Source: Candidatus Rokuibacteriota bacterium
GTDB taxonomy: Bacteria > Methylomirabilota > Methylomirabilia > Rokubacteriales > CSP1-6
Reading direction: 5' to 3'
Length of the DNA: 50,314 bases
Assembly: GCA_016866775.1 (NCBI GenBank)
Contig: VGLJ01000006.1
Span: forward strand, 1-50,314
Position numbers and translations under genes: made by a program. This document shows positions 1 to 50,314 of this stretch, in pieces. Numbering within the stretch: the stretch's first letter is position 1; every line of letters begins with the position of its first letter. Under the pieces are notes generated by a model, which worked only from the letters and a program-made list of their open reading frames with translations, searched no databases and was not told the origin of the DNA.

Positions 1-232
1 CTCGGTTGGAGGTCCATCGCTTCCCGGGCTACGCGCCCGAGCTCAATCCGGACGAGTTCGTCTGGACGAAGGTCAAGCAGGAGTGGTCGAACAGCACTCA
101 CGATGGCCTCGTGCCGCTCACGCTGCCGGTGTGCGGAGCCTGCAGCGCATCGGCCGCTCGCAGTCTCTGCTGCGGTCATGCATTCACGCGGCGGAGTTGT
201 CGTGGCCGTGGAGCAGTAGCCATTACTTCTAG
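1..232 (+). pseudogene. IS630-family transposase, 3' fragment with frameshift
   Basis: Only the C-terminal part lies in the window. The early frame reads PGYAPELNPDEFVWTKVKQ, the conserved region round the last acidic residue of the IS630/Tc1 DDE domain (P-YAPELNP-E--W--K). From about base 131 the family-like C-terminus continues in another frame (VRSLQRIGRSQSLL, then SCIHAAELSWPWSSS) and stops with TAG at 230-232. An indel between about 110 and 135 therefore breaks the gene, so this copy is probably inactive. The element end seems to lie just past the stop, against a truncated small gene on the other strand. The family call is firm; the exact frameshift point is not. Confidence 0.75.
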
Positions 233-237
233 AAAGA

Positions 238-333
238 TCAATAAAGGCGCCGCAGACGCCTCAACTGGCGGATCTCCCGCCCGGCCGCGATAGTCTCGAT
301 GACGCGGATCGGGCCAAGGAGCTCGAAGTCCAC
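238..333 (-). pseudogene. truncated small conserved hypothetical gene
   Basis: Read on the minus strand from a GTG at 333, the frame gives VDFELLGPIRVIETIA followed by AAGREIRQLRRLRRLY, then TGA. From memory this resembles the N-terminus of a widespread small hypothetical family that normally continues with YGKGRWRKLKG. The C-terminal half is missing exactly where the IS630 remnant begins, so the insertion seems to have cut it. It follows the attC-like site at 380-439 in the same orientation, so it could be the last cassette of the relic integron. No function is known to me. Confidence 0.35.
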
Positions 334-379
334 GCGCTACGGTAGCACGGTGGCTCACGCCTTCGAACTTTACGCAGTC

Positions 380-439
380 GCCGAACGAATAGGGTTTTAT
401 CCGTCGTGCGCCGCGCAGGACGGATAAAACCAGTTGGAC
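380..439 (-). other. attC-like site with 13-bp hairpin (second, degenerate)
   Basis: On the minus strand the 60-bp stretch starts with GTCCAAC (fits RYYYAAC) at 439-433 and ends with GTTCGGC at 386-380 (one deviation from GTTRRRY). Between them is a perfect 13-bp inverted repeat, GGTTTTATCCGTC at 393-405 against 419-431, with a 13-nt loop. Size, core spacing and hairpin are as in an integron attC site. The hairpin alone could instead be a terminator or the terminus of the IS91-type element. Support is weaker than for the site at 2739-2795. Confidence 0.4.
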
Positions 440-550
440 TAAACCGCCGGCCCTTCACGGCTATGGGGATTCTAGAGTGGCCACGCGCAGGACGGAAGCG
501 GCATCAGGGCGCCTCGCGTGGGCGACCAGCGGAAGGTGGCGGCAGAGGGA

Positions 551-1785
551 TCATGACGTGTCCACGAGCGGGGGACATCGCGTGGGCAGGCAGATCGGGG
601 CGAGGATCTCGGTGACGCGGAGCCGATTCTGCGCGCAGACGGGACAGCGCTCGATGTCGATCCCGGTGAGCCGCAGCATCAGCGCGGGCACGGACTCGAT
701 CGACGAAGGGGCCGGCGGCGGCGAGGATCCGAGCAGGGCGCGGCACCGCGCAAGCTTGGCGTGGCGGGTGCGGTTGGGCAAGAAGCCGAAGTGCCGAATG
801 CGGACGAAGCCGCCGGGGACGATGTGGAGCAGGAAGCGACGGACAAACTCCGCGGCCCGAGCGCCAGGACCTTCACCCGAGCGCCGTCGGTGTAGTCCTT
901 CCAGCGAAAACGCACGACGCCGTCGGCGTGGCTGACGAGCCGCTCGTTGGAGCGCGCCACGCGGTGCGTGTAGCGCCCGAGGTACTCGAGGGCCTGTGTG
1001 GGGCCGCCGAAGGGCCGCGTCGCATAGACGACCCAGGCGTGCTGGCGGAGGTCGGTGAGCCAGGCGGCAAAGGCGGCCGGGTCGGCGAGGCCGGCGACCG
1101 AGCCGGCGAAGACGAGCTTGCCTGTGGTGAAGGCCCGCTGGAGCGCGTGCAGGTACTTCCCACGAAACACCTGGGCGAGGGCGCGGACGGGGAAGAGGAA
1201 GCCCGGCGGCGCCGCGAGCCAGCGCGTGCCGTCCGCGCTGAGCGCGCCGCCGGGGATCACGCAGTGTAGATGCAGATGCTGGGAGAGATTCTGCCCCCAG
1301 GTGGGCAGGATCGCCGTTCCGCCGAGCTCGCCTCCGAGATGGCGCGGATCGCGGGCGAAGGTGGTGAGCGTCGCCGCGACGGCGCGGAAGAGGAGCGTGT
1401 AGAGCACGCGGGGATTGCCCTGGGCGAGCGCGTTCAGGCCGTGTGGCAGGGTGAAGACGAGGTGGAAATACTCGACAGGAAGCAGTTCGGCACGCCGAGC
1501 GGCGGGCCAGCGTTCCTTCGCGAGCGTTTGGCACTTGGGGCAGTGTCGATTGCGGCACGAATTGTAGGCGAGGCGCTCGGCGCCGCAGGTATCACAGGTC
1601 TCCCGATGGCCGCCGAGGGCGGCGGTGCGACAGGTTTCGATGGCCTGCATGGCGCGGCGCTGCGCGCGAGACAGCACATGGGTCCGGCGATACGCCGACC
1701 CGTGAGCGCGGAAGAGGTCGGCGAGCTCGAGCGCCGGACGCCGTCGCGGGCGCGGCGCCGAGGTGGGCGCCGACGCCGAGGGCAT
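551..1785 (-). pseudogene. IS91-family (HUH, Y2) transposase, frameshifted
   Basis: ATG at 1785, 3 bases after the recombinase stop. An N-terminal zinc-binding region (CDTCGAERL, then CRNRHCPKCQ) is followed by the HUH metal motif HLHLHCVIPGG and the catalytic-tyrosine region YLGRYTHRVARSNERL, as in IS91 transposases. After GARVKVLAL the frame is lost; the expected continuation, EFVRRFLLHIVPGG and FVRIRHFGFLPNR, runs on in another frame to a stop at 551. A single-base indel near 851-870 explains this. Joined, the product would be about 411 residues, normal for the family. As written it is a pseudogene, unless the indel is a base-calling error. Confidence 0.8.
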
Positions 1786-1788
1786 GGC

Positions 1789-2586
1789 CTACTCGAGGCG
1801 GGGCGGCTTGGGGAGATCCAGGGGCGAGCGCGTGCCCACGACGCGGCCCTGACGGAGATGAAAGTAGCGCATCGTCGTGGACATCTGGCGATGGCCGAGC
1901 AGCCGCTGCACGGGGTGCAGGTCGGTGCCGGCTTCGAGGAGGTGAGTGGCGAAGGCGTGGCGCAAGGCGTGGATGCCGCCCTGCTTGGTGATCCCCGCTC
2001 GTGTGCCCTGGCGATTGGCGAAGAGCCAGACGCCGGGCGGCACGCTTTTCCAGTACGCGCGGAGATCGTGAAGGAGCGGCGCCGCGAGCGGCACGTAGCG
2101 GTCCTTGGCGCCCTTCCCCTGCTCGATGCGGATCGTCATGCGGTCAGCGTCGATGTCCGACACTTTGAGGGCGATCGCCTCGCTGACGCGCAGGCCGGCG
2201 GCGGAGACGGTGGTCAGCACCAGCCGATGGCGTGGATGCGGGGGCGCGGCGAGCAACCGCCAGACCTCTTCTCGGCTGAGAATCTCCGGCAGTTTCTGCG
2301 GCTGTCGCGGGAGGGGCACGTGGAAGTCAGTCCGCGGATGGCCGAGCGTCACGTGAGAGAGGAACCGGAAGGCGTTGGCCGCCTGACTGCACGTGCTCCA
2401 GGACAGTTTCCGCTCCAGGATCAGATGCGCGAGGTACGCCTGGACCTCGTCGTTCGTCAGCTGATCGGGTGCTCGGCGGTAGTGCTTGGCCAAGCGTACG
2501 ACGGCGGCGATGTACGCCGTGTGGGTGCGCCGGGCAAAACCACGTACGGTCATGTCGCGGACCATCCGGTTGCGGAGCTCGCTCAT
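1789..2586 (-). CDS. tyrosine recombinase/integrase of the IS91-like unit
   Basis: 265 residues from the ATG at 2586, chosen because GGGAGGTG sits five bases upstream; a longer reading to 2670 has no such site. It has an N-terminal SAM-like core-binding domain (RTHTAYIAAVVRLAKHY) and a C-terminal catalytic domain with the family residues: Arg in AAGLRVSEAIAL, Lys in GKGAKDRYVPL, H-x-x-R in HALRHAFATHLLEAG, His in LLGHRQMSTT and the nucleophile Tyr in MRYFHL. It would cut and join DNA through a 3'-phosphotyrosine bond. It is intact, unlike its partner transposase, so it could still act on the element ends or on the neighbouring attC. Confidence 0.9.
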   Translation of the reverse strand: MSELRNRMVRDMTVRGFARRTHTAYIAAVVRLAKHYRRAPDQLTNDEVQAYLAHLILERKLSWSTCSQAANAFRFLSHVTLGHPRTDFHVPLPRQPQKLPEILSREEVWRLLAAPPHPRHRLVLTTVSAAGLRVSEAIALKVSDIDADRMTIRIEQGKGAKDRYVPLAAPLLHDLRAYWKSVPPGVWLFANRQGTRAGITKQGGIHALRHAFATHLLEAGTDLHPVQRLLGHRQMSTTMRYFHLRQGRVVGTRSPLDLPKPPRLE

Positions 2587-2738
2587 GAGACACCTCCCTG
2601 GCGTGATGAACGGCAAGGAGGTGATGGTGCGTCGACAAGAACGGCGTGAAACAGAGCGAGGCGAAGACAATCGAGCGGATCAGCAGAACAACGAACGCGT
2701 GATCAGCGTCGAGTTCGAGCTACCGCGTCAGCGGTTTA

Positions 2739-2795
2739 GTTCAACGCCGCGGTGAGCGGCGCGCGCAGCGCGTCCGCTCGACTGCGAAGTTATGC
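2739..2795 (-). other. integron attC recombination site
   Basis: Minus strand: GCATAAC (2795-2789; RYYYAAC with one deviation) to GTTGAAC (2745-2739; exact GTTRRRY), 57 bp, the lower end of the attC size range. The interior folds as an imperfect hairpin: CGCGC/GCGCG, GAGCGG/CCGCTC, GT/AC and CGC/GCG pair. Two unpaired bases, A and C, lie only in the left arm, so G and T would protrude on the folded bottom strand, which is the hallmark of attC sites. The toxin stop codon TAA lies within the first core, as is common in cassettes. The first core is exactly complementary to GTTATGC at 3360-3354, the expected 5' end of the same cassette. Confidence 0.8.
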
Positions 2796-3089
2796 GTCTC
2801 TCCGACGCCTCCACGCCCTCGGATCCCTGGCCCCATGGAAAACGCCCAACACAGTGATCTGCCGCCGTTCGATCTCGTAGAAGATCGCGTACGGGAATCG
2901 GCGTACGAGCGCTCGACGCATGGTCGGATCAACGAGCGCGAACGCCTGCGGATGGCGCTGGATCGTTGCCAGACACGCGTTGACGGCGGCGAGAAGGGCA
3001 GCCGCGCGATGGGGCGCCTGCCTGTGGTACCAGAGGTGAGCCGCGTCGACATCACGCTCGGCCTCGGGCGTGAGGCGGAGTCGCTTCAC
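2790..3089 (-). CDS. RelE/ParE-superfamily toxin
   Basis: 99 residues. The ParE/RelE fold signature is clear: an N-terminal helical part (LTPEAERDVDAAHLWYHRQA), then the strand-rich C-terminus RRALVRRFPYAIFYEIE and ITVLGVFHGARDPRAW. ParE members poison DNA gyrase and RelE members cut mRNA on the ribosome; the sequence alone does not settle which. ATG at 3089 overlaps the antitoxin stop by four bases (ATGA), so the two are translationally coupled. The stop codon TAA lies in the attC core. Likely neutralised by and co-regulated with the antitoxin. Confidence 0.85.
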   Translation of the reverse strand: MKRLRLTPEAERDVDAAHLWYHRQAPHRAAALLAAVNACLATIQRHPQAFALVDPTMRRALVRRFPYAIFYEIERRQITVLGVFHGARDPRAWRRRRDA

Positions 3090-3304
3090 TTACGGCGTCG
3101 GAGCCTGGCACGTACCTGCGCCCAAGATTTCGCGGCAGATGGATTGCGCGCGTGGGCTTGTCGCCGCCGCTGAAGCTCCTTGCGCTGGGCGTCCGTCACC
3201 GGAACCGCCTCCGGTGTCTCGACGAGGCTGTCCCAGATTTCTTCGAGGAGCTGTAGCCGATCGGCAACGCTCAGCGACTGGATCTCCTTGCGGACGGTGC
3301 TCAT
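3086..3304 (-). CDS. antitoxin of addiction-module component family
   Basis: 72 residues, MSTVRKEIQSLSVADRLQLL then EEIWDSLVETPEAVPVTDAQ, typical of the short 'putative addiction module component' antitoxins that pair with RelE/ParE toxins. The region around residues 8-25 matches the leucine-rich helix of that family, and the C-terminus is strongly basic (RARLRRRK). GGAGAAT lies upstream of the ATG at 3304. It precedes its toxin with a 4-base overlap. By analogy it binds the toxin and represses the shared promoter. Confidence 0.8.
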   Translation of the reverse strand: MSTVRKEIQSLSVADRLQLLEEIWDSLVETPEAVPVTDAQRKELQRRRQAHARNPSAAKSWAQVRARLRRRK

Positions 3305-3576
3305 GGCCGCATTCTCCGCTTCTCGGTCTGCGACGGCAAGCTCACATCAGTACGCATAACGCGATCTCTCTTGAACTATGTCACACGGTGAACGCTGCGC
3401 CCGGCGCAGTGTAGCGCGGGACGCGCGCCACGGCTTTGAACGGCAAAACGCCCGTGGCGACGCGAAGCTACGCGGCAGCAGAAACGTCGTGCGCTTCCTC
3501 AATATCTTGCGGTCGGGCGCTGTGTAGCACCGTGATCTTCCACGCGGCGCTCACGTCAGGATTCCCCTCACACGAT

Positions 3577-3760
3577 CCTCGCACCGTTCCCATCCCGGAT
3601 CGTGATCTGGTTCGCCCTGAAGTCGACATCCTAGACGCGCAGGCGGCGGCATCTAGTGGCGTGCCCGGATGCGCTGACGCACTTGATCGAGGAGCTTCGG
3701 CTTCGACGAACCGGTGGAGCGCTTTAGGGGACGGCCGTCCCGCAGCGTGATCGGCCGTCG
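3577..3760 (-). pseudogene. decayed integron integrase (intI-like) remnant
   Basis: Two pieces of an integron-integrase-like tyrosine recombinase survive on the minus strand. Positions 3703-3656 encode KPKLLDQVRQRIRARH, the stereotyped N-terminus that normally continues with YS-RTE-AYV. A frame change then joins it to 3651-3577, encoding CRRLRV, a stop (TAG where Lys is expected), then DVDFRANQITIRDGNGAR, the stretch between the catalytic Arg and Lys motifs. About 100 residues are missing between them and the catalytic C-terminus is gone. The rest of 3360-3576 and 3761-3884 holds nothing I recognise. The relic lies next to the cassette boundary at 3354-3360, which supports an integron origin. 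Confidence 0.6.
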
Positions 3761-3884
3761 CTTCGTGCCGCAGAACGGGCGCCGAGTGCGCGACACCCAG
3801 ACGGATACGTATGGTGAAAGCAGGAGGAGCGAGCCGAAGGCGTGCGACGACCGTCGGAAGTACGGGACGGAGTCCCTCTCCGAG

Positions 3885-5501
3885 TCAGTCAGGCCGGAAC
3901 TTCGTCTCCGGCTTCACGCCCGTGCGCCGCTGGCCTGCGCTGATCCGTCCGTTCTCCAGATAGCGGCCCTCGACCGCGCGACGCGCCGCCGCGTCCCACT
4001 GCGGCAGCCAGTCGCCGAGCGAGTAGCCGAACCACGGCGGGCGCGGACGGACGGCGGGCAGGCCGAGCTCCTGCCAGATCGCCAGCGCGCGCTCCATGTA
4101 CTCGCGCTTGGGGAGCGCGAGCGGCGGCATGTCGCTCTTCATGGTGGCGTCCATCAACAGCGTGGAGTCTTCCTCGCCGCCGTGCTCGCGCTTCGGGCCG
4201 TGGCCCTGGCCGCGATGCGGCAGCGTCTGCACGTCCTGCACCGGGTCCATCCGGTACGCCATCGCCCACAGCAGCGCGTCGGCGTTGTCCGGGTCGATGT
4301 CGTCGTTGACCGCGATGCAGATCTTGCCGCAGTCGCCCTTGAAGGACGTCGCGCCGTACAGCGCGCGCCACACCTCGGTGCGGGACGTGCCCTTCTCGAG
4401 CGTGATGATCGTCACGCGCAGCAGCGCGGTCAGCGGCTCGTGGAGCGCCGCGCGCTTCACGCCGCGGATGCCGAGCGCGTCGCGCAGGTGCGCGAGGAAG
4501 AGCGGCTCGTACGCCAGGCGCTTGATGACGCTCGACTCGCTCGGCGTGACCTGGCTGATGTAGGACGGGATGATCGCGTCGCGCCGGTGCGTGATCGCGG
4601 TGACCCGCATCGGCATGTTGAACTCCTCGAGCGCCACGTGGCCGTGCGACTCGCCGAACGGCGCCTCCGGCTCGACGTACTCGGTGTCGATGAGGCCCTC
4701 GATCACCACCTCGGCCTCGGCCGGCACCAGCAGATCGACCGTGCGCGCGCGCACCACGTTGATCGGTGAGCCGGCGAGCCCGCCCGCCACGTCCAGCTCG
4801 TCCACGCCGACCGGAAGCTTCTGCGGCCCCATGAACGCGACGAACGGCGGGCAGCCGAGCACGATCGCGCACGGCATGGTCGCGTCACCGCGCTTCTGGT
4901 GCGCGAGGTAATGCAGATAGCCGCCGGCGCCGCCGACACGCGTGGCCATGCGCACGACGAGCCGATCCGGGGCCTTCAGCGCGGCGCGATACGTGCCCAT
5001 GTTCTGCACGCCGGTGTTCGGATCGCGCGTGATCACGTTCGTCGCGGTGAGCGTCGGCGCGCTGTCGAAGCCCGGCGTGGAGATCGGAATCGGCAGCCGA
5101 TCGAGCCCGTTGCCCTCGCCGCGCAGCGCGTCGCCCTCGAGGACGACCTCCTGACACACCGCCTCGGTCACGAGGCGCGGCGGCACCGGGTTGGCGATGG
5201 CGCGGTCCCATCGCGCTTGGATCTCCTCGATCGGCACGCCCATGCCCACGCCGTAGATCGCGCGATTGGCCGCGATGGCGCCGACGGCCACGGGCATCGC
5301 GTAGCGGCGGCCGCGGCCGTCGGTGATGTTGGTGAAGAGGAACGCCTTCCGCTCCTCCTCCGGCAGGCCGCCGACGAACTGCCAGCGCACCAGCGGATGC
5401 ATCTCCGCGTCCTTGTCGATCGGGCGGTCGACCGTGAGGAGCAGCCCGCGCTGCTTCAGCGCCTCCAGGTGCTCGTGGAGGTCGGGATATCCGCGCTTCA
5501 C
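3885..5501 (-). CDS. UbiD-family (prenyl-FMN dependent) decarboxylase
   Basis: 538 residues from GTG at 5501, whose GTGA overlaps the stop of the upstream crotonase gene. Family signatures are seen: TATNVITRDPNTGVQNMGTYR (middle domain; first 20 residues typical of UbiD), GGAGGYLHYLAHQKR, LGCPPFVAFMGPQKLPVGVD, VVRARTVDLLVPAEAEVVIE and the acidic active-site segment YVEPEAPFGESHGHV. UbiD enzymes use prenylated FMN to remove or add CO2 on aromatic or conjugated acids; this branch belongs with the diverse UbiD homologues of catabolic clusters, not with ubiquinone synthesis. No UbiX prenyltransferase gene is seen nearby, so cofactor supply must come from elsewhere. The substrate is unknown; the crotonase neighbour hints at a CoA-linked or enoyl product. 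Confidence 0.88.
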   Translation of the reverse strand: MKRGYPDLHEHLEALKQRGLLLTVDRPIDKDAEMHPLVRWQFVGGLPEEERKAFLFTNITDGRGRRYAMPVAVGAIAANRAIYGVGMGVPIEEIQARWDRAIANPVPPRLVTEAVCQEVVLEGDALRGEGNGLDRLPIPISTPGFDSAPTLTATNVITRDPNTGVQNMGTYRAALKAPDRLVVRMATRVGGAGGYLHYLAHQKRGDATMPCAIVLGCPPFVAFMGPQKLPVGVDELDVAGGLAGSPINVVRARTVDLLVPAEAEVVIEGLIDTEYVEPEAPFGESHGHVALEEFNMPMRVTAITHRRDAIIPSYISQVTPSESSVIKRLAYEPLFLAHLRDALGIRGVKRAALHEPLTALLRVTIITLEKGTSRTEVWRALYGATSFKGDCGKICIAVNDDIDPDNADALLWAMAYRMDPVQDVQTLPHRGQGHGPKREHGGEEDSTLLMDATMKSDMPPLALPKREYMERALAIWQELGLPAVRPRPPWFGYSLGDWLPQWDAAARRAVEGRYLENGRISAGQRRTGVKPETKFRPD

Positions 5502-6256
5502 CGCGGCTTGCGCGCCAGGAAGTCCTTGAAGCCTTCGCGCACCGGCGCCGACGTCAGCCACGTCCCGCGCGCCACGTCCTCGTTGTCGTAGCGCTCGCGC
5601 CACGGCATCCCGATGTCCTCGTGCAGGAGCCGCTTGATGCCCTGAACCATGCGCGCGTCGTTCTTCGCGATCATCGCGGCCATCTCGAGCGCGGTGTCGC
5701 GCAGCTTCGCGGCGGGGACGACCTGGTTGAGCAGCCCGATGCGCTCGGCTTCGTCCACCAGCACGTCACGCCCGGTGTAGAGGAGCTCCTTCGCCTTTGG
5801 CATGCCGACGAGGACCGGCAGCGACCACGTCGAGTTCACGCGGCCGTAGCTGGCGGCGAGAAAGCGGAACTTCGTGCGCTCGCAGCCGATGCGGATGTCG
5901 AGCGTGGAGCTGAGCAGCGCGGCGCCGCCGTACGCGAGCCCGTTGAGCGCGCCGATCAGCGGCTTCGCGAACGTCGCGATGTGCCACGTGGCGCGGTTGC
6001 GGAACGCCTGCCGCTCACCGAGCTGCTCCTGGCTGAGGCCGGCCATCTCGTGGATGTCGGCGCCGGCGGAGAACGCCTTGTCGCCGGCGCCCGTGAGCAC
6101 GACGGCCTTGACGGCGTCGTCGTCCTCGAGCCGCGTGAGCTCCTCGTCCAGCTCCTGCATCAGGCCGTAGCTCAGCGCGTTGAGCTTCTCCGGGCGATTC
6201 AGGGTGATGAGCGCGGCGCCGTCGAGGCGCTCGGCCAGGATGTGTGCGTAGCCCAT
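5498..6256 (-). CDS. enoyl-CoA hydratase/isomerase (crotonase) family protein
   Basis: 252 residues; ATG at 6256 preceded by GGAGGAG. The crotonase fold is clear: LITLNRPEKLNALS at the N-terminus and the two oxyanion-hole segments AFSAGADIHEM and ALNGLAYGGA. In classical hydratases a catalytic Glu follows in a PE-GL-P-GGT segment; here that place reads AASYGRVNSTWSLP without a Glu, so hydration is doubtful and another crotonase reaction (isomerisation, C-C cleavage, thioester chemistry) is possible. It is translationally coupled to the UbiD-like decarboxylase downstream, suggesting consecutive steps. The 81-bp gap to the divergent TPR gene must hold both promoters; I see no convincing boxes. 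Confidence 0.85.
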   Translation of the reverse strand: MGYAHILAERLDGAALITLNRPEKLNALSYGLMQELDEELTRLEDDDAVKAVVLTGAGDKAFSAGADIHEMAGLSQEQLGERQAFRNRATWHIATFAKPLIGALNGLAYGGAALLSSTLDIRIGCERTKFRFLAASYGRVNSTWSLPVLVGMPKAKELLYTGRDVLVDEAERIGLLNQVVPAAKLRDTALEMAAMIAKNDARMVQGIKRLLHEDIGMPWRERYDNEDVARGTWLTSAPVREGFKDFLARKPR

Positions 6257-6337
6257 GGGGCTCCTCCCGATTGACCTCGTCTGCTGGCGGCGCTAGCTTC
6301 GCAGCACCGTGCCGCGGGCGCAAGGAGGGGTGACGGG

Positions 6338-6808
6338 GTGACCGAGGACGAAGCGCTTGCCGCGCTGCGCGGCGACGACGCGAGCCGGGCCGCGCGCGCG
6401 GCGAGCGCGCTCTGGGAAATGTGGCACCGCTCCGGCGATCCGCAGCTCGACGCGATCCTGCGGCAGGGGATCGAGCTGATGGAGCGGCAGGATCTCGCCC
6501 GGGCCGAGGCGGTCTTCGCCCGGCTCATCCAGGTCGCGCCCGGCTTCGCGGAGGGGTGGAACAAGCGCGCGACCGTGCGCTTCCTCGCCAAGGACTTCAC
6601 CGGATCCGTCGCCGACTGCCGCGAGACGCTGGCGCGCAACCCGCACCACTTCGGCGCGCTGTCGGGGCAGGGCCTCTGCCACATGGCGCTGGAGGAGTAC
6701 AAGGAGGCAGCCGAGATGTTCCGCCGCGCGCTCGTGGTGCATCCGCATCTCGACGGCGCGCGCTCGAACCTCCGGGCCGCGCTGCACGAGCTGGTGAAGT
6801 GGAACTGA
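6338..6808 (+). CDS. tetratricopeptide repeat protein
   Basis: 156 residues from GTG at 6338, with AAGGAGG about ten bases upstream. Three TPR-like helical pairs run from about residue 40 to 150 (GIELMERQDLARAEAVFARL, GWNKRATVRFLAKDFTGSVA, GLCHMALEEYKEAAEMFRRA), each showing the small and aromatic residue spacing of TPRs. No signal peptide, so probably cytoplasmic. Homologous stand-alone TPR proteins have no assigned role that I know. The next gene, a transporter permease, starts within a few bases of its stop, so the two are probably co-transcribed. Confidence 0.8.
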   Translation: MTEDEALAALRGDDASRAARAASALWEMWHRSGDPQLDAILRQGIELMERQDLARAEAVFARLIQVAPGFAEGWNKRATVRFLAKDFTGSVADCRETLARNPHHFGALSGQGLCHMALEEYKEAAEMFRRALVVHPHLDGARSNLRAALHELVKWN

Positions 6809-6825
6809 GCGGCGTAGCCGCGTTG

Positions 6826-7623
6826 ATGGAGTGGGGGCTGCGCGGCCCCGCGGTGGCGCGCCGGCGCGCGCTCCGCCTGAAGCTCGCGGCGATCGTCGGA
6901 TTTCTCGCGTTGTGGAGTATCGTTTCCGGCGCCGTGGCTGCGTTGAAGCTCTTCAACCCCATCTTCTTGCCCGGGCCGTGGGTCGTGCTCGGCGCGCTCG
7001 TCACGCTGGCGGCGAAGGGCCAGCTGTGGGGCCACGTCGTGGCCACGCTCGAGCGGGTCGCCGTCGGATTCTCGACGGGCGCCGTGCTCGCGATCGGCTT
7101 CGGTCTGCCGGTCGGCTACTTCCGCGCGCTGAGGAACGTCGTCGAGCCCGTCGTCGAGCTGCTGCGGCCGATCCCGCCGCTCGCGATGCTGCCGCTCTTC
7201 ATCGTGTGGGTCGGCATCGGCGAAGGCTCGAAGGTCGGCTTCATCACCTACGCGACGTTCTTTCCGATGTTCCTGACCACGGTGCACGCGGTCCGGCATC
7301 TCGATCCGTTGCTCGTCCGCGCGGCGCAGAGCCTCGGCGCGCGCCCGGCGCAGCTCTTCTTCCGCGTGATCCTCCCGGCGGCGCTGCCCGAGATCCTCAC
7401 GGGCATCCGTCTCGGGGTCGCGCTCTCCTTTTTCGTCATCGTGATCTCCGAGTTCATCGGCGCCGAGCGCGGGCTCGGCTACCTCATCAACGACGGCCGG
7501 AACTTCTTCCTCGTGCCGCAGATGCTCGGGGCCGCCGTGCTCCTCGGCCTGCTCGGTTACACCGGCAACGCGATCGCCCGCGCCGCCGAGCGCCGCTTCC
7601 TCCGCTGGCAGAGCCCGTCGTGA
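6826..7623 (+). CDS. ABC transporter permease (SsuC/TauC-type), subunit 1
   Basis: 265 residues from ATG 6826; a GTG at 6799, inside the end of the TPR gene, is an alternative start. There are about six membrane segments, starting at LAAIVGFLALWSIVSGAVAA. The coupling-helix region facing the ATPase is VRAAQSLGARPAQLFFRVIL, the EAA-type loop, and LLRPIPPLAMLPLFIVW is the family's conserved stretch. These permeases import sulfonates, nitrate or pyrimidine-like solutes. The gene is followed with GTGA overlap by the ATPase, then by a second, different permease (8369-9109), so the channel is probably a heterodimer. Confidence 0.88.
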   Translation: MEWGLRGPAVARRRALRLKLAAIVGFLALWSIVSGAVAALKLFNPIFLPGPWVVLGALVTLAAKGQLWGHVVATLERVAVGFSTGAVLAIGFGLPVGYFRALRNVVEPVVELLRPIPPLAMLPLFIVWVGIGEGSKVGFITYATFFPMFLTTVHAVRHLDPLLVRAAQSLGARPAQLFFRVILPAALPEILTGIRLGVALSFFVIVISEFIGAERGLGYLINDGRNFFLVPQMLGAAVLLGLLGYTGNAIARAAERRFLRWQSPS

Positions 7624-8372
7624 AGATCCAGATCGCGGGGGTCGGGAAGACGTTCGGGAGCGGCGCGCCCGCGCTCGGCGGGATCGATCTCGAGATCGCC
7701 GAGCGCGAGTTCGTGTGCCTGCTGGGGCCGTCGGGCTGCGGGAAGTCGACGCTCCTCAACATCGTGGCGGGCTTCCTCGCGCCGACGACCGGGCGCGTGC
7801 TCGTCGACGGCTCGCCGGTGACCGCCCCCGGCGCGGACCGGGGCGTGGTCTTCCAGGAGTACGTGCTGTTCCCCTGGCTCTCGGTGGCGGGCAACGTCGA
7901 GTTCGGTCTCAAGCTGAAGGGCCTCTCGCGCGCCGAGCGCGAGCGGACGGTCGCGCGCTATCTCGATCTCGTGGGCCTCGGCGCCCACGCCGCCAAGTTC
8001 CCGACCCAGCTCTCCGGCGGCATGAAGCAGCGCGTGGCCATCGCGCGGGCGCTCGCGAACAGCCCGTCGATCATCCTGATGGACGAGCCGTTCGGCGCGC
8101 TCGACGCTCAGACGCGCGAGGTCCTCCAGGACGAGCTTTCCCGCATCCAGCGCCTCGAGCACAAGACCATCGTCTTCGTCACCCACTCCATCCGCGAGGC
8201 GGTCTACCTCGCCGACCGCGTGGTCGTGATGACGTCGGCGCCCGGGCGCATCAAGCAGATCTTCGAGGTCAAGCTCGGCGAGGTGCGTGACCGCTTCGCG
8301 CCCGAGTTCACGGAGATCGAGAGCGCGATCACCCGCACGGTGAAGGAAGAAGTCGCCAAGGTGCATGAATGA
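7620..8372 (+). CDS. ABC transporter ATP-binding protein (SsuB/TauB-type)
   Basis: 250 residues from GTG 7620, overlapping the permease stop. All nucleotide-binding motifs are present: Walker [11 protein letters not shown]-loop [11 protein letters not shown], signature LSGGMKQR, Walker [13 protein letters not shown], and the H-loop [18 protein letters not shown] is typical of the sulfonate/nitrate/taurine importer branch. It would energise the permeases encoded on either side, at the inner face of the membrane. The stop overlaps the next permease start (ATGA). Confidence 0.93.
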
Positions 8373-9109
8373 TCGTGCGCGGACTCGCGTTCGCGTTGAT
8401 CCTCGCCGTCTGGGCCGCCGTCTCGTACGGCAATCGCGCGGTCGAGTTCACGAACCCGGCGATCGTCCCGACGCCGGGCGAGGTGGGTGCGGTCACGGTG
8501 GCCGCGCTGCGTGACGGCACGCTCGTCCGGAACCTCGTCACCTCGCTCGTCCGCGTGCTGGAGGGCTTCGCCATCGCCGCCGTGGCGGCGCTGGCGCTCG
8601 GCGGGCTGGCGGCGCTCTCGGCGCCGATCCGGTTTATGCTCGAGCCGGTGATCGAGTTCGTCCGGCCCATCCCGCCGCTGGCGTTCCTGCCGATGTTCCT
8701 CGTCTGGTTCGGCCTCGGCGAGACGTCGAAGGTCGCGTTCATCGCCTACACCACGTTTTTCCCCATGTTCGTGGGCGTCGCGGCGAGCGTCCTCCGCGTG
8801 GACGTGATGCTCCTGCGCGCCGCAGCCACGCTCGGCGCCACGCACGCCGATCTCTTGCGGCGCGTCGTGCTTCCGGCCGCGCTTCCTGGCATCATCGTGG
8901 CCCTCCGCCTCGGCTTCGGGCTCGCGTTGTTCGTGATCGTGGGTGCTGAGTTCATGGGGGCGGACGCGGGGCTGGGCAACCTGATCATGGAGGGACGGAC
9001 ATTCTTCAATCCGCCGCAGATCGTCATGGGCGCGTTGGTCCTCGGCCTCCTGGGCTCGATCGTCAACGCCCTGTTGCTTCGTCTCGAACGCCGTGTGCTG
9101 CCGTCATGA
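8369..9109 (+). CDS. ABC transporter permease (SsuC/TauC-type), subunit 2
   Basis: 246 residues from ATG 8369. Same family as the product of 6826-7623 but clearly different in sequence: compare FVRPIPPLAFLPMFLVWFGLG with the equivalent LRPIPPLAMLPLFIVWVGIG, and LRAAATLGATHADLLRRVVL as the EAA-type loop. Six membrane segments are likely. SsuC and TauC systems usually have one permease gene forming a homodimer, so two linked permeases in one operon are unusual and may give an asymmetric pore. The stop TGA overlaps an ATG, but the following gene more likely starts at 9163. Confidence 0.88.
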   Translation: MIVRGLAFALILAVWAAVSYGNRAVEFTNPAIVPTPGEVGAVTVAALRDGTLVRNLVTSLVRVLEGFAIAAVAALALGGLAALSAPIRFMLEPVIEFVRPIPPLAFLPMFLVWFGLGETSKVAFIAYTTFFPMFVGVAASVLRVDVMLLRAAATLGATHADLLRRVVLPAALPGIIVALRLGFGLALFVIVGAEFMGADAGLGNLIMEGRTFFNPPQIVMGALVLGLLGSIVNALLLRLERRVLPS

Positions 9110-9111
9110 AA

Positions 9112-9146
9112 GGGGTGTGGGGTCCTCCAGCGATGGGGCCCCATGT
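9112..9146 (+). repeat. half-copy of palindromic repeat in leader of binding-protein gene
   Basis: GGGGTGTGGGGTCCTCCAGC at its start and GATGGGGCCCCATGT at its end form an imperfect inverted repeat. It starts two bases after the permease stop and ends a few bases before the AAAGGAG ribosome binding site of the binding protein. Almost the same sequence occurs at the same place before another binding-protein gene (25024-25057). It shares the terminal CCCCATGT and the G-rich arm with the longer repeats of the family. A hairpin here could protect the downstream mRNA or set subunit ratios, as repeats do between malE and malF; that role is inference. Confidence 0.65.
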
Positions 9147-9162
9147 GAAAGGAGCCTCATCC

Positions 9163-10194
9163 ATGCCATTCCGGATCCTGCTCGCTGCGCTGATCTTGAT
9201 CGCCGCTTTCGCGCCCGGAGCGAGTGCCCAGAAGCCCGAAGTCACCGAGATCGACGCGTGGCTCGTGCGCGACGCCCAGATGTCGTCGCAGTTCGCGGTC
9301 GCGGACAAGCTCGGCTACTTCAAGGACGAGGGCATCAAGGTGAATCCACGGTGGTACATCGCCGGCACCGACCTGCCGTCGATGTGGGGCGCCGGCAACA
9401 TCCACCTCGGCACCGCGACCGCCACGATGGTGGTGCCGATCGCCGCCGCGAACCAGCCGATCTACAACATCGCCCCGCAGAGCGACGTCGCGGGCACCCA
9501 GCAGATCGTGCTCGGCAAGAAGGCGCAGGAGACCGTGAAGTCGCCGAAGGACCTCGAGAAGCTGAAGATCGGGATGCCGAAGGGCGCCTCGGTGACGATG
9601 GCGATCCAGGCCATGACGAAGGACACGGGCGCGGACTTCAGCAAGATCCAGTTCGTCAACCTCTCGCCGCCGGACGCGGTGACCGCGCTCGCGAAGGGCG
9701 ACATCGACGCGATGGCCGCGTGGGCGCCCTGGGTGTTCAACGCCGTCAAGCAGGCGGGCGGCAAGGTCTACTTCACCGGCAACCGCAGCTACATCCCCGG
9801 CAAGGAAGGCCAGGTCGACTGGCTGCGCGTGCACGCGGGCGTGGTGGCGAGCGGCGACATGCTGAAGAAGAACCCGAACACGCTGAAGGCCGTGCTGCGC
9901 GCGCTCAAGAAGGCGACGGACAAGATCAACGGCGACCGCGAGGCCGCGGTGAAGATCGTCGCCGGGGAGATGAAGACCGACGAGGCGCTGACGCGGGACA
10001 TCATGGCGCTCAACATCTACTCGATGGAGATGAACGACAAGATTCACAAGGGCATGGGCGAGTTCGTCGACTTCCTGCACTCGCTCGACCGGATCAAGCA
10101 GAAGTTCCCGGCCGAGCAGGTCATCTACACGAAGCTGCTCGAGGAAGTCGATCCCAAGCTCGTGAAGTGGAAGTCGCCGACGACGGTGAAGTGA
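9163..10194 (+). CDS. ABC transporter substrate-binding protein (NMT1/SsuA-like)
   Basis: 343 residues. ATG 9163 is chosen over 9106 because AAAGGAG precedes it and it yields a standard signal peptide, MPFRILLAALILIAAFAPG with cleavage after ASA. Mature features of the NMT1/THI5-like fold: a 'ADKLGYFKDEGIKVNPRW' segment, GIG-type loop GAGNIHLGTATATM, and domain hinge GKKAQETVKSPKDLEKLKIG. Family members bind sulfonates, nitrate or pyrimidines. Periplasmic or surface partner of the two permeases and ATPase upstream. The next genes encode carbamoyl-amino-acid and hydantoin hydrolases, so the ligand may be a cyclic ureide or related compound. Confidence 0.87.
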   Translation: MPFRILLAALILIAAFAPGASAQKPEVTEIDAWLVRDAQMSSQFAVADKLGYFKDEGIKVNPRWYIAGTDLPSMWGAGNIHLGTATATMVVPIAAANQPIYNIAPQSDVAGTQQIVLGKKAQETVKSPKDLEKLKIGMPKGASVTMAIQAMTKDTGADFSKIQFVNLSPPDAVTALAKGDIDAMAAWAPWVFNAVKQAGGKVYFTGNRSYIPGKEGQVDWLRVHAGVVASGDMLKKNPNTLKAVLRALKKATDKINGDREAAVKIVAGEMKTDEALTRDIMALNIYSMEMNDKIHKGMGEFVDFLHSLDRIKQKFPAEQVIYTKLLEEVDPKLVKWKSPTTVK

Positions 10195-10207
10195 GGAGGC
10201 CCCGGCC

Positions 10208-11083
10208 ATGCCGCGCTATGTGAAGGTCGCCGCCGCCCAGCTCGGGGCCATTCCCGAGGGCACCACACGCAAGCAGATGGTCGACCGCATGCTCCTCCTC
10301 ATGGAGCGGGCCGTGGCCGAGCGCGTGGAGATCGTCGCGTATCCCGAGCTGGCGCTGACGCCGTACTTCCCGAAGCGTATCCGCGACGACGCCGACCAGT
10401 TCTTCGAGGACGCGATGCCGTCGCCGGTGACGCAGCCGCTCTTCGACAAGGCCAGGGAGGCGCGCATCGCCTTCCACCTCGGCTACGCCGAGAAGGCCGG
10501 CGCGAAGCGCTACAACACCGCGATCTTCGTCGACGAGGACGGCCGGATCTTCGAGAAGTACCGGAAGACGCACCTGCCGGGCACGAAGAAGGTCGACGGC
10601 CACGCGATGGTGTATGAGCCGTACTTCTTCGAGTACGGCGACACCGGCTTCCGGGTCTACGACGCGAAGAAGGCGAAAGTCGGCGTCCACATCTGCCAGG
10701 ACCGCCGGTATCCGGAGGCGTACCGCGCGCTCGGCCTGCAGGGCGCGGAGATCATCATCAACGGGTACAACACGCCGCTCTATCCGCTCGCGCTCGACCA
10801 CAACGAGCTCGTGCTCCGCGCGGGTGCCTACGAGAACAGCCTGTTCGTGATCGGCGTGGCCAAGGCCGGCAAGGAGGACGGCGTCGAGTTCATCGCCGGC
10901 AGCTGCATCATCGACCCGCTCGGGCAGGTGATCGCGAAGGCGCAGACGAACGAAGACGAGCTGATCACCGCACGGATCGACCTCGACGCGATGCTCCCGG
11001 TCCGCAAGCGCTGGAACTTCTTCGCCCGCCGCCATCCCGAGCACTACGGCCTGGTGACGGCGCCCAGGCAGCATTCCGAATGA
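10208..11083 (+). CDS. carbon-nitrogen hydrolase, N-carbamoyl-D-amino-acid hydrolase-like
   Basis: 291 residues, ATG 10208 after GTGAGGAGG. The nitrilase-superfamily triad is visible: Glu47 in AYPELALTPYFP, Lys120 in KYRKTHLPG and Cys163 in VGVHICQDRRYPE. The block ICQDRRYPEAYRALGLQGAE and the following GYNTP closely match N-carbamoyl-D-amino-acid amidohydrolases, which release ammonia and CO2 to give the free amino acid. A D-hydantoinase gene overlaps it by four bases, the classical pairing: hydantoinase opens the ring and this enzyme removes the carbamoyl group. Other nitrilase-branch amidases remain possible. Confidence 0.88.
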   Translation: MPRYVKVAAAQLGAIPEGTTRKQMVDRMLLLMERAVAERVEIVAYPELALTPYFPKRIRDDADQFFEDAMPSPVTQPLFDKAREARIAFHLGYAEKAGAKRYNTAIFVDEDGRIFEKYRKTHLPGTKKVDGHAMVYEPYFFEYGDTGFRVYDAKKAKVGVHICQDRRYPEAYRALGLQGAEIIINGYNTPLYPLALDHNELVLRAGAYENSLFVIGVAKAGKEDGVEFIAGSCIIDPLGQVIAKAQTNEDELITARIDLDAMLPVRKRWNFFARRHPEHYGLVTAPRQHSE

Positions 11084-12498
11084 CACCCGCGGGCCGCGTC
11101 GACACGATCGTTCAGAGCGATCGGATCGTGACGGCGACCGAAGTGTTCGACGGGGGCGTGGCGATCCGTGACGGGCGCATCGTCGCGCTGGGGCCGGTGG
11201 ACGTGCTGCCGGACGCCGGGCGGACGATCGACGCGCGCGGGAAGATCGTCTTCCCCGGGGCGATCGACTGCCACGTGCACCTCGGCACGGAGTACGACGA
11301 CTGGCGCGGCGGGCCCGAGATCGCCGCGCGCGCCGGCCTCACGACCATCCTCGTGTTCACGATGGCCGACGGCAACGAGAGCCTGCCGCAATCGATCAAG
11401 CGGCAGAAGGACGAGCACGAGAAGACGAGCGTGCTCGACTTCGGCTACCACTTCATCCTCACCAACAAGCTCGCGCAGCTCGAGGGCATTCCGGACGCGA
11501 TCGGCATGGGCGTGCCGAGCTTCAAGATGTTCATGACCTACAAGAAGCGCGGCGACCGCATGTGCAGCGACGATTTCATCTGCAAGGCGCTCGAGGTCAT
11601 CGGCCCGCACGGCGGCCTGGCGCAGTTCCACTGCGAGAACGGCGACGTCATCGCGTACCTCGAGGACAAGGCGCTCACGGCCGGCAAGGTGGCGCCGACG
11701 GACTTCCCGCCGACGTGCCCCCCGTGGACGGAAGAGGAAGCGATCAACCGCGTGATCCACATGGGCGCGCTCACCGGCGCGCCGGTGTACGTGGTGCACC
11801 TCTCGACGCAGCTCGGGCTCGAGCGCATCAAGCGCGCGCAGGCGCTCGGCCAGCGCGTGTGGACCGAGACGTGTCCGCAGTACATGCTCCTGACGGAGCA
11901 GGAGATGGTGAAGTGGGGTCCCCTCGCGAAGATCGGCCCGCCGCTGCGTCCTGCCGACGGCCCGGATCGCGAGGCGCTCTGGCGGGGCGTCGCCCAGGGT
12001 TACATCTCCAGCGTCGCGAGCGATCACTCGCCGCGCCCGAAGAAGATGAAGGAGCCGGGCTGGAAGAACATCTTCGTGGACGACCAGGGGAAGGTCGTGC
12101 CGTTCGGGAGCCCGGGGCTCGAGACGCTCGTGCCGCTCGTCTACGGCGAAGGCGTCGTCAAGCGCGGGCTCCCGCTCACGTGGATGGCGCGCGTGCTCGG
12201 GGAGAATCCCGCGCGCGTCTTCGGCCTCTATCCGCGCAAGGGCGCGATCCGCGTCGGCGCCGACGCCGACCTCACGATCATCGATCCCGAGCCGCAGACG
12301 ACGATCACCGTGAACGACCACAAGGGCGTCGCGGGATGGACGCTCTACGAAGGCTTCGCCGAGCGCGGGAGGCCGTGGATGACGCTGCTGCGCGGCAACG
12401 TCCTCCTGCGCGGCGGCACGGTCGAGCAGGCGCCGGGCTACGGTCGCTTCCTCGCGCGCGGCGGTCCGGTTCCTCCGCTCGGCGGCGCCGCGATCTGA
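11080..12498 (+). CDS. D-hydantoinase/dihydropyrimidinase
   Basis: 472 residues from ATG 11080 (ATGA overlap with the amidohydrolase). Amidohydrolase metal ligands are complete: His65 and His67 in DCHVHLG, carboxylated Lys149 in PSFKMFMTYK, His184 in FHCEN, His240 in VVHLST and Asp315 in SDHSP. It would open the ring of hydantoins or 5,6-dihydropyrimidines in the cytoplasm. Length and motif order match the family. Its partner gene upstream acts on N-carbamoyl products, so the two probably form a two-step pathway fed by the ABC importer. Confidence 0.92.
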   Translation: MTPAGRVDTIVQSDRIVTATEVFDGGVAIRDGRIVALGPVDVLPDAGRTIDARGKIVFPGAIDCHVHLGTEYDDWRGGPEIAARAGLTTILVFTMADGNESLPQSIKRQKDEHEKTSVLDFGYHFILTNKLAQLEGIPDAIGMGVPSFKMFMTYKKRGDRMCSDDFICKALEVIGPHGGLAQFHCENGDVIAYLEDKALTAGKVAPTDFPPTCPPWTEEEAINRVIHMGALTGAPVYVVHLSTQLGLERIKRAQALGQRVWTETCPQYMLLTEQEMVKWGPLAKIGPPLRPADGPDREALWRGVAQGYISSVASDHSPRPKKMKEPGWKNIFVDDQGKVVPFGSPGLETLVPLVYGEGVVKRGLPLTWMARVLGENPARVFGLYPRKGAIRVGADADLTIIDPEPQTTITVNDHKGVAGWTLYEGFAERGRPWMTLLRGNVLLRGGTVEQAPGYGRFLARGGPVPPLGGAAI

Positions 12499-12505
12499 GC
12501 GCGTG

Positions 12506-13864
12506 ATGCTTCGGGCGGTGGGGTACGCCGCGTGCGTCGTGCTGGCCGTCGCCGGCATCGTCGCGGCGGACGAGGAGCTGCCGCGCAAGGGCGGCCGCCT
12601 CGGCGTGCGCATCGCGGCGATCCCCGACGACGTGCGCGCGCGCGAGAAGCTTCGCGCCGGAGAAGGCGTGCTCGTCGAGCACGTGCTGCCCGAGACGAGC
12701 GCGGCGCACGCGGGGCTCCGCGCCGGCGATCTGCTCCTCACGCTCGACGGCCGCGCGATCGACAGCGTGCCGACGTTCCTCGAGACCGTGCCGCGGATGA
12801 AGGCCGGGCAGCGCGTCGTGTTCGGCGTCCTGCGCGACGCGCGGCGGCTCACGATGCCAGTCACGCTCGGTCCGCGGCCGCCGGATCGCGGCGCGAGCTT
12901 CGACGTGCTCTATCGCCACGTCGTGAGCAAGGGCGCGCGCATCCGCACGATCGTCACGCGGCCCCACGCGCCGGGCCGCCATCCCGCGCTCGTGCTGATC
13001 CAGGGGCTTGGACCCTCGACCATCGACGAGCCGCTCGGCGGCCGCAGCGCGTACCGCCGCATCCTCAGCGCCTTCGCCGAGGCGGGCTACGTGACCGTGC
13101 GGGTCGAGAAGCCCGGCATCGGCGACAGTGAAGGCGGACCGTACGCCGACATGGACCTTGCCGGCGAGCTCGACGTCTATCGCCAGGCGCTGCTCGCCCT
13201 GGGCGCGATGGAGTTCGTCGACCGCGATCACGTGTTCGTCTTCGGGCACAGCATCGGCGGCGTGTTCGCGCCGCTCCTCGCCGCCGAGATCCCGCTGCGC
13301 GGCGTCCTCGTGTACGGCACCGTCGTGAAGTCGTGGGCCGAGCACGTCCTCGAGAACACGCGGCGTCAGGCCGCGCTCGGCGGGAGCAAGCCCGCGTCGA
13401 TCGACTCCACGGTGACGGCGCTCGGCATCGTGATGCAGGATCTGTTCATCGACGGAAAGACGACGAACGAGGTGGCGCGGACCCGGCCGCACCTGCGCGG
13501 CGTCGTCGATCGCTTTTTCCCCGACGGCCGGATGTACGGGCGGGTGCTGCGGTTCTGGATCCAGCTCCATCGGACAGATCTCGCCGCGGCGTGGACGAAG
13601 GTCGACACCGACGTGCTCGTCATGTGGGGCCGCCACGACTTCATCGCGACCGAGGACGATCACCCGCGGATCGCCGCGATCGTCGAGAAAGCGCGGCCCG
13701 GCCGGAGCACGTACGTCGCGGTCGACGGCGCGGATCACGGCTTCCCCCGGACCGCGTCGGTCGAGGACAGTTTCCGTCGGTGGGGCACACCGGGTGCCGA
13801 CATCAGCACGACGATGGTGACGACGATGAAAGCCTGGACCGAGAAGGTGCGTCATGCCCGCTGA
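12506..13864 (+). CDS. exported PDZ-domain alpha/beta hydrolase
   Basis: About 452 residues; ATG 12506, with GTG 12503 directly before it. A signal peptide (MLRAVGYAACVVLAVAGIVA) is followed by a PDZ domain at about residues 25-115 (EGVLVEHVLPETSAAHAGLR and AGDLLLTLDGRAI), then an alpha/beta-hydrolase domain with the nucleophile elbow GHSIGG, an acid in WGRHDF and the catalytic His in GADHGF. The PDZ-plus-hydrolase arrangement resembles exported peptidase S9 or acyl-esterase-like proteins. It follows the hydantoinase by 7 bases and overlaps the next gene by 11, so it is in the operon. The substrate is unknown. Confidence 0.82.
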   Translation: MLRAVGYAACVVLAVAGIVAADEELPRKGGRLGVRIAAIPDDVRAREKLRAGEGVLVEHVLPETSAAHAGLRAGDLLLTLDGRAIDSVPTFLETVPRMKAGQRVVFGVLRDARRLTMPVTLGPRPPDRGASFDVLYRHVVSKGARIRTIVTRPHAPGRHPALVLIQGLGPSTIDEPLGGRSAYRRILSAFAEAGYVTVRVEKPGIGDSEGGPYADMDLAGELDVYRQALLALGAMEFVDRDHVFVFGHSIGGVFAPLLAAEIPLRGVLVYGTVVKSWAEHVLENTRRQAALGGSKPASIDSTVTALGIVMQDLFIDGKTTNEVARTRPHLRGVVDRFFPDGRMYGRVLRFWIQLHRTDLAAAWTKVDTDVLVMWGRHDFIATEDDHPRIAAIVEKARPGRSTYVAVDGADHGFPRTASVEDSFRRWGTPGADISTTMVTTMKAWTEKVRHAR

Positions 13865-15227
13865 ATCGGCCGACTATCTCGATCGCCTCGCGCGCATGGC
13901 GCGGCGCGTGCGGTTCGACGACCTCTCGTCCTCGGCCGTGGAGGCGACGAAGGCCGTCGTGCTCGACACGATCGGCGCGATCCTCGCGGGCAGCCGGCTC
14001 GACGAGAACGTGAAGCTCGCCGATCTCGCGGCGGAGCGCTCGGGCCATCGCCCCGCGACGCTCATCGGGCGCGCGCGCAAGGCCGAGCCGATGTTCGCGG
14101 CGCTCGCCAACGCGACGGCCGGCGTCGCGCTCGAAGTCGACGAAGGCAACCGCTGGGGCGGCGGTCACCCCTCGATCCACGTGCTGCCCGCGGCGCTCGC
14201 GGTCGCCGAGGAGCTCGCGGCGGACGGGCCGCGCTTCATCGAGGCGCTCGTCGCGGGCTACGAGGTGACCTCGCGCATCGGTGGCGCGACCCGGCAGCGC
14301 GCGAACGTCCACTCGCACGGGACCTGGGGCACCGCGGGGGCGGCGGTCGCGGTCGCGCGCCTGCTCGGCCACGGGCCGGTCGCGCTGCGCGCGGCGATCA
14401 ACCTGGCGACGTCGATGAGCCCGGCCAACACGTGGACGCCGTGCTTCGAGGGCGCGACGATCCGCAACCTTTATCCCGGGCGCGCGGGGCTGCAGGGCAT
14501 CCTCGCCGTGCACCTGCTCGACTGCGGGTTCACGCCCGTGAAGGACGCGCCGGCGGACGTCTACGGCACGCTCCTCGCCGACGCGTTCGATCCGGCCGCG
14601 GCCATCGATGGCCTCGGCGACGACGACCGCGTCGCCACGTTCCGCATCGAGCGCAACTACTTCAAGTTCCACGCGTGCTGCTACTACAACCACCCGGCGC
14701 TCGACGCCGTCCACCGGCTGCTGCGCGAGGAGAAGGTCGCGCACACCGACGTGGCGGGGATCCGCGTGACGTCGATCCCGTTCGTGACCCGCATGGCCGA
14801 TCCGGCCCCGCGCACGATGCTGTCCGCGAAGTTCTCGATCCCGTACGCCGTCGCCTCGGCGGTGGTTCGTCACGGCACGTTCGTCGACGCGTTCCAGGAC
14901 GCCGCGCGCGAGGACGTCCGCATCCAGGGCCTGGCCACGCGCGTGATCGTCGAGGGCGACGAGACCATGTCGGTCCGGTCGGACGGCGTCACCGCGCGGG
15001 TCGCGATCGCGTTGCGCGACGGCCGCACGCTGGCCGGCGAGACGCGTGTCGCGCACGGCGACGCCACCGACCCGCCCGCCCGCTCCGAGCGCCTGGAGAA
15101 ATTCCGCGCGCTCGCCGAGCCGGTGATCGGCGCCACGCGCGTGGACAGGCTCATCGCGGCGGTCGACGGGCTGGAAACGCTGAAGGACATCAAGGCGCTG
15201 ACGCAGCTACTCATCACGGTACGCTGA
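13854..15227 (+). CDS. MmgE/PrpD family protein
   Basis: 457 residues, ATG 13854 inside the end of the preceding gene. Family features: a helical N-terminal domain with VLDTIGAILAGSR, ALANATAGVALEVDEGNRWG and GGHPSIHVLPAALAVAEELA, the central block AGYEVTSRIGGATR and HSHGTWGTAGAAVAVARLLG, and FKFHACCYYNHPALDAVHRL in the lid region. PrpD is 2-methylcitrate dehydratase, but most relatives of this kind are of unknown reaction, often found in operons for heterocycle or organic-acid breakdown. Position between two hydantoinase homologues suggests a dehydratase or isomerase step in the same pathway. Confidence 0.88.
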   Translation: MPAESADYLDRLARMARRVRFDDLSSSAVEATKAVVLDTIGAILAGSRLDENVKLADLAAERSGHRPATLIGRARKAEPMFAALANATAGVALEVDEGNRWGGGHPSIHVLPAALAVAEELAADGPRFIEALVAGYEVTSRIGGATRQRANVHSHGTWGTAGAAVAVARLLGHGPVALRAAINLATSMSPANTWTPCFEGATIRNLYPGRAGLQGILAVHLLDCGFTPVKDAPADVYGTLLADAFDPAAAIDGLGDDDRVATFRIERNYFKFHACCYYNHPALDAVHRLLREEKVAHTDVAGIRVTSIPFVTRMADPAPRTMLSAKFSIPYAVASAVVRHGTFVDAFQDAAREDVRIQGLATRVIVEGDETMSVRSDGVTARVAIALRDGRTLAGETRVAHGDATDPPARSERLEKFRALAEPVIGATRVDRLIAAVDGLETLKDIKALTQLLITVR

Positions 15228-15245
15228 CTTTCCGAGGAGGCTCAC

Positions 15246-16676
15246 GTGCTGGATCTCGTGATTCGCGGTGGACAGGTCGTGACGCCCCAGGGCGCGGGGA
15301 TGTGGGACATCGGTGTACAAGGCGAACGCATCGCCGCGATCGCGACGCCCGGCTCGCTGCCGGCGGAAGGCCGCGTGCTCGACGCGACGGGCAAGATCGT
15401 CGTTCCTGGCGGCGTCGAGCCGCACACGCACCTCGCCCACTTCGTCGGCATGTTCCCGGACGAGCAGTTCTACACCCTCGGTCCCGAGGACGACACGCGC
15501 GGGATGGTGTTCGGCGGCACCACCACGCACGTCGACTTCTGCTTCATCCGTCCGAACCAGCTCGACCTCGGCGCGGCCATCGAGCAGCGCGCGTCGCGGT
15601 GGAAGGGGCAGTCGTACAACGACTACAGCTTCCACGTGGCGCTGCAGGGCAAGCTGCCGATCCGCACGTTCGACCAGATCCCCGAGGCGATCCAGCAGGG
15701 GTTCCCCACGTTCAAGGTCTTCACGGTCAACGTGCTGCCCGAGCATCCGAAGCGTCCGCCGTACCGCCTGGACTTCGGCCGCATCGGCCACGCGATGCAG
15801 ATCGTGCGCGACAACGGCGGGCTCATGGTCGTCCACGCCGAGGACGAGGACCTGGTCCAGTTCAACTACGAGAAGTTCCGCGAGGACAAGCGGATGGAGG
15901 GCGCGAACCTGCCCTACGTCCACACGAAGCTCTCGGAGAAGCTCGCGTTCCGCCGGACGATCACGCTCGCCGGCGAGATCGGGGCGGCCGTGTACTTCGT
16001 CCACACCTCGGCGCTCGAGGGCGTCGAGGCCGTGCGCGAGGGGCGCGCGCTGGGGCTGCCGATCTACGCCGAGACGCTGCACCACTACGCGTGCTTCAGC
16101 GCCGAGGACTACAAGAAGCCGCAGGGCTTCTGCTATCACACGTATCCGTCGGCGAAGTGGAAGGAAGACCAGGACGCGCTGTGGAGCGGCCTCGTCACCG
16201 ACGGCGTGTCCGCCACCGCCACCGACGAGTTCCCGACGTCGCTCGAGCTCAAGCTCCGCGGCAAGACCATCGAGGACGTCACCGGCGGCAACCTCGGCGC
16301 CGAGGCGCGGATGGGGATCGTGTTCACCGAGGGCGTCGGCCGCCGCGGCATGTCGCTCGAGCGCTTCGTGGCGGTGACGTCGTCGAACGTCGCGAAGATC
16401 GTCGGGCTCTATCCGAAGAAGGGCGCGCTCGCGCCCGGCAGCGATGCCGACATCGTGTTCATCGACCCGTCGATCCGCCGCCCGCTGACGAAGACCGACT
16501 TCCACGTCAGCGACTACAGCCCGTGGGAAGGCTGGAACGTCCTCGGCTGGCCGGTGACGACGATCCTGCGCGGCAAGGTCGTCGTGAACAATGGAACGCT
16601 CTCCGGCGCTCCGGGCGACGGCCAGCTCGTCCACCGCCGGATCGGGGGCGACGTGCTGAGCCGCCCGGTCGCCTGA
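15246..16676 (+). CDS. second hydantoinase/dihydropyrimidinase homologue
   Basis: 476 residues from GTG 15246, with GAGGAGG seven bases upstream. The amidohydrolase core is preserved: His60 and His62 (EPHTHL), Lys157 (FPTFKVFTVN), His197 (VVHAED), His253 (YFVHTS). The last metal/catalytic Asp is Asp327, but in TATDEFP, not the usual SDH. The N-terminal motif is HTH rather than HVH or HIH. It is only distantly similar to the product of 11080-12498, so it probably acts on a different cyclic amide. Same operon, 18 bases after MmgE/PrpD. Confidence 0.88.
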   Translation: MLDLVIRGGQVVTPQGAGMWDIGVQGERIAAIATPGSLPAEGRVLDATGKIVVPGGVEPHTHLAHFVGMFPDEQFYTLGPEDDTRGMVFGGTTTHVDFCFIRPNQLDLGAAIEQRASRWKGQSYNDYSFHVALQGKLPIRTFDQIPEAIQQGFPTFKVFTVNVLPEHPKRPPYRLDFGRIGHAMQIVRDNGGLMVVHAEDEDLVQFNYEKFREDKRMEGANLPYVHTKLSEKLAFRRTITLAGEIGAAVYFVHTSALEGVEAVREGRALGLPIYAETLHHYACFSAEDYKKPQGFCYHTYPSAKWKEDQDALWSGLVTDGVSATATDEFPTSLELKLRGKTIEDVTGGNLGAEARMGIVFTEGVGRRGMSLERFVAVTSSNVAKIVGLYPKKGALAPGSDADIVFIDPSIRRPLTKTDFHVSDYSPWEGWNVLGWPVTTILRGKVVVNNGTLSGAPGDGQLVHRRIGGDVLSRPVA

Positions 16677-16678
16677 GC

Positions 16679-17454
16679 GTGGCGTCGCTGCGCGACCGGA
16701 TCGGACTCGATGCGGGCTCGCGGCGCCTGGAGGACGCGCTCGACTGGGCCGCGGAGCACGGATTCCACCACGTCGACTTCAACGCCGACCTCGAGGCCAA
16801 CCACCTCGTGCGCGGATGGGACGACGAGCGCGTGCGCGCGGTGCGGCGCACCTGCGAGCGGCACGGCATCCACCTCGGGCTCCACACCTCGTCCGCGGTC
16901 AACGTCGCGGAATATTCGCCGCACGTCGCCGAGGGCGTCGACGCCTGAAGGAGCGCGTCGCCGTCTCGCTGGAGCGGCTCGAGCGGCTGACGACCTACGC
17001 CGAGCGGCGCGGCGGTGCGCGCCTGCTGCTCGAGAATCTCAACCGCGAGCCGGATCGCGCGGAGGTGCGCTATCTCGGCCATACGGTCGCGGAATGTCAG
17101 CCGTACTTCGACGCGATCGGCTCTCCGCTGTTCGGCTGGGCCTTCACGGTGAACCACGCGCACCTCGTGCCCGAGGGCATCGGCGGCTTTCTCCACGCGT
17201 TCGGCGCCGGGCGGATCGGCGAGGTGCGTCTCGCCGACAACACCGGCGAGTACGAGATCCACTTGCCGCCGGGGAAGGGCACGATCGACTTCGGCACGCT
17301 GTTCCGCCGGCTCGAGGGCGCCGGCTACCGGCAGCACTACATGATGGCGTTCGGCGCCGACGCCGACAAGCTCGCCGCCCGGGACTATTTGGATCGTTTG
17401 AATTGGGGGGCTCCGGGCGCCCCCCAAGCCCCCCACGCTCCGGGCCCGGAATGA
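16679..17454 (+). pseudogene. sugar phosphate isomerase/epimerase-like (TIM barrel), internally deleted
   Basis: GTG 16679 opens a xylose-isomerase-like TIM barrel: DALDWAAEHGFHHVDFNADL, ERHGIHLGLHTSSAVNVAEY, then PHVAEGVDA and TGA at 16946-16948. The family continues in another frame with LKERVAVSLERLERLTTYAE, LLLENLNREPDR, VNHAHLVPEG and DNTGEYEIHLPPGKGTIDFG. Family members have about 30-40 residues between these parts (a segment ending near VVHAG-HF); they are absent, so this is a deletion plus frameshift. The last residues, GAPGAPQAPHAPGPE, are encoded by a palindromic repeat. It is a pseudogene, or the assembly lost a short segment here. Confidence 0.7.
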
Positions 17455-17470
17455 ATCCGGGCCCTCCGCG
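17403..17470 (-). repeat. palindromic G-rich repeat, full copy 1 (minus orientation)
   Basis: Read on the minus strand: CGCGGAGGGCCCGG leads into a perfect 9-bp hairpin (GGGCCCGGA against TCCGGGCCC), then the core GTGGGGGGCTTGGGGGG, then a second hairpin TTGGGGGGC/GCCCCCCAA. It supplies the last codons of the isomerase reading frame on the plus strand and fills the space before the cyclase gene. Same architecture as copies at 32401, 34221, 42223 and 47146. Confidence 0.8.
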
Positions 17471-17488
17471 CCTGCCCTTCGACTGACC

Positions 17489-18543
17489 GTGCTTTCGCGC
17501 CGCACCGTCCACACGCTCCGGACCGCGCTGTGGATCACCGGCGGCTGGATCGTCGCCGCACTGCTCGTGCACTGGATCGTGCGCCGCGTCCCGACGCACC
17601 TCGCGCGCGAGGTCACGGCCGCCGCCACGGGCGCCGTCATGGGGCTCGGCAGCGCGTGGTTCGAGATCCGGGTGATCCCGCGCGTCGTGCGCGCGCTGTC
17701 GGTGGGCGGTCTGCTGCTCCTGCGGACCTTCTTCTACGTCACGCTGTGCGCGGCCGCGATTCACGTCGTGACGATGAGCCTGCGCGGGCGCTTCGAGCAG
17801 GGCGGCTGGCTGAACGACTACCGGTCCGACGCGTACCGGGACTTCGTGTTCGGGGGCGGTTCCTCGTGGCGCTGGCCATCCTCACGGCCGTGAGCTTCCT
17901 CATCAACTTCGTGCGGCAGCTCAACCGGATGCTCGGGCCGGGCACGCTCGTGAACCTGCTCCTGGGACGCTATCACCGGCCCGTCACCGAGGACCGCATC
18001 TTCATGTTCCTCGACCTGAACAACTCGACGGCCATCGCCGCGCGTCTCGGCCCCGCGCGCTTCAACGACTTCAAGAACGACTTCTTCCACGACATCGCCG
18101 AGCCGATCCTCGAGACCCGCGGCCAGATCTACCAGTACGTCGGCGACGAAGCGGTGGTGACCTGGACGACGGAGCGCGGGCTGCGAGCGGGCAACTGCCT
18201 GCGCTGCGTCTTCCTCGTGAGCGAGCGCATCCACGAGCGGCGAGCCCGCTACCTCGCGCGCTACGGGATCGTGCCGGAGTTCAAGGCGGGGCTCCACGGC
18301 GGCTCCGTCGTCACCGCCGAGATCGGCGACATCAAGAAGGACATCGTGCACAGCGGCGACACGGTCAACACCGCGGCGCGCGTCGAGGCGCAGTGCCGCC
18401 CGCTCGAGCGCCGCGTGCTCGTCTCCGAAGCACTCTTGCAGCGGTGCCCGGTTCCTGACGATCTCGTCGCGGAAGGCATGGGCTCGCATGAGCTCCGCGG
18501 CAAGTCGGAGGCCGTCCGCCTCTACAGCGTCCGCGCTCGCTAG
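17489..18543 (+). pseudogene. membrane-anchored class III adenylate cyclase, single-base frameshift
   Basis: GTG 17489 begins a membrane region with segments TALWITGGWIVAALLVHWIV, TAAATGAVMGLGSAW and VGGLLLLRTFFYVTLCAAAI. The frame breaks at the G-run 17851-17857 and continues one frame over with FLVALAILTAVSFLINFV. The cytoplasmic cyclase domain follows: metal Asp in FMFLDLNNST, second metal Asp in YQYVGDEAVVTW, and NTAARVEA with the transition-state Asn and Arg. It would make cAMP. The total length is one base off a multiple of three, so a homopolymer base-calling error is as likely as a true mutation; without it the gene looks fully functional, about 351 residues. Confidence 0.75.
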
Positions 18544-18761
18544 CCCAACTTCCACGGTCGGCGACGGCCGAAGGGCAGTTTTCGGGGTACCGCGCCGCGC
18601 AACCGTCTGAAATTCCGTCCGCTCCATCGAGAAACTCCCGGAATAGTCAGTAATTGCCTGCCCGATTTTCCTTGACAGCGCGGGGGTCTCAGTAACGAAA
18701 TGGCGCCAGCGTGCTCATCAAACGTACGACCCGTCGCGTCGGCGATAAGACGTACTGAGCG
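18544..18761. other. gap between convergent genes, nothing clear
   Basis: 218 bases with somewhat lower GC than the surroundings. A TTGACA at about 18674 has no good -10 box at 16-18 bases. I see no open frame that resembles a gene and no strong terminator hairpin. Confidence 0.4.
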
Positions 18762-19031
18762 TCAGCCGACGACGACGGTGCGGCGGGAGCGGACGCGGCA
18801 GTGGCCGGAGTCGTTCAGCGTCAGGTCGAACCACGTGTACATCGCCATGACCTCGTCGACGACCTCGCCCTTGGGCCGGTGGAGGATCCGCGAGAGACAG
18901 TCGTTGCAGACGGGCGGCTCGATGTCGCGGACCGAGAACGCGTCCGCGAACGCATCAGCGAGCAGCTCCGGTGCGCGATCCATCGCGCGGACGTCGTTGG
19001 TGGCGTAAGCGGTCCAGGCTTCGCTCTGCAT
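18762..19031 (-). CDS. small hypothetical protein with Cys pair
   Basis: 89 residues from ATG 19031, preceded by GGGGAGGAGG. The sequence is mostly helical and acidic (MDRAPELLADAFADAFSVRD) with a CNDC motif near residue 42 (EPPVCNDCLSRILHRPKGEV), which might bind a metal or form a disulfide. A C-terminal strand-rich part ends SGHCRVRSRRTVVVG. I do not recognise the family. No signal peptide. It stands alone between the two cyclase genes, transcribed in the same direction as the cyclase-AAA gene behind it. Confidence 0.65.
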   Translation of the reverse strand: MQSEAWTAYATNDVRAMDRAPELLADAFADAFSVRDIEPPVCNDCLSRILHRPKGEVVDEVMAMYTWFDLTLNDSGHCRVRSRRTVVVG

Positions 19032-19210
19032 CGTGGCCTCCTCCCCGTCGTGTTCGAAGCTCGATGCGGTTAGCAGCCGCCGTGCCAAACCGTGATCTGA
19101 AAAAATCTCGCGGAACCAGCGGCGTTCCGCCGCGGCGAGAACCGGGCATTCGGGCGGAATGACGGCGAGCGGGTAGGGCGGCGGGCGGGCATTCCGCCGC
19201 GCGGCGCTCG

Positions 19211-20790
19211 CTAGCGTACGATCGGCGCAATGCGCTCGACGTCTTCGCGGACGAGGCCGCCGACCACGATGACGTCGGTGCAGAGCTCGTCGCGCCAGGA
19301 GGGCGCGAACTCCGGCCGCGTGCTCAGGAGGAGAAGCACCGCGTGGTCCTGGATCGCGCCCGCGAGCTGGCGGAGGAACTCGAGCGAGCTCTCGTCGGCC
19401 CAGTGGAGGTTCTCGACGACGATGACGCAGGGGCGCCGCTCGGACGCGCACAGGACGATCGACGTGAGCAGGCGGAACGTCCGCTGCTTCAGCTCCGCGC
19501 CCTGGACCCGGACGAGGAAGTCCGAGCTGACAGGCACGCCGAGGAAATGCGTGAGCAGGACCTGGGCCTCGTCGTCTTCGATGCCGAGCCGGAGCAGCAG
19601 CTCCCCCGCCTGCGCCTCCACCACGTCCGTCGGCGCGGTCTCGTCGATCCGGGCCAGGCTTCGCACGATCGCCAGCAGCGGGTAGTAGGGGATCGAGCGG
19701 CCGTACGACGGACAGTTCGCCTCGACCTCGAGCACGCCCATCGCGTCGAGCCGCCGCATGAACTCGTAGAGCAGGCGCGACTTGCCCGCGCCGGGCTCGC
19801 CCGTGAGCCAGACGGTCGCGCCCGCGCCGTCGCTGGCGCGCTCGAACGCGGTGTAGAGCCGGGCGCGCTCCTCGGAGCGCCCCACGAGCGGCGTGAGGCC
19901 GCGCTCGCGCGAGACCTCCAGGCGTGTGCGCCCGCGACGCTCCTCGACGACGGTGCTGGCATGCACGGGCGCCGACTTGCCCTTCACCTGGAACTCGCCG
20001 AGGTCGTCGAACACGAAGTAGCCGTCGGTCAGCACGCGCGTGTGCTCGCTGACCACGATCTGGCCGGGTGCCGCCACGTTGAGCAGACGGGCGGCGAGGT
20101 TCGTCGTGTCGCCGACGGCGGTATAGTCCATGCGCAGGTCACGCCCGATCGCGCCGATGACGACGGGCCCGGTGTTGATGCCGACGCGCACGCGGAACTC
20201 GACACCGTGCAGGCGCGCGACCTCGGCCCGAACGGGAGCCAGATTGCGCTGGATCGCGAGCGCGGCGCGCGGTGCGCGCGGTCCTCGTGCGCGATCGGCG
20301 CGCCGAAGAGCGCCATGCAGCCGTCGCCGAGGAACTGGTTCACGGTGCCCTCGTGCTGGTGCACGGCGGCGAGGATGACCTCGAACATCCGGTCCATGAT
20401 CCCGTGCACGTCTTCGGGATCGAGCCGCTCCGACATCGCGGTGAACCCGGATACGTCGGTGAACAGCACCGTCACCTGCTTGCGCTCGCCGGTGATCGCC
20501 GCCTTCGAGGTGAGGATCTTCTCGGCGAGATGCTTCGGCGTGTAGGCGTGCGGGTCCGCGAAGCGGTCGGAGACGGGACGTGCGGACGTGCCGGCCGGCT
20601 CCGCGGGCGGCGGCACGGCGGGCGGCGACGCGGCAGCGGGGGCGATCCGCGCTCCGCAGTTGTGGCAGAACTTGTTCGTCGGCGGGTTCGTCGTTCCGCA
20701 CGAGGGGCACACCGCCGCGAGCCGCGCGCCGCACTCCGCGCAGAACTTCGCGCCGTCGGGGTTGTCGTGTTGACAGGCGGGGCACCGCAT
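19211..20790 (-). pseudogene. zinc-ribbon adenylate cyclase-AAA ATPase, frameshifted and truncated
   Basis: ATG 20790. Two zinc ribbons (CPACQHDNPDGAKFCAECG, CPSCGTTNPPTNKFCHNCG) precede a class III cyclase domain: VTVLFTDVSGFTAMSERLDP and QFLGDGCMALFGAP. Near 20250-20290 the frame is lost and continues elsewhere with VRVGINTGPVVIGAIGRDLR and YTAVGDTTNLAARLL. An AAA/STAND ATPase follows: Walker A LTGEPGAGKSRLL, Walker B CVIVVENLHWADESS. The protein ends soon after (VERIAPIVR, TAG), whereas relatives run to about 1,000 residues with a TPR-like tail. Frameshift plus missing tail suggest a pseudogene. Confidence 0.75.
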
Positions 20791-20795
20791 CACGC

Positions 20796-22178
20796 TTACC
20801 AGTCGGCGATCGGTGTCACGTAGTTCGCCCCGACCTTGACGCGCGCGACACGCCCGGCCGCGTCGAGCTCGAACACGATGTGCTCGCCGTGGAGCGCCAT
20901 GCCGTCCTTCGTCTCGATGCGGAAGGTGTGCGCGCCGAGCGGCACGAGCGTCGCGGGCGCGATGGTCGGGTCCGGCAGGTTGGGTCCGATCCACGTCAAC
21001 CGTCCGTTGAGCGCGAGCACTTGCGCGTCGCCGAAGGCGCTGCGGTAGCGCCCGAGATAGCGGCTCCACGCGGGATCGGGTGAGGGGCGGGCGGCGGGCG
21101 GCGTCGTCGCGCGCACGAGCGGCGGAGCGATCCATTCGAACGCCTTCTCGACGAGCGGCCGTGGCTCGCCGTCGTCGGCGTTGATCATCACGATCATCGC
21201 GATCTTCTCGGCGGCGGAGAAGCGCAGCTCACTGCGGTAGCCGCGCAGGACGCCGCCGTGCCCGACGAGCGTCCGGCCGTTCATGCGCAGGACCTGGAAG
21301 CCGAGGCCCCAGCCCATCTGCCAGTCCGGATCGAGCCAGTGCACGCGCTGCATCTCCCGGAGCGTGGTGCCGCGGAGGACGGAGGCGCCGTCGGGGCGGA
21401 GCTGCAGCATCGCGAAGCGCGCGAGATCGAGGACCGAGGTGGTGAGACCAGCGGCAGGAGAGACGCCGTTGACGTGGCTGTGCGGTGACGTCGTGCGCTC
21501 GCCGCTCGGGAACCGCCGGCTGTAGCCGCGTGCGAGCTTCGGGTGGTCCGCCGCCGGCGTCTCCGTCAACGTGTCGCGCATGCCGAGCGGCTCGAGGACG
21601 TGGCCCCGCACGTACGCGCCCCACGGCTCTCCGGAGACGGCCGCGACGATCTCGCCCGCGATGGTGACGGCGAGGTTGGAATACTTCCAGCGCGTCTCGG
21701 CGGCGAAGACTTCGGTCTGCGTCGGGACCGCCGCCCGGATCTCGTCGACCGACGGAAAGACCGCCTCCGACCAGTACGGGAACGGCGCTTCGCGCGGCAG
21801 GCCGGAGGTGTGCGTGAGCAGGTGGCGGATCGTGATCGGGACCGCGCTGCCTTCGGCCGGTGCCGGCTTGAACCACGGGAGGATGTCGGCGACGGAGTCG
21901 TCGAGGCGGAGCTTTCCGGCGTCCCGGAGCTGGAGGATCGCGGTCGCGGTGAAGAGCTTGGTGATCGACGCCACGCGATAGAGGGTGTCCGGGCCCGCCG
22001 GAATCTTGCGCTCGACGTCCGCCCAGCCGAACCCGCGGGCCCAGACGACCTCCTGGTCGTGGACGATCGCGAACGAGAGCCCGGGAAGACCCCGGTAGGC
22101 CATCTGGCTCTCGATCCACGACGAAAAGAGGTCGATCCCCGAGCGGACCTCCTCGTGATCCCGCAGCGCTGATGCCAT
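20796..22178 (-). CDS. serine hydrolase, beta-lactamase/AmpC-like family
   Basis: 460 residues; ATG 22178, weak GGAGGAGG about ten bases upstream. Class C beta-lactamase-like motifs: nucleophile Ser and Lys in RVASITKLF (S-x-x-K), Tyr in WKYSNLAV (Y-x-N) and GHGG for the K-T-G position. A C-terminal lipocalin-like beta domain appears to follow from about residue 360 (SRYLGRYRSAFGDAQVLALN). Such proteins include esterases, D-amino-acid peptidases and penicillin-binding-like enzymes; no signal peptide is seen, so a cytoplasmic esterase or peptidase is more likely than a lactamase. The cyclase-AAA gene starts 6 bases after its stop. Confidence 0.87.
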   Translation of the reverse strand: MASALRDHEEVRSGIDLFSSWIESQMAYRGLPGLSFAIVHDQEVVWARGFGWADVERKIPAGPDTLYRVASITKLFTATAILQLRDAGKLRLDDSVADILPWFKPAPAEGSAVPITIRHLLTHTSGLPREAPFPYWSEAVFPSVDEIRAAVPTQTEVFAAETRWKYSNLAVTIAGEIVAAVSGEPWGAYVRGHVLEPLGMRDTLTETPAADHPKLARGYSRRFPSGERTTSPHSHVNGVSPAAGLTTSVLDLARFAMLQLRPDGASVLRGTTLREMQRVHWLDPDWQMGWGLGFQVLRMNGRTLVGHGGVLRGYRSELRFSAAEKIAMIVMINADDGEPRPLVEKAFEWIAPPLVRATTPPAARPSPDPAWSRYLGRYRSAFGDAQVLALNGRLTWIGPNLPDPTIAPATLVPLGAHTFRIETKDGMALHGEHIVFELDAAGRVARVKVGANYVTPIADW

Positions 22179-22277
22179 CGGCCTCCTCCTCGCGCCCCGG
22201 GGGCGCCGCGTCCGTTATACCCGCGTCGCCTATAATCCGACGAGACGTTTCGCCAGCAAAACAGGAGGCGAGAGCCC

Positions 22278-23780
22278 GTGATCCGCAAAGTTCTCGTTGC
22301 GAACCGCGGCGAGATCGCCACCCGCGTCATCCGCGCCTGCCGCGAGCAAGGCATCGCCACCGTCGCGGTGTACTCCGAAGCGGATCGTGAAGCCCTGCAC
22401 GTCTTCATGGCCGACGAGGCGCATCCCATCGGGCCGCCGGCGCCCGCCGAGAGCTATCTCGACATCGCGACGCTGATCCGGGTCGCCAAGGGCGCCGGCG
22501 CCGACGCCGTGCATCCGGGGTACGGCTTCCTCGCGGAGAACGCGGCGTTCGCCGAGGCCTGCGCGACCGCCGGCCTCGTCTTCATCGGGCCGCCCGCGGA
22601 CGCGATCCGGAAGATGGGCGACAAGACCGCCGCGCGGCGGATCGCGCGCGAGATGCGCGTGCCGATGGTGCCGGGCACGGTGGAGCCCGTGCGGGGCGAC
22701 GACGAAGCGCGCCGCGCGGCGCGCGAGGTCGGCTATCCCGTGATGATCAAGGCGGCGATGGGCGGCGGCGGCAAGGGCATGCGCCTCGTCCGCGCGGACG
22801 CGGAGCTCGACGCCGCGTTGCGGATGGCGCGCTCCGAAGCGACGACGGCGTTCGGCGACGGGAGCGTCTATCTCGAGCGCTACGTCGAGGAGCCGCGGCA
22901 CATCGAGGTGCAGGTGCTCGCCGACGCGCACGGCCACGTGATCCATCTCGGCGAGCGCGAGTGTTCGATCCAGCGGCGCCACCAGAAGCTCATCGAGGAG
23001 TGCCCGTCGCCGTTCGTCGACGCGGAGCTTCGCGCGAAGCTCGGCGACGCCGCGTGCCGCGTGGCGAAGGCCGCGGGCTACGTCAACGCGGGCACGGTGG
23101 AATTCCTCGTCGACCGCGAGCGGAACGTCTACTTCCTCGAGATGAACACGCGGCTGCAGGTCGAGCATCCCGTGACCGAGATGGTGACCGGCCTCGACCT
23201 GGTGCGCGCGCAGCTTCGCGTGGCGGCGGGCGAGCCGCTCGGCATCCGTCAAGAAGACGTCGCCTGGCGCGGCTGGGCGATCGAGTGCCGGATCAACGCG
23301 GAGGATCCGTTCGCGGGCTGGCTGCCGTCGCCCGGCACGATCACGGGCCTCCGGCCCGCCGCCGGTCCGTGGGTGCGCGACGACTCCGGCGCGTACGAGG
23401 GGGCCACCATCCCGCGCCACTACGACACGCTGATCTCGAAGCTCATCGTGTGGGGGCCGGACCGCGCGGCCGCCATCGCGCGGATGGCGCGCGCGCTCGA
23501 CGAGTACAAGGTCACCGGCGTGCGCACGACGATTCCCGTGCTCGCGCGCATCATCGCCCACGACGACTTCCGGGCGGGGCGCCTCTCGACGCAGTTCCTC
23601 GAGCGGATCTTGCCGCAGCTCACGCCCTCGGGCGGCCGATTGGAGTCGATCGCGCTGATCGCCGCCGCGCTCGCGGAGTACGAGCGCCTCCGTGGCGGCG
23701 CGAGCGGTCAGGCCGCCACGGCAGCGCCGGGCGCGTGGCGGCAGGCACTGCGGCCCGGCTGGCGCACCGGCAGCCGGTGA
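22278..23780 (+). CDS. biotin carboxylase (AccC-like) subunit
   Basis: 500 residues from GTG 22278, preceded by AGGAGGCGAG. N-terminal VLVANRGEIATRVIRACREQ, ATP-grasp glycine loop KAAMGGGGKGMRLV, catalytic stretches ERECSIQRRHQKLIEECPSP, FLEMNTRLQVEHPVTEMVTG and AIECRINAEDP are all family signatures. It carboxylates biotin on a carrier protein using ATP and bicarbonate. The carrier follows 4 bases downstream, but no carboxyltransferase gene is in the window, so the final acceptor (acetyl-, propionyl-, acyl-CoA or another) is not defined. Closest in layout to acyl-CoA carboxylase alpha subunits split into two genes. Confidence 0.92.
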   Translation: MIRKVLVANRGEIATRVIRACREQGIATVAVYSEADREALHVFMADEAHPIGPPAPAESYLDIATLIRVAKGAGADAVHPGYGFLAENAAFAEACATAGLVFIGPPADAIRKMGDKTAARRIAREMRVPMVPGTVEPVRGDDEARRAAREVGYPVMIKAAMGGGGKGMRLVRADAELDAALRMARSEATTAFGDGSVYLERYVEEPRHIEVQVLADAHGHVIHLGERECSIQRRHQKLIEECPSPFVDAELRAKLGDAACRVAKAAGYVNAGTVEFLVDRERNVYFLEMNTRLQVEHPVTEMVTGLDLVRAQLRVAAGEPLGIRQEDVAWRGWAIECRINAEDPFAGWLPSPGTITGLRPAAGPWVRDDSGAYEGATIPRHYDTLISKLIVWGPDRAAAIARMARALDEYKVTGVRTTIPVLARIIAHDDFRAGRLSTQFLERILPQLTPSGGRLESIALIAAALAEYERLRGGASGQAATAAPGAWRQALRPGWRTGSR

Positions 23781-23784
23781 CCGC

Positions 23785-24285
23785 ATGAACTTCGTCCTCA
23801 CGTCCGGGAGCCGGACGCACCGCGTGACGGTTACGCAGGAGAACGGGCGATACCGCGTGACGGTCGACGACCACGCCTGGGACGTCGACGCGCGGCTCAC
23901 GGCGCAGGGCATCTTCTCGCTGCTCATCGACGGGGTCTCGCACGTGGCCGACGTCGACGACCACGCGGGCGTCTGCGTCGTCGACGTCGGCGGCGAGACC
24001 TATTCGATCGAGGTCGAGGAGCAGACGCGCTATATCATTCGGACGCGGGGCGGCGCGGCCGGCGGCGCCGGCGGCCAGACGGTGAAGGCCCCGCTGCCGG
24101 GCAAGATCACGTATGTCTCGGTGCGGGCGGGGGACGCGGTCGCGGCGGGGCAGAGCCTCGTCGTCATCGAGGCGATGAAGATGGAGAATGAGCTCAAGGC
24201 GACGGCGGCCGGCACGGTGCGCGAGGTGCGCGTGGCGGCGGGGCAGGCCGTGAACGCGGGCGACGTCCTCGTGGTGATCGGGTGA
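23785..24285 (+). CDS. biotin carboxyl carrier protein domain
   Basis: 166 residues, ATG 23785, 4 bases after the carboxylase stop. The C-terminal 75 residues form a biotinyl domain: [20 protein letters not shown], then [14 protein letters not shown], where the Lys of EAMKMEN is the biotin site. The N-terminal half ([38 protein letters not shown]) resembles the linker domain of acyl-CoA carboxylase alpha chains. It would shuttle the carboxyl group from the carboxylase to an unseen carboxyltransferase. The stop overlaps the GTG of the amino-acid transporter ATPase by four bases, an unusual coupling. Confidence 0.9.
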
Positions 24286-25022
24286 ACGGCCAGGCCATCG
24301 AGTTCAAGCGCGTCAACAAGTGGTTCGGCAAGCTCCACGTCCTGCGTGACATCGATCTGTCCATCGCGAGCGGCGAGGTCGTCGTGGTGTGCGGACCGTC
24401 CGGGTCAGGCAAGAGCACGCTGATCCGCTGCGTGAACGTGCTCGAGCGCATCCAGCAGGGCGACATCGTCGTCCTCGGCCAGTCGGTGACGGTACCCGGG
24501 CTGAACCTCGCGAAGCTCCGCACGCGCGTCGGCATGGTGTTCCAGCAGTTCAACCTCTTCGCGCACATGACCGTGCTGCAGAACATCATGCTCGCCCCCA
24601 TGAGGGTGAAGCGCGTCTCGCGCGACGAGGCGGAGCGGACCGCCCGCGCGCTGCTCGAGCGCGTCGGCATCCCGCACCGCGCCGACTCCTATCCCGCCAA
24701 TCTCTCGGGCGGGCAGCAGCAGCGCGTCGCGATCGCGCGCGCGCTCGCGATGCAGCCGGACGTGATGCTGTTCGACGAGCCGACCTCGGCGCTGGATCCC
24801 GAGATGATCAACGAGGTGCTCGAGGTCATGACCGACCTCGCCCGGGACGGCATGACCATGATGTGCGTCACCCACGAGATGGGCTTCGCCCGCCGGGTGG
24901 CGCACCGGGTGATCTTCATGGACGAAGGTCAGGTGATCGAGCAGAGCGAGCCCGAAGCGTTCTTCGCGGCTCCGAAGTCCGATCGCACGAAGCAGTTCCT
25001 CTCCAAGATCCTGAGTCACTAG
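24282..25022 (+). CDS. polar amino-acid ABC transporter ATP-binding protein (GlnQ/GltL-like)
   Basis: 246 residues from GTG 24282 overlapping the carrier gene. Motifs: Walker [11 protein letters not shown]-loop [18 protein letters not shown], signature LSGGQQQR, Walker [17 protein letters not shown]-loop [31 protein letters not shown] and the FARRVA stretch are specific for the polar amino-acid importer branch. It partners the binding protein at 25072 and permeases at 25951 and 27683. Confidence 0.94.
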
Positions 25023-25023
25023 A

Positions 25024-25057
25024 GGGGTGTGGGACCCCGCGTGGTGGGGCCCCATGT
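25024..25057 (+). repeat. half-copy of palindromic repeat in leader of binding-protein gene
   Basis: GGGGTGTGGGACCCCGCG at its start and GGTGGGGCCCCATGT at its end; the arms pair as an imperfect hairpin. It lies one base after the ATPase stop and ends just before the AAGGAGG ribosome binding site. It matches the element at 9112-9146 in sequence and in position, although the two operons are unrelated. Confidence 0.65.
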
Positions 25058-25071
25058 CCAAGGAGGACACG

Positions 25072-25929
25072 ATGAAGCGATGGGTCACGATGTTCCTGAT
25101 GCTTGCGGTGGCGGCCGCCGTGGCGCTACCGGCTGCCGCGCAGGAAGGGACGCTCGACAAGATCAAGCGCACGGGCGTGCTCACGATCGGCACGCGCACC
25201 GGCTCGCCGCCGTTCGCCTACATCGACAAGAGCAACAACTGGGTCGGCTTCACGATCGACCTCGTGGAGCAGCTCGTGAAGCCGGCCGTGGAAAAGGAAG
25301 TCGGCAAGGCGATCAAGATCGAGAAGAAGGAGTCCACGCCGCCCACGCGCATCCCGCTGCTGACGTCGAACGCCGTCGACCTCATCGCCGGCACGATGAC
25401 GGACACCCCGCAGCGGCGCGAGAGCGTCGATTTCAGCCTCACGTTCTTCTACACGGGCGCGCAGTTCATGGTGAAGAAGGGCAGCCCGATCAAGTCGATC
25501 AACGACATCGGCGGCAAGCGCGTCGCGGCCCAGCAGGGCTCGACCAACGCCAAGATCATCCGCGAGAAGGTGCCGACTGCCCAGCTCCGCGAGTTCCCGG
25601 ACCAGCCGGCGGCGTTCCAGGCGCTGGTGCAGGGTCAGGTCGACGCGTACACCAACGACGGCATCCAGCTCTACGGCCTCAAGGCGAAATCGCCGAAGCC
25701 GGACGACTGGGACGTGGTCGGCGACTTCTACTCCGAAGAGCCGTACGGCATGGCGATGCGAAAGGGCGACGCGAAGTTCAAGGCCGCGGTCGACGCCGGC
25801 CTCAAGAACGGTTTCGAGTCCGGCAAGTACTTCGACCTCTACGAGAAGTGGTTCGGGGCGAAGGGCGAGGTGCCGTACCCGATGACGCCGCAGGTGAAGG
25901 CGTACCTGATGAAGCAGATCGGCAAGTAA
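25072..25929 (+). CDS. polar amino-acid ABC transporter substrate-binding protein (family 3)
   Basis: 285 residues. ATG 25072 follows AAGGAGGACACG and gives a signal peptide, MKRWVTMFLMLAVAAAVALP, cleaved after AAAQ or nearby. Family-3 features: IGTRTGSPPFAYIDKSNNWV, GFTIDLVEQL, IPLLTSNAVDLIAGTMTDTP, FFYTGAQFMVKKGS and the hinge GGKRVAAQQGSTNAK. Together these are typical of glutamate/glutamine/aspartate binding proteins, acting in the periplasm. An upstream GTG at 25027 would add the repeat to the protein and is unlikely. Confidence 0.92.
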   Translation: MKRWVTMFLMLAVAAAVALPAAAQEGTLDKIKRTGVLTIGTRTGSPPFAYIDKSNNWVGFTIDLVEQLVKPAVEKEVGKAIKIEKKESTPPTRIPLLTSNAVDLIAGTMTDTPQRRESVDFSLTFFYTGAQFMVKKGSPIKSINDIGGKRVAAQQGSTNAKIIREKVPTAQLREFPDQPAAFQALVQGQVDAYTNDGIQLYGLKAKSPKPDDWDVVGDFYSEEPYGMAMRKGDAKFKAAVDAGLKNGFESGKYFDLYEKWFGAKGEVPYPMTPQVKAYLMKQIGK

Positions 25930-25950
25930 GGAAGCGCGCCGCCGCCGGGC

Positions 25951-26670
25951 GTGCAGTACCAGTTCAAGTGGAGCGTGCTCTGGAGCGGCCAGTCCGCGGG
26001 CTGGCTGCTCCAGGGCCTCATCACCACGCTGGAGCTCTCGGCGCTGGCGTGGATCCTCGCCGTCTGCCTCGGCATCCTCGCGGGTGCCTTGCGCACGGTG
26101 ACGTTCGCGCCGCTGCGCGCGGCCGCCGTCTTCTACGTCGAGTTCTTCCGCAACGTCCCGCTGCTCGTCTGGATGTTTTTCTGGTACTTCGGCGTGCCGC
26201 CGCTGCTGCCGCGCGTGGTGCAGGACTGGCTCTTCAACCACGGGGCGGAGTTCTGGGCGGCCGTGATCGCGCTCGGCGTGTACACGGGTGCGCGCATGTC
26301 CGAAGTGATCCGCGCCGGCATCCTCTCGATCCCGCGCACGCAGTTCGAGGCGTCGCTGGCGATGGGGCTCACCGTCGGGCAGGCGTACCGGCTCATCATC
26401 CTGCCGATCGCGCTTCGCCTCATCGTTCCGCCGATGACCAACGAGTCGCTGAACCTCCTCAAGAACTCCTCGGTGGCGCTGACGATCAGCGTGGCCGAGC
26501 TCACGTTCCAGACGCGCCAGGTCGAGACGTACACCGCGAAGGCGATCGAAGCGCTGACCGCCGGCACGCTGATCTATCTCGTGCTGTGTCTCGGCATCGC
26601 GACCGTGATGAGCCGGCTCGAGCGGCGCTTCGCGATCCCGGGCCTGATCGCGCGCGTGGGGGCGGGATGA
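25951..26670 (+). CDS. polar amino-acid ABC transporter permease 1 (GltJ-like)
   Basis: 239 residues from GTG 25951. Membrane segments include WLLQGLITTLELSALAWILA and AAVIALGVYTGARMSEVIR; the conserved cytoplasmic loop reads FEASLAMGLTVGQAYRLIIL followed by PIALRLIVPPMTNESLN. FYVEFFRNVPLLVWMFFWYF is the HisM/GltJ signature. It pairs with permease 2 (27683-28357). A 45-bp inverted repeat and a lipoprotein gene separate the two, although such permease genes are normally adjacent. Confidence 0.92.
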   Translation: MQYQFKWSVLWSGQSAGWLLQGLITTLELSALAWILAVCLGILAGALRTVTFAPLRAAAVFYVEFFRNVPLLVWMFFWYFGVPPLLPRVVQDWLFNHGAEFWAAVIALGVYTGARMSEVIRAGILSIPRTQFEASLAMGLTVGQAYRLIILPIALRLIVPPMTNESLNLLKNSSVALTISVAELTFQTRQVETYTAKAIEALTAGTLIYLVLCLGIATVMSRLERRFAIPGLIARVGAG

Positions 26671-26699
26671 TCGCACCTCGGGGCGGAATCAGCGCGCGG

Positions 26700-26890
26700 C
26701 GGAAGCGCAACGCGCGGGCGGCAGCGCCGGCGTGCCCGGCGGGGCCTCTGACCCCCGAGAGTCGGCGGCCCGGTCCGACGCTCGTTATTTCCATCGAACC
26801 GTCTGCGGCCGCCTCGATGAGCCGTTCCGGGGACGGGTCAACCGTCCCCGCCGGGCACGCCGGCGCTGCCGCCCGCGCGTTGCGCTTCCG
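26700..26890. repeat. 45-bp perfect inverted repeat with 101-nt loop
   Basis: Arms 26700-26744 and 26846-26890 are exact reverse complements over 45 bp (starting CGGAAGCGCAACGCGCGGGC). The loop of 101 bases holds a nested 9-bp hairpin (CGGGGACGG against CCGTCCCCG) that overlaps the right arm, so two alternative folds compete. No target-site duplication is obvious. It fills the gap between permease 1 and the lipoprotein gene. It may be a MITE-like element, a very stable transcript-processing hairpin, or a fold-back assembly or replication product. Confidence 0.85.
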
Positions 26891-26897
26891 CGGTGCC

Positions 26898-27686
26898 GTG
26901 GCTTCGCGCTTTGGCCGTGCGCTTGCTGTCCTGCTGCTTCTTGCGGTTGTTGCCGCGGGATGCGCGGCGGTGCGGCCCGTGGCCGAGCTGCAGCCGCTGC
27001 TGCGGCCTCACGACGCGCTGTTCAAGCCTGACGGCGACGGGCCGTTCCCCGCGGTGGTGATCCTGCACGGCTGCCTCGGCGTGCGGAGCAAAGACACGCG
27101 CTGGGCGCAGCGCCTGCGCGACCAGGGGTACGTCACGCTCGTCGTCGACAGCCTCACGGGCCGCGACCTCGTCACGTTCGAGCAGCGGCGGGGCGTGTGC
27201 GCCGGCTTCACGCTGTGGGGCGGCACGCGCGCGGACGACGTCCGGGCGAGCCTGGCGTACCTTCGCACGCTGCCCTACGTCGACGGATCGCGTCTCGCCG
27301 TGATCGGCTTCTCACACGGCGCGTGGGCCGCGCTCGACCTGTTGACGAGTGCCGCGGACGACGACGTGCACGGGCTCCGCGCGGTCATGGGGTTCTATCC
27401 CTACTGTGGCGTCGTGTCGCGCGCGCACTGGCTCCGCTTCCGCGTCGACGTGCCCACGCTGCTGCTCCTCGGGGCCCGGGATCGCACCGTGTCCGCGAGC
27501 CAGTGCGAGACCATCGCCGCGCGCGAGGCCGAGAGCGGCCGGCGCGTCGCCGTGACCGTCTATCCCGACGTCGGCCACAACTTCGACTGGCGCTGGTCCG
27601 CGGCCACCGAGGACGCGCAGCGCCGCGCGAGCGCGTTCCTCGCCGAGCACCTCGCCGGCTCCCGGCAGGCGGCCGTCACGCGATGA
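26898..27686 (+). CDS. lipoprotein dienelactone-hydrolase-family protein
   Basis: 262 residues from GTG 26898, which starts a clean lipoprotein signal: ASRFGRALAVLLLLAVVAAG with the lipobox Cys directly after. An ATG at 26817 is in frame but would place the inverted-repeat arm inside the protein. The alpha/beta-hydrolase domain shows PAVVILHGCLGVRSKD, the nucleophile region FSHGAW (Ser), an Asp in LLLGARDRTV and His in YPDVGHNFDW. Usual dienelactone hydrolases have Cys as nucleophile; here the elbow is GFSHG, as in serine members. It sits inside an amino-acid ABC operon and overlaps permease 2 by four bases. Confidence 0.82.
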   Translation: MASRFGRALAVLLLLAVVAAGCAAVRPVAELQPLLRPHDALFKPDGDGPFPAVVILHGCLGVRSKDTRWAQRLRDQGYVTLVVDSLTGRDLVTFEQRRGVCAGFTLWGGTRADDVRASLAYLRTLPYVDGSRLAVIGFSHGAWAALDLLTSAADDDVHGLRAVMGFYPYCGVVSRAHWLRFRVDVPTLLLLGARDRTVSASQCETIAAREAESGRRVAVTVYPDVGHNFDWRWSAATEDAQRRASAFLAEHLAGSRQAAVTR

Positions 27687-28357
27687 GCCTCGAGGTCATC
27701 ACCAGCAACTTCCAGTTCCTCATCGTGCAGGGCTTCTTCGGCCTCGGCTCGTTCGCGGGCGGCACGCTGCGGCTCGCGGTCCCCGCCATCGTGCTCGGCT
27801 TCCTGCTCGGGATCTTCGTCGGGCTCGCGCGGCTCGCGGCGGTGCCGTGGATCCGGATCCCCGCGACGATCTACGTCGAGTTCTTCCGCGGCGTGCCGCT
27901 CGTGATGGTGATCTTCTGGATGTGGTTCATCATCCCGCAGCTCCTGCAGATCCCGCTGCCGGAGTACGGCGTGGCGCTCACCGCGTTCGTGATCTTCGAG
28001 GCGGCCTACTTCGGCGAGATCGTCCGCGCGGGCGTGCAGTCGGTGTCCGGCGGGCAGGTGGAGGCGGCGCGCGCGCTCGGCCTCACCGGCGTCCAGAGCA
28101 TGGCCTACGTGATCCTGCCGCAGGCCCTGCGCAACATGATCCCGGCGCTGGTCACGCAGATGATCGTGCTCTTCAAGGACACGTCGCTCGCGTCGATCAT
28201 CGGCTACGTCGATCTCACGAAGGCCGCGCAGATCGTCAACAACCGCGAGATCAAGCCGTTCGAGCTCTACCTCTTCATCGCGGTCGTCTACTGGGTCTGC
28301 ACGTACTCGATGTCGCGCCTCGCCCGCCGCATGGAGCGCCGGCCCAGTCCCGTGTAG
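27683..28357 (+). CDS. polar amino-acid ABC transporter permease 2 (GltK-like)
   Basis: 224 residues from ATG 27683 (ATGA overlap with the lipoprotein gene). HisM/GltK features: TIYVEFFRGVPLVMVIFWMW, the EAA-like loop VEAARALGLTGVQSMAYVIL, LPQALRNMIPALVTQMIVLF and KDTSLASIIGYVDLTKAA. About five membrane segments. It completes the importer formed with the genes at 24282, 25072 and 25951. The 9-base gap to the convergent DUF169-like gene leaves no room for separate terminators. Confidence 0.92.
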   Translation: MSLEVITSNFQFLIVQGFFGLGSFAGGTLRLAVPAIVLGFLLGIFVGLARLAAVPWIRIPATIYVEFFRGVPLVMVIFWMWFIIPQLLQIPLPEYGVALTAFVIFEAAYFGEIVRAGVQSVSGGQVEAARALGLTGVQSMAYVILPQALRNMIPALVTQMIVLFKDTSLASIIGYVDLTKAAQIVNNREIKPFELYLFIAVVYWVCTYSMSRLARRMERRPSPV

Positions 28358-28366
28358 CGCCCCTCG

Positions 28367-29101
28367 TCAGGCTCGCGCCGCGTCGCCCGACGTCAGACCG
28401 GGGCGGCGGTCACGATGGAACTTCGTGAGCTGCGCGTTGGCGTCGAGGATCCGGTCGAGCGCCCGCGAGATCGCCTCCGCGTCGGCGGCCCGCACCATCA
28501 GGTAGACGTGATCGTCGCCGAGGCCCGTGTAGATCCGGTTGCCGATGCAGCCGAGCGACATCGTGGCGCCGCTCGCGGCGGCCGCGGGAATCGCCATGCA
28601 CGTGGGGCGGGGGAGCGGCGGCATCGCCGACGCGGCGCCGGCGGCACGCGCGGCCTCGCCGAGGTACATGGCCGCGCTCGGACGGCACGCGAAGATGATC
28701 ACGTCCGGCGTGCGCGGCGTTTCTCCGAGCCGCGCGTAGAGCACGGCCGCTGGCGACGAGGGCCAGCGGGGGATGCCCGGCACCTCCTCCATCTTCACGT
28801 AGCCGAGGCCGGCCATCAGCCCGAGCATGTCGGTCAGCATCTTGCCGCCGTCGGCCGGCGGCATATTGTGCGTGTGCGCGCCGATGGGACAGTTCTGGTG
28901 GTCGGCGGGGACGGTGTAGAACGCGGCCTGCTGCCGCGGCGCGCTCGCCGCGACCTTCCAGAACGTGCATCCCGACGGCACGGAGCCTTCGAACTTCCTC
29001 ACGCCCGTGGGCACCGCGTCGCAGAACGTGACCGCGACGGGCGCGACACCGAGCGAGAGTCGGTGCGTGAATGCCTGCTCGAGCTGATCCCAGGTGGCCA
29101 T
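28367..29101 (-). CDS. DUF169-family protein
   Basis: 244 residues from ATG 29101. The sequence shows the DUF169 pattern: LGVAPVAVTFCDAVPTGVRK, CTFWKVAASAPRQQAAFYTV, the Cys- and His-rich HQNCPIGAHTHNM, IIFACRPSAAMYLGEAAR and SMGCIG-like SLGCIGNRIYTGL. Four conserved cysteines (in CTFW, NCPIG, FACRP, LGCIGN) could bind a metal cluster, but the function of this family is not known to me. Convergent with the amino-acid transporter operon. No signal peptide. Confidence 0.82.
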   Translation of the reverse strand: MATWDQLEQAFTHRLSLGVAPVAVTFCDAVPTGVRKFEGSVPSGCTFWKVAASAPRQQAAFYTVPADHQNCPIGAHTHNMPPADGGKMLTDMLGLMAGLGYVKMEEVPGIPRWPSSPAAVLYARLGETPRTPDVIIFACRPSAAMYLGEAARAAGAASAMPPLPRPTCMAIPAAAASGATMSLGCIGNRIYTGLGDDHVYLMVRAADAEAISRALDRILDANAQLTKFHRDRRPGLTSGDAARA

Positions 29102-29118
29102 GTGGCGGATTGTAGCCC

Positions 29119-29517
29119 TCAACGCTCTCCCGGCGGCGTCCATCGCATCACGAGCAAGACGCCGATCCCGATGACGACCCACACGGCTTGCCGCGCGCGT
29201 CGCACGAGGCTGAACGCGAGGCCGGCGCCGGCGCCGAAGCCCAGGACGCCGAACGCCGCGGCGTTCGCGCCCTCGAAGGCACCGAGGCTCGCCGGGACCA
29301 GGAACGTGGCGAAACGTACGCCCGAGCCGAGCGCCTCGATCACCGTCGCGGTGGCGGCGGACGTGTCGATGCCGAGCGCCCAGAGCATCACGAGGGCCTC
29401 GACGGCGCCGAGCAGCCAGCCCGCGAGGTGGAACGCGGCGGACAGCCCGAACCGCCGCCACTCACGCCGGTAGTAGCCGCGCAGCGCCTCGTCCAGCTCG
29501 GTCGCGTGCGAGGTGTC
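29119..29517 (-). pseudogene. flippase-like / lysyl-PG-synthase-TM family, 3' fragment
   Basis: The minus strand reads, without a start, DTSHATELDEALRGYYRREW, then membrane segments LSAAFHLAGWLLGAVEALVM and a stretch with VRFATFLVPASLGAFEGANA and LVRRARQAVWVVIGIGVLLV. This is the C-terminal third of the family that includes lysylphosphatidylglycerol flippase domains and HpnL-like hopanoid proteins. The 5' two-thirds are missing: at about 29514-29518 it runs head-on into an oppositely oriented gene that also lacks its 5' part. Deletion, inversion or an assembly join are all possible. Confidence 0.65.
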
Positions 29518-29753
29518 GCTTGCTGGCGAGCGCGGTCTGTCTCGGCGCGGTCGGTGTGGTCGCCTTCAGCCGGCTCTACCTCGACCGCCACTGGCTGTCC
29601 GACGTGGGCGGAGGATTCAGCGTCGGGCTCGCGTACCTGCTGCTGGCGATCTGGCTGATCGAGGTGGTCCTCGTGCGGCCGAAGCGTGACGAGGCGGAGA
29701 CCGGGGAAACGACGGCCGTGACGTCGCCCGTGAGCGACGTGGAACGCGTGTGA
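29518..29753 (+). pseudogene. PAP2-family phosphatase, 3' fragment
   Basis: The plus frame from the junction gives LLASAVCLGAVGVVAFSRLY, then LDRHWLSDVGGGFSVGLAYL, matching the last PAP2 motif (SR-YL--HW-SDV--G) with its catalytic His. The earlier motifs (K-----RP and PSGH) are absent because the gene begins at the junction near 29518. PAP2 enzymes remove phosphate from lipid phosphates. The stop overlaps the GTG of the next gene (GTGA), so it was once an operon with the diacylglycerol-kinase-like gene. Confidence 0.7.
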
Positions 29754-30569
29754 CGTCCCGGCCGGTCCAGGTCGCCGTCACGCCGGGCTCGGGCGCGGGG
29801 CTCGCGTCGCGGACGGCGCGCCGCGTGCGGCGGCGGCTCGAGGCGCAGGGCCGCACGGTGACCATCAGCGCGTTCCAGAGCCTCGGCGCGCTCATGACGT
29901 GGGCGGAGACGTGCGGGCCCGACTTCACGCATCTCGTGTGCATCGGCGGCGACGCGACCCTCAGCGCGGCGGCGCGCGCGGGACGTCGTGGCGCTGCTCG
30001 AGGAAGGCGGGGTCCGCCACGTGGACATCGGCGAGGCGCGGATCGGAGGGGCCGAGGAGATCTTCCTCTCGCACCGGAGCTTCGGCGTGCTGGAGCAGAT
30101 CCAGCAGGTGGCGGAGCAGGGGCGCAAGCAGCCGCGCACGCGCTTCCTGCGCTTCCTCTGGTACTGGGGCGTCGCCTACCAGTTCTTCTTCCACACCCGG
30201 CTGGCCGGATTCACGGTCGAAGTCGACGGCGAGGTGGTGAACGACGACGCCGTGCTCGTCACGGTGGCGAACGTGGAGACGTATTCCGGCTTTCTCCCGC
30301 TGACGCCGAGCGCGAACCCCATCGACGGGCTGTTCGACGTCGCCGTCGTTCCGCGCGTCTCTCAGGTGCGGCTGCTCGCCGGACTCTTGCGCCTGTTCCT
30401 GCGCGGCGGCCGCTGGCGCCGGCTCACGCTCTACCGCGGACGCCGGGTCGTGGTGACGACGCCCCGGCGCAAGGAGGAGATGACGGTGCGCCGCTTCGCG
30501 CTGCCGCTGCTGGTCCGGGCCGGCGCCATCGACGAGCTGCGCCGGCGCACGGTGGGGGCGAACGCCTAA
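29750..30569 (+). pseudogene. diacylglycerol/sphingosine kinase-like protein, internally deleted
   Basis: GTG 29750 starts QVAVTPGSGAGLASRTARRV and THLVCIGGDATLSAAARA, the N-terminal lobe of the DAGK catalytic family (GGDAT matches the GGDGT motif). After about 29980 the frame changes to DVVALLEEGGVRHVDIGEAR, then EEIFLSHRSFGVLEQIQQVA and ANVETYSGFLPLTPSANPID. About 30 residues with the P-GT-N-FA motif are missing. So a deletion with frameshift has removed part of the active site. Relatives phosphorylate membrane diacylglycerol. Confidence 0.68.
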
Positions 30570-30900
30570 GGACCTCCCGACGTCGAAGCGGTCGAAGACG
30601 TAGCCGCCGTACAGCTCGACGCCCACGTGCTTCAGGTCGAAGCGCGTGCCCGCGGTGAGCCGCTTCTCATAGTAGTAGAGCCGCTTGTCCTCGTCGATCC
30701 GATCCGCCACGTGGCACGCGCGCGCACCTGTCGCGTCGGGAAGTACTGCGCCTCGAGGGTGATCGGCTCGATCGGCTTCCACTCGACCGAGGAGAACGGC
30801 ACGCCGATCACGGCGTTGAACGTCTCGGACGGCACCCATTGGTACGCGATACCGGGCACGGGCACACCGCTCGGGACGCCGCCGGCCACGCCGAGGGGTG
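30570..30900 (-). pseudogene. outer-membrane beta-barrel protein remnant (DUF6268-like)
   Basis: Minus-strand fragments: [40 protein letters not shown] and, in another frame from about 30716, [20 protein letters not shown] and [19 protein letters not shown]. The alternating strand pattern and wording fit DUF6268-like outer-membrane barrels. The N-terminus with signal peptide, a stretch near 30716 and the C-terminal strand are all missing, and the left end abuts the kinase stop. So the 390-bp gap before glutamate dehydrogenase is filled by decayed sequence. Confidence 0.5.
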
Positions 30901-30956
30901 GACACCCCGCGTCTACAAACGCCGGTCCTGGTCGCCCTCCGCGGTACCATTTTGGT

Positions 30957-32384
<1,428 letters not shown>

Positions 32385-32400
32385 GCGTGCGTCGACGTAA

Positions 32401-32479
32401 CGGCACTCGCGGAGCGGCACGGCTTCGCCGGGCCGCGGAGCGCTGGGGGGCTTGGGGGGCGCCCGGAGCCCCCCCATGT
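32401..32479 (+). repeat. palindromic G-rich repeat, full copy 2
   Basis: Starts CGGCACTCGCGGAGCGG, then a GGCTTCGCC hairpin, the core (CTGGGGGGCTTGGGGGG here), and a second hairpin GGGGGGC/GCCCCCC, ending CCCCATGT. It occupies nearly the whole space between glutamate dehydrogenase and the following hydrolase gene. Confidence 0.8.
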
Positions 32480-32486
32480 GAGCTGA

Positions 32487-33317
32487 TTGCCTGAGCGGGT
32501 GCTCGCCAACGGCGTTCGCCTCCACTGGCGCGAGGCGGGCGCCGCGGACGGGACGCCGATCGTCTGGATCCACGGCGGCTCGGTCGAAGACTCGTCGATG
32601 ATGCTCGGCGACCTCGAGCCCTTCTTCGACCGCGTGCGCGTGCTCTTGCCCGACACGCGGGGCCACGGGCGCTCGTCGCGCTTCGAGCGCCCCGCCGACT
32701 ACACGTACCCGCGCAAGGCGACCGACCTGCTGCTCTGGCTCGACACGCTGGGGCTGCGCGAGGCGGTGTGGGGCGGCGCCTCGATGGGCGGCGCGCTCTC
32801 GCTGTGGGTCGCGAGCCACGCGCGCGACCGGACGCGTGCGGTGATCTCGATCAGCGGTCCTCCGTACGCCGCGCCGGAGAGCGACCGCGCGTGGTGGGCG
32901 CGGCAGCGGCCGCTCGTGGAAGCCGGACGCCTCGAAGACTACTTCGACGCGAACGTCCGCCTCCGGATGGGCGAGGAGGGGCTCGCGCGGATCAAAGCGC
33001 GTCCGGACCGCTACAACGAGCTCGTGGCCGGCCTCCGGCGGCATTCGACCGCGTCGCTGCTCGCGCTGCTCGACGAGACGTACGGACGCACGGACTGGCT
33101 CGAGGACTGTGCGCGCATCCTCTGCCCCGTCCTCGTCATCGCGGGATCGGACGATCACTTTCCGACCGTCGCGATGTCGCGACGGGTCGCCGAGACGATC
33201 CCGGGCGCTCAGCTTCACGTCGTCGAGGGCGGTCCGCACTTCCCGAACCGCACGCATCGCGCCGAAGTCCAGGCCGTGATCGGCGAGTTCCTCGCCGCGA
33301 TCGGCGTCCTCGCCTAG
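32487..33317 (+). CDS. alpha/beta hydrolase
   Basis: 276 residues from TTG 32487; GTG 32499 is an alternative. Motifs: oxyanion loop VWIHGGSVEDSS, cap region LLPDTRGHGRSSRFERPADY, nucleophile elbow GGASMGGALS (Ser), acid in AGSDDHFP and His in EGGPHFP. The layout matches the general hydrolases of the 3-oxoadipate enol-lactonase/esterase type. No signal peptide, so cytoplasmic. The repeat upstream ends 7 bases before the start and leaves no canonical ribosome binding site, which is odd. Substrate unknown. Confidence 0.87.
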   Translation: MPERVLANGVRLHWREAGAADGTPIVWIHGGSVEDSSMMLGDLEPFFDRVRVLLPDTRGHGRSSRFERPADYTYPRKATDLLLWLDTLGLREAVWGGASMGGALSLWVASHARDRTRAVISISGPPYAAPESDRAWWARQRPLVEAGRLEDYFDANVRLRMGEEGLARIKARPDRYNELVAGLRRHSTASLLALLDETYGRTDWLEDCARILCPVLVIAGSDDHFPTVAMSRRVAETIPGAQLHVVEGGPHFPNRTHRAEVQAVIGEFLAAIGVLA

Positions 33318-33338
33318 ATAGCGCGCGCGGCCTCCCGC

Positions 33339-34286
33339 GTGGCGCCCGGGGACGTCGCGCTCGCGCTGGTGACCGTGGTGCTCTGGGGCGCGGCGTTCGT
33401 CGCCACCCGGATCGGTCTCGACAGCTTCTCGCCGGCCCAGCTCGTCGCGCTGCGCTTCCTGATCGCGGCGGCGCCGGCCCTCTTCGTGGGGCGTCCGCCC
33501 GTGGCGTGGCCGGTGCTCATCGCGGGCGGGCTCACGCTCTACGCGGGGCAGTTCCTCTGCCAGTTCTTCGGCATCGCCAGCGGCATGCCGCCCGGCCTCG
33601 CGTCGCTGGTCGTCCAGACGCAGGCCCTGTTCACGGTGCTGTTCGCCGCGCTCGTGCTGCGCGAACGGCCGACGGCGCGGCAGTGGCTCGGCCTGGGCGT
33701 CGCGTCGACCGGCCTCGTGGTCATCGGCGCCACCGCGCACACCGGCGGGACCGCGGGCAGCGCGCTGACGCTGCTCGGCTTCGGCCTGACGCTCGTCTCG
33801 CCGATCAGCTTCGCGATCGGCAACGTGTATCTGAAGAAGATCGGCGCCCAGACGATCGGCGGGACGACCGATCTCGCGGTCGTGGCGTGGATGAGTCTCG
33901 TCCCGCCGCTGCCGGCGCTCGTGCTGTCACTCGTTTTCGACGGCGCCGGAGACATTCCGCGGGCCGTCGTCGCCGCTCCTTCGGCAGGATGGGTGGCGGC
34001 GCTCTCCCTCGGCGTGCTCGCCACGGTGGTCGCGTACACGATCTGGGGCACCCTGCTGCGCCGGTATCCCGTCGCGACCGTGGCGCCGTTCGCGCTGCTG
34101 GTGCCGTTCGTCGGCGCGCTCTCGTCCGCGCTCGTGCTCGGCGAGCGCTTCGGCCCGCTGCGGCTGCTCGGGATGGCCTGCGTCCTGGTCGGACTTGCCG
34201 TCATCGTGCTGCCGGTGCAGCGGCACTCGCGAAGGGCTCGGATTCATTCCGGGCCCGGAGCGCCGGGGGGCTTGGGGGGCCGCTAG
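33339..34286 (+). CDS. EamA/DMT-family transporter
   Basis: 315 residues from GTG 33339. Ten predicted membrane segments in two EamA halves, for instance VALALVTVVLWGAAFVATRI, PALFVGRPPVAWPVLIAGGL and, in the second half, ALSLGVLATVVAYTIWGTLL, with PFALLVPFVGALSSALVLGE near the end. Family members export amino acids, purines or other metabolites. The final 20 or so residues (RHSRRARIHSGPGAPGGLGG) are encoded by a palindromic repeat, so the original stop has been replaced by one downstream of the insertion. Confidence 0.88.
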   Translation: MAPGDVALALVTVVLWGAAFVATRIGLDSFSPAQLVALRFLIAAAPALFVGRPPVAWPVLIAGGLTLYAGQFLCQFFGIASGMPPGLASLVVQTQALFTVLFAALVLRERPTARQWLGLGVASTGLVVIGATAHTGGTAGSALTLLGFGLTLVSPISFAIGNVYLKKIGAQTIGGTTDLAVVAWMSLVPPLPALVLSLVFDGAGDIPRAVVAAPSAGWVAALSLGVLATVVAYTIWGTLLRRYPVATVAPFALLVPFVGALSSALVLGERFGPLRLLGMACVLVGLAVIVLPVQRHSRRARIHSGPGAPGGLGGR

Positions 34287-34299
34287 AGGCGGCCCCCAT
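34221..34299 (+). repeat. palindromic G-rich repeat, full copy 3 (forms 3' end of EamA gene)
   Basis: Starts CGGCACTCGCGAAGGGC, then a first inverted repeat round GATTCATTC, the core (CCGGGGGGCTTGGGGGG here) and a hairpin GGGGGCCGC/GCGGCCCCC with loop TAGAG, ending CCCCCAT. The TAG in the loop is the EamA stop codon. Confidence 0.8.
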
Positions 34300-34304
34300 C
34301 TCGA

Positions 34305-34424
34305 TCACTCCTCGTCGTCGTCCTCGTCGGCCGGCAGCTCGGCGATCCCGCCACCGTCCTCTTCAGCGAGGTCGTCATCGAGGTCGAGGTCGTCCCGGTC
34401 CCGCCGGATTCTGTCGTCCGCCAT
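34305..34424 (-). CDS. 39-residue acidic hypothetical protein
   Basis: ATG 34424 with GGAGGATC upstream. MADDRIRRDRDDLDLDDDLA and then EEDGGGIAELPADEDDDEE: almost half the residues are Asp or Glu. No fold or family recognised; it is probably disordered. A strong ribosome binding site and strict acidity support translation. It lies between the EamA gene and the candidate selenoprotein and is read divergently from the latter. Could be chance sequence in a high-GC genome, but the composition argues against that. Confidence 0.5.
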   Translation of the reverse strand: MADDRIRRDRDDLDLDDDLAEEDGGGIAELPADEDDDEE

Positions 34425-34564
34425 GGCTGATCCTCCAATCCCCGCGCGACGCGGAGGACCTTTCGCCTCGGCAAGCGGGCGGCCAACGACGTTGACAGAG
34501 CGGGCGGGCCAGGACACCTTTGCGCTGATCGACTGCTATCGCGCGCCACGGAAGAGAGGCCACG

Positions 34565-35161
34565 ATGCCCCGAATCCCATACGTTGACCCGGCGTCCGTC
34601 AGAGACCCGGAGATCCTCGGCTACCTCGAGCTCGCGCGGCGTGAAGGGACGCCGCGGCCGGAAAGCCAGGCGGTCCGCGCCCACAATCCCGCGGTCATCC
34701 GTGCGTTCTCCCAGGCGTGGGACCTGACGTTCCGCCACGGCGTCCTCGACCACACGGTGAAGGAGCTGTGCCGGGTCTACGTCTCGAAATCCATCGACTG
34801 CGACTACTGAGGCGTGCAGCGATCCGTCCAGGGCGGACGGAAAGGCCTCACCGAAGAGAAGTACGACGAGCTCCTCGACTTCGCCGATTCCGAGAAGTTC
34901 AGCGCGCGTGAGAAGGCGGCGCTGACCTACACCAGCGCGATCGTCTGGAATGCGGAGATCGCCGACGACGCGCTCTGGGAGCGGCTCCACCAGCACTTCA
35001 CCGTGCCCGAGCTCGTCGAGCTCGGGTTCTTCGTGGCGCTGACGCTCGGGCAGCAGCGGTGGATCAAGACCCTCGGCATCGGGCACGCGGAGGTCCTGCC
35101 CGGCACGACGGCCGGTCTCGCGCCGGCGGCCGCCGAGGCGGCGACGGATCGCGCGCGATGA
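34565..35161 (+). CDS. AhpD/carboxymuconolactone-decarboxylase family; candidate selenoprotein (in-frame UGA)
   Basis: The single frame from ATG 34565 to 35161 is open except for a TGA at 34808-34810. Before it the protein reads KELCRVYVSKSIDCDY and after it GVQRSVQGGRKGLTEEKYDE, DFADSEKFSAREKAALTYTS and ERLHQHFTVPELVELGFFVA. This is one AhpD-fold protein of 198 residues. The UGA falls exactly at the second Cys of the family's C-x-x-C redox centre, giving C79-x-x-U82 if read as selenocysteine. A hairpin starting at the UGA resembles a bacterial SECIS. AhpD proteins are thiol peroxidase or redox partners. The next gene overlaps the true 3' end (ATGA). A simple TGC-to-TGA nonsense change is the main alternative. 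Confidence 0.7.
34808..34850 (+). promoter_or_regulatory. SECIS-like hairpin at the in-frame UGA
   Basis: UGAGGC (34808-34813) pairs perfectly with GCCUCA (34845-34850); an inner stem CCGUCC (34824-34829) pairs with GGACGG (34835-34840), leaving the apical loop AGGGC. Nineteen nucleotides separate UGA from the loop, and a G is in the first two loop positions. Both agree with the known bacterial SECIS pattern recognised by SelB. The internal loop is asymmetric (10 against 4 nt). The stem could arise by chance in GC-rich coding DNA. Confidence 0.55.
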
Positions 35162-35556
35162 AGAAGACCTTTCTCGAGCCGAGCGAGCGGCAGCGAGCGC
35201 GCGCGTACTCGCCGGCCGTCGTCACCGAAGGCGGTCGCGTCGTCTGGCTCGCCGGTCAGACGGCGCTGCAGGACGCCGACGGGCGAGACATTTCAGGGAG
35301 CTTCGAGGCGCAGACCCGCCGTGTCTTCGCGCTGCTCGACGAGACGCTCCGCCGCGTGGGCGGCACGCTCGCCGACATGGTGACGATGACGGTGTTCATC
35401 AAGGACGCACGCTACGGCGACCGCTTCGTCGAGATCCGCCGCGAATTCTTCCGCGAGGGCACGTTCCCCGCGAGCGCGCTGATCACCGTCGCGAACTTCG
35501 CGCGCCCCGGGATGGAGATCGAGATCCAGGGCGTCGCGGTGATCGCCGACGCGTAG
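35158..35556 (+). CDS. RidA/YjgF-family protein
   Basis: 132 residues from ATG 35158, overlapping the preceding stop. Family features: YSPAVVTEGGRVVWLAGQTA, FEAQTRRVFALLDETLRRVG, GTLADMVTMTVFIKDARYGD, and IEIQGVAVIA at the end. The Arg that binds the imine intermediate in true RidA proteins lies in a P-R-T/S-segment; here it reads FPASALITVANFARPG, so that Arg is not in place and deaminase activity is doubtful. Other YjgF groups have different, mostly unknown, roles. Coupled to the AhpD-like gene, so perhaps jointly involved in detoxification. Confidence 0.87.
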   Translation: MKKTFLEPSERQRARAYSPAVVTEGGRVVWLAGQTALQDADGRDISGSFEAQTRRVFALLDETLRRVGGTLADMVTMTVFIKDARYGDRFVEIRREFFREGTFPASALITVANFARPGMEIEIQGVAVIADA

Positions 35557-35563
35557 AGCGTGA

Positions 35564-35579
35564 CGGGGTGAAGGCCCCG
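35564..35579. terminator. weak bidirectional hairpin between convergent genes
   Basis: CGGGG/CCCCG with loop TGAAGG in the 28-base gap between the RidA-like gene and the convergent permease. No T-run follows, so its function as a terminator is uncertain. Confidence 0.3.
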
Positions 35580-35584
35580 CTGAG

Positions 35585-36424
35585 TTACTTCACCGCGCCG
35601 GCGGTGAGGCCGGAGACGTAGTAGTCGAGGAAGAAGACGTAGAGGATGACGATCGGCACGGACGCGAGGACTGCGCCCGCCATCAGCTGCCCCCAGAAGT
35701 AGATGTCTCCCCGGATCAGCTCGCTCGTCACGCCCACGCTCGCGGTGATCTGGTCCGAGGACGAGGTGAAGGTCAGCGCGTAGATGAACTCGTTCCACGA
35801 CAGCGTGAACGCGAACAGCGCCGCGCACACGAGGCCGGGGATCGCGATGGGGAGCACGATGCGCCACAGGGCCTGGATGCGGGTGGCCCCGTCCACCATC
35901 GCGCACTCCTCGACCTCCTTCGGCACCGTGCGGAAGTACCCCATGAGGAGCCACGTACAGAACGGCACGAGGAAGGTGGGGTACGTGACGACGAGCGCCC
36001 ACTTCGAGTCCGCGAGCCCGAGCCAGTTCACCACTTGCGCGAGCGGCAGGAAGAGCAGCGACGTCGGGACGAGGTAGGTCACGAAGATCCCCGTGCCGAA
36101 GCTGCCGACGGCGAAGAACTTCAGCCGCGCGAGCGCATAAGCGGCGATCGTCGCCACCACCAGCGAGACGGCGGTGGCGATGAACGTGACGATCAGGCTG
36201 TTCTTGGTCCACGTGATGAAGGCGGTCTCCCACAGGAGCTTCGAGTAGTGCTCGAGCGTGGGCCCCTGCTGGATGAGGAGCGGCACCGCCTTGCGATCGT
36301 AGAGCTCGCGATCGCTCTTCAGCGAGGTCAGCGTCATGTGAAAGAAGGGGAAGATCGCGAAGAGGAGGAACGGCACCAGCAGCACGTGCATCAGCACCCG
36401 GTTCCAGAACTTGCGCTTGCCCAT
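35585..36424 (-). CDS. carbohydrate ABC transporter permease (MalG-like)
   Basis: 279 residues, ATG 36424. Starts with membrane segment VLMHVLLVPFLLFAIFPFFH, then TKNSLIVTFIATAVSLVVAT and the conserved loop EECAMVDGATRIQALWRIVL, the EAA motif of MalG-type subunits. Ends PIVILYVFFLDYYVSGLTAG, the typical GLTAGAVK terminus. It partners the MalF-like permease whose stop overlaps its start by one base (TGATG). Probably imports sugars or a polyol. No ATPase gene is linked. Confidence 0.92.
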   Translation of the reverse strand: MGKRKFWNRVLMHVLLVPFLLFAIFPFFHMTLTSLKSDRELYDRKAVPLLIQQGPTLEHYSKLLWETAFITWTKNSLIVTFIATAVSLVVATIAAYALARLKFFAVGSFGTGIFVTYLVPTSLLFLPLAQVVNWLGLADSKWALVVTYPTFLVPFCTWLLMGYFRTVPKEVEECAMVDGATRIQALWRIVLPIAIPGLVCAALFAFTLSWNEFIYALTFTSSSDQITASVGVTSELIRGDIYFWGQLMAGAVLASVPIVILYVFFLDYYVSGLTAGAVK

Positions 36425-37362
36425 CAGTACGCCTGCTTCCGCACGTACTTGAGCTGCGCGTAGACCACGAACATCAGGACCGGGAAGAGGTAGAGCGAGA
36501 TCGCGGCCCCCTCGCCGAGGCGCCCGCTCTCGAGCCCGATCTGGCGGGAGAGCGTGGCGAACAGGTGCGTGGAGTTGATCGGCCCGCCGTGCGTCAGCTG
36601 GTACACGATGTTGAAGTCGCTGAACGTGAAGATCGTGGAGAAGAGCACGACGATGGCCAGCACGCCCTTCAGCAGGGGCAGCGTCACGTACCAGAACCGC
36701 GCCCACGGCCCCGCGCCGTCCGCCTCCGCCGCCTCGTAGAGCTCTTTCGGGATCGACACGAGCCCCGCGAGGATCGTGATCGCGAAGAACGGCAGCCCGC
36801 GCCACACGTTCACCGCGACGACCGCCGTCATCGCGTAGTACTTCTGCCCGAGCCAGTTCGGGCCGGGCGGGTCCATGATCCCGAGCGCGATGCCCGTCCA
36901 GTTCACCACGCTGTAGCTCGAGTTGAACATCCACTGCCACCCGAGCACCGACAGGGCGGTGGGGATGACCCACGGGAGGAGCACCATGCCCCGGATCATC
37001 CGCTTGAACCAGAGCTGCTGGTTCAGCAGGAGCGCGAGGGAGATCCCGAGCACGATCTTGAAGGCGATGGCGAAGCCGGTGAAGACGAAGGCGTTCTGGA
37101 ACGTCTGCTGGAAGGCGTCGCTGTCCCAGAGGTTGATGAAGTTCCTGAGGCCGACGAAGTGGCTGGGCCGGCCGATGAACGCGTTCGACAGAGAGAAGTA
37201 GAGCGCCATGCAGAACGGATAGGCCACCAGCAGGACGATCAGGATCATCGCGGGGCTGGTGAAGAGCGGCCCGAGGATGCGTTCGCGGTCGAGCATCTCG
37301 CGCACGCGCGCCCGCCAGGGCAGGCGCGCGTGCGCGGTGACGGGGAAGGTGCTGATCGCCAC
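36424..37362 (-). CDS. carbohydrate ABC transporter permease (MalF-like)
   Basis: 312 residues from GTG 37362. Membrane segments include SPAMILIVLLVAYPFCMALY and AFVFTGFAIAFKIVLGISLA; the EAA loop reads ELYEAAEADGAGPWARFWYV. The segment GMVLLPWVIPTALSVLGWQW is typical of MalF/UgpA proteins. Together with the MalG-like subunit it forms the pore. It follows the binding-protein gene by 5 bases. Confidence 0.92.
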   Translation of the reverse strand: MAISTFPVTAHARLPWRARVREMLDRERILGPLFTSPAMILIVLLVAYPFCMALYFSLSNAFIGRPSHFVGLRNFINLWDSDAFQQTFQNAFVFTGFAIAFKIVLGISLALLLNQQLWFKRMIRGMVLLPWVIPTALSVLGWQWMFNSSYSVVNWTGIALGIMDPPGPNWLGQKYYAMTAVVAVNVWRGLPFFAITILAGLVSIPKELYEAAEADGAGPWARFWYVTLPLLKGVLAIVVLFSTIFTFSDFNIVYQLTHGGPINSTHLFATLSRQIGLESGRLGEGAAISLYLFPVLMFVVYAQLKYVRKQAY

Positions 37363-37367
37363 CCGCG

Positions 37368-38642
37368 CTAGCCCGCGAGGATCTTCTTCATCTCACGCTC
37401 GGCCCAGGCGACCGATTCCTTGGTCGGGGTGCCGGTGACGGCCTTCGCGACCATGTTCGGGAGGATGAAGGAGTTCGTGATGAGCTGGACCTTGTCGCTC
37501 GGCGGCGCGGGCCAGCCGTACGCGTGGTACTGCACGCCCTCGCCGGAGAGCGCCGCGTACTTGGGATCGGTCTTGAGCACCGGGTGCTCCTTGAGCTTGT
37601 CGTACGTCGGCAGGTTGAAGGCGTCCGCCGACATGATGTACTCGTCGTAGACCTCGCGCTTGCCAAGGATGTACTTGATGAATTCCTTGGCCGGCTCGAC
37701 GTTCTTCGAGAACTTCCAGATCCCGATGTGCCGCGGCACGTCGGTGTCGTGCCGTCCCGCCGGCCCGCCGGGCGTCCGGTGGTGGTTGATCAGGTCGGCG
37801 GTCGGCAGCTTCTTCTGCTTCGCGATCAAATAGGCGCTGACCGGGTTGTGGATCCATCCCGACTTGCCCTGCTGGATCGACTCGTTGTTGCTCGCGTCGG
37901 TCCACGAGAGCACCTCGGGGTCCATCGCGTCCTTGAACATCTTCTTGTACCACTCGAGCATCTGCTCGGTGGCCGGCGAGTTGATGCGGACGGTCTTGCC
38001 GTCCTTGTCGACTTCGAGACCGCCGAAGCTCCACAGGATCGGCCCCGCGGTCGAGATCGTGTCGTAGTTCTGGCTGATGGGGATCCCGACCGGATGCCCC
38101 ATCTTCTTGAGCTCCTTGCCCGCGACGTACAGGTCTTCCCAGGTGTCCGGGATTTTCAGGCTCGCCTTCTTGAAGAGGTCCTCGCGGTAGGTCGCGACGA
38201 ACATGCCGTGGTACTGCGGCACCGCGCGCCACACGCCCCTGACGTGCGCGGTCTCCTTCGCGGAGCTGATCGCCGCCCCGTACTGCTTCTCGAGCTGCGC
38301 GACGAGGTCCGAGACGTCGACGAGCTGCGGCTCGTAGAGCCACGGGAAGTGCATGCGCATCTCGACGAGGTCGTGGCCCGACTGCGTCTGGACCTCGGCG
38401 GCGTACTTCGCCGGCTGCTGCGCGTGCGCGATGTGATCGATCTTGAGCTTGATCCCGGTGTCCTTCGTGAAGCGTGTCCCGATCTCCGCCAGCTTCTTGT
38501 CCATCAGCGGCGCGAAGTTGTTCCAGCAGAGATAGCTGATCTCGCGTTGTTGACCGACGGCAGGCGGGATGCGGGGGGCGAGGATGCCGGCGAGGCCGGC
38601 GGTGGACGTCGCCACGAAGCGACGGCGGCTCATCGTGCTCAT
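37368..38642 (-). CDS. extracellular solute-binding protein, family 1 (Tat-exported)
   Basis: 424 residues, ATG 38642. The N-terminus MSTMSRRRFVATSTAGLAGI has the twin-arginine pattern SRRRFV, followed by a short hydrophobic stretch and AVGQQ, so folded export by Tat is likely. Family-1 features: ISYLCWNNFAPLMDKKLAEI, VPQYHGMFVATYREDLFKKA, IPDTWEDLYVAGKELKKMGH and WAEREMKKILAG at the end. It supplies the MalF/MalG-like permeases downstream. Ligand unknown; probably a sugar. Confidence 0.92.
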   Translation of the reverse strand: MSTMSRRRFVATSTAGLAGILAPRIPPAVGQQREISYLCWNNFAPLMDKKLAEIGTRFTKDTGIKLKIDHIAHAQQPAKYAAEVQTQSGHDLVEMRMHFPWLYEPQLVDVSDLVAQLEKQYGAAISSAKETAHVRGVWRAVPQYHGMFVATYREDLFKKASLKIPDTWEDLYVAGKELKKMGHPVGIPISQNYDTISTAGPILWSFGGLEVDKDGKTVRINSPATEQMLEWYKKMFKDAMDPEVLSWTDASNNESIQQGKSGWIHNPVSAYLIAKQKKLPTADLINHHRTPGGPAGRHDTDVPRHIGIWKFSKNVEPAKEFIKYILGKREVYDEYIMSADAFNLPTYDKLKEHPVLKTDPKYAALSGEGVQYHAYGWPAPPSDKVQLITNSFILPNMVAKAVTGTPTKESVAWAEREMKKILAG

Positions 38643-38704
38643 GCGGTGCCCTCCGAAATGGGACGGTTGGGAGCCGAAGTGAAAGCGAGTGTATCATCGA
38701 ACGG

Positions 38705-38862
38705 ATGTGGTCTCGGTCGACCCTTGTGGCGCTTGGCATCGTTGCGCTCGCCGGCGCCGCCTGCAACCAGGACACGCGTGCGTCCGCGGCCCCGCCCAAG
38801 CCGGTCACCCCCCGCGCCAGGTCCGCGTCGTCCAGGCCGCGCAGGAAAACGTCCCGACGCTC
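38705..38862 (+). pseudogene. RND efflux membrane-fusion protein, 5' fragment with frameshift
   Basis: ATG 38705 starts a lipoprotein signal, MWSRSTLVALGIVALAGAAC, then NQDTRASAAPPKPVTP. A one-base shift at the C-run near 38807-38812 restores the expected sequence RQVRVVQAAQENVPTLA, which is the first strand of RND periplasmic adaptor proteins. The gene then ends abruptly at about 38862 against the 3'-truncated thioredoxin-like gene on the other strand; more than 300 residues are missing. Deletion or assembly join. Confidence 0.55.
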
Positions 38863-39193
38863 GCTCCGAGACCGCGCGAATGAGGCCGAGGAACGTCTCG
38901 AGCTCGTAGCCATCCGGCAGCCCGTAGTAGTGGATGCCGTGGTCGCGCTCGCCCACGACGGCGAGGCACGGCGTCCGTCGGATGCCGGCCGCGGCCTCGC
39001 GCGCGGCGTCCCAGCGCTCCGCGCGAATCTCGAGCGTGATCCGGTCCGACGCCGCGGCGACGCGCTCCAGCAGCTCGCGCTCGGCACGGGAGTACCAGCT
39101 CTCGACGTCCGACGTGTACGAGACGAGCGTGACGGGCGCTCGCAATCCGGCGAGCGCGGCGCGAAGGAGATCGTCGGCGGCCGTGGAATCCAT
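38863..39193 (-). pseudogene. thioredoxin-like (PDO/glutaredoxin-type) domain protein, 3'-truncated
   Basis: ATG 39193 preceded by GAGGAGGG. LRAPVTLVSYTSDVESWYSR, RITLEIRAERWDAAREAAAG, IRRTPCLAVVGERDHGIHYY and GLPDGYELETFLGLIRAVSE match the N-terminal, redox-inactive thioredoxin-fold half of protein disulfide oxidoreductases (the CxxC lies in the second half). That second half is missing: after SERAS the frame enters the opposing efflux-gene fragment. So this gene too is cut at about 38862. Confidence 0.6.
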
Positions 39194-39267
39194 GCGCCCT
39201 CCTCGCGACCACTGTACGAAGGGGGCATGGCGTCGATCCATGCAGGATCGACGGCGAACGGACGATT

Positions 39268-39759
39268 TTACTTTCGAGTCGCCCCGTTCGTCGCGCGCCG
39301 GGCGACGGACACCGCGGTGCGGTCGACGGGCGAGGACAGCACGACCGCGGTGGCGGGCGTCCCGCCGTGCCGTGCGATGGCTTCGATCACGGACTCGAGG
39401 TGCTTGACCGACCTCGCGATCACCTTCAGCACGAAGGCGTCGGCGCCGGTCACGTGATGGCACTCCAGCACTTCGGCGAGGCCGTCGGCGAGCGTCTTCA
39501 GACGCGGACACTTCTCCTCGGGCGCGGCGACGCGGATGACCGCGACGATCGGAAACCCGAGCTTCTCCAGGCCGAGCTCGACGCGATAGCCGGTGATGAG
39601 GCCGGCCTCCTCCATGCGCCGGACACGCTCCCCCACGGCGGGCGCCGACCGTCCGACCTGCCGCCCGAGCTCGCTGAAGGGAATGCGCGCGTTGTCCTGG
39701 AGCGCGTCGAGGATGCGCCAGCCCGTCTCGTCCAGCAGCCGCTCGGCGCGCGTGGCCAT
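39268..39759 (-). CDS. Lrp/AsnC-family transcriptional regulator
   Basis: 163 residues from ATG 39759, whose first base is the last base of the ligase stop (TGATG). N-terminal winged helix-turn-helix: ILDALQDNARIPFSELGRQV, GRSAPAVGERVRRMEEAGLI. C-terminal RAM ligand-binding domain: FPIVAVIRVAAPEEKCPRLK, VTGADAFVLKVIARSVKHLE. Usually responds to amino acids. Coupled to the acyl-CoA ligase, so it may regulate its own operon. Confidence 0.9.
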   Translation of the reverse strand: MATRAERLLDETGWRILDALQDNARIPFSELGRQVGRSAPAVGERVRRMEEAGLITGYRVELGLEKLGFPIVAVIRVAAPEEKCPRLKTLADGLAEVLECHHVTGADAFVLKVIARSVKHLESVIEAIARHGGTPATAVVLSSPVDRTAVSVARRATNGATRK

Positions 39760-41393
39760 CAGGACTTCGGCTGCCAGTTTTTGAACCGCTCGCGCAGGAC
39801 CTTCTTGTCGAACTTGCCGACGCTCGTCTTCGGCACCGCGTCGATGAACACGACCTCGTCGGGCAGCGCCCAGCGGGCGAGCTTGTCGCGCAGGAAGTCG
39901 ACGATCTCCGCGGCCTCGACGGTGACGCCGGGCTTCGGCACCACGCACGCGAGCGGACGCTCCACCCACTTCGGATGCGGCACCGCGATGACCGCGGCTT
40001 CGAGCACCTTGGGATGGCCCATGATCATGCTCTCGACGTCGATCGACGAGATCCACTCGCCGCCCGACTTGATCAGGTCCTTCGTCCGGTCGGTGATCTG
40101 GATGTACCCGTCGGGATCGATGACGGCCACGTCGCCCGTGCGGAACCAGCCGTCGCCGGTGAAGCGGTCCGCCGCCGCGGCATTGTTGTAGTACGACTTC
40201 AGCACCCACGGCCCCCGCACCTGGATCTCGCCCATGCTCTTGCCGTCCCACGGCTGCTCGACGCCCTCGTCGTTGACGATGCGGAGGTCGACGCCCGCGA
40301 CGGCGTAGCCCTGCTTCGCGCGCACCGCGTACTGGTCGTCCTCCGCCCAGTCGCGCATGTAGCTCTTGAGGCGCGCGAGCGTGCCGATCGGGGACATCTC
40401 GGTCATGCCCCAGGCGTGCATCATCGTCGCGTTGAACTTCTTGTCGAACGCCTCGATCAGGCTGCGCGGCGCCGCGGACCCACCGATCGGGATGCAGCGG
40501 ATCGAGGAGATGTCGAAGCCGTCCTTCTCCACGAGCTCCTTGATCGCGATCCACACGGTCGGCACCGCGCCGACGAAGCTGACCTTCTCCGCCTGGACGA
40601 TCTCGCAGATGTCCTTCGGCTGGATGTTCGGGCCCGCGAAGATCTGCGTGGCGCCGGTCATCACGCCGCCGTAGGGCACGCACCACGCGTTGGCGTGGAA
40701 CATCGGGACGACGTGGAGGATGACGTCGTTCTCCGACAGCGCCATCGTGTCGGCCGCCGCCTGCGCCATGCAGTGCAGGAAGATCCCGCGGTGCGTGTAG
40801 ACGACGCCCTTCGGATGCCCGGTGGTGCCGGACGTGTAGCACATGCCGAGCGCGTCGGTCTCGTCGAGCTGCGGCCAGCGGTCGAGCGGCGCCGCCCTGG
40901 CGAGGAGCGCCTCGTACTCGGGGAGCCCGTCGGGCACCGCGGCGTCGACGGTGTCCTTCATACAGACGATCTGCTTCACCGTCGGGATCTTGTCGCGGAT
41001 CGCCGCGAGCATCGGATAGACGCTCGCGTCCGCGAAGATCACGCTGTCCTCCGCGTGGTTGATGATGTACGTCAGGTCTTGCGCCGAGAGCCGGAAGTTG
41101 AGCGTGTGGAGCACCGCGCCGGAGAGCGGCGCGGCCCAGTAGACCTCGAGGTGGCGGTGGCTGTTCCACGCGAGTGTCGCCACACGGTCGCCCTTCTTGA
41201 TGCCGAGCTCGCGGAGGAGGCCGGCCAGGCGCATCGTGCGCTCGGCGAAGTCGGCGTACGTGTAACGGAAGAGGGGACGGCCGGGCACGCGCGTCGCGAT
41301 CGTCTTCTTCGCGAAGAGCCGGCGGCTCCGCTCGAAGAAGTGCGTCAGCGTGAGCGGATAGTTCATCATCAGATCGTTCAGCGGCGCGCTCAT
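39759..41393 (-). CDS. long-/medium-chain fatty-acid--CoA ligase
   Basis: 544 residues; ATG 41393 with GGAGGAGG upstream. AMP-forming synthetase motifs: A3 YTSGTTGHPKGVVYTHRGIF, A5 MMHAWGMTEMSP, A7 GWFRTGDVAVIDPDGYIQIT, DRTKDLIKSGGEWIS and the C-terminal acylation Lys in PKTSVGKFDKK. The GMTEMSP motif and the length match bacterial fatty-acid CoA ligases of the FadD-related 'AMP-ligase' group. It activates a carboxylic acid to its CoA thioester for beta-oxidation or related breakdown. Operon order: FGE-like gene, ligase, Lrp regulator. Confidence 0.93.
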   Translation of the reverse strand: MSAPLNDLMMNYPLTLTHFFERSRRLFAKKTIATRVPGRPLFRYTYADFAERTMRLAGLLRELGIKKGDRVATLAWNSHRHLEVYWAAPLSGAVLHTLNFRLSAQDLTYIINHAEDSVIFADASVYPMLAAIRDKIPTVKQIVCMKDTVDAAVPDGLPEYEALLARAAPLDRWPQLDETDALGMCYTSGTTGHPKGVVYTHRGIFLHCMAQAAADTMALSENDVILHVVPMFHANAWCVPYGGVMTGATQIFAGPNIQPKDICEIVQAEKVSFVGAVPTVWIAIKELVEKDGFDISSIRCIPIGGSAAPRSLIEAFDKKFNATMMHAWGMTEMSPIGTLARLKSYMRDWAEDDQYAVRAKQGYAVAGVDLRIVNDEGVEQPWDGKSMGEIQVRGPWVLKSYYNNAAAADRFTGDGWFRTGDVAVIDPDGYIQITDRTKDLIKSGGEWISSIDVESMIMGHPKVLEAAVIAVPHPKWVERPLACVVPKPGVTVEAAEIVDFLRDKLARWALPDEVVFIDAVPKTSVGKFDKKVLRERFKNWQPKS

Positions 41394-41403
41394 GCCTCCT
41401 CCA

Positions 41404-42198
41404 TCACGGCCCCGACTCGGCGCAACGGAACCCCACGAAGTGGTGCCCGGCGGACGCGACGCGGCGCTCGTAGAAGCGGCGCCGCGTCACGCTGAGGTTC
41501 TCGGCCGGATCGTCGTGGCTCGCTCCGCGCACGACCACCGGCGCGCCCTCCGGAAACGCGGTCAACGGCCGCTGGGCGTCCTGGCTGAGAGGGTAGGGCA
41601 GGAGCGGGCTTGCCGTCCACTCGCGGAGGTTGCCGAGCAGGTCCTCGACGCCTTCGGGCGTGCGGCCGGCGGGCCGCGCCTCGCCGCGGTCCGTGGCGTT
41701 GTACGCGCGGCCGAAGACCGCGCGCTCGGGCGTCGGCGGCGCCGCGCCCCACGGGTAGCGGGCGCCCTGGAGGCCGCGCGCCGCGCGCTCCCACTCCGCT
41801 TCGGTCGGCAGGCGCCGGCCCTTCGACACGCAGTAGTCGCGCGCGCCGAACCACGAGACTTCCACGGCGGGATGCTCCGCGAATCCGGGATCGGCGATCC
41901 ATCGCCCGTCGCGCCGGTGGATGCGCGCGTCCGCATCGTCGTCGTCGTACCGCCGCCCATCCGGCCCGTTGAGCCCCGCGGCGTTCAGATACTCCGCGAA
42001 CTCGCGATTCGTGACTTTCCGGATCTGCAGACGAAACGCGGAGAGCGTGACCCGATGCGCCGGCGCCTCTTCCGGCGCGCCATCATCGCGTCCCATGACG
42101 AAGGCGCCGCCAGCGATCCGCACGAAGTCTCCCGCGCCGGCCGCCACGGTCGATAGCACGAGCGAGGAGACGATGACGAGCGCGATGACCCGGCGCAT
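41404..42198 (-). CDS. exported formylglycine-generating-enzyme (SUMF1) domain protein
   Basis: 264 residues. ATG 42198 is preferred to 42228 since MRRVIALVIVSSLVLSTVAA begins a proper signal peptide (cleavage after AGAG or near). SUMF1-fold pattern: FVRIAGGAFVMGRDDGAPEE, IRKVTNREFAEYLNAAGLNG, VSWFGARDYCVSKGRRLPTE, AEWERAARGLQG, VRGASHDDPAENLSVTRRRF and GFRCA. The catalytic Cys pair of true formylglycine enzymes is not evident, so this is a family relative of unknown role (EgtB, PvdO and others share the fold). The ligase ribosome binding site overlaps its stop. Confidence 0.82.
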   Translation of the reverse strand: MRRVIALVIVSSLVLSTVAAGAGDFVRIAGGAFVMGRDDGAPEEAPAHRVTLSAFRLQIRKVTNREFAEYLNAAGLNGPDGRRYDDDDADARIHRRDGRWIADPGFAEHPAVEVSWFGARDYCVSKGRRLPTEAEWERAARGLQGARYPWGAAPPTPERAVFGRAYNATDRGEARPAGRTPEGVEDLLGNLREWTASPLLPYPLSQDAQRPLTAFPEGAPVVVRGASHDDPAENLSVTRRRFYERRVASAGHHFVGFRCAESGP

Positions 42199-42222
42199 CG
42201 GCGCCGACTCTCTCACAGGGAG

Positions 42223-42303
42223 CGGCACTCGCGGAGGGCGGCGGCTTCACCGTCGCCCGAAGCGTGGGGGGCTTGGGGGGCCGCGAGAGGCGGCCCCTCA
42301 TGT
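42223..42303 (+). repeat. palindromic G-rich repeat, full copy 4
   Basis: Starts CGGCACTCGCGGAGGGCGG, an imperfect hairpin GGCGGCGG/CCGTCGCC with loop CTTCA, the core GTGGGGGGCTTGGGGGG and a hairpin GGGGCCGC/GCGGCCCC, ending CTCATGT. It fills the space between the FGE-domain gene and the stop codon of the response regulator. Confidence 0.8.
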
Positions 42304-42683
42304 CAACGAATCGTCAGGGCGGGCGGGCCGAGCGCGCTTTCGATTGCCGAGACGAGCACGGTGACGTCGAACGGCTTCGTGAGCGCGACGACGTGCGGAC
42401 GGTCCTTCACGGCACCGAGCTTGCCGGGATCGCCGGACACGACGATGACCGGCATCGTCTGCCACAGGGGTTGCGCGCGAAGCTGCGCGAGGAAGTCGAC
42501 GCCGCTGATGCCCGGGAGCGACAGATCGAGAATGAGCAGCTCGGGATGCAGCTCGTGCATCTGCTGGAGCGCTTCGTCGGGCGTGCCGACGGCGAGCGCG
42601 GGATAGCCGGCGTCTTCGACGATCGCGGCGATGATGTCCCGCAGATATTGCTGATCGTCCAGCACGAGCACCCTGGTCGCCAT
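42303..42683 (-). CDS. single-domain response regulator
   Basis: 126 residues; the whole protein is one receiver domain. Acidic pocket in VLVLDDQQ, phosphorylation Asp in LLILDLSLPGISG, conserved Ser in VIVVSGDPGK and Lys in ALTKPFD. No output domain, so it acts through protein contacts or as a phosphate relay. No kinase is adjacent; a hybrid kinase lies 5.7 kb away on the same strand. A palindromic repeat abuts its stop codon. Confidence 0.92.
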   Translation of the reverse strand: MATRVLVLDDQQYLRDIIAAIVEDAGYPALAVGTPDEALQQMHELHPELLILDLSLPGISGVDFLAQLRAQPLWQTMPVIVVSGDPGKLGAVKDRPHVVALTKPFDVTVLVSAIESALGPPALTIR

Positions 42684-42871
42684 GTCCGAGTGCTCAACCA
42701 GGCAAATTCACGCCCAATGTTTCACTCGCGGTCCCATGCGGACTTACGGCGCATGACGCGGTGCGCCCGGCGTCAAGCTGGCGGAAGTCGTGTCACCGCG
42801 CCAACGCGATGAAGCGATCCCCGCCGCCGGGCGTCAGACGAGGTGAAAGGGGGCGCACAAGGAGAAAAGCC

Positions 42872-43479
42872 ATGAACAACCCGTGGAAGCTCGCGACGCT
42901 GGCTCTCGCATTGGTCGGTGTGACGTCTCTCTCGACGGGCGTCACGACCGCGTATCTACTGCGTCCCAACACGACGACGACCACTGACATGGCGACGGCG
43001 GCGCCCGCGTACGCCGCGCCGGTCACTCGCGCCCGCCGGTGGCGGCACGGCCGGCCGTGCAGCCCGCCGTCGTGACGCAGCCGGCGGTCGCGACGCAGCC
43101 CGCGGTGGTTCGGCCGGTCGCGGTGCAGACCGTCGCCAGCGACTGCGCGACGGGTGGACAGCGTGCGATGAAGATCGCGAAGCCGGGCCTCATCGGTGCG
43201 CTCGGCGGCGCCGGCCTCGGCGCGATCGGCGGCGCCAGTGCCGGCGGCGGCAGTGGTGCGGGCAAGGGCGCGCTGATCGGCGGGCTCGCCGGCACGGCGC
43301 TCGGCGCGGGGTACGGCGCCTACAAGACCAAGCAGGAGTGCGGCACGATCTTCGGCAACAACACTCCGGGCTTCGCCACCGGCGCGCTGCAGGCGGCGGC
43401 CCCGGCCATCGCGCCGCAGGCCGCGCTTCGCGCGGTCCCGGGCGCGGGCGAAGTCATCACGGTCTACAACGCTCGCTAG
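42872..43479 (+). pseudogene. exported glycine-zipper protein, frameshifted
   Basis: ATG 42872 after AAGGAGAAAAGCC. The first frame gives a membrane anchor or signal, ATLALALVGVTSLSTGVTTA, then PAYAAPVTRA and a stop. The second frame continues AARPAVQPAVVTQPAVATQP, then the glycine zipper LIGALGGAGLGAIGGASAGG and KGALIGGLAGTALGAGYGAY. An indel near 43025-43038 separates them (total length 608, not a multiple of three). Joined, about 202 residues, like outer-membrane or periplasmic glycine-zipper proteins. Frameshift or base-calling error in GC-rich sequence. Confidence 0.7.
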
Positions 43480-43494
43480 GCGCGTCACGTGACA

Positions 43495-43570
43495 GGGTTC
43501 GAGCGGCGGCTTTGCCGCCGCCTTCGAGCCCTGGGGGGAGTCTCGAGGGGGGCCGTCGAGGCCCCCCTCG
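43495..43570 (+). repeat. double hairpin, divergent relative of the palindromic repeat
   Basis: A first imperfect hairpin (GCGGCGGC/GCCGCCGC with loop TTT, extended by TTCGA on both sides) and then a perfect 11-bp hairpin CGAGGGGGGCC/GGCCCCCCTCG with loop GTCGA at 43544-43570. The two-hairpin layout with G-rich linker is like the family, but the core differs. It is followed by ATTTTGAT and may work as a terminator for the glycine-zipper gene. Confidence 0.55.
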
Positions 43571-43589
43571 ATTTTGATATGTTTGGCCC

Positions 43590-45644
43590 GTGCGGTCCCG
43601 ATGGAATGACGCGGAAGCCGCAACCCTCTCCGGCCTCGATCTCCTCGTCTACGCGTCCCGGCTGATCGGCGCGGAAACCTCGCTCGTCGTCTGGGGCGGC
43701 GGCAACACCTCGATCAAGACGCGCGAGCACGATCACCGCGGCCGCGAGATCGACGTGCTCCGCGTGAAGGGCAGCGGCTCCGATCTGAAGTCGATCCAGC
43801 GCAAGGACTTCCCGGGCGTGCGCATGGACGACATCCTCGCGCTGCTCCCGCGTGACGACATGGGCGACCAGGAGATGGTGAGCTACCTCGCCCACGGACT
43901 GCTCGATCCCGGCGGCGTGCGGCCGTCGATCGAAACGCTGCTCCACGGCTTCGTCAGCGCGCACGCCGTCGTCCACACGCACGCCGACGCGATCGTGTCG
44001 CTCACCAACAACGACCGCGCGCGCGAGACCCTCACCGACGTCTACGGCAAGGACGTCATCCCGCTCGACTACCGGCGGCCGGGCTTCAAGATCTCGCGCG
44101 ACGTCGCGGACACGATCCGCGGGCATCCCGAGGCGAAGGCCCTCGTCCTCGCGAAGCACGGCACGATCTGCTGGGCCGCCACGATCAGGGAGGCGTACGA
44201 GGCGACGATCGAGCTGATCACTCGCGCCGAGGACGCCATCCGCGAGCGCCGGCGCGGACGCCAGGTCTTCGGGCCGCCGCGCGTGCGGGTCCTCGAGCCG
44301 GCGGAGCGCCGCGCCAGCGCGCTCGCGCTCGCGCCGAAGCTCCGCGGTCAACTCGGGCGCCGCACACGCGTGGTGATGACGTTCGACGACGCAGCACCCG
44401 TGCTGGAGTTCGTCTCTTCCCCCGAAGCGCCGGCGCTCTCGCAGATCGGCCCCGCGACGCCGGACCACACGATCTACACCAAGCGCCTGCCTGCGTACGT
44501 CCAGACGGACGGCGATCCCGCGAAGCTCGCCGCCGACGTCTCGGCCGGCGTCGATCGGTTCGTCGAGGACTACACGCGGTACTTCGAGTCGCAGCGGCAG
44601 GAAGGGGCCGCGCTGACCGATCCGTTCCCGCGCGTCGTGCTCGTGCCGGGCCTTGGCATGTTCACCGCGGGCAAGGACAAGCGGACGGCGGGGATCGTCG
44701 ACGACATCTATCACCACACGATCGACGTGATCGGCAACGCCGCCGCGTTCGGCCGGTACGCCTCGCTCTCCGCGAAGGATGCCTACGACGTCGAGTACTG
44801 GCCGCTCGAGCTCTACAAGCTCACGCTGGCGCCGCCGGACAAGGAGCTGGCGCGGCGCGTGGCGCTCGTCACCGGCGGCGGCTCGGGCATCGGGAAGGCG
44901 GTGGCGAAGAAGCTCGCCGCCGAGGGCGCCCACGTCGTCGTGACGGACCTCGACGTCGCGGGAGCGAATGCCGTCGCGAACGACGTGATCAAGGCGGTCG
45001 GCGCCGGCCGCGCGCTCGGGCTCGGCATGGACGTCACCGATGAAGGCTCGGTGCGCGCGGCGTTCGAGGAGTCGGTGCTGGCGTACGGGGGCATCGACAT
45101 CATCGTCTCCAACGCCGGGATCGCTCACGGCGCGTCCGTGGCCGACATGCGGCTCGAAGACTGGGAGCGCTCGTTCGCGGTGAACGCGCGCGGGCACTTC
45201 CTCGTCGCGCGCGAAGCCATGCGCGTGCTGATCGCGCAAGGGCTCGGCGGCGCGCTCGTGTTCGTCGCGACCAAGAACGTGATGTCGCCGGGGAAGGACT
45301 TCTCGGCCTACTCCGCGTCCAAGGCCGCGGAGGCCCAGCTCGCGAAGGTGCTGGCGCTCGAAGGCGCGCCGCACGGGATCCGCTCGAACATCGTGAATCC
45401 CGACGCCGTGTTCCAGGACTCGAAGCTCTGGTCGGAAGAGATCCGGCGCGAGCGCGCGGCCGCGCAAGGCATCGCGGTCGAGCAGCTCGAGGACTTCTAC
45501 CGGAAGCGCAACCTCCTCGCCGCCCGCATCCTGCCCGAGGACGTCGCCGAGGCCGTGCTGTTCCTCGCCTCCGACCGCTCGGCCAAGACGACCGGCTGCA
45601 CGCTGACGGTCGACGGCGGCGTGAAGGACGCGTTCCCCCGGTGA
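43590..45644 (+). CDS. bifunctional class II aldolase / short-chain dehydrogenase (RhaD-like)
   Basis: 684 residues from GTG 43590. Residues 1-about 410: class II aldolase/adducin domain with SLVVWGGGNTSIKTREHD, zinc ligands in VVHTHADAI and a third in AKHGTICWAA. Residues about 420-684: SDR domain with cofactor motif ALVTGGGSGIGKAVAKKLAA, IDIIVSNAGIAHGAS and the catalytic FSAYSASKAAEAQLAK (Tyr, Lys). This matches bifunctional rhamnulose-1-phosphate aldolase/lactaldehyde dehydrogenase proteins. Substrate not proved, but sugar-aldol cleavage plus oxidation of the aldehyde is the expected role. Confidence 0.92.
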   Translation: MRSRWNDAEAATLSGLDLLVYASRLIGAETSLVVWGGGNTSIKTREHDHRGREIDVLRVKGSGSDLKSIQRKDFPGVRMDDILALLPRDDMGDQEMVSYLAHGLLDPGGVRPSIETLLHGFVSAHAVVHTHADAIVSLTNNDRARETLTDVYGKDVIPLDYRRPGFKISRDVADTIRGHPEAKALVLAKHGTICWAATIREAYEATIELITRAEDAIRERRRGRQVFGPPRVRVLEPAERRASALALAPKLRGQLGRRTRVVMTFDDAAPVLEFVSSPEAPALSQIGPATPDHTIYTKRLPAYVQTDGDPAKLAADVSAGVDRFVEDYTRYFESQRQEGAALTDPFPRVVLVPGLGMFTAGKDKRTAGIVDDIYHHTIDVIGNAAAFGRYASLSAKDAYDVEYWPLELYKLTLAPPDKELARRVALVTGGGSGIGKAVAKKLAAEGAHVVVTDLDVAGANAVANDVIKAVGAGRALGLGMDVTDEGSVRAAFEESVLAYGGIDIIVSNAGIAHGASVADMRLEDWERSFAVNARGHFLVAREAMRVLIAQGLGGALVFVATKNVMSPGKDFSAYSASKAAEAQLAKVLALEGAPHGIRSNIVNPDAVFQDSKLWSEEIRRERAAAQGIAVEQLEDFYRKRNLLAARILPEDVAEAVLFLASDRSAKTTGCTLTVDGGVKDAFPR

Positions 45645-45648
45645 CCTG

Positions 45649-46572
45649 GTGACCGACGTCGTCGGCTTCGGCGCGCAGCTCAAGCCGCATCCGCCCGCCG
45701 AGCAGTGGGACACCGTGCGGGCCGTCGAGCGCGCGGGCTTCGACTCCGTGTGGACCGGCGACCACGTCTCGTTCCACAACCCGCTCTACGAGTCGCTGAC
45801 GCTGCTGGCCTCGTACGCGGCGATCACCACCCGCATCAGGCTCGGCACGGGCGTCTATCTCCTGGCGCTGCGTCCGCCGGCGGTCGCGGCGAAGATCACG
45901 GCGACGCTCGACGCGCTCTCCGGAGGCCGGCTCATCTTCGGCGTGGGCGTCGGCGGCGAGAACCCCAAGGAGTTCGAGCTCGCCGGCTCACCGCACAGGG
46001 AGCGCGGGGCGCGGGTGACCGAGGGCATCGACGTCGTCCGCACGCTCTGGCGCGACACGCCCGCGTCCTTCGACGGGCGCTTCACGAAGTTCAGCGGCGT
46101 GTCGATCGATCCGAAGCCCGTCCAGAAGCCGGGCCCGCCGATCTGGATCGGCGGGCGCTCCGACGCCGCGCTCGCCCGCGCCGGACGCCAGGGGGACGGC
46201 TGGATCTCCTACGTCGTGCAGCCGTCGCGCTTCAAGGAGAGCGTCGCCAAGATCCACGCCGCCGCCGGCGGCCGGCCGCTCGACGATTTCGTCGCCGCGC
46301 ACCTGACGTTCATCACCGTCGGCAAGGACTACGAGAGCGCGAAGGCGACGTGGGTGCGGCTCCTCACGAAGCGGTACGCGCAGGACTTCGGCCCGCTCGC
46401 CGAGAAGTACGGCGTGATCGGCACGCCGGCGCAGTGCGCGGAGCAGCTCCACAGGTTCGTGGACGCGGGCTGCCGCTACTTCGTGATGGACTCCATCGTG
46501 GACGGCGCCGAGGAGCAGGCGCACCTGGAGACCATCGCGGCCGAGATCATCCCCACGTTCCGGTCGCGCTGA
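45649..46572 (+). CDS. LLM-class flavin (F420-type) oxidoreductase
   Basis: 307 residues from GTG 45649. Luciferase-like TIM barrel: VGFGAQLKPHPPAEQWDTVR, FDSVWTGDHVSFHNP, TTRIRLGTGVYLLALRPPAV, LDALSGGRLIFGVGVGGENP and GPPIWIGGRSDAALARAGRQ. The TGDHV and GVGGENPKEFE elements point to the F420- or FMN-using LLM group rather than luciferase itself. The next gene is a flavin/NAD(P)H reductase-like protein 4 bases on, so the pair may form a two-component oxidoreductase; substrate unknown. Confidence 0.88.
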   Translation: MTDVVGFGAQLKPHPPAEQWDTVRAVERAGFDSVWTGDHVSFHNPLYESLTLLASYAAITTRIRLGTGVYLLALRPPAVAAKITATLDALSGGRLIFGVGVGGENPKEFELAGSPHRERGARVTEGIDVVRTLWRDTPASFDGRFTKFSGVSIDPKPVQKPGPPIWIGGRSDAALARAGRQGDGWISYVVQPSRFKESVAKIHAAAGGRPLDDFVAAHLTFITVGKDYESAKATWVRLLTKRYAQDFGPLAEKYGVIGTPAQCAEQLHRFVDAGCRYFVMDSIVDGAEEQAHLETIAAEIIPTFRSR

Positions 46573-46576
46573 CCCG

Positions 46577-47368
46577 GTGGCGGCGCCTCCGCGCGAGTGC
46601 CGCGCCGTGGTCGTCGCGACCCGCGCCCTGGCGCCCGCGATCCTCGAAGCCGACCTGCGCACGGAGGATCCGCCCGCACTCACGTTCGCCGCGGGTCAGT
46701 GGATCTCCGTGCCGTTCGGACCGAAGACCGTCCGCGCGTATTCGATCGCGTCGACGCCGCGGTCACCGTCGGTCATCACGCTCTCGGCCGACGTCACGCC
46801 GGGCGGACCGGGGTCGCGGTGGTTCCGCGAGCTCGCGCCCGGGATCGCGGTGACGTTCAAGGGCCCGCTCGGCGGGTTCGTCTTCGACCGCGCGGATGCC
46901 AGACACCCATTGTTCGTGGCCGAGGAAATCGGTATCGTCCCGATCCGGGCCATGCTCCGCGACCTCGACGAGCGCGGCGTCGCGCGCGCCACGACGCTCG
47001 TCTACTGGGCCCGGGACCCGGGCTGGCTCGTGTACGACGAGGACTTCCGGCGGCTCGCGGGCCGCAGGCCGAGCTTCAGCTATCGCCCGATCGTCGGCGC
47101 GTCGCTGGCCGCCGCGGTCGCCGCCGCGGCCGACGAGATCCTGGCCACTCGCGGAGGCGAGATCCCGGGCGGTCGCGGAGGGCCGGGATTCACTCCCGGG
47201 CCGGAGCGTGGGGGGGCTTGGGGGGACCGTCTCGGTCCCCCCATGTATGTCGCTCCCCCCATGGCATATGTCGCGGGGGGCGCGGCGACCATCGCGGCGG
47301 CGCGCGAGGTGCTGATGGCGCGCGGGCTCGACCGCAAGTCGATCAAGTGGGAGAAGTTCTATGGCTGA
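46577..47368 (+). CDS. ferredoxin-reductase-type FAD/NAD(P)-binding oxidoreductase with in-frame repeat insertion
   Basis: 263 residues from GTG 46577. The FAD domain shows GQWISVPFGP and RAYSIASTPR (R-x-Y-S), the NAD domain HPLFVAEEIGIVPIRAMLRD (variant of G-T-G-I-AP) and, near the end, AYVAGGAATIAAAREVLMAR (usual place of the Cys-Gly-Pro motif) and KSIKWEKFYG. Between residues about 191 and 225 lies GGEIPGGRGGPGFTPGPERG and GAWGDRLGPPMYVA, a Gly/Pro-rich insert encoded wholly by a palindromic repeat. The frame is kept. The insert falls in a surface loop before the last strand, so activity may survive. Confidence 0.82.
   Translation: MAAPPRECRAVVVATRALAPAILEADLRTEDPPALTFAAGQWISVPFGPKTVRAYSIASTPRSPSVITLSADVTPGGPGSRWFRELAPGIAVTFKGPLGGFVFDRADARHPLFVAEEIGIVPIRAMLRDLDERGVARATTLVYWARDPGWLVYDEDFRRLAGRRPSFSYRPIVGASLAAAVAAAADEILATRGGEIPGGRGGPGFTPGPERGGAWGDRLGPPMYVAPPMAYVAGGAATIAAAREVLMARGLDRKSIKWEKFYG
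47146..47246 (+). repeat. palindromic G-rich repeat, full copy 5, inside a coding sequence
   Basis: CACTCGCGGAG at 47146, a first hairpin round GATTCACTC, the core (GTGGGGGGGCTTGGGGGG here, one extra G) and a perfect hairpin TGGGGGGACC/GGTCCCCCCA with loop GTCTC, ending CATGT. It lies wholly inside the reductase gene and is read in frame. Confidence 0.82.
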
Positions 47369-47395
47369 GGTGGCCCGCGTGGCGCGGGCGGCGAG

Positions 47396-48433
47396 GTGAG
47401 CGTGCGCGTCACGATCCTGTGTCCGCATCTCCGGATCGCCGGCGGCGTGCGCGCGATCCTCACGTACGCCGATCGGCTCGCGCGGCGCGGCCATGCCGTG
47501 ACGGTCGTCGTGCCGGGCTCGCGCACCTGGTGGGGGAGCGTCCGTGACGGCGAGCGTCTCGACTGGGTCGACGACTTTCAACCCGAGATCCGCTGGGTGG
47601 CGCGCTGGAATGCGGGGAGCCTGCCGGAGGCGGACGTCGTGCTCGCCACCGCGTGGCAATCGGCGCCCATCGTCGCCGCCGCGCCCGCGCGCGCGGGCGC
47701 GAAGTTCTACCTCGTCCAGCATTACGAGAGCCTCTATCACGGGCCCGCCGACGCGGTCGACGCGACGTACCGGCTGCCGCTCACGAAGATCGTGATCTCG
47801 ACGTGGCTGCGCGACGTCATGCGCGAGAAGTTCGCCAGCGGCGCGGAGGTCCTCGTCACGCCGGTCGACGCCGCGCTTTTTCATCGCGTCCAGGTGACGC
47901 GTCCGCTCGCGCCGCTGCGCGTGCTGATGCTGCAGCACGACTACGCGTGGAAGGGCGTCGCCGACGGCATGGACGCCGTCGCGAAGGTCCGCGCGGGCGG
48001 CCGCGCGCTGCGCCTGGTGGGCTTCGGCGTGAAGCCGCCGGCCGACGGTGCGGGCTACGACGAGTACCACGCGAACCTGCCCCAGCAGGAGCTTGCGCAG
48101 CTCTACAGCGGCGTGGACGTCTATCTGTGCCCGTCGTGGGACGAAGGCCTCGGCATGCCCTCGATGGAGGCGATGGCGTGCGGGACCGCGCTCGTCACGT
48201 ACGACAACGGCGGCTCACGCGACTACGCGCGGGACGGGGAGACCGCGCTGGTGGCGCCGCGGCGCGACGTCGCCGCGCTGGCGGACGCGCTCGCGCGGAT
48301 GCTGAACGACGCGCCGCTCCGCCGGCGCCTCGCGGTGGCGGGGGCCGCCTACGTGCGGACGGCGTTCGACTGGGACCGCGCGGTGGCGCGCCTGGAGGCG
48401 CTCCTCACACGCGGAGGCGCGACTCCGAGCTGA
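47396..48433 (+). CDS. glycosyltransferase (GT4/GT-B type)
   Basis: 345 residues from GTG 47396. N-terminal Rossmann half: VTILCPHLRIAGGVRAILTY, DVVLATAWQSAPIVA. C-terminal half: VYLCPSWDEGLGMPSMEAMA, with the donor-binding Glu residues of E-G-x(4)-EAMA and CGTALVTYDNGGSRDYARDG. Typical GT4 retaining fold transferring sugar from a nucleotide donor to a lipid, glycan or protein acceptor. Its end overlaps the convergent kinase gene by 29 bases. Confidence 0.92.
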   Translation: MSVRVTILCPHLRIAGGVRAILTYADRLARRGHAVTVVVPGSRTWWGSVRDGERLDWVDDFQPEIRWVARWNAGSLPEADVVLATAWQSAPIVAAAPARAGAKFYLVQHYESLYHGPADAVDATYRLPLTKIVISTWLRDVMREKFASGAEVLVTPVDAALFHRVQVTRPLAPLRVLMLQHDYAWKGVADGMDAVAKVRAGGRALRLVGFGVKPPADGAGYDEYHANLPQQELAQLYSGVDVYLCPSWDEGLGMPSMEAMACGTALVTYDNGGSRDYARDGETALVAPRRDVAALADALARMLNDAPLRRRLAVAGAAYVRTAFDWDRAVARLEALLTRGGATPS

Positions 48434-50314
48434 AGACCATGTGCATGACGCTTCGGAGATCGTCGCGGCGCAACGGCTTGGCGATGACGTGCTCCACGCC
48501 GTTGGTCCGCGCGTACTCGGTGTCGATGCGATCGCTCCATCCCGTGATCATGGCGACGGCCGTTCCCGGCGCGCGGAGCTTCACGAGGCGCGCGACGTCC
48601 CAGCCGGACAGGCCGGGCATCCCGAGGTCCGTGATGACCAGGTCGAACGGGGTGCGCTCCACGAGGCGCGCCGCTTCCTCGGGATCGCCGCACAGGGTCG
48701 GTACGTGGCCGTCGTGGCGGAGGAGATCGCCGATCGCGGTGAGGATCTCCGGCTCGTCGTCGACGACGAGCACGCGCGCACTGTGCGCGACCGGCAGGGG
48801 CGGCGCGCCCGCCACCCCTTCCACGCGTCGCGTGGCGACCGGCGGGCGGATCGTGAACGTCGTGCCGTGGCCGAGCCGGCTCTCCACGTCGACCTCGCCG
48901 CCGTGGCGCGCGACGATGCCGTAGACGACGCTCAGGCCCAGGCCCGTGCCGCGCTCGCCCTTCGTCGTGAAGAACGGATCGAACACGCGTTGCCGCACGT
49001 CCTCCGGCATCCCGATGCCGGAGTCGGCGATGGCGCAGGGCGCCCGGCCGTCCTTCGCGCCGGTCGTGAACGTCACCGCGCCGCCGTCCGGCATCGCGTC
49101 GAGCGCGTTGAAGAGGATGTTCGTGAGGGCTTCGCGGATCTCCGACGGCTCGCCTTCCACCGGCGGCACGCTGTCGCCCTTCACACGGATCTCGTAGCGG
49201 ACGCCGCGGCCTTCCGCCTCGTCCTTCCAGCGGGAGCGCGTCATCTCGAGCACTTCGTCGATGAGCTGGCGCACGTCCACCGTGCGGAAGTCGCGCGAGC
49301 GGCGCACGCGCGTGAACTCCTGGATGCGCTTGACCGTCTGCGTGGCGTCGAGCGCCGCCTGGATGATGACGTCGATCTGGCGACGGATCTCGGCGTCCTC
49401 CACGTCGACGGCGATGACCTCGGCGCGCCCGATGATGATCGCGAGCACGTTGTTGAAGTCGTGCGCGACGCCGCCGGCCATCTCGCCGAGCGCGCGCAGG
49501 CGCTCGCCCTGCACGATCCGCTGCTGCGACTCTTCGAGCGCGTGCAGCGTGCGGGTGACGTCCTCGTAGAGCCGCGAGTTCTCGATCGCCGTCGCGACCT
49601 GGCGCGCGACGAGCTTGAGGAGCTGCTCCTCGTCCGCGGCCGCGCCGGGCGGCAGGTGATGACGGGCCACCATGCTCCCGAGGTCGCGCCCGCGGGCGGT
49701 GAGGGGCACGCGCCATTCGACTTCGATCCACGTCTCGCGGAGATCGGCCGTGTCGGCGACCAGCGGTCTCGGGGCTTCGCCGGGCGGCGTCACCGCGACG
49801 CGGAACCCGGCCGGCTCGACGAGCTCGACCGCGAGGCTCCGGCAGCCGAGCGCCTCGGCGAGCGGCGGCAGCAGCCGCTCGAGCAGCGACGGCACGTCGA
49901 GCTCCGAGGTCACGTCCTGCATCGCGGCGTGCAGCCGCTCGAGCTGCGAGGCGCGCCGCACGAAGTGGCCGTTGAGGCGCTTCAGGTCCTCCACGCGCTG
50001 CAGGAGCCGGTAGACCAGGTGCTGATTCAGCTCGCGGAGGTAGACGCCTTCCTTGCCGTCCTGCACGCGCTCGCGCTTGCCGCCGAGGAACTGCGCCACC
50101 TGCTCGGCGAGGCGGTCGACGTCGATCGGCGTCTCGATGTACCCGTCGCAGCCCGCGACGAGCGTGCGCTCGCGGTCGCCCGCCATCGCGTACGCGGTCA
50201 CGGCCACGATCGGCGTGTCGGCAAGGTGCGGGAACGAGCGGAGGATCGCGACGACCTCGTAGCCGTCGATGCCCGGGAGGTTGATGTCGAGCAGGATGAC
50301 CGCGGGCTGCTCGC
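48405..50314 (-). CDS. hybrid histidine kinase (REC-GAF-HisKA-HATPase-REC), 5' end beyond window
   Basis: Runs off the right edge; at least 636 residues. Order seen: receiver domain with ILLDINLPGIDGYE (phospho-Asp) and IVAVTAYAM, a coiled-coil helix, GAF domain (DVPSLLERLLPPLAEALGCR), HisKA with phospho-His in ALGEMAGGVAHDFNNVLAII, HATPase with N box LTNILFNALDAMPDG, G1 ADSGIGMPED, and G2 GTGLGLSVVYGIVARHGG, and a second receiver with VLVVDDEPE, DLVITDLGMPGLSG and IAKPL. Cytoplasmic sensor, input unknown. It overlaps the glycosyltransferase end. Confidence 0.9.
   Translation of the reverse strand, partial: EQPAVILLDINLPGIDGYEVVAILRSFPHLADTPIVAVTAYAMAGDRERTLVAGCDGYIETPIDVDRLAEQVAQFLGGKRERVQDGKEGVYLRELNQHLVYRLLQRVEDLKRLNGHFVRRASQLERLHAAMQDVTSELDVPSLLERLLPPLAEALGCRSLAVELVEPAGFRVAVTPPGEAPRPLVADTADLRETWIEVEWRVPLTARGRDLGSMVARHHLPPGAAADEEQLLKLVARQVATAIENSRLYEDVTRTLHALEESQQRIVQGERLRALGEMAGGVAHDFNNVLAIIIGRAEVIAVDVEDAEIRRQIDVIIQAALDATQTVKRIQEFTRVRRSRDFRTVDVRQLIDEVLEMTRSRWKDEAEGRGVRYEIRVKGDSVPPVEGEPSEIREALTNILFNALDAMPDGGAVTFTTGAKDGRAPCAIADSGIGMPEDVRQRVFDPFFTTKGERGTGLGLSVVYGIVARHGGEVDVESRLGHGTTFTIRPPVATRRVEGVAGAPPLPVAHSARVLVVDDEPEILTAIGDLLRHDGHVPTLCGDPEEAARLVERTPFDLVITDLGMPGLSGWDVARLVKLRAPGTAVAMITGWSDRIDTEYARTNGVEHVIAKPLRRDDLRSVMHMVFSSESRLRV

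Follow-up and report, generated by a model that had tools for sequence, protein, structure and literature searches.

An in-frame copy of RokuREP, a dispersed REP-like hairpin repeat, within a flavin reductase gene of Candidatus Rokubacteria

How can a palindromic repeat come to lie inside a conserved gene whose reading frame remains open? This question is raised by a reductase gene within a window of 50,314 nt (the whole stretch of DNA analysed here), derived from the draft genome of an uncultivated soil bacterium of a high-GC environmental lineage (Candidatus Rokubacteria; 5.13-Mb assembly in 159 contigs, 97.5% complete). The gene (positions 46577-47368, + strand) encodes a 263-aa FAD/NAD-binding reductase of the ferredoxin-reductase superfamily (Pfam FAD_binding_6), which is BenC/NqrF/MmoC-like; the top Foldseek matches were GcoB (5ogx) and the benzoate dioxygenase reductase BenC (1krh), with NqrF also among the matches. 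Its closest named relatives all originate from Candidatus Rokubacteria/Rokuibacteriota, with three exceptions, of which two are distant matches and one bears the label Deltaproteobacteria. The reductase gene is located downstream of a gene for a luciferase-like (LLM) F420-type oxidoreductase (the pair spans 45649-47368). In the Rokubacteria, members of this reductase family carry EEIGIVP in place of the usual NAD-binding glycine motif, and have a conserved KWEKFW C-terminus.

The original prediction placed the repeat in frame within this gene, and the ORF is indeed open throughout. The repeat-derived segment spans positions 47143-47268, all of its parts being on the + strand. It contains one full copy (47168-47247; in-frame translation GGRGGPGFTPGPERGGAWGDRLGPPM), which aligns to the family consensus through CCCCCCATGT and was recognized over positions 47168-47243 by a covariance model built from other copies (R1; 83.2 bits, E 6e-11). 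This copy is composed of (i) the hairpin 1 region (47180-47202, GGGCCGGGATTCACTCCCGGGCC; z-score of the DNA fold of the copy, -3.9), (ii) a G6-CTT-G6 core (47211-47225), which is near-invariant in the family, and (iii) hairpin 2 (47219-47243, GGGGGGACCGTCTCGGTCCCCCC), followed by ATG. The full copy is flanked by two pieces of a second copy that is either older or nested: a 5′ remnant (47146-47163, CACTCGCGGAGG...), identical over 12 bases to the 5′ end of the family, and a 3′ remnant (47250-47266, TCGCTCCCCCCATGGCA), matching its 3′ end. This nested arrangement, which corrects the layout given in the original prediction, probably reflects either two hits on the loop of the reductase or a tandem pair that became rearranged there. 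The extra segment amounts to approximately 38-40 codons gross, and to approximately 27 residues net over the homologous proteins.

Homologues from related genomes had been proposed as a check on the insertion. We read 30 reductase loci, i.e. that of the window and those of 29 relatives of the same family, and the comparison upheld the claim: nearly all of the relatives encode proteins of approximately 236 aa, and none of them contains the repeat-coded residues. Conserved motifs are retained downstream of the insert in the window protein. In a structural model generated with AlphaFold2 from 27 sequences (mean pLDDT 80.6), the insert forms a disordered loop (residues 199-222, with values below 50) in an otherwise normal fold. 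This loop is situated between a helix (177-190) and a strand (229-235) bearing the Y-V-(A/S/C)-G-G motif. The insert is located within the NAD-binding domain, but not directly before the last strand, since a further strand (256-262) still follows. Most likely, it has no function and is either neutral or mildly harmful.

The repeat, for which we coined the name RokuREP, is a dispersed, high-copy REP-like element. A covariance model built from a MAFFT alignment of 28 copies detected at least 150 copies in the genome, which is a lower bound; rescanning of 439 kb with the model added only two weaker copies to the 150 listed, so there are probably not many more than 150 in reality. The core pattern was matched 46 times in the genome, compared with zero matches for the reversed control. 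The repeat unit is approximately 76-88 bp in length and has a fixed order (hairpin 1, G6-CTT-G6 core, hairpin 2, ATG), with the consensus GGCACTCGCGGAGGGCnnnGATTCAnTCnnnGCCCGGAGCG-NN-GGGGGGCTTGGGGGG-hairpin 2-CCCCCCATGT. Conservation begins approximately 2 bases ahead of GGC and declines over no more than 10 bases past the terminal CCA. The two hairpins arranged around the core are unlike each other, and hairpin 1 is enclosed by an outer helix (CGC/GCG) that has an internal loop (GGA/GGA). No match to the repeat was found among phage and plasmid DNA, and the hairpin 1 pattern gave none in other GTDB genomes, a collection from which records of the host genome itself are possibly absent. Nor did a literature search retrieve any paper describing such repeats from Rokubacteria.

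Conservation of the two hairpins was examined in an alignment of 119 copies, which was fitted to the proposed structure. Standard pairs occupy 95.5% of the pair cells, two-sided changes occur at 17 of the 22 stem pairs, and the covariation score reaches 0.339, versus 0.081 in shuffles. Compensatory changes were found at all nine pairs of helix 2, in the hairpin 1 region, and for hairpin 1 the result is in agreement with the initial alignment (28 copies, MAFFT). Perfect palindromes constitute the majority of stem variants. Within the stems, G-U pairs (34) do not outnumber A-C mismatches (41), which gives no indication of selection on the sense RNA strand. We infer that this pattern better fits a hairpin needed as DNA, or correction of one arm by the other, than selection on a one-strand RNA.

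Besides the reductase insert, the window contains four copies of RokuREP, all detected with the covariance model. One of them, on the - strand (17404-17476), contains the end of a + strand ORF (16942-17454). A second (32402-32476, +) separates two co-directional genes, and another (34222-34298, +) constitutes the C-terminal tail of ORF 33336-34286, whose TAG stop codon is located in the loop of hairpin 2. The remaining copy (42224-42300, +) is placed between two genes of the - strand (41404-42210 and 42303-42695). The product of the aforementioned ORF 16942-17454, a TIM-barrel protein (AP_endonuc_2), matches only the C-terminal part of its family. A short upstream ORF (16670-16948) overlaps it in a different frame, and a frameshift within 16670-17454 is therefore possible. 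The window also carries an inverted repeat unrelated to RokuREP (26683-26907; 62-nt arms, 89% complementary, 101 nt apart), which is located between genes 25945-26670 and 26964-27686.

Throughout the genome, RokuREP avoids the interior of genes: only 11 of the 150 copies are internal, though approximately 93% of the sequence examined was called as coding. The others are placed at gene ends, mostly just after them, with a median gap to the nearest gene end of 3-19 bases, save at a few divergent sites. Sites between convergent genes are enriched (36 of 134 copies, versus 35 of 414 in the background) and those between divergent genes are depleted (5 of 134, versus 75 of 414). No gene-breaking insertion was seen among the copies examined.

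A search for coding insertions over the whole genome, which the original prediction had also suggested, revealed the same repeat inside at least 10 other genes. Thus, among the 150 copies listed, at least 11 genes have an internal in-frame copy with coding sequence on both sides, as judged with a home-made coding-potential model for which genes recognized in the window served as the seed. Besides the reductase, the hosts comprise ten members of known Pfam families: LigD, an AMP-ligase, HtpG, a ceramidase-like protein, an amidohydrolase, LpxB, LarC, a GcvT-like protein, FtsI and a histidine kinase. Each in-frame insertion adds approximately 25 residues, rich in Gly, Pro, Ser and Arg; all three forward frames are used, and the peptide differs from host to host. 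Nine of the 11 internal copies are in the same strand as the gene, and six of these nine are read in one frame, biases that are not significant when the openness of the frames is taken into account (P 0.07 and 0.13 for frame and strand, respectively).

In all four host genes compared (those for the reductase, LarC, HtpG and LpxB), the insert is missing from relatives. LarC has matches in 49 of the 56 other genomes of the family, typically split into residues 4-245 and 274-418, and its homologues have a short linker at the insert site. The HtpG insert is missing in two relatives (G027 and G051) as well as in PDB 2iop, while alignment of LpxB with 5w8s covers residues 2-203 and 276-374, on either side of the insert. 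The segments would accordingly represent insertions, a reading drawn from presence and absence between genera whose homologues are approximately 50-67% identical.

Copies located at gene ends also extend predicted reading frames. In 20 more genes, the frame runs through an entire copy, which forms a C-terminal tail, and approximately 32 genes terminate within a copy. In trpC-trpF (L216:1801-1876), approximately 25 C-terminal residues of TrpC are encoded by the repeat, which terminates in an ATGA stop/start overlap and thus supplies the start codon of trpF. When 15 ORF pairs flanking abutting copies, including purD/purE, rplT/pheS and trpC/trpF, were compared with Pfam, where some members had no match, no split gene was seen.

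The three forward frames of the repeat are open in 142, 142 and 131 of the 150 copies, respectively (87-95%, versus 76% of the frames of shuffled elements), and this openness is in part merely a consequence of the high GC content. Since none of the three forward frames is closed in most copies, a gene that receives an insertion of suitable length gains residues rather than being stopped, and it is for this reason that in-frame copies persist in loops, linkers and tails.

The repeat superfamily was found in 35 of the 56 other family genomes; outside the family, none of the 38 genomes from its order or class contained it. Copy numbers over the 57 family genomes range from zero to approximately 220, the highest being that of G030. 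In G032, a genome of another genus, the reductase gene (L040/L299; G032:C112:11600-11689) carries an in-frame sister repeat, which has the same order of parts (hairpin 1, G-rich core, hairpin 2, ATG) and occurs at more than 40 places in that genome. The G032 insert precedes the reductase helix, whereas that of the window follows the same helix, which is why we regard the two insertions as independent. In G030, one copy lies within a methyltransferase gene. Another (L268:1039-2502) joins an RpiB ORF and a 6-phosphogluconate-dehydrogenase-like ORF in one frame, which represents either a fused enzyme or two genes that have lost the stop codon separating them. Tandem or partial arrays, including duplicated hairpin 1 units, were observed in the high-copy relatives G030 and G008 (loci L261 and L103).

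These observations very probably mean that the segment within the reductase is one copy of a family-specific repeat, RokuREP, which survives in frame where a disordered peptide is tolerated. Copies would arrive by a hairpin-dependent process acting on single-stranded DNA, driven by an enzyme that either was not found or has been lost. Selection would then purge the insertions that break genes, and the surviving in-gene copies would be those with a net length of 3n in exposed loops or linkers able to accommodate a disordered peptide. The fate of a copy after insertion is better supported than its mode of movement. No Y1/RAYT transposase (PF01797) was detected in the host genome (a 97.5% complete draft), no consistent direct repeat was found between the flanks of 150 copies, and terminal inverted repeats are lacking, the left and right ends being unlike. 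A Y1/RAYT enzyme was also rejected as the current mobilizer because none was detected in the host genome and the presence of Y1 genes within the family does not track copy number. According to a broader and rather doubtful proposal, the superfamily, confined to one Rokubacterial family, spreads without RAYT/Y1 and repeatedly supplies translatable linkers and tails, as in the loop region of the same enzyme entered twice in different genera, the extensions at operon junctions, where stop/start coupling is kept, and the fusions of neighbouring enzymes. If true, free-living bacteria would have in it a constant supply of new protein segments.

A rival possibility, to which we assign a minor but real share, is that RokuREP is a transcribed RNA element, such as a REP-like stabilizer or processing signal of mRNA, which is selected at gene ends and enters genes only by accident. 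Its placement at 3′ ends, enrichment between convergent genes and avoidance of promoters agree with such a role, as does the stability of the stems, while the lack of any excess of G-U pairs over A-C mismatches speaks against it, as does the result for Rfam, where the window and seven copy-bearing loci gave no match at the gathering threshold. This explanation is compatible with the preferred reading of the in-gene copies. It is improbable, by comparison, that the repeat has been co-opted as a useful flexible linker or tail and is maintained by selection. The independent gain of hairpin-repeat inserts by two genera in this one enzyme, before the helix in one case and after it in the other, would accord with usefulness, as would the TrpC tail with its ATGA overlap and the uniting of RpiB and the dehydrogenase-like ORF in G030. 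The hosts, however, are unrelated enzymes, all three forward frames are used, the peptides differ, that of the reductase is modelled as disordered, and tolerance alone suffices to explain loops and tails.

Two further explanations concern the integrity of the genes. With an insert in its NAD-binding domain, the reductase might be less active, and the hosts might be decaying pseudogenes or low-activity relics; this we consider very unlikely, because the frames are intact with strong coding scores on either side, motifs are kept past the insert, the reductase, HtpG and LarC genes are single-copy (one genomic match each), and functions of an essential type are affected (LpxB, FtsI, HtpG). Joining of short reads at the repeat might be suspected in a draft of 159 contigs with repeats of approximately 76 bp, which is near the size of a read overlap. 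Such misassembly is scarcely credible, given that the flanks of each internal copy encode, in the same frame, the two parts of a single conserved protein, an outcome not to be had from a random join, and that all 119 aligned copies are distinct in sequence.

Among known systems, RokuREP resembles the GTAG/CGTC REPs, which are short, high-copy hairpins found mostly just past the ends of genes and in the gaps between convergent or unidirectional genes, and which likewise form subfamilies with alternative complementary stems, provide some stop codons and occur rarely in frame in conserved genes (PMC3733652). Intragenic GTAG/CGTC REPs are found in ORFs of several species, with in-frame dimers encoding 20-30 residues, and CGTC families, too, are without a known transposase (PMC3733652). 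RokuREP differs from them in its consensus (GGCACTCGCGGAGG...CCCCCCATGT), which has neither GTAG nor CGTC at the foot of the stem, in the fixed asymmetric pair of unlike hairpins around G6-CTT-G6, and in its occurrence in a different phylum, in a host genome without RAYT.

The original prediction had pointed to the Rickettsia palindromic elements (RPEs) as a parallel, describing them as unrelated in sequence. RPEs, too, are found in frame in unrelated conserved genes, often in loops, while relatives are without them (PMC2229807, PMC10969869). They are palindromes of 105-146 bp with terminal inverted repeats (PMC2229807), an anatomy that sets RokuREP (approximately 76-88 bp, with unlike hairpins and ends) apart, and the claim that an element unlike them, here in anatomy, entered the gene in frame holds. 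Nearly half of the RPE copies are coding (PMC10969869), a larger share than that of RokuREP (11 internal copies and approximately 20 tails among 150). Independent protein-coding palindromic repeats with the same behaviour are cited for Wolbachia and Methanocaldococcus jannaschii in PMC2996958. The non-autonomous MITEs ERIC, YPAL and QMITE also generate in-frame fusions, often C-terminal (PMC2229807, PMC5896051), as RokuREP does; the terminal inverted repeats and the usual target duplication of MITEs were not seen in RokuREP.

The original prediction, which described a second, independent family of protein-invading palindromes, is contradicted in its count by the precedents from Wolbachia, M. 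jannaschii, ERIC/YPAL and the GTAG/CGTC REPs (PMC2229807, PMC2996958, PMC3733652, PMC10969869). RokuREP is a separate family among such repeats, not the second one known; judging from its sequence, it appears to belong to this kind as a dispersed structured repeat, in frame in conserved genes that have insert-free homologues. The best-known coding palindromes, RPE and those of Wolbachia, inhabit intracellular bacteria with small populations, in which harmful insertions can drift to fixation. RokuREP extends this rare phenomenon to a new bacterial lineage, with an environmental high-GC genome of approximately 5 Mb and copies in housekeeping genes (htpG, lpxB, larC and ftsI). Its family of 57 genomes, with zero to approximately 220 copies and at least one parallel invasion of the same enzyme, makes it possible to test directly if such inserts are only tolerated or sometimes kept.
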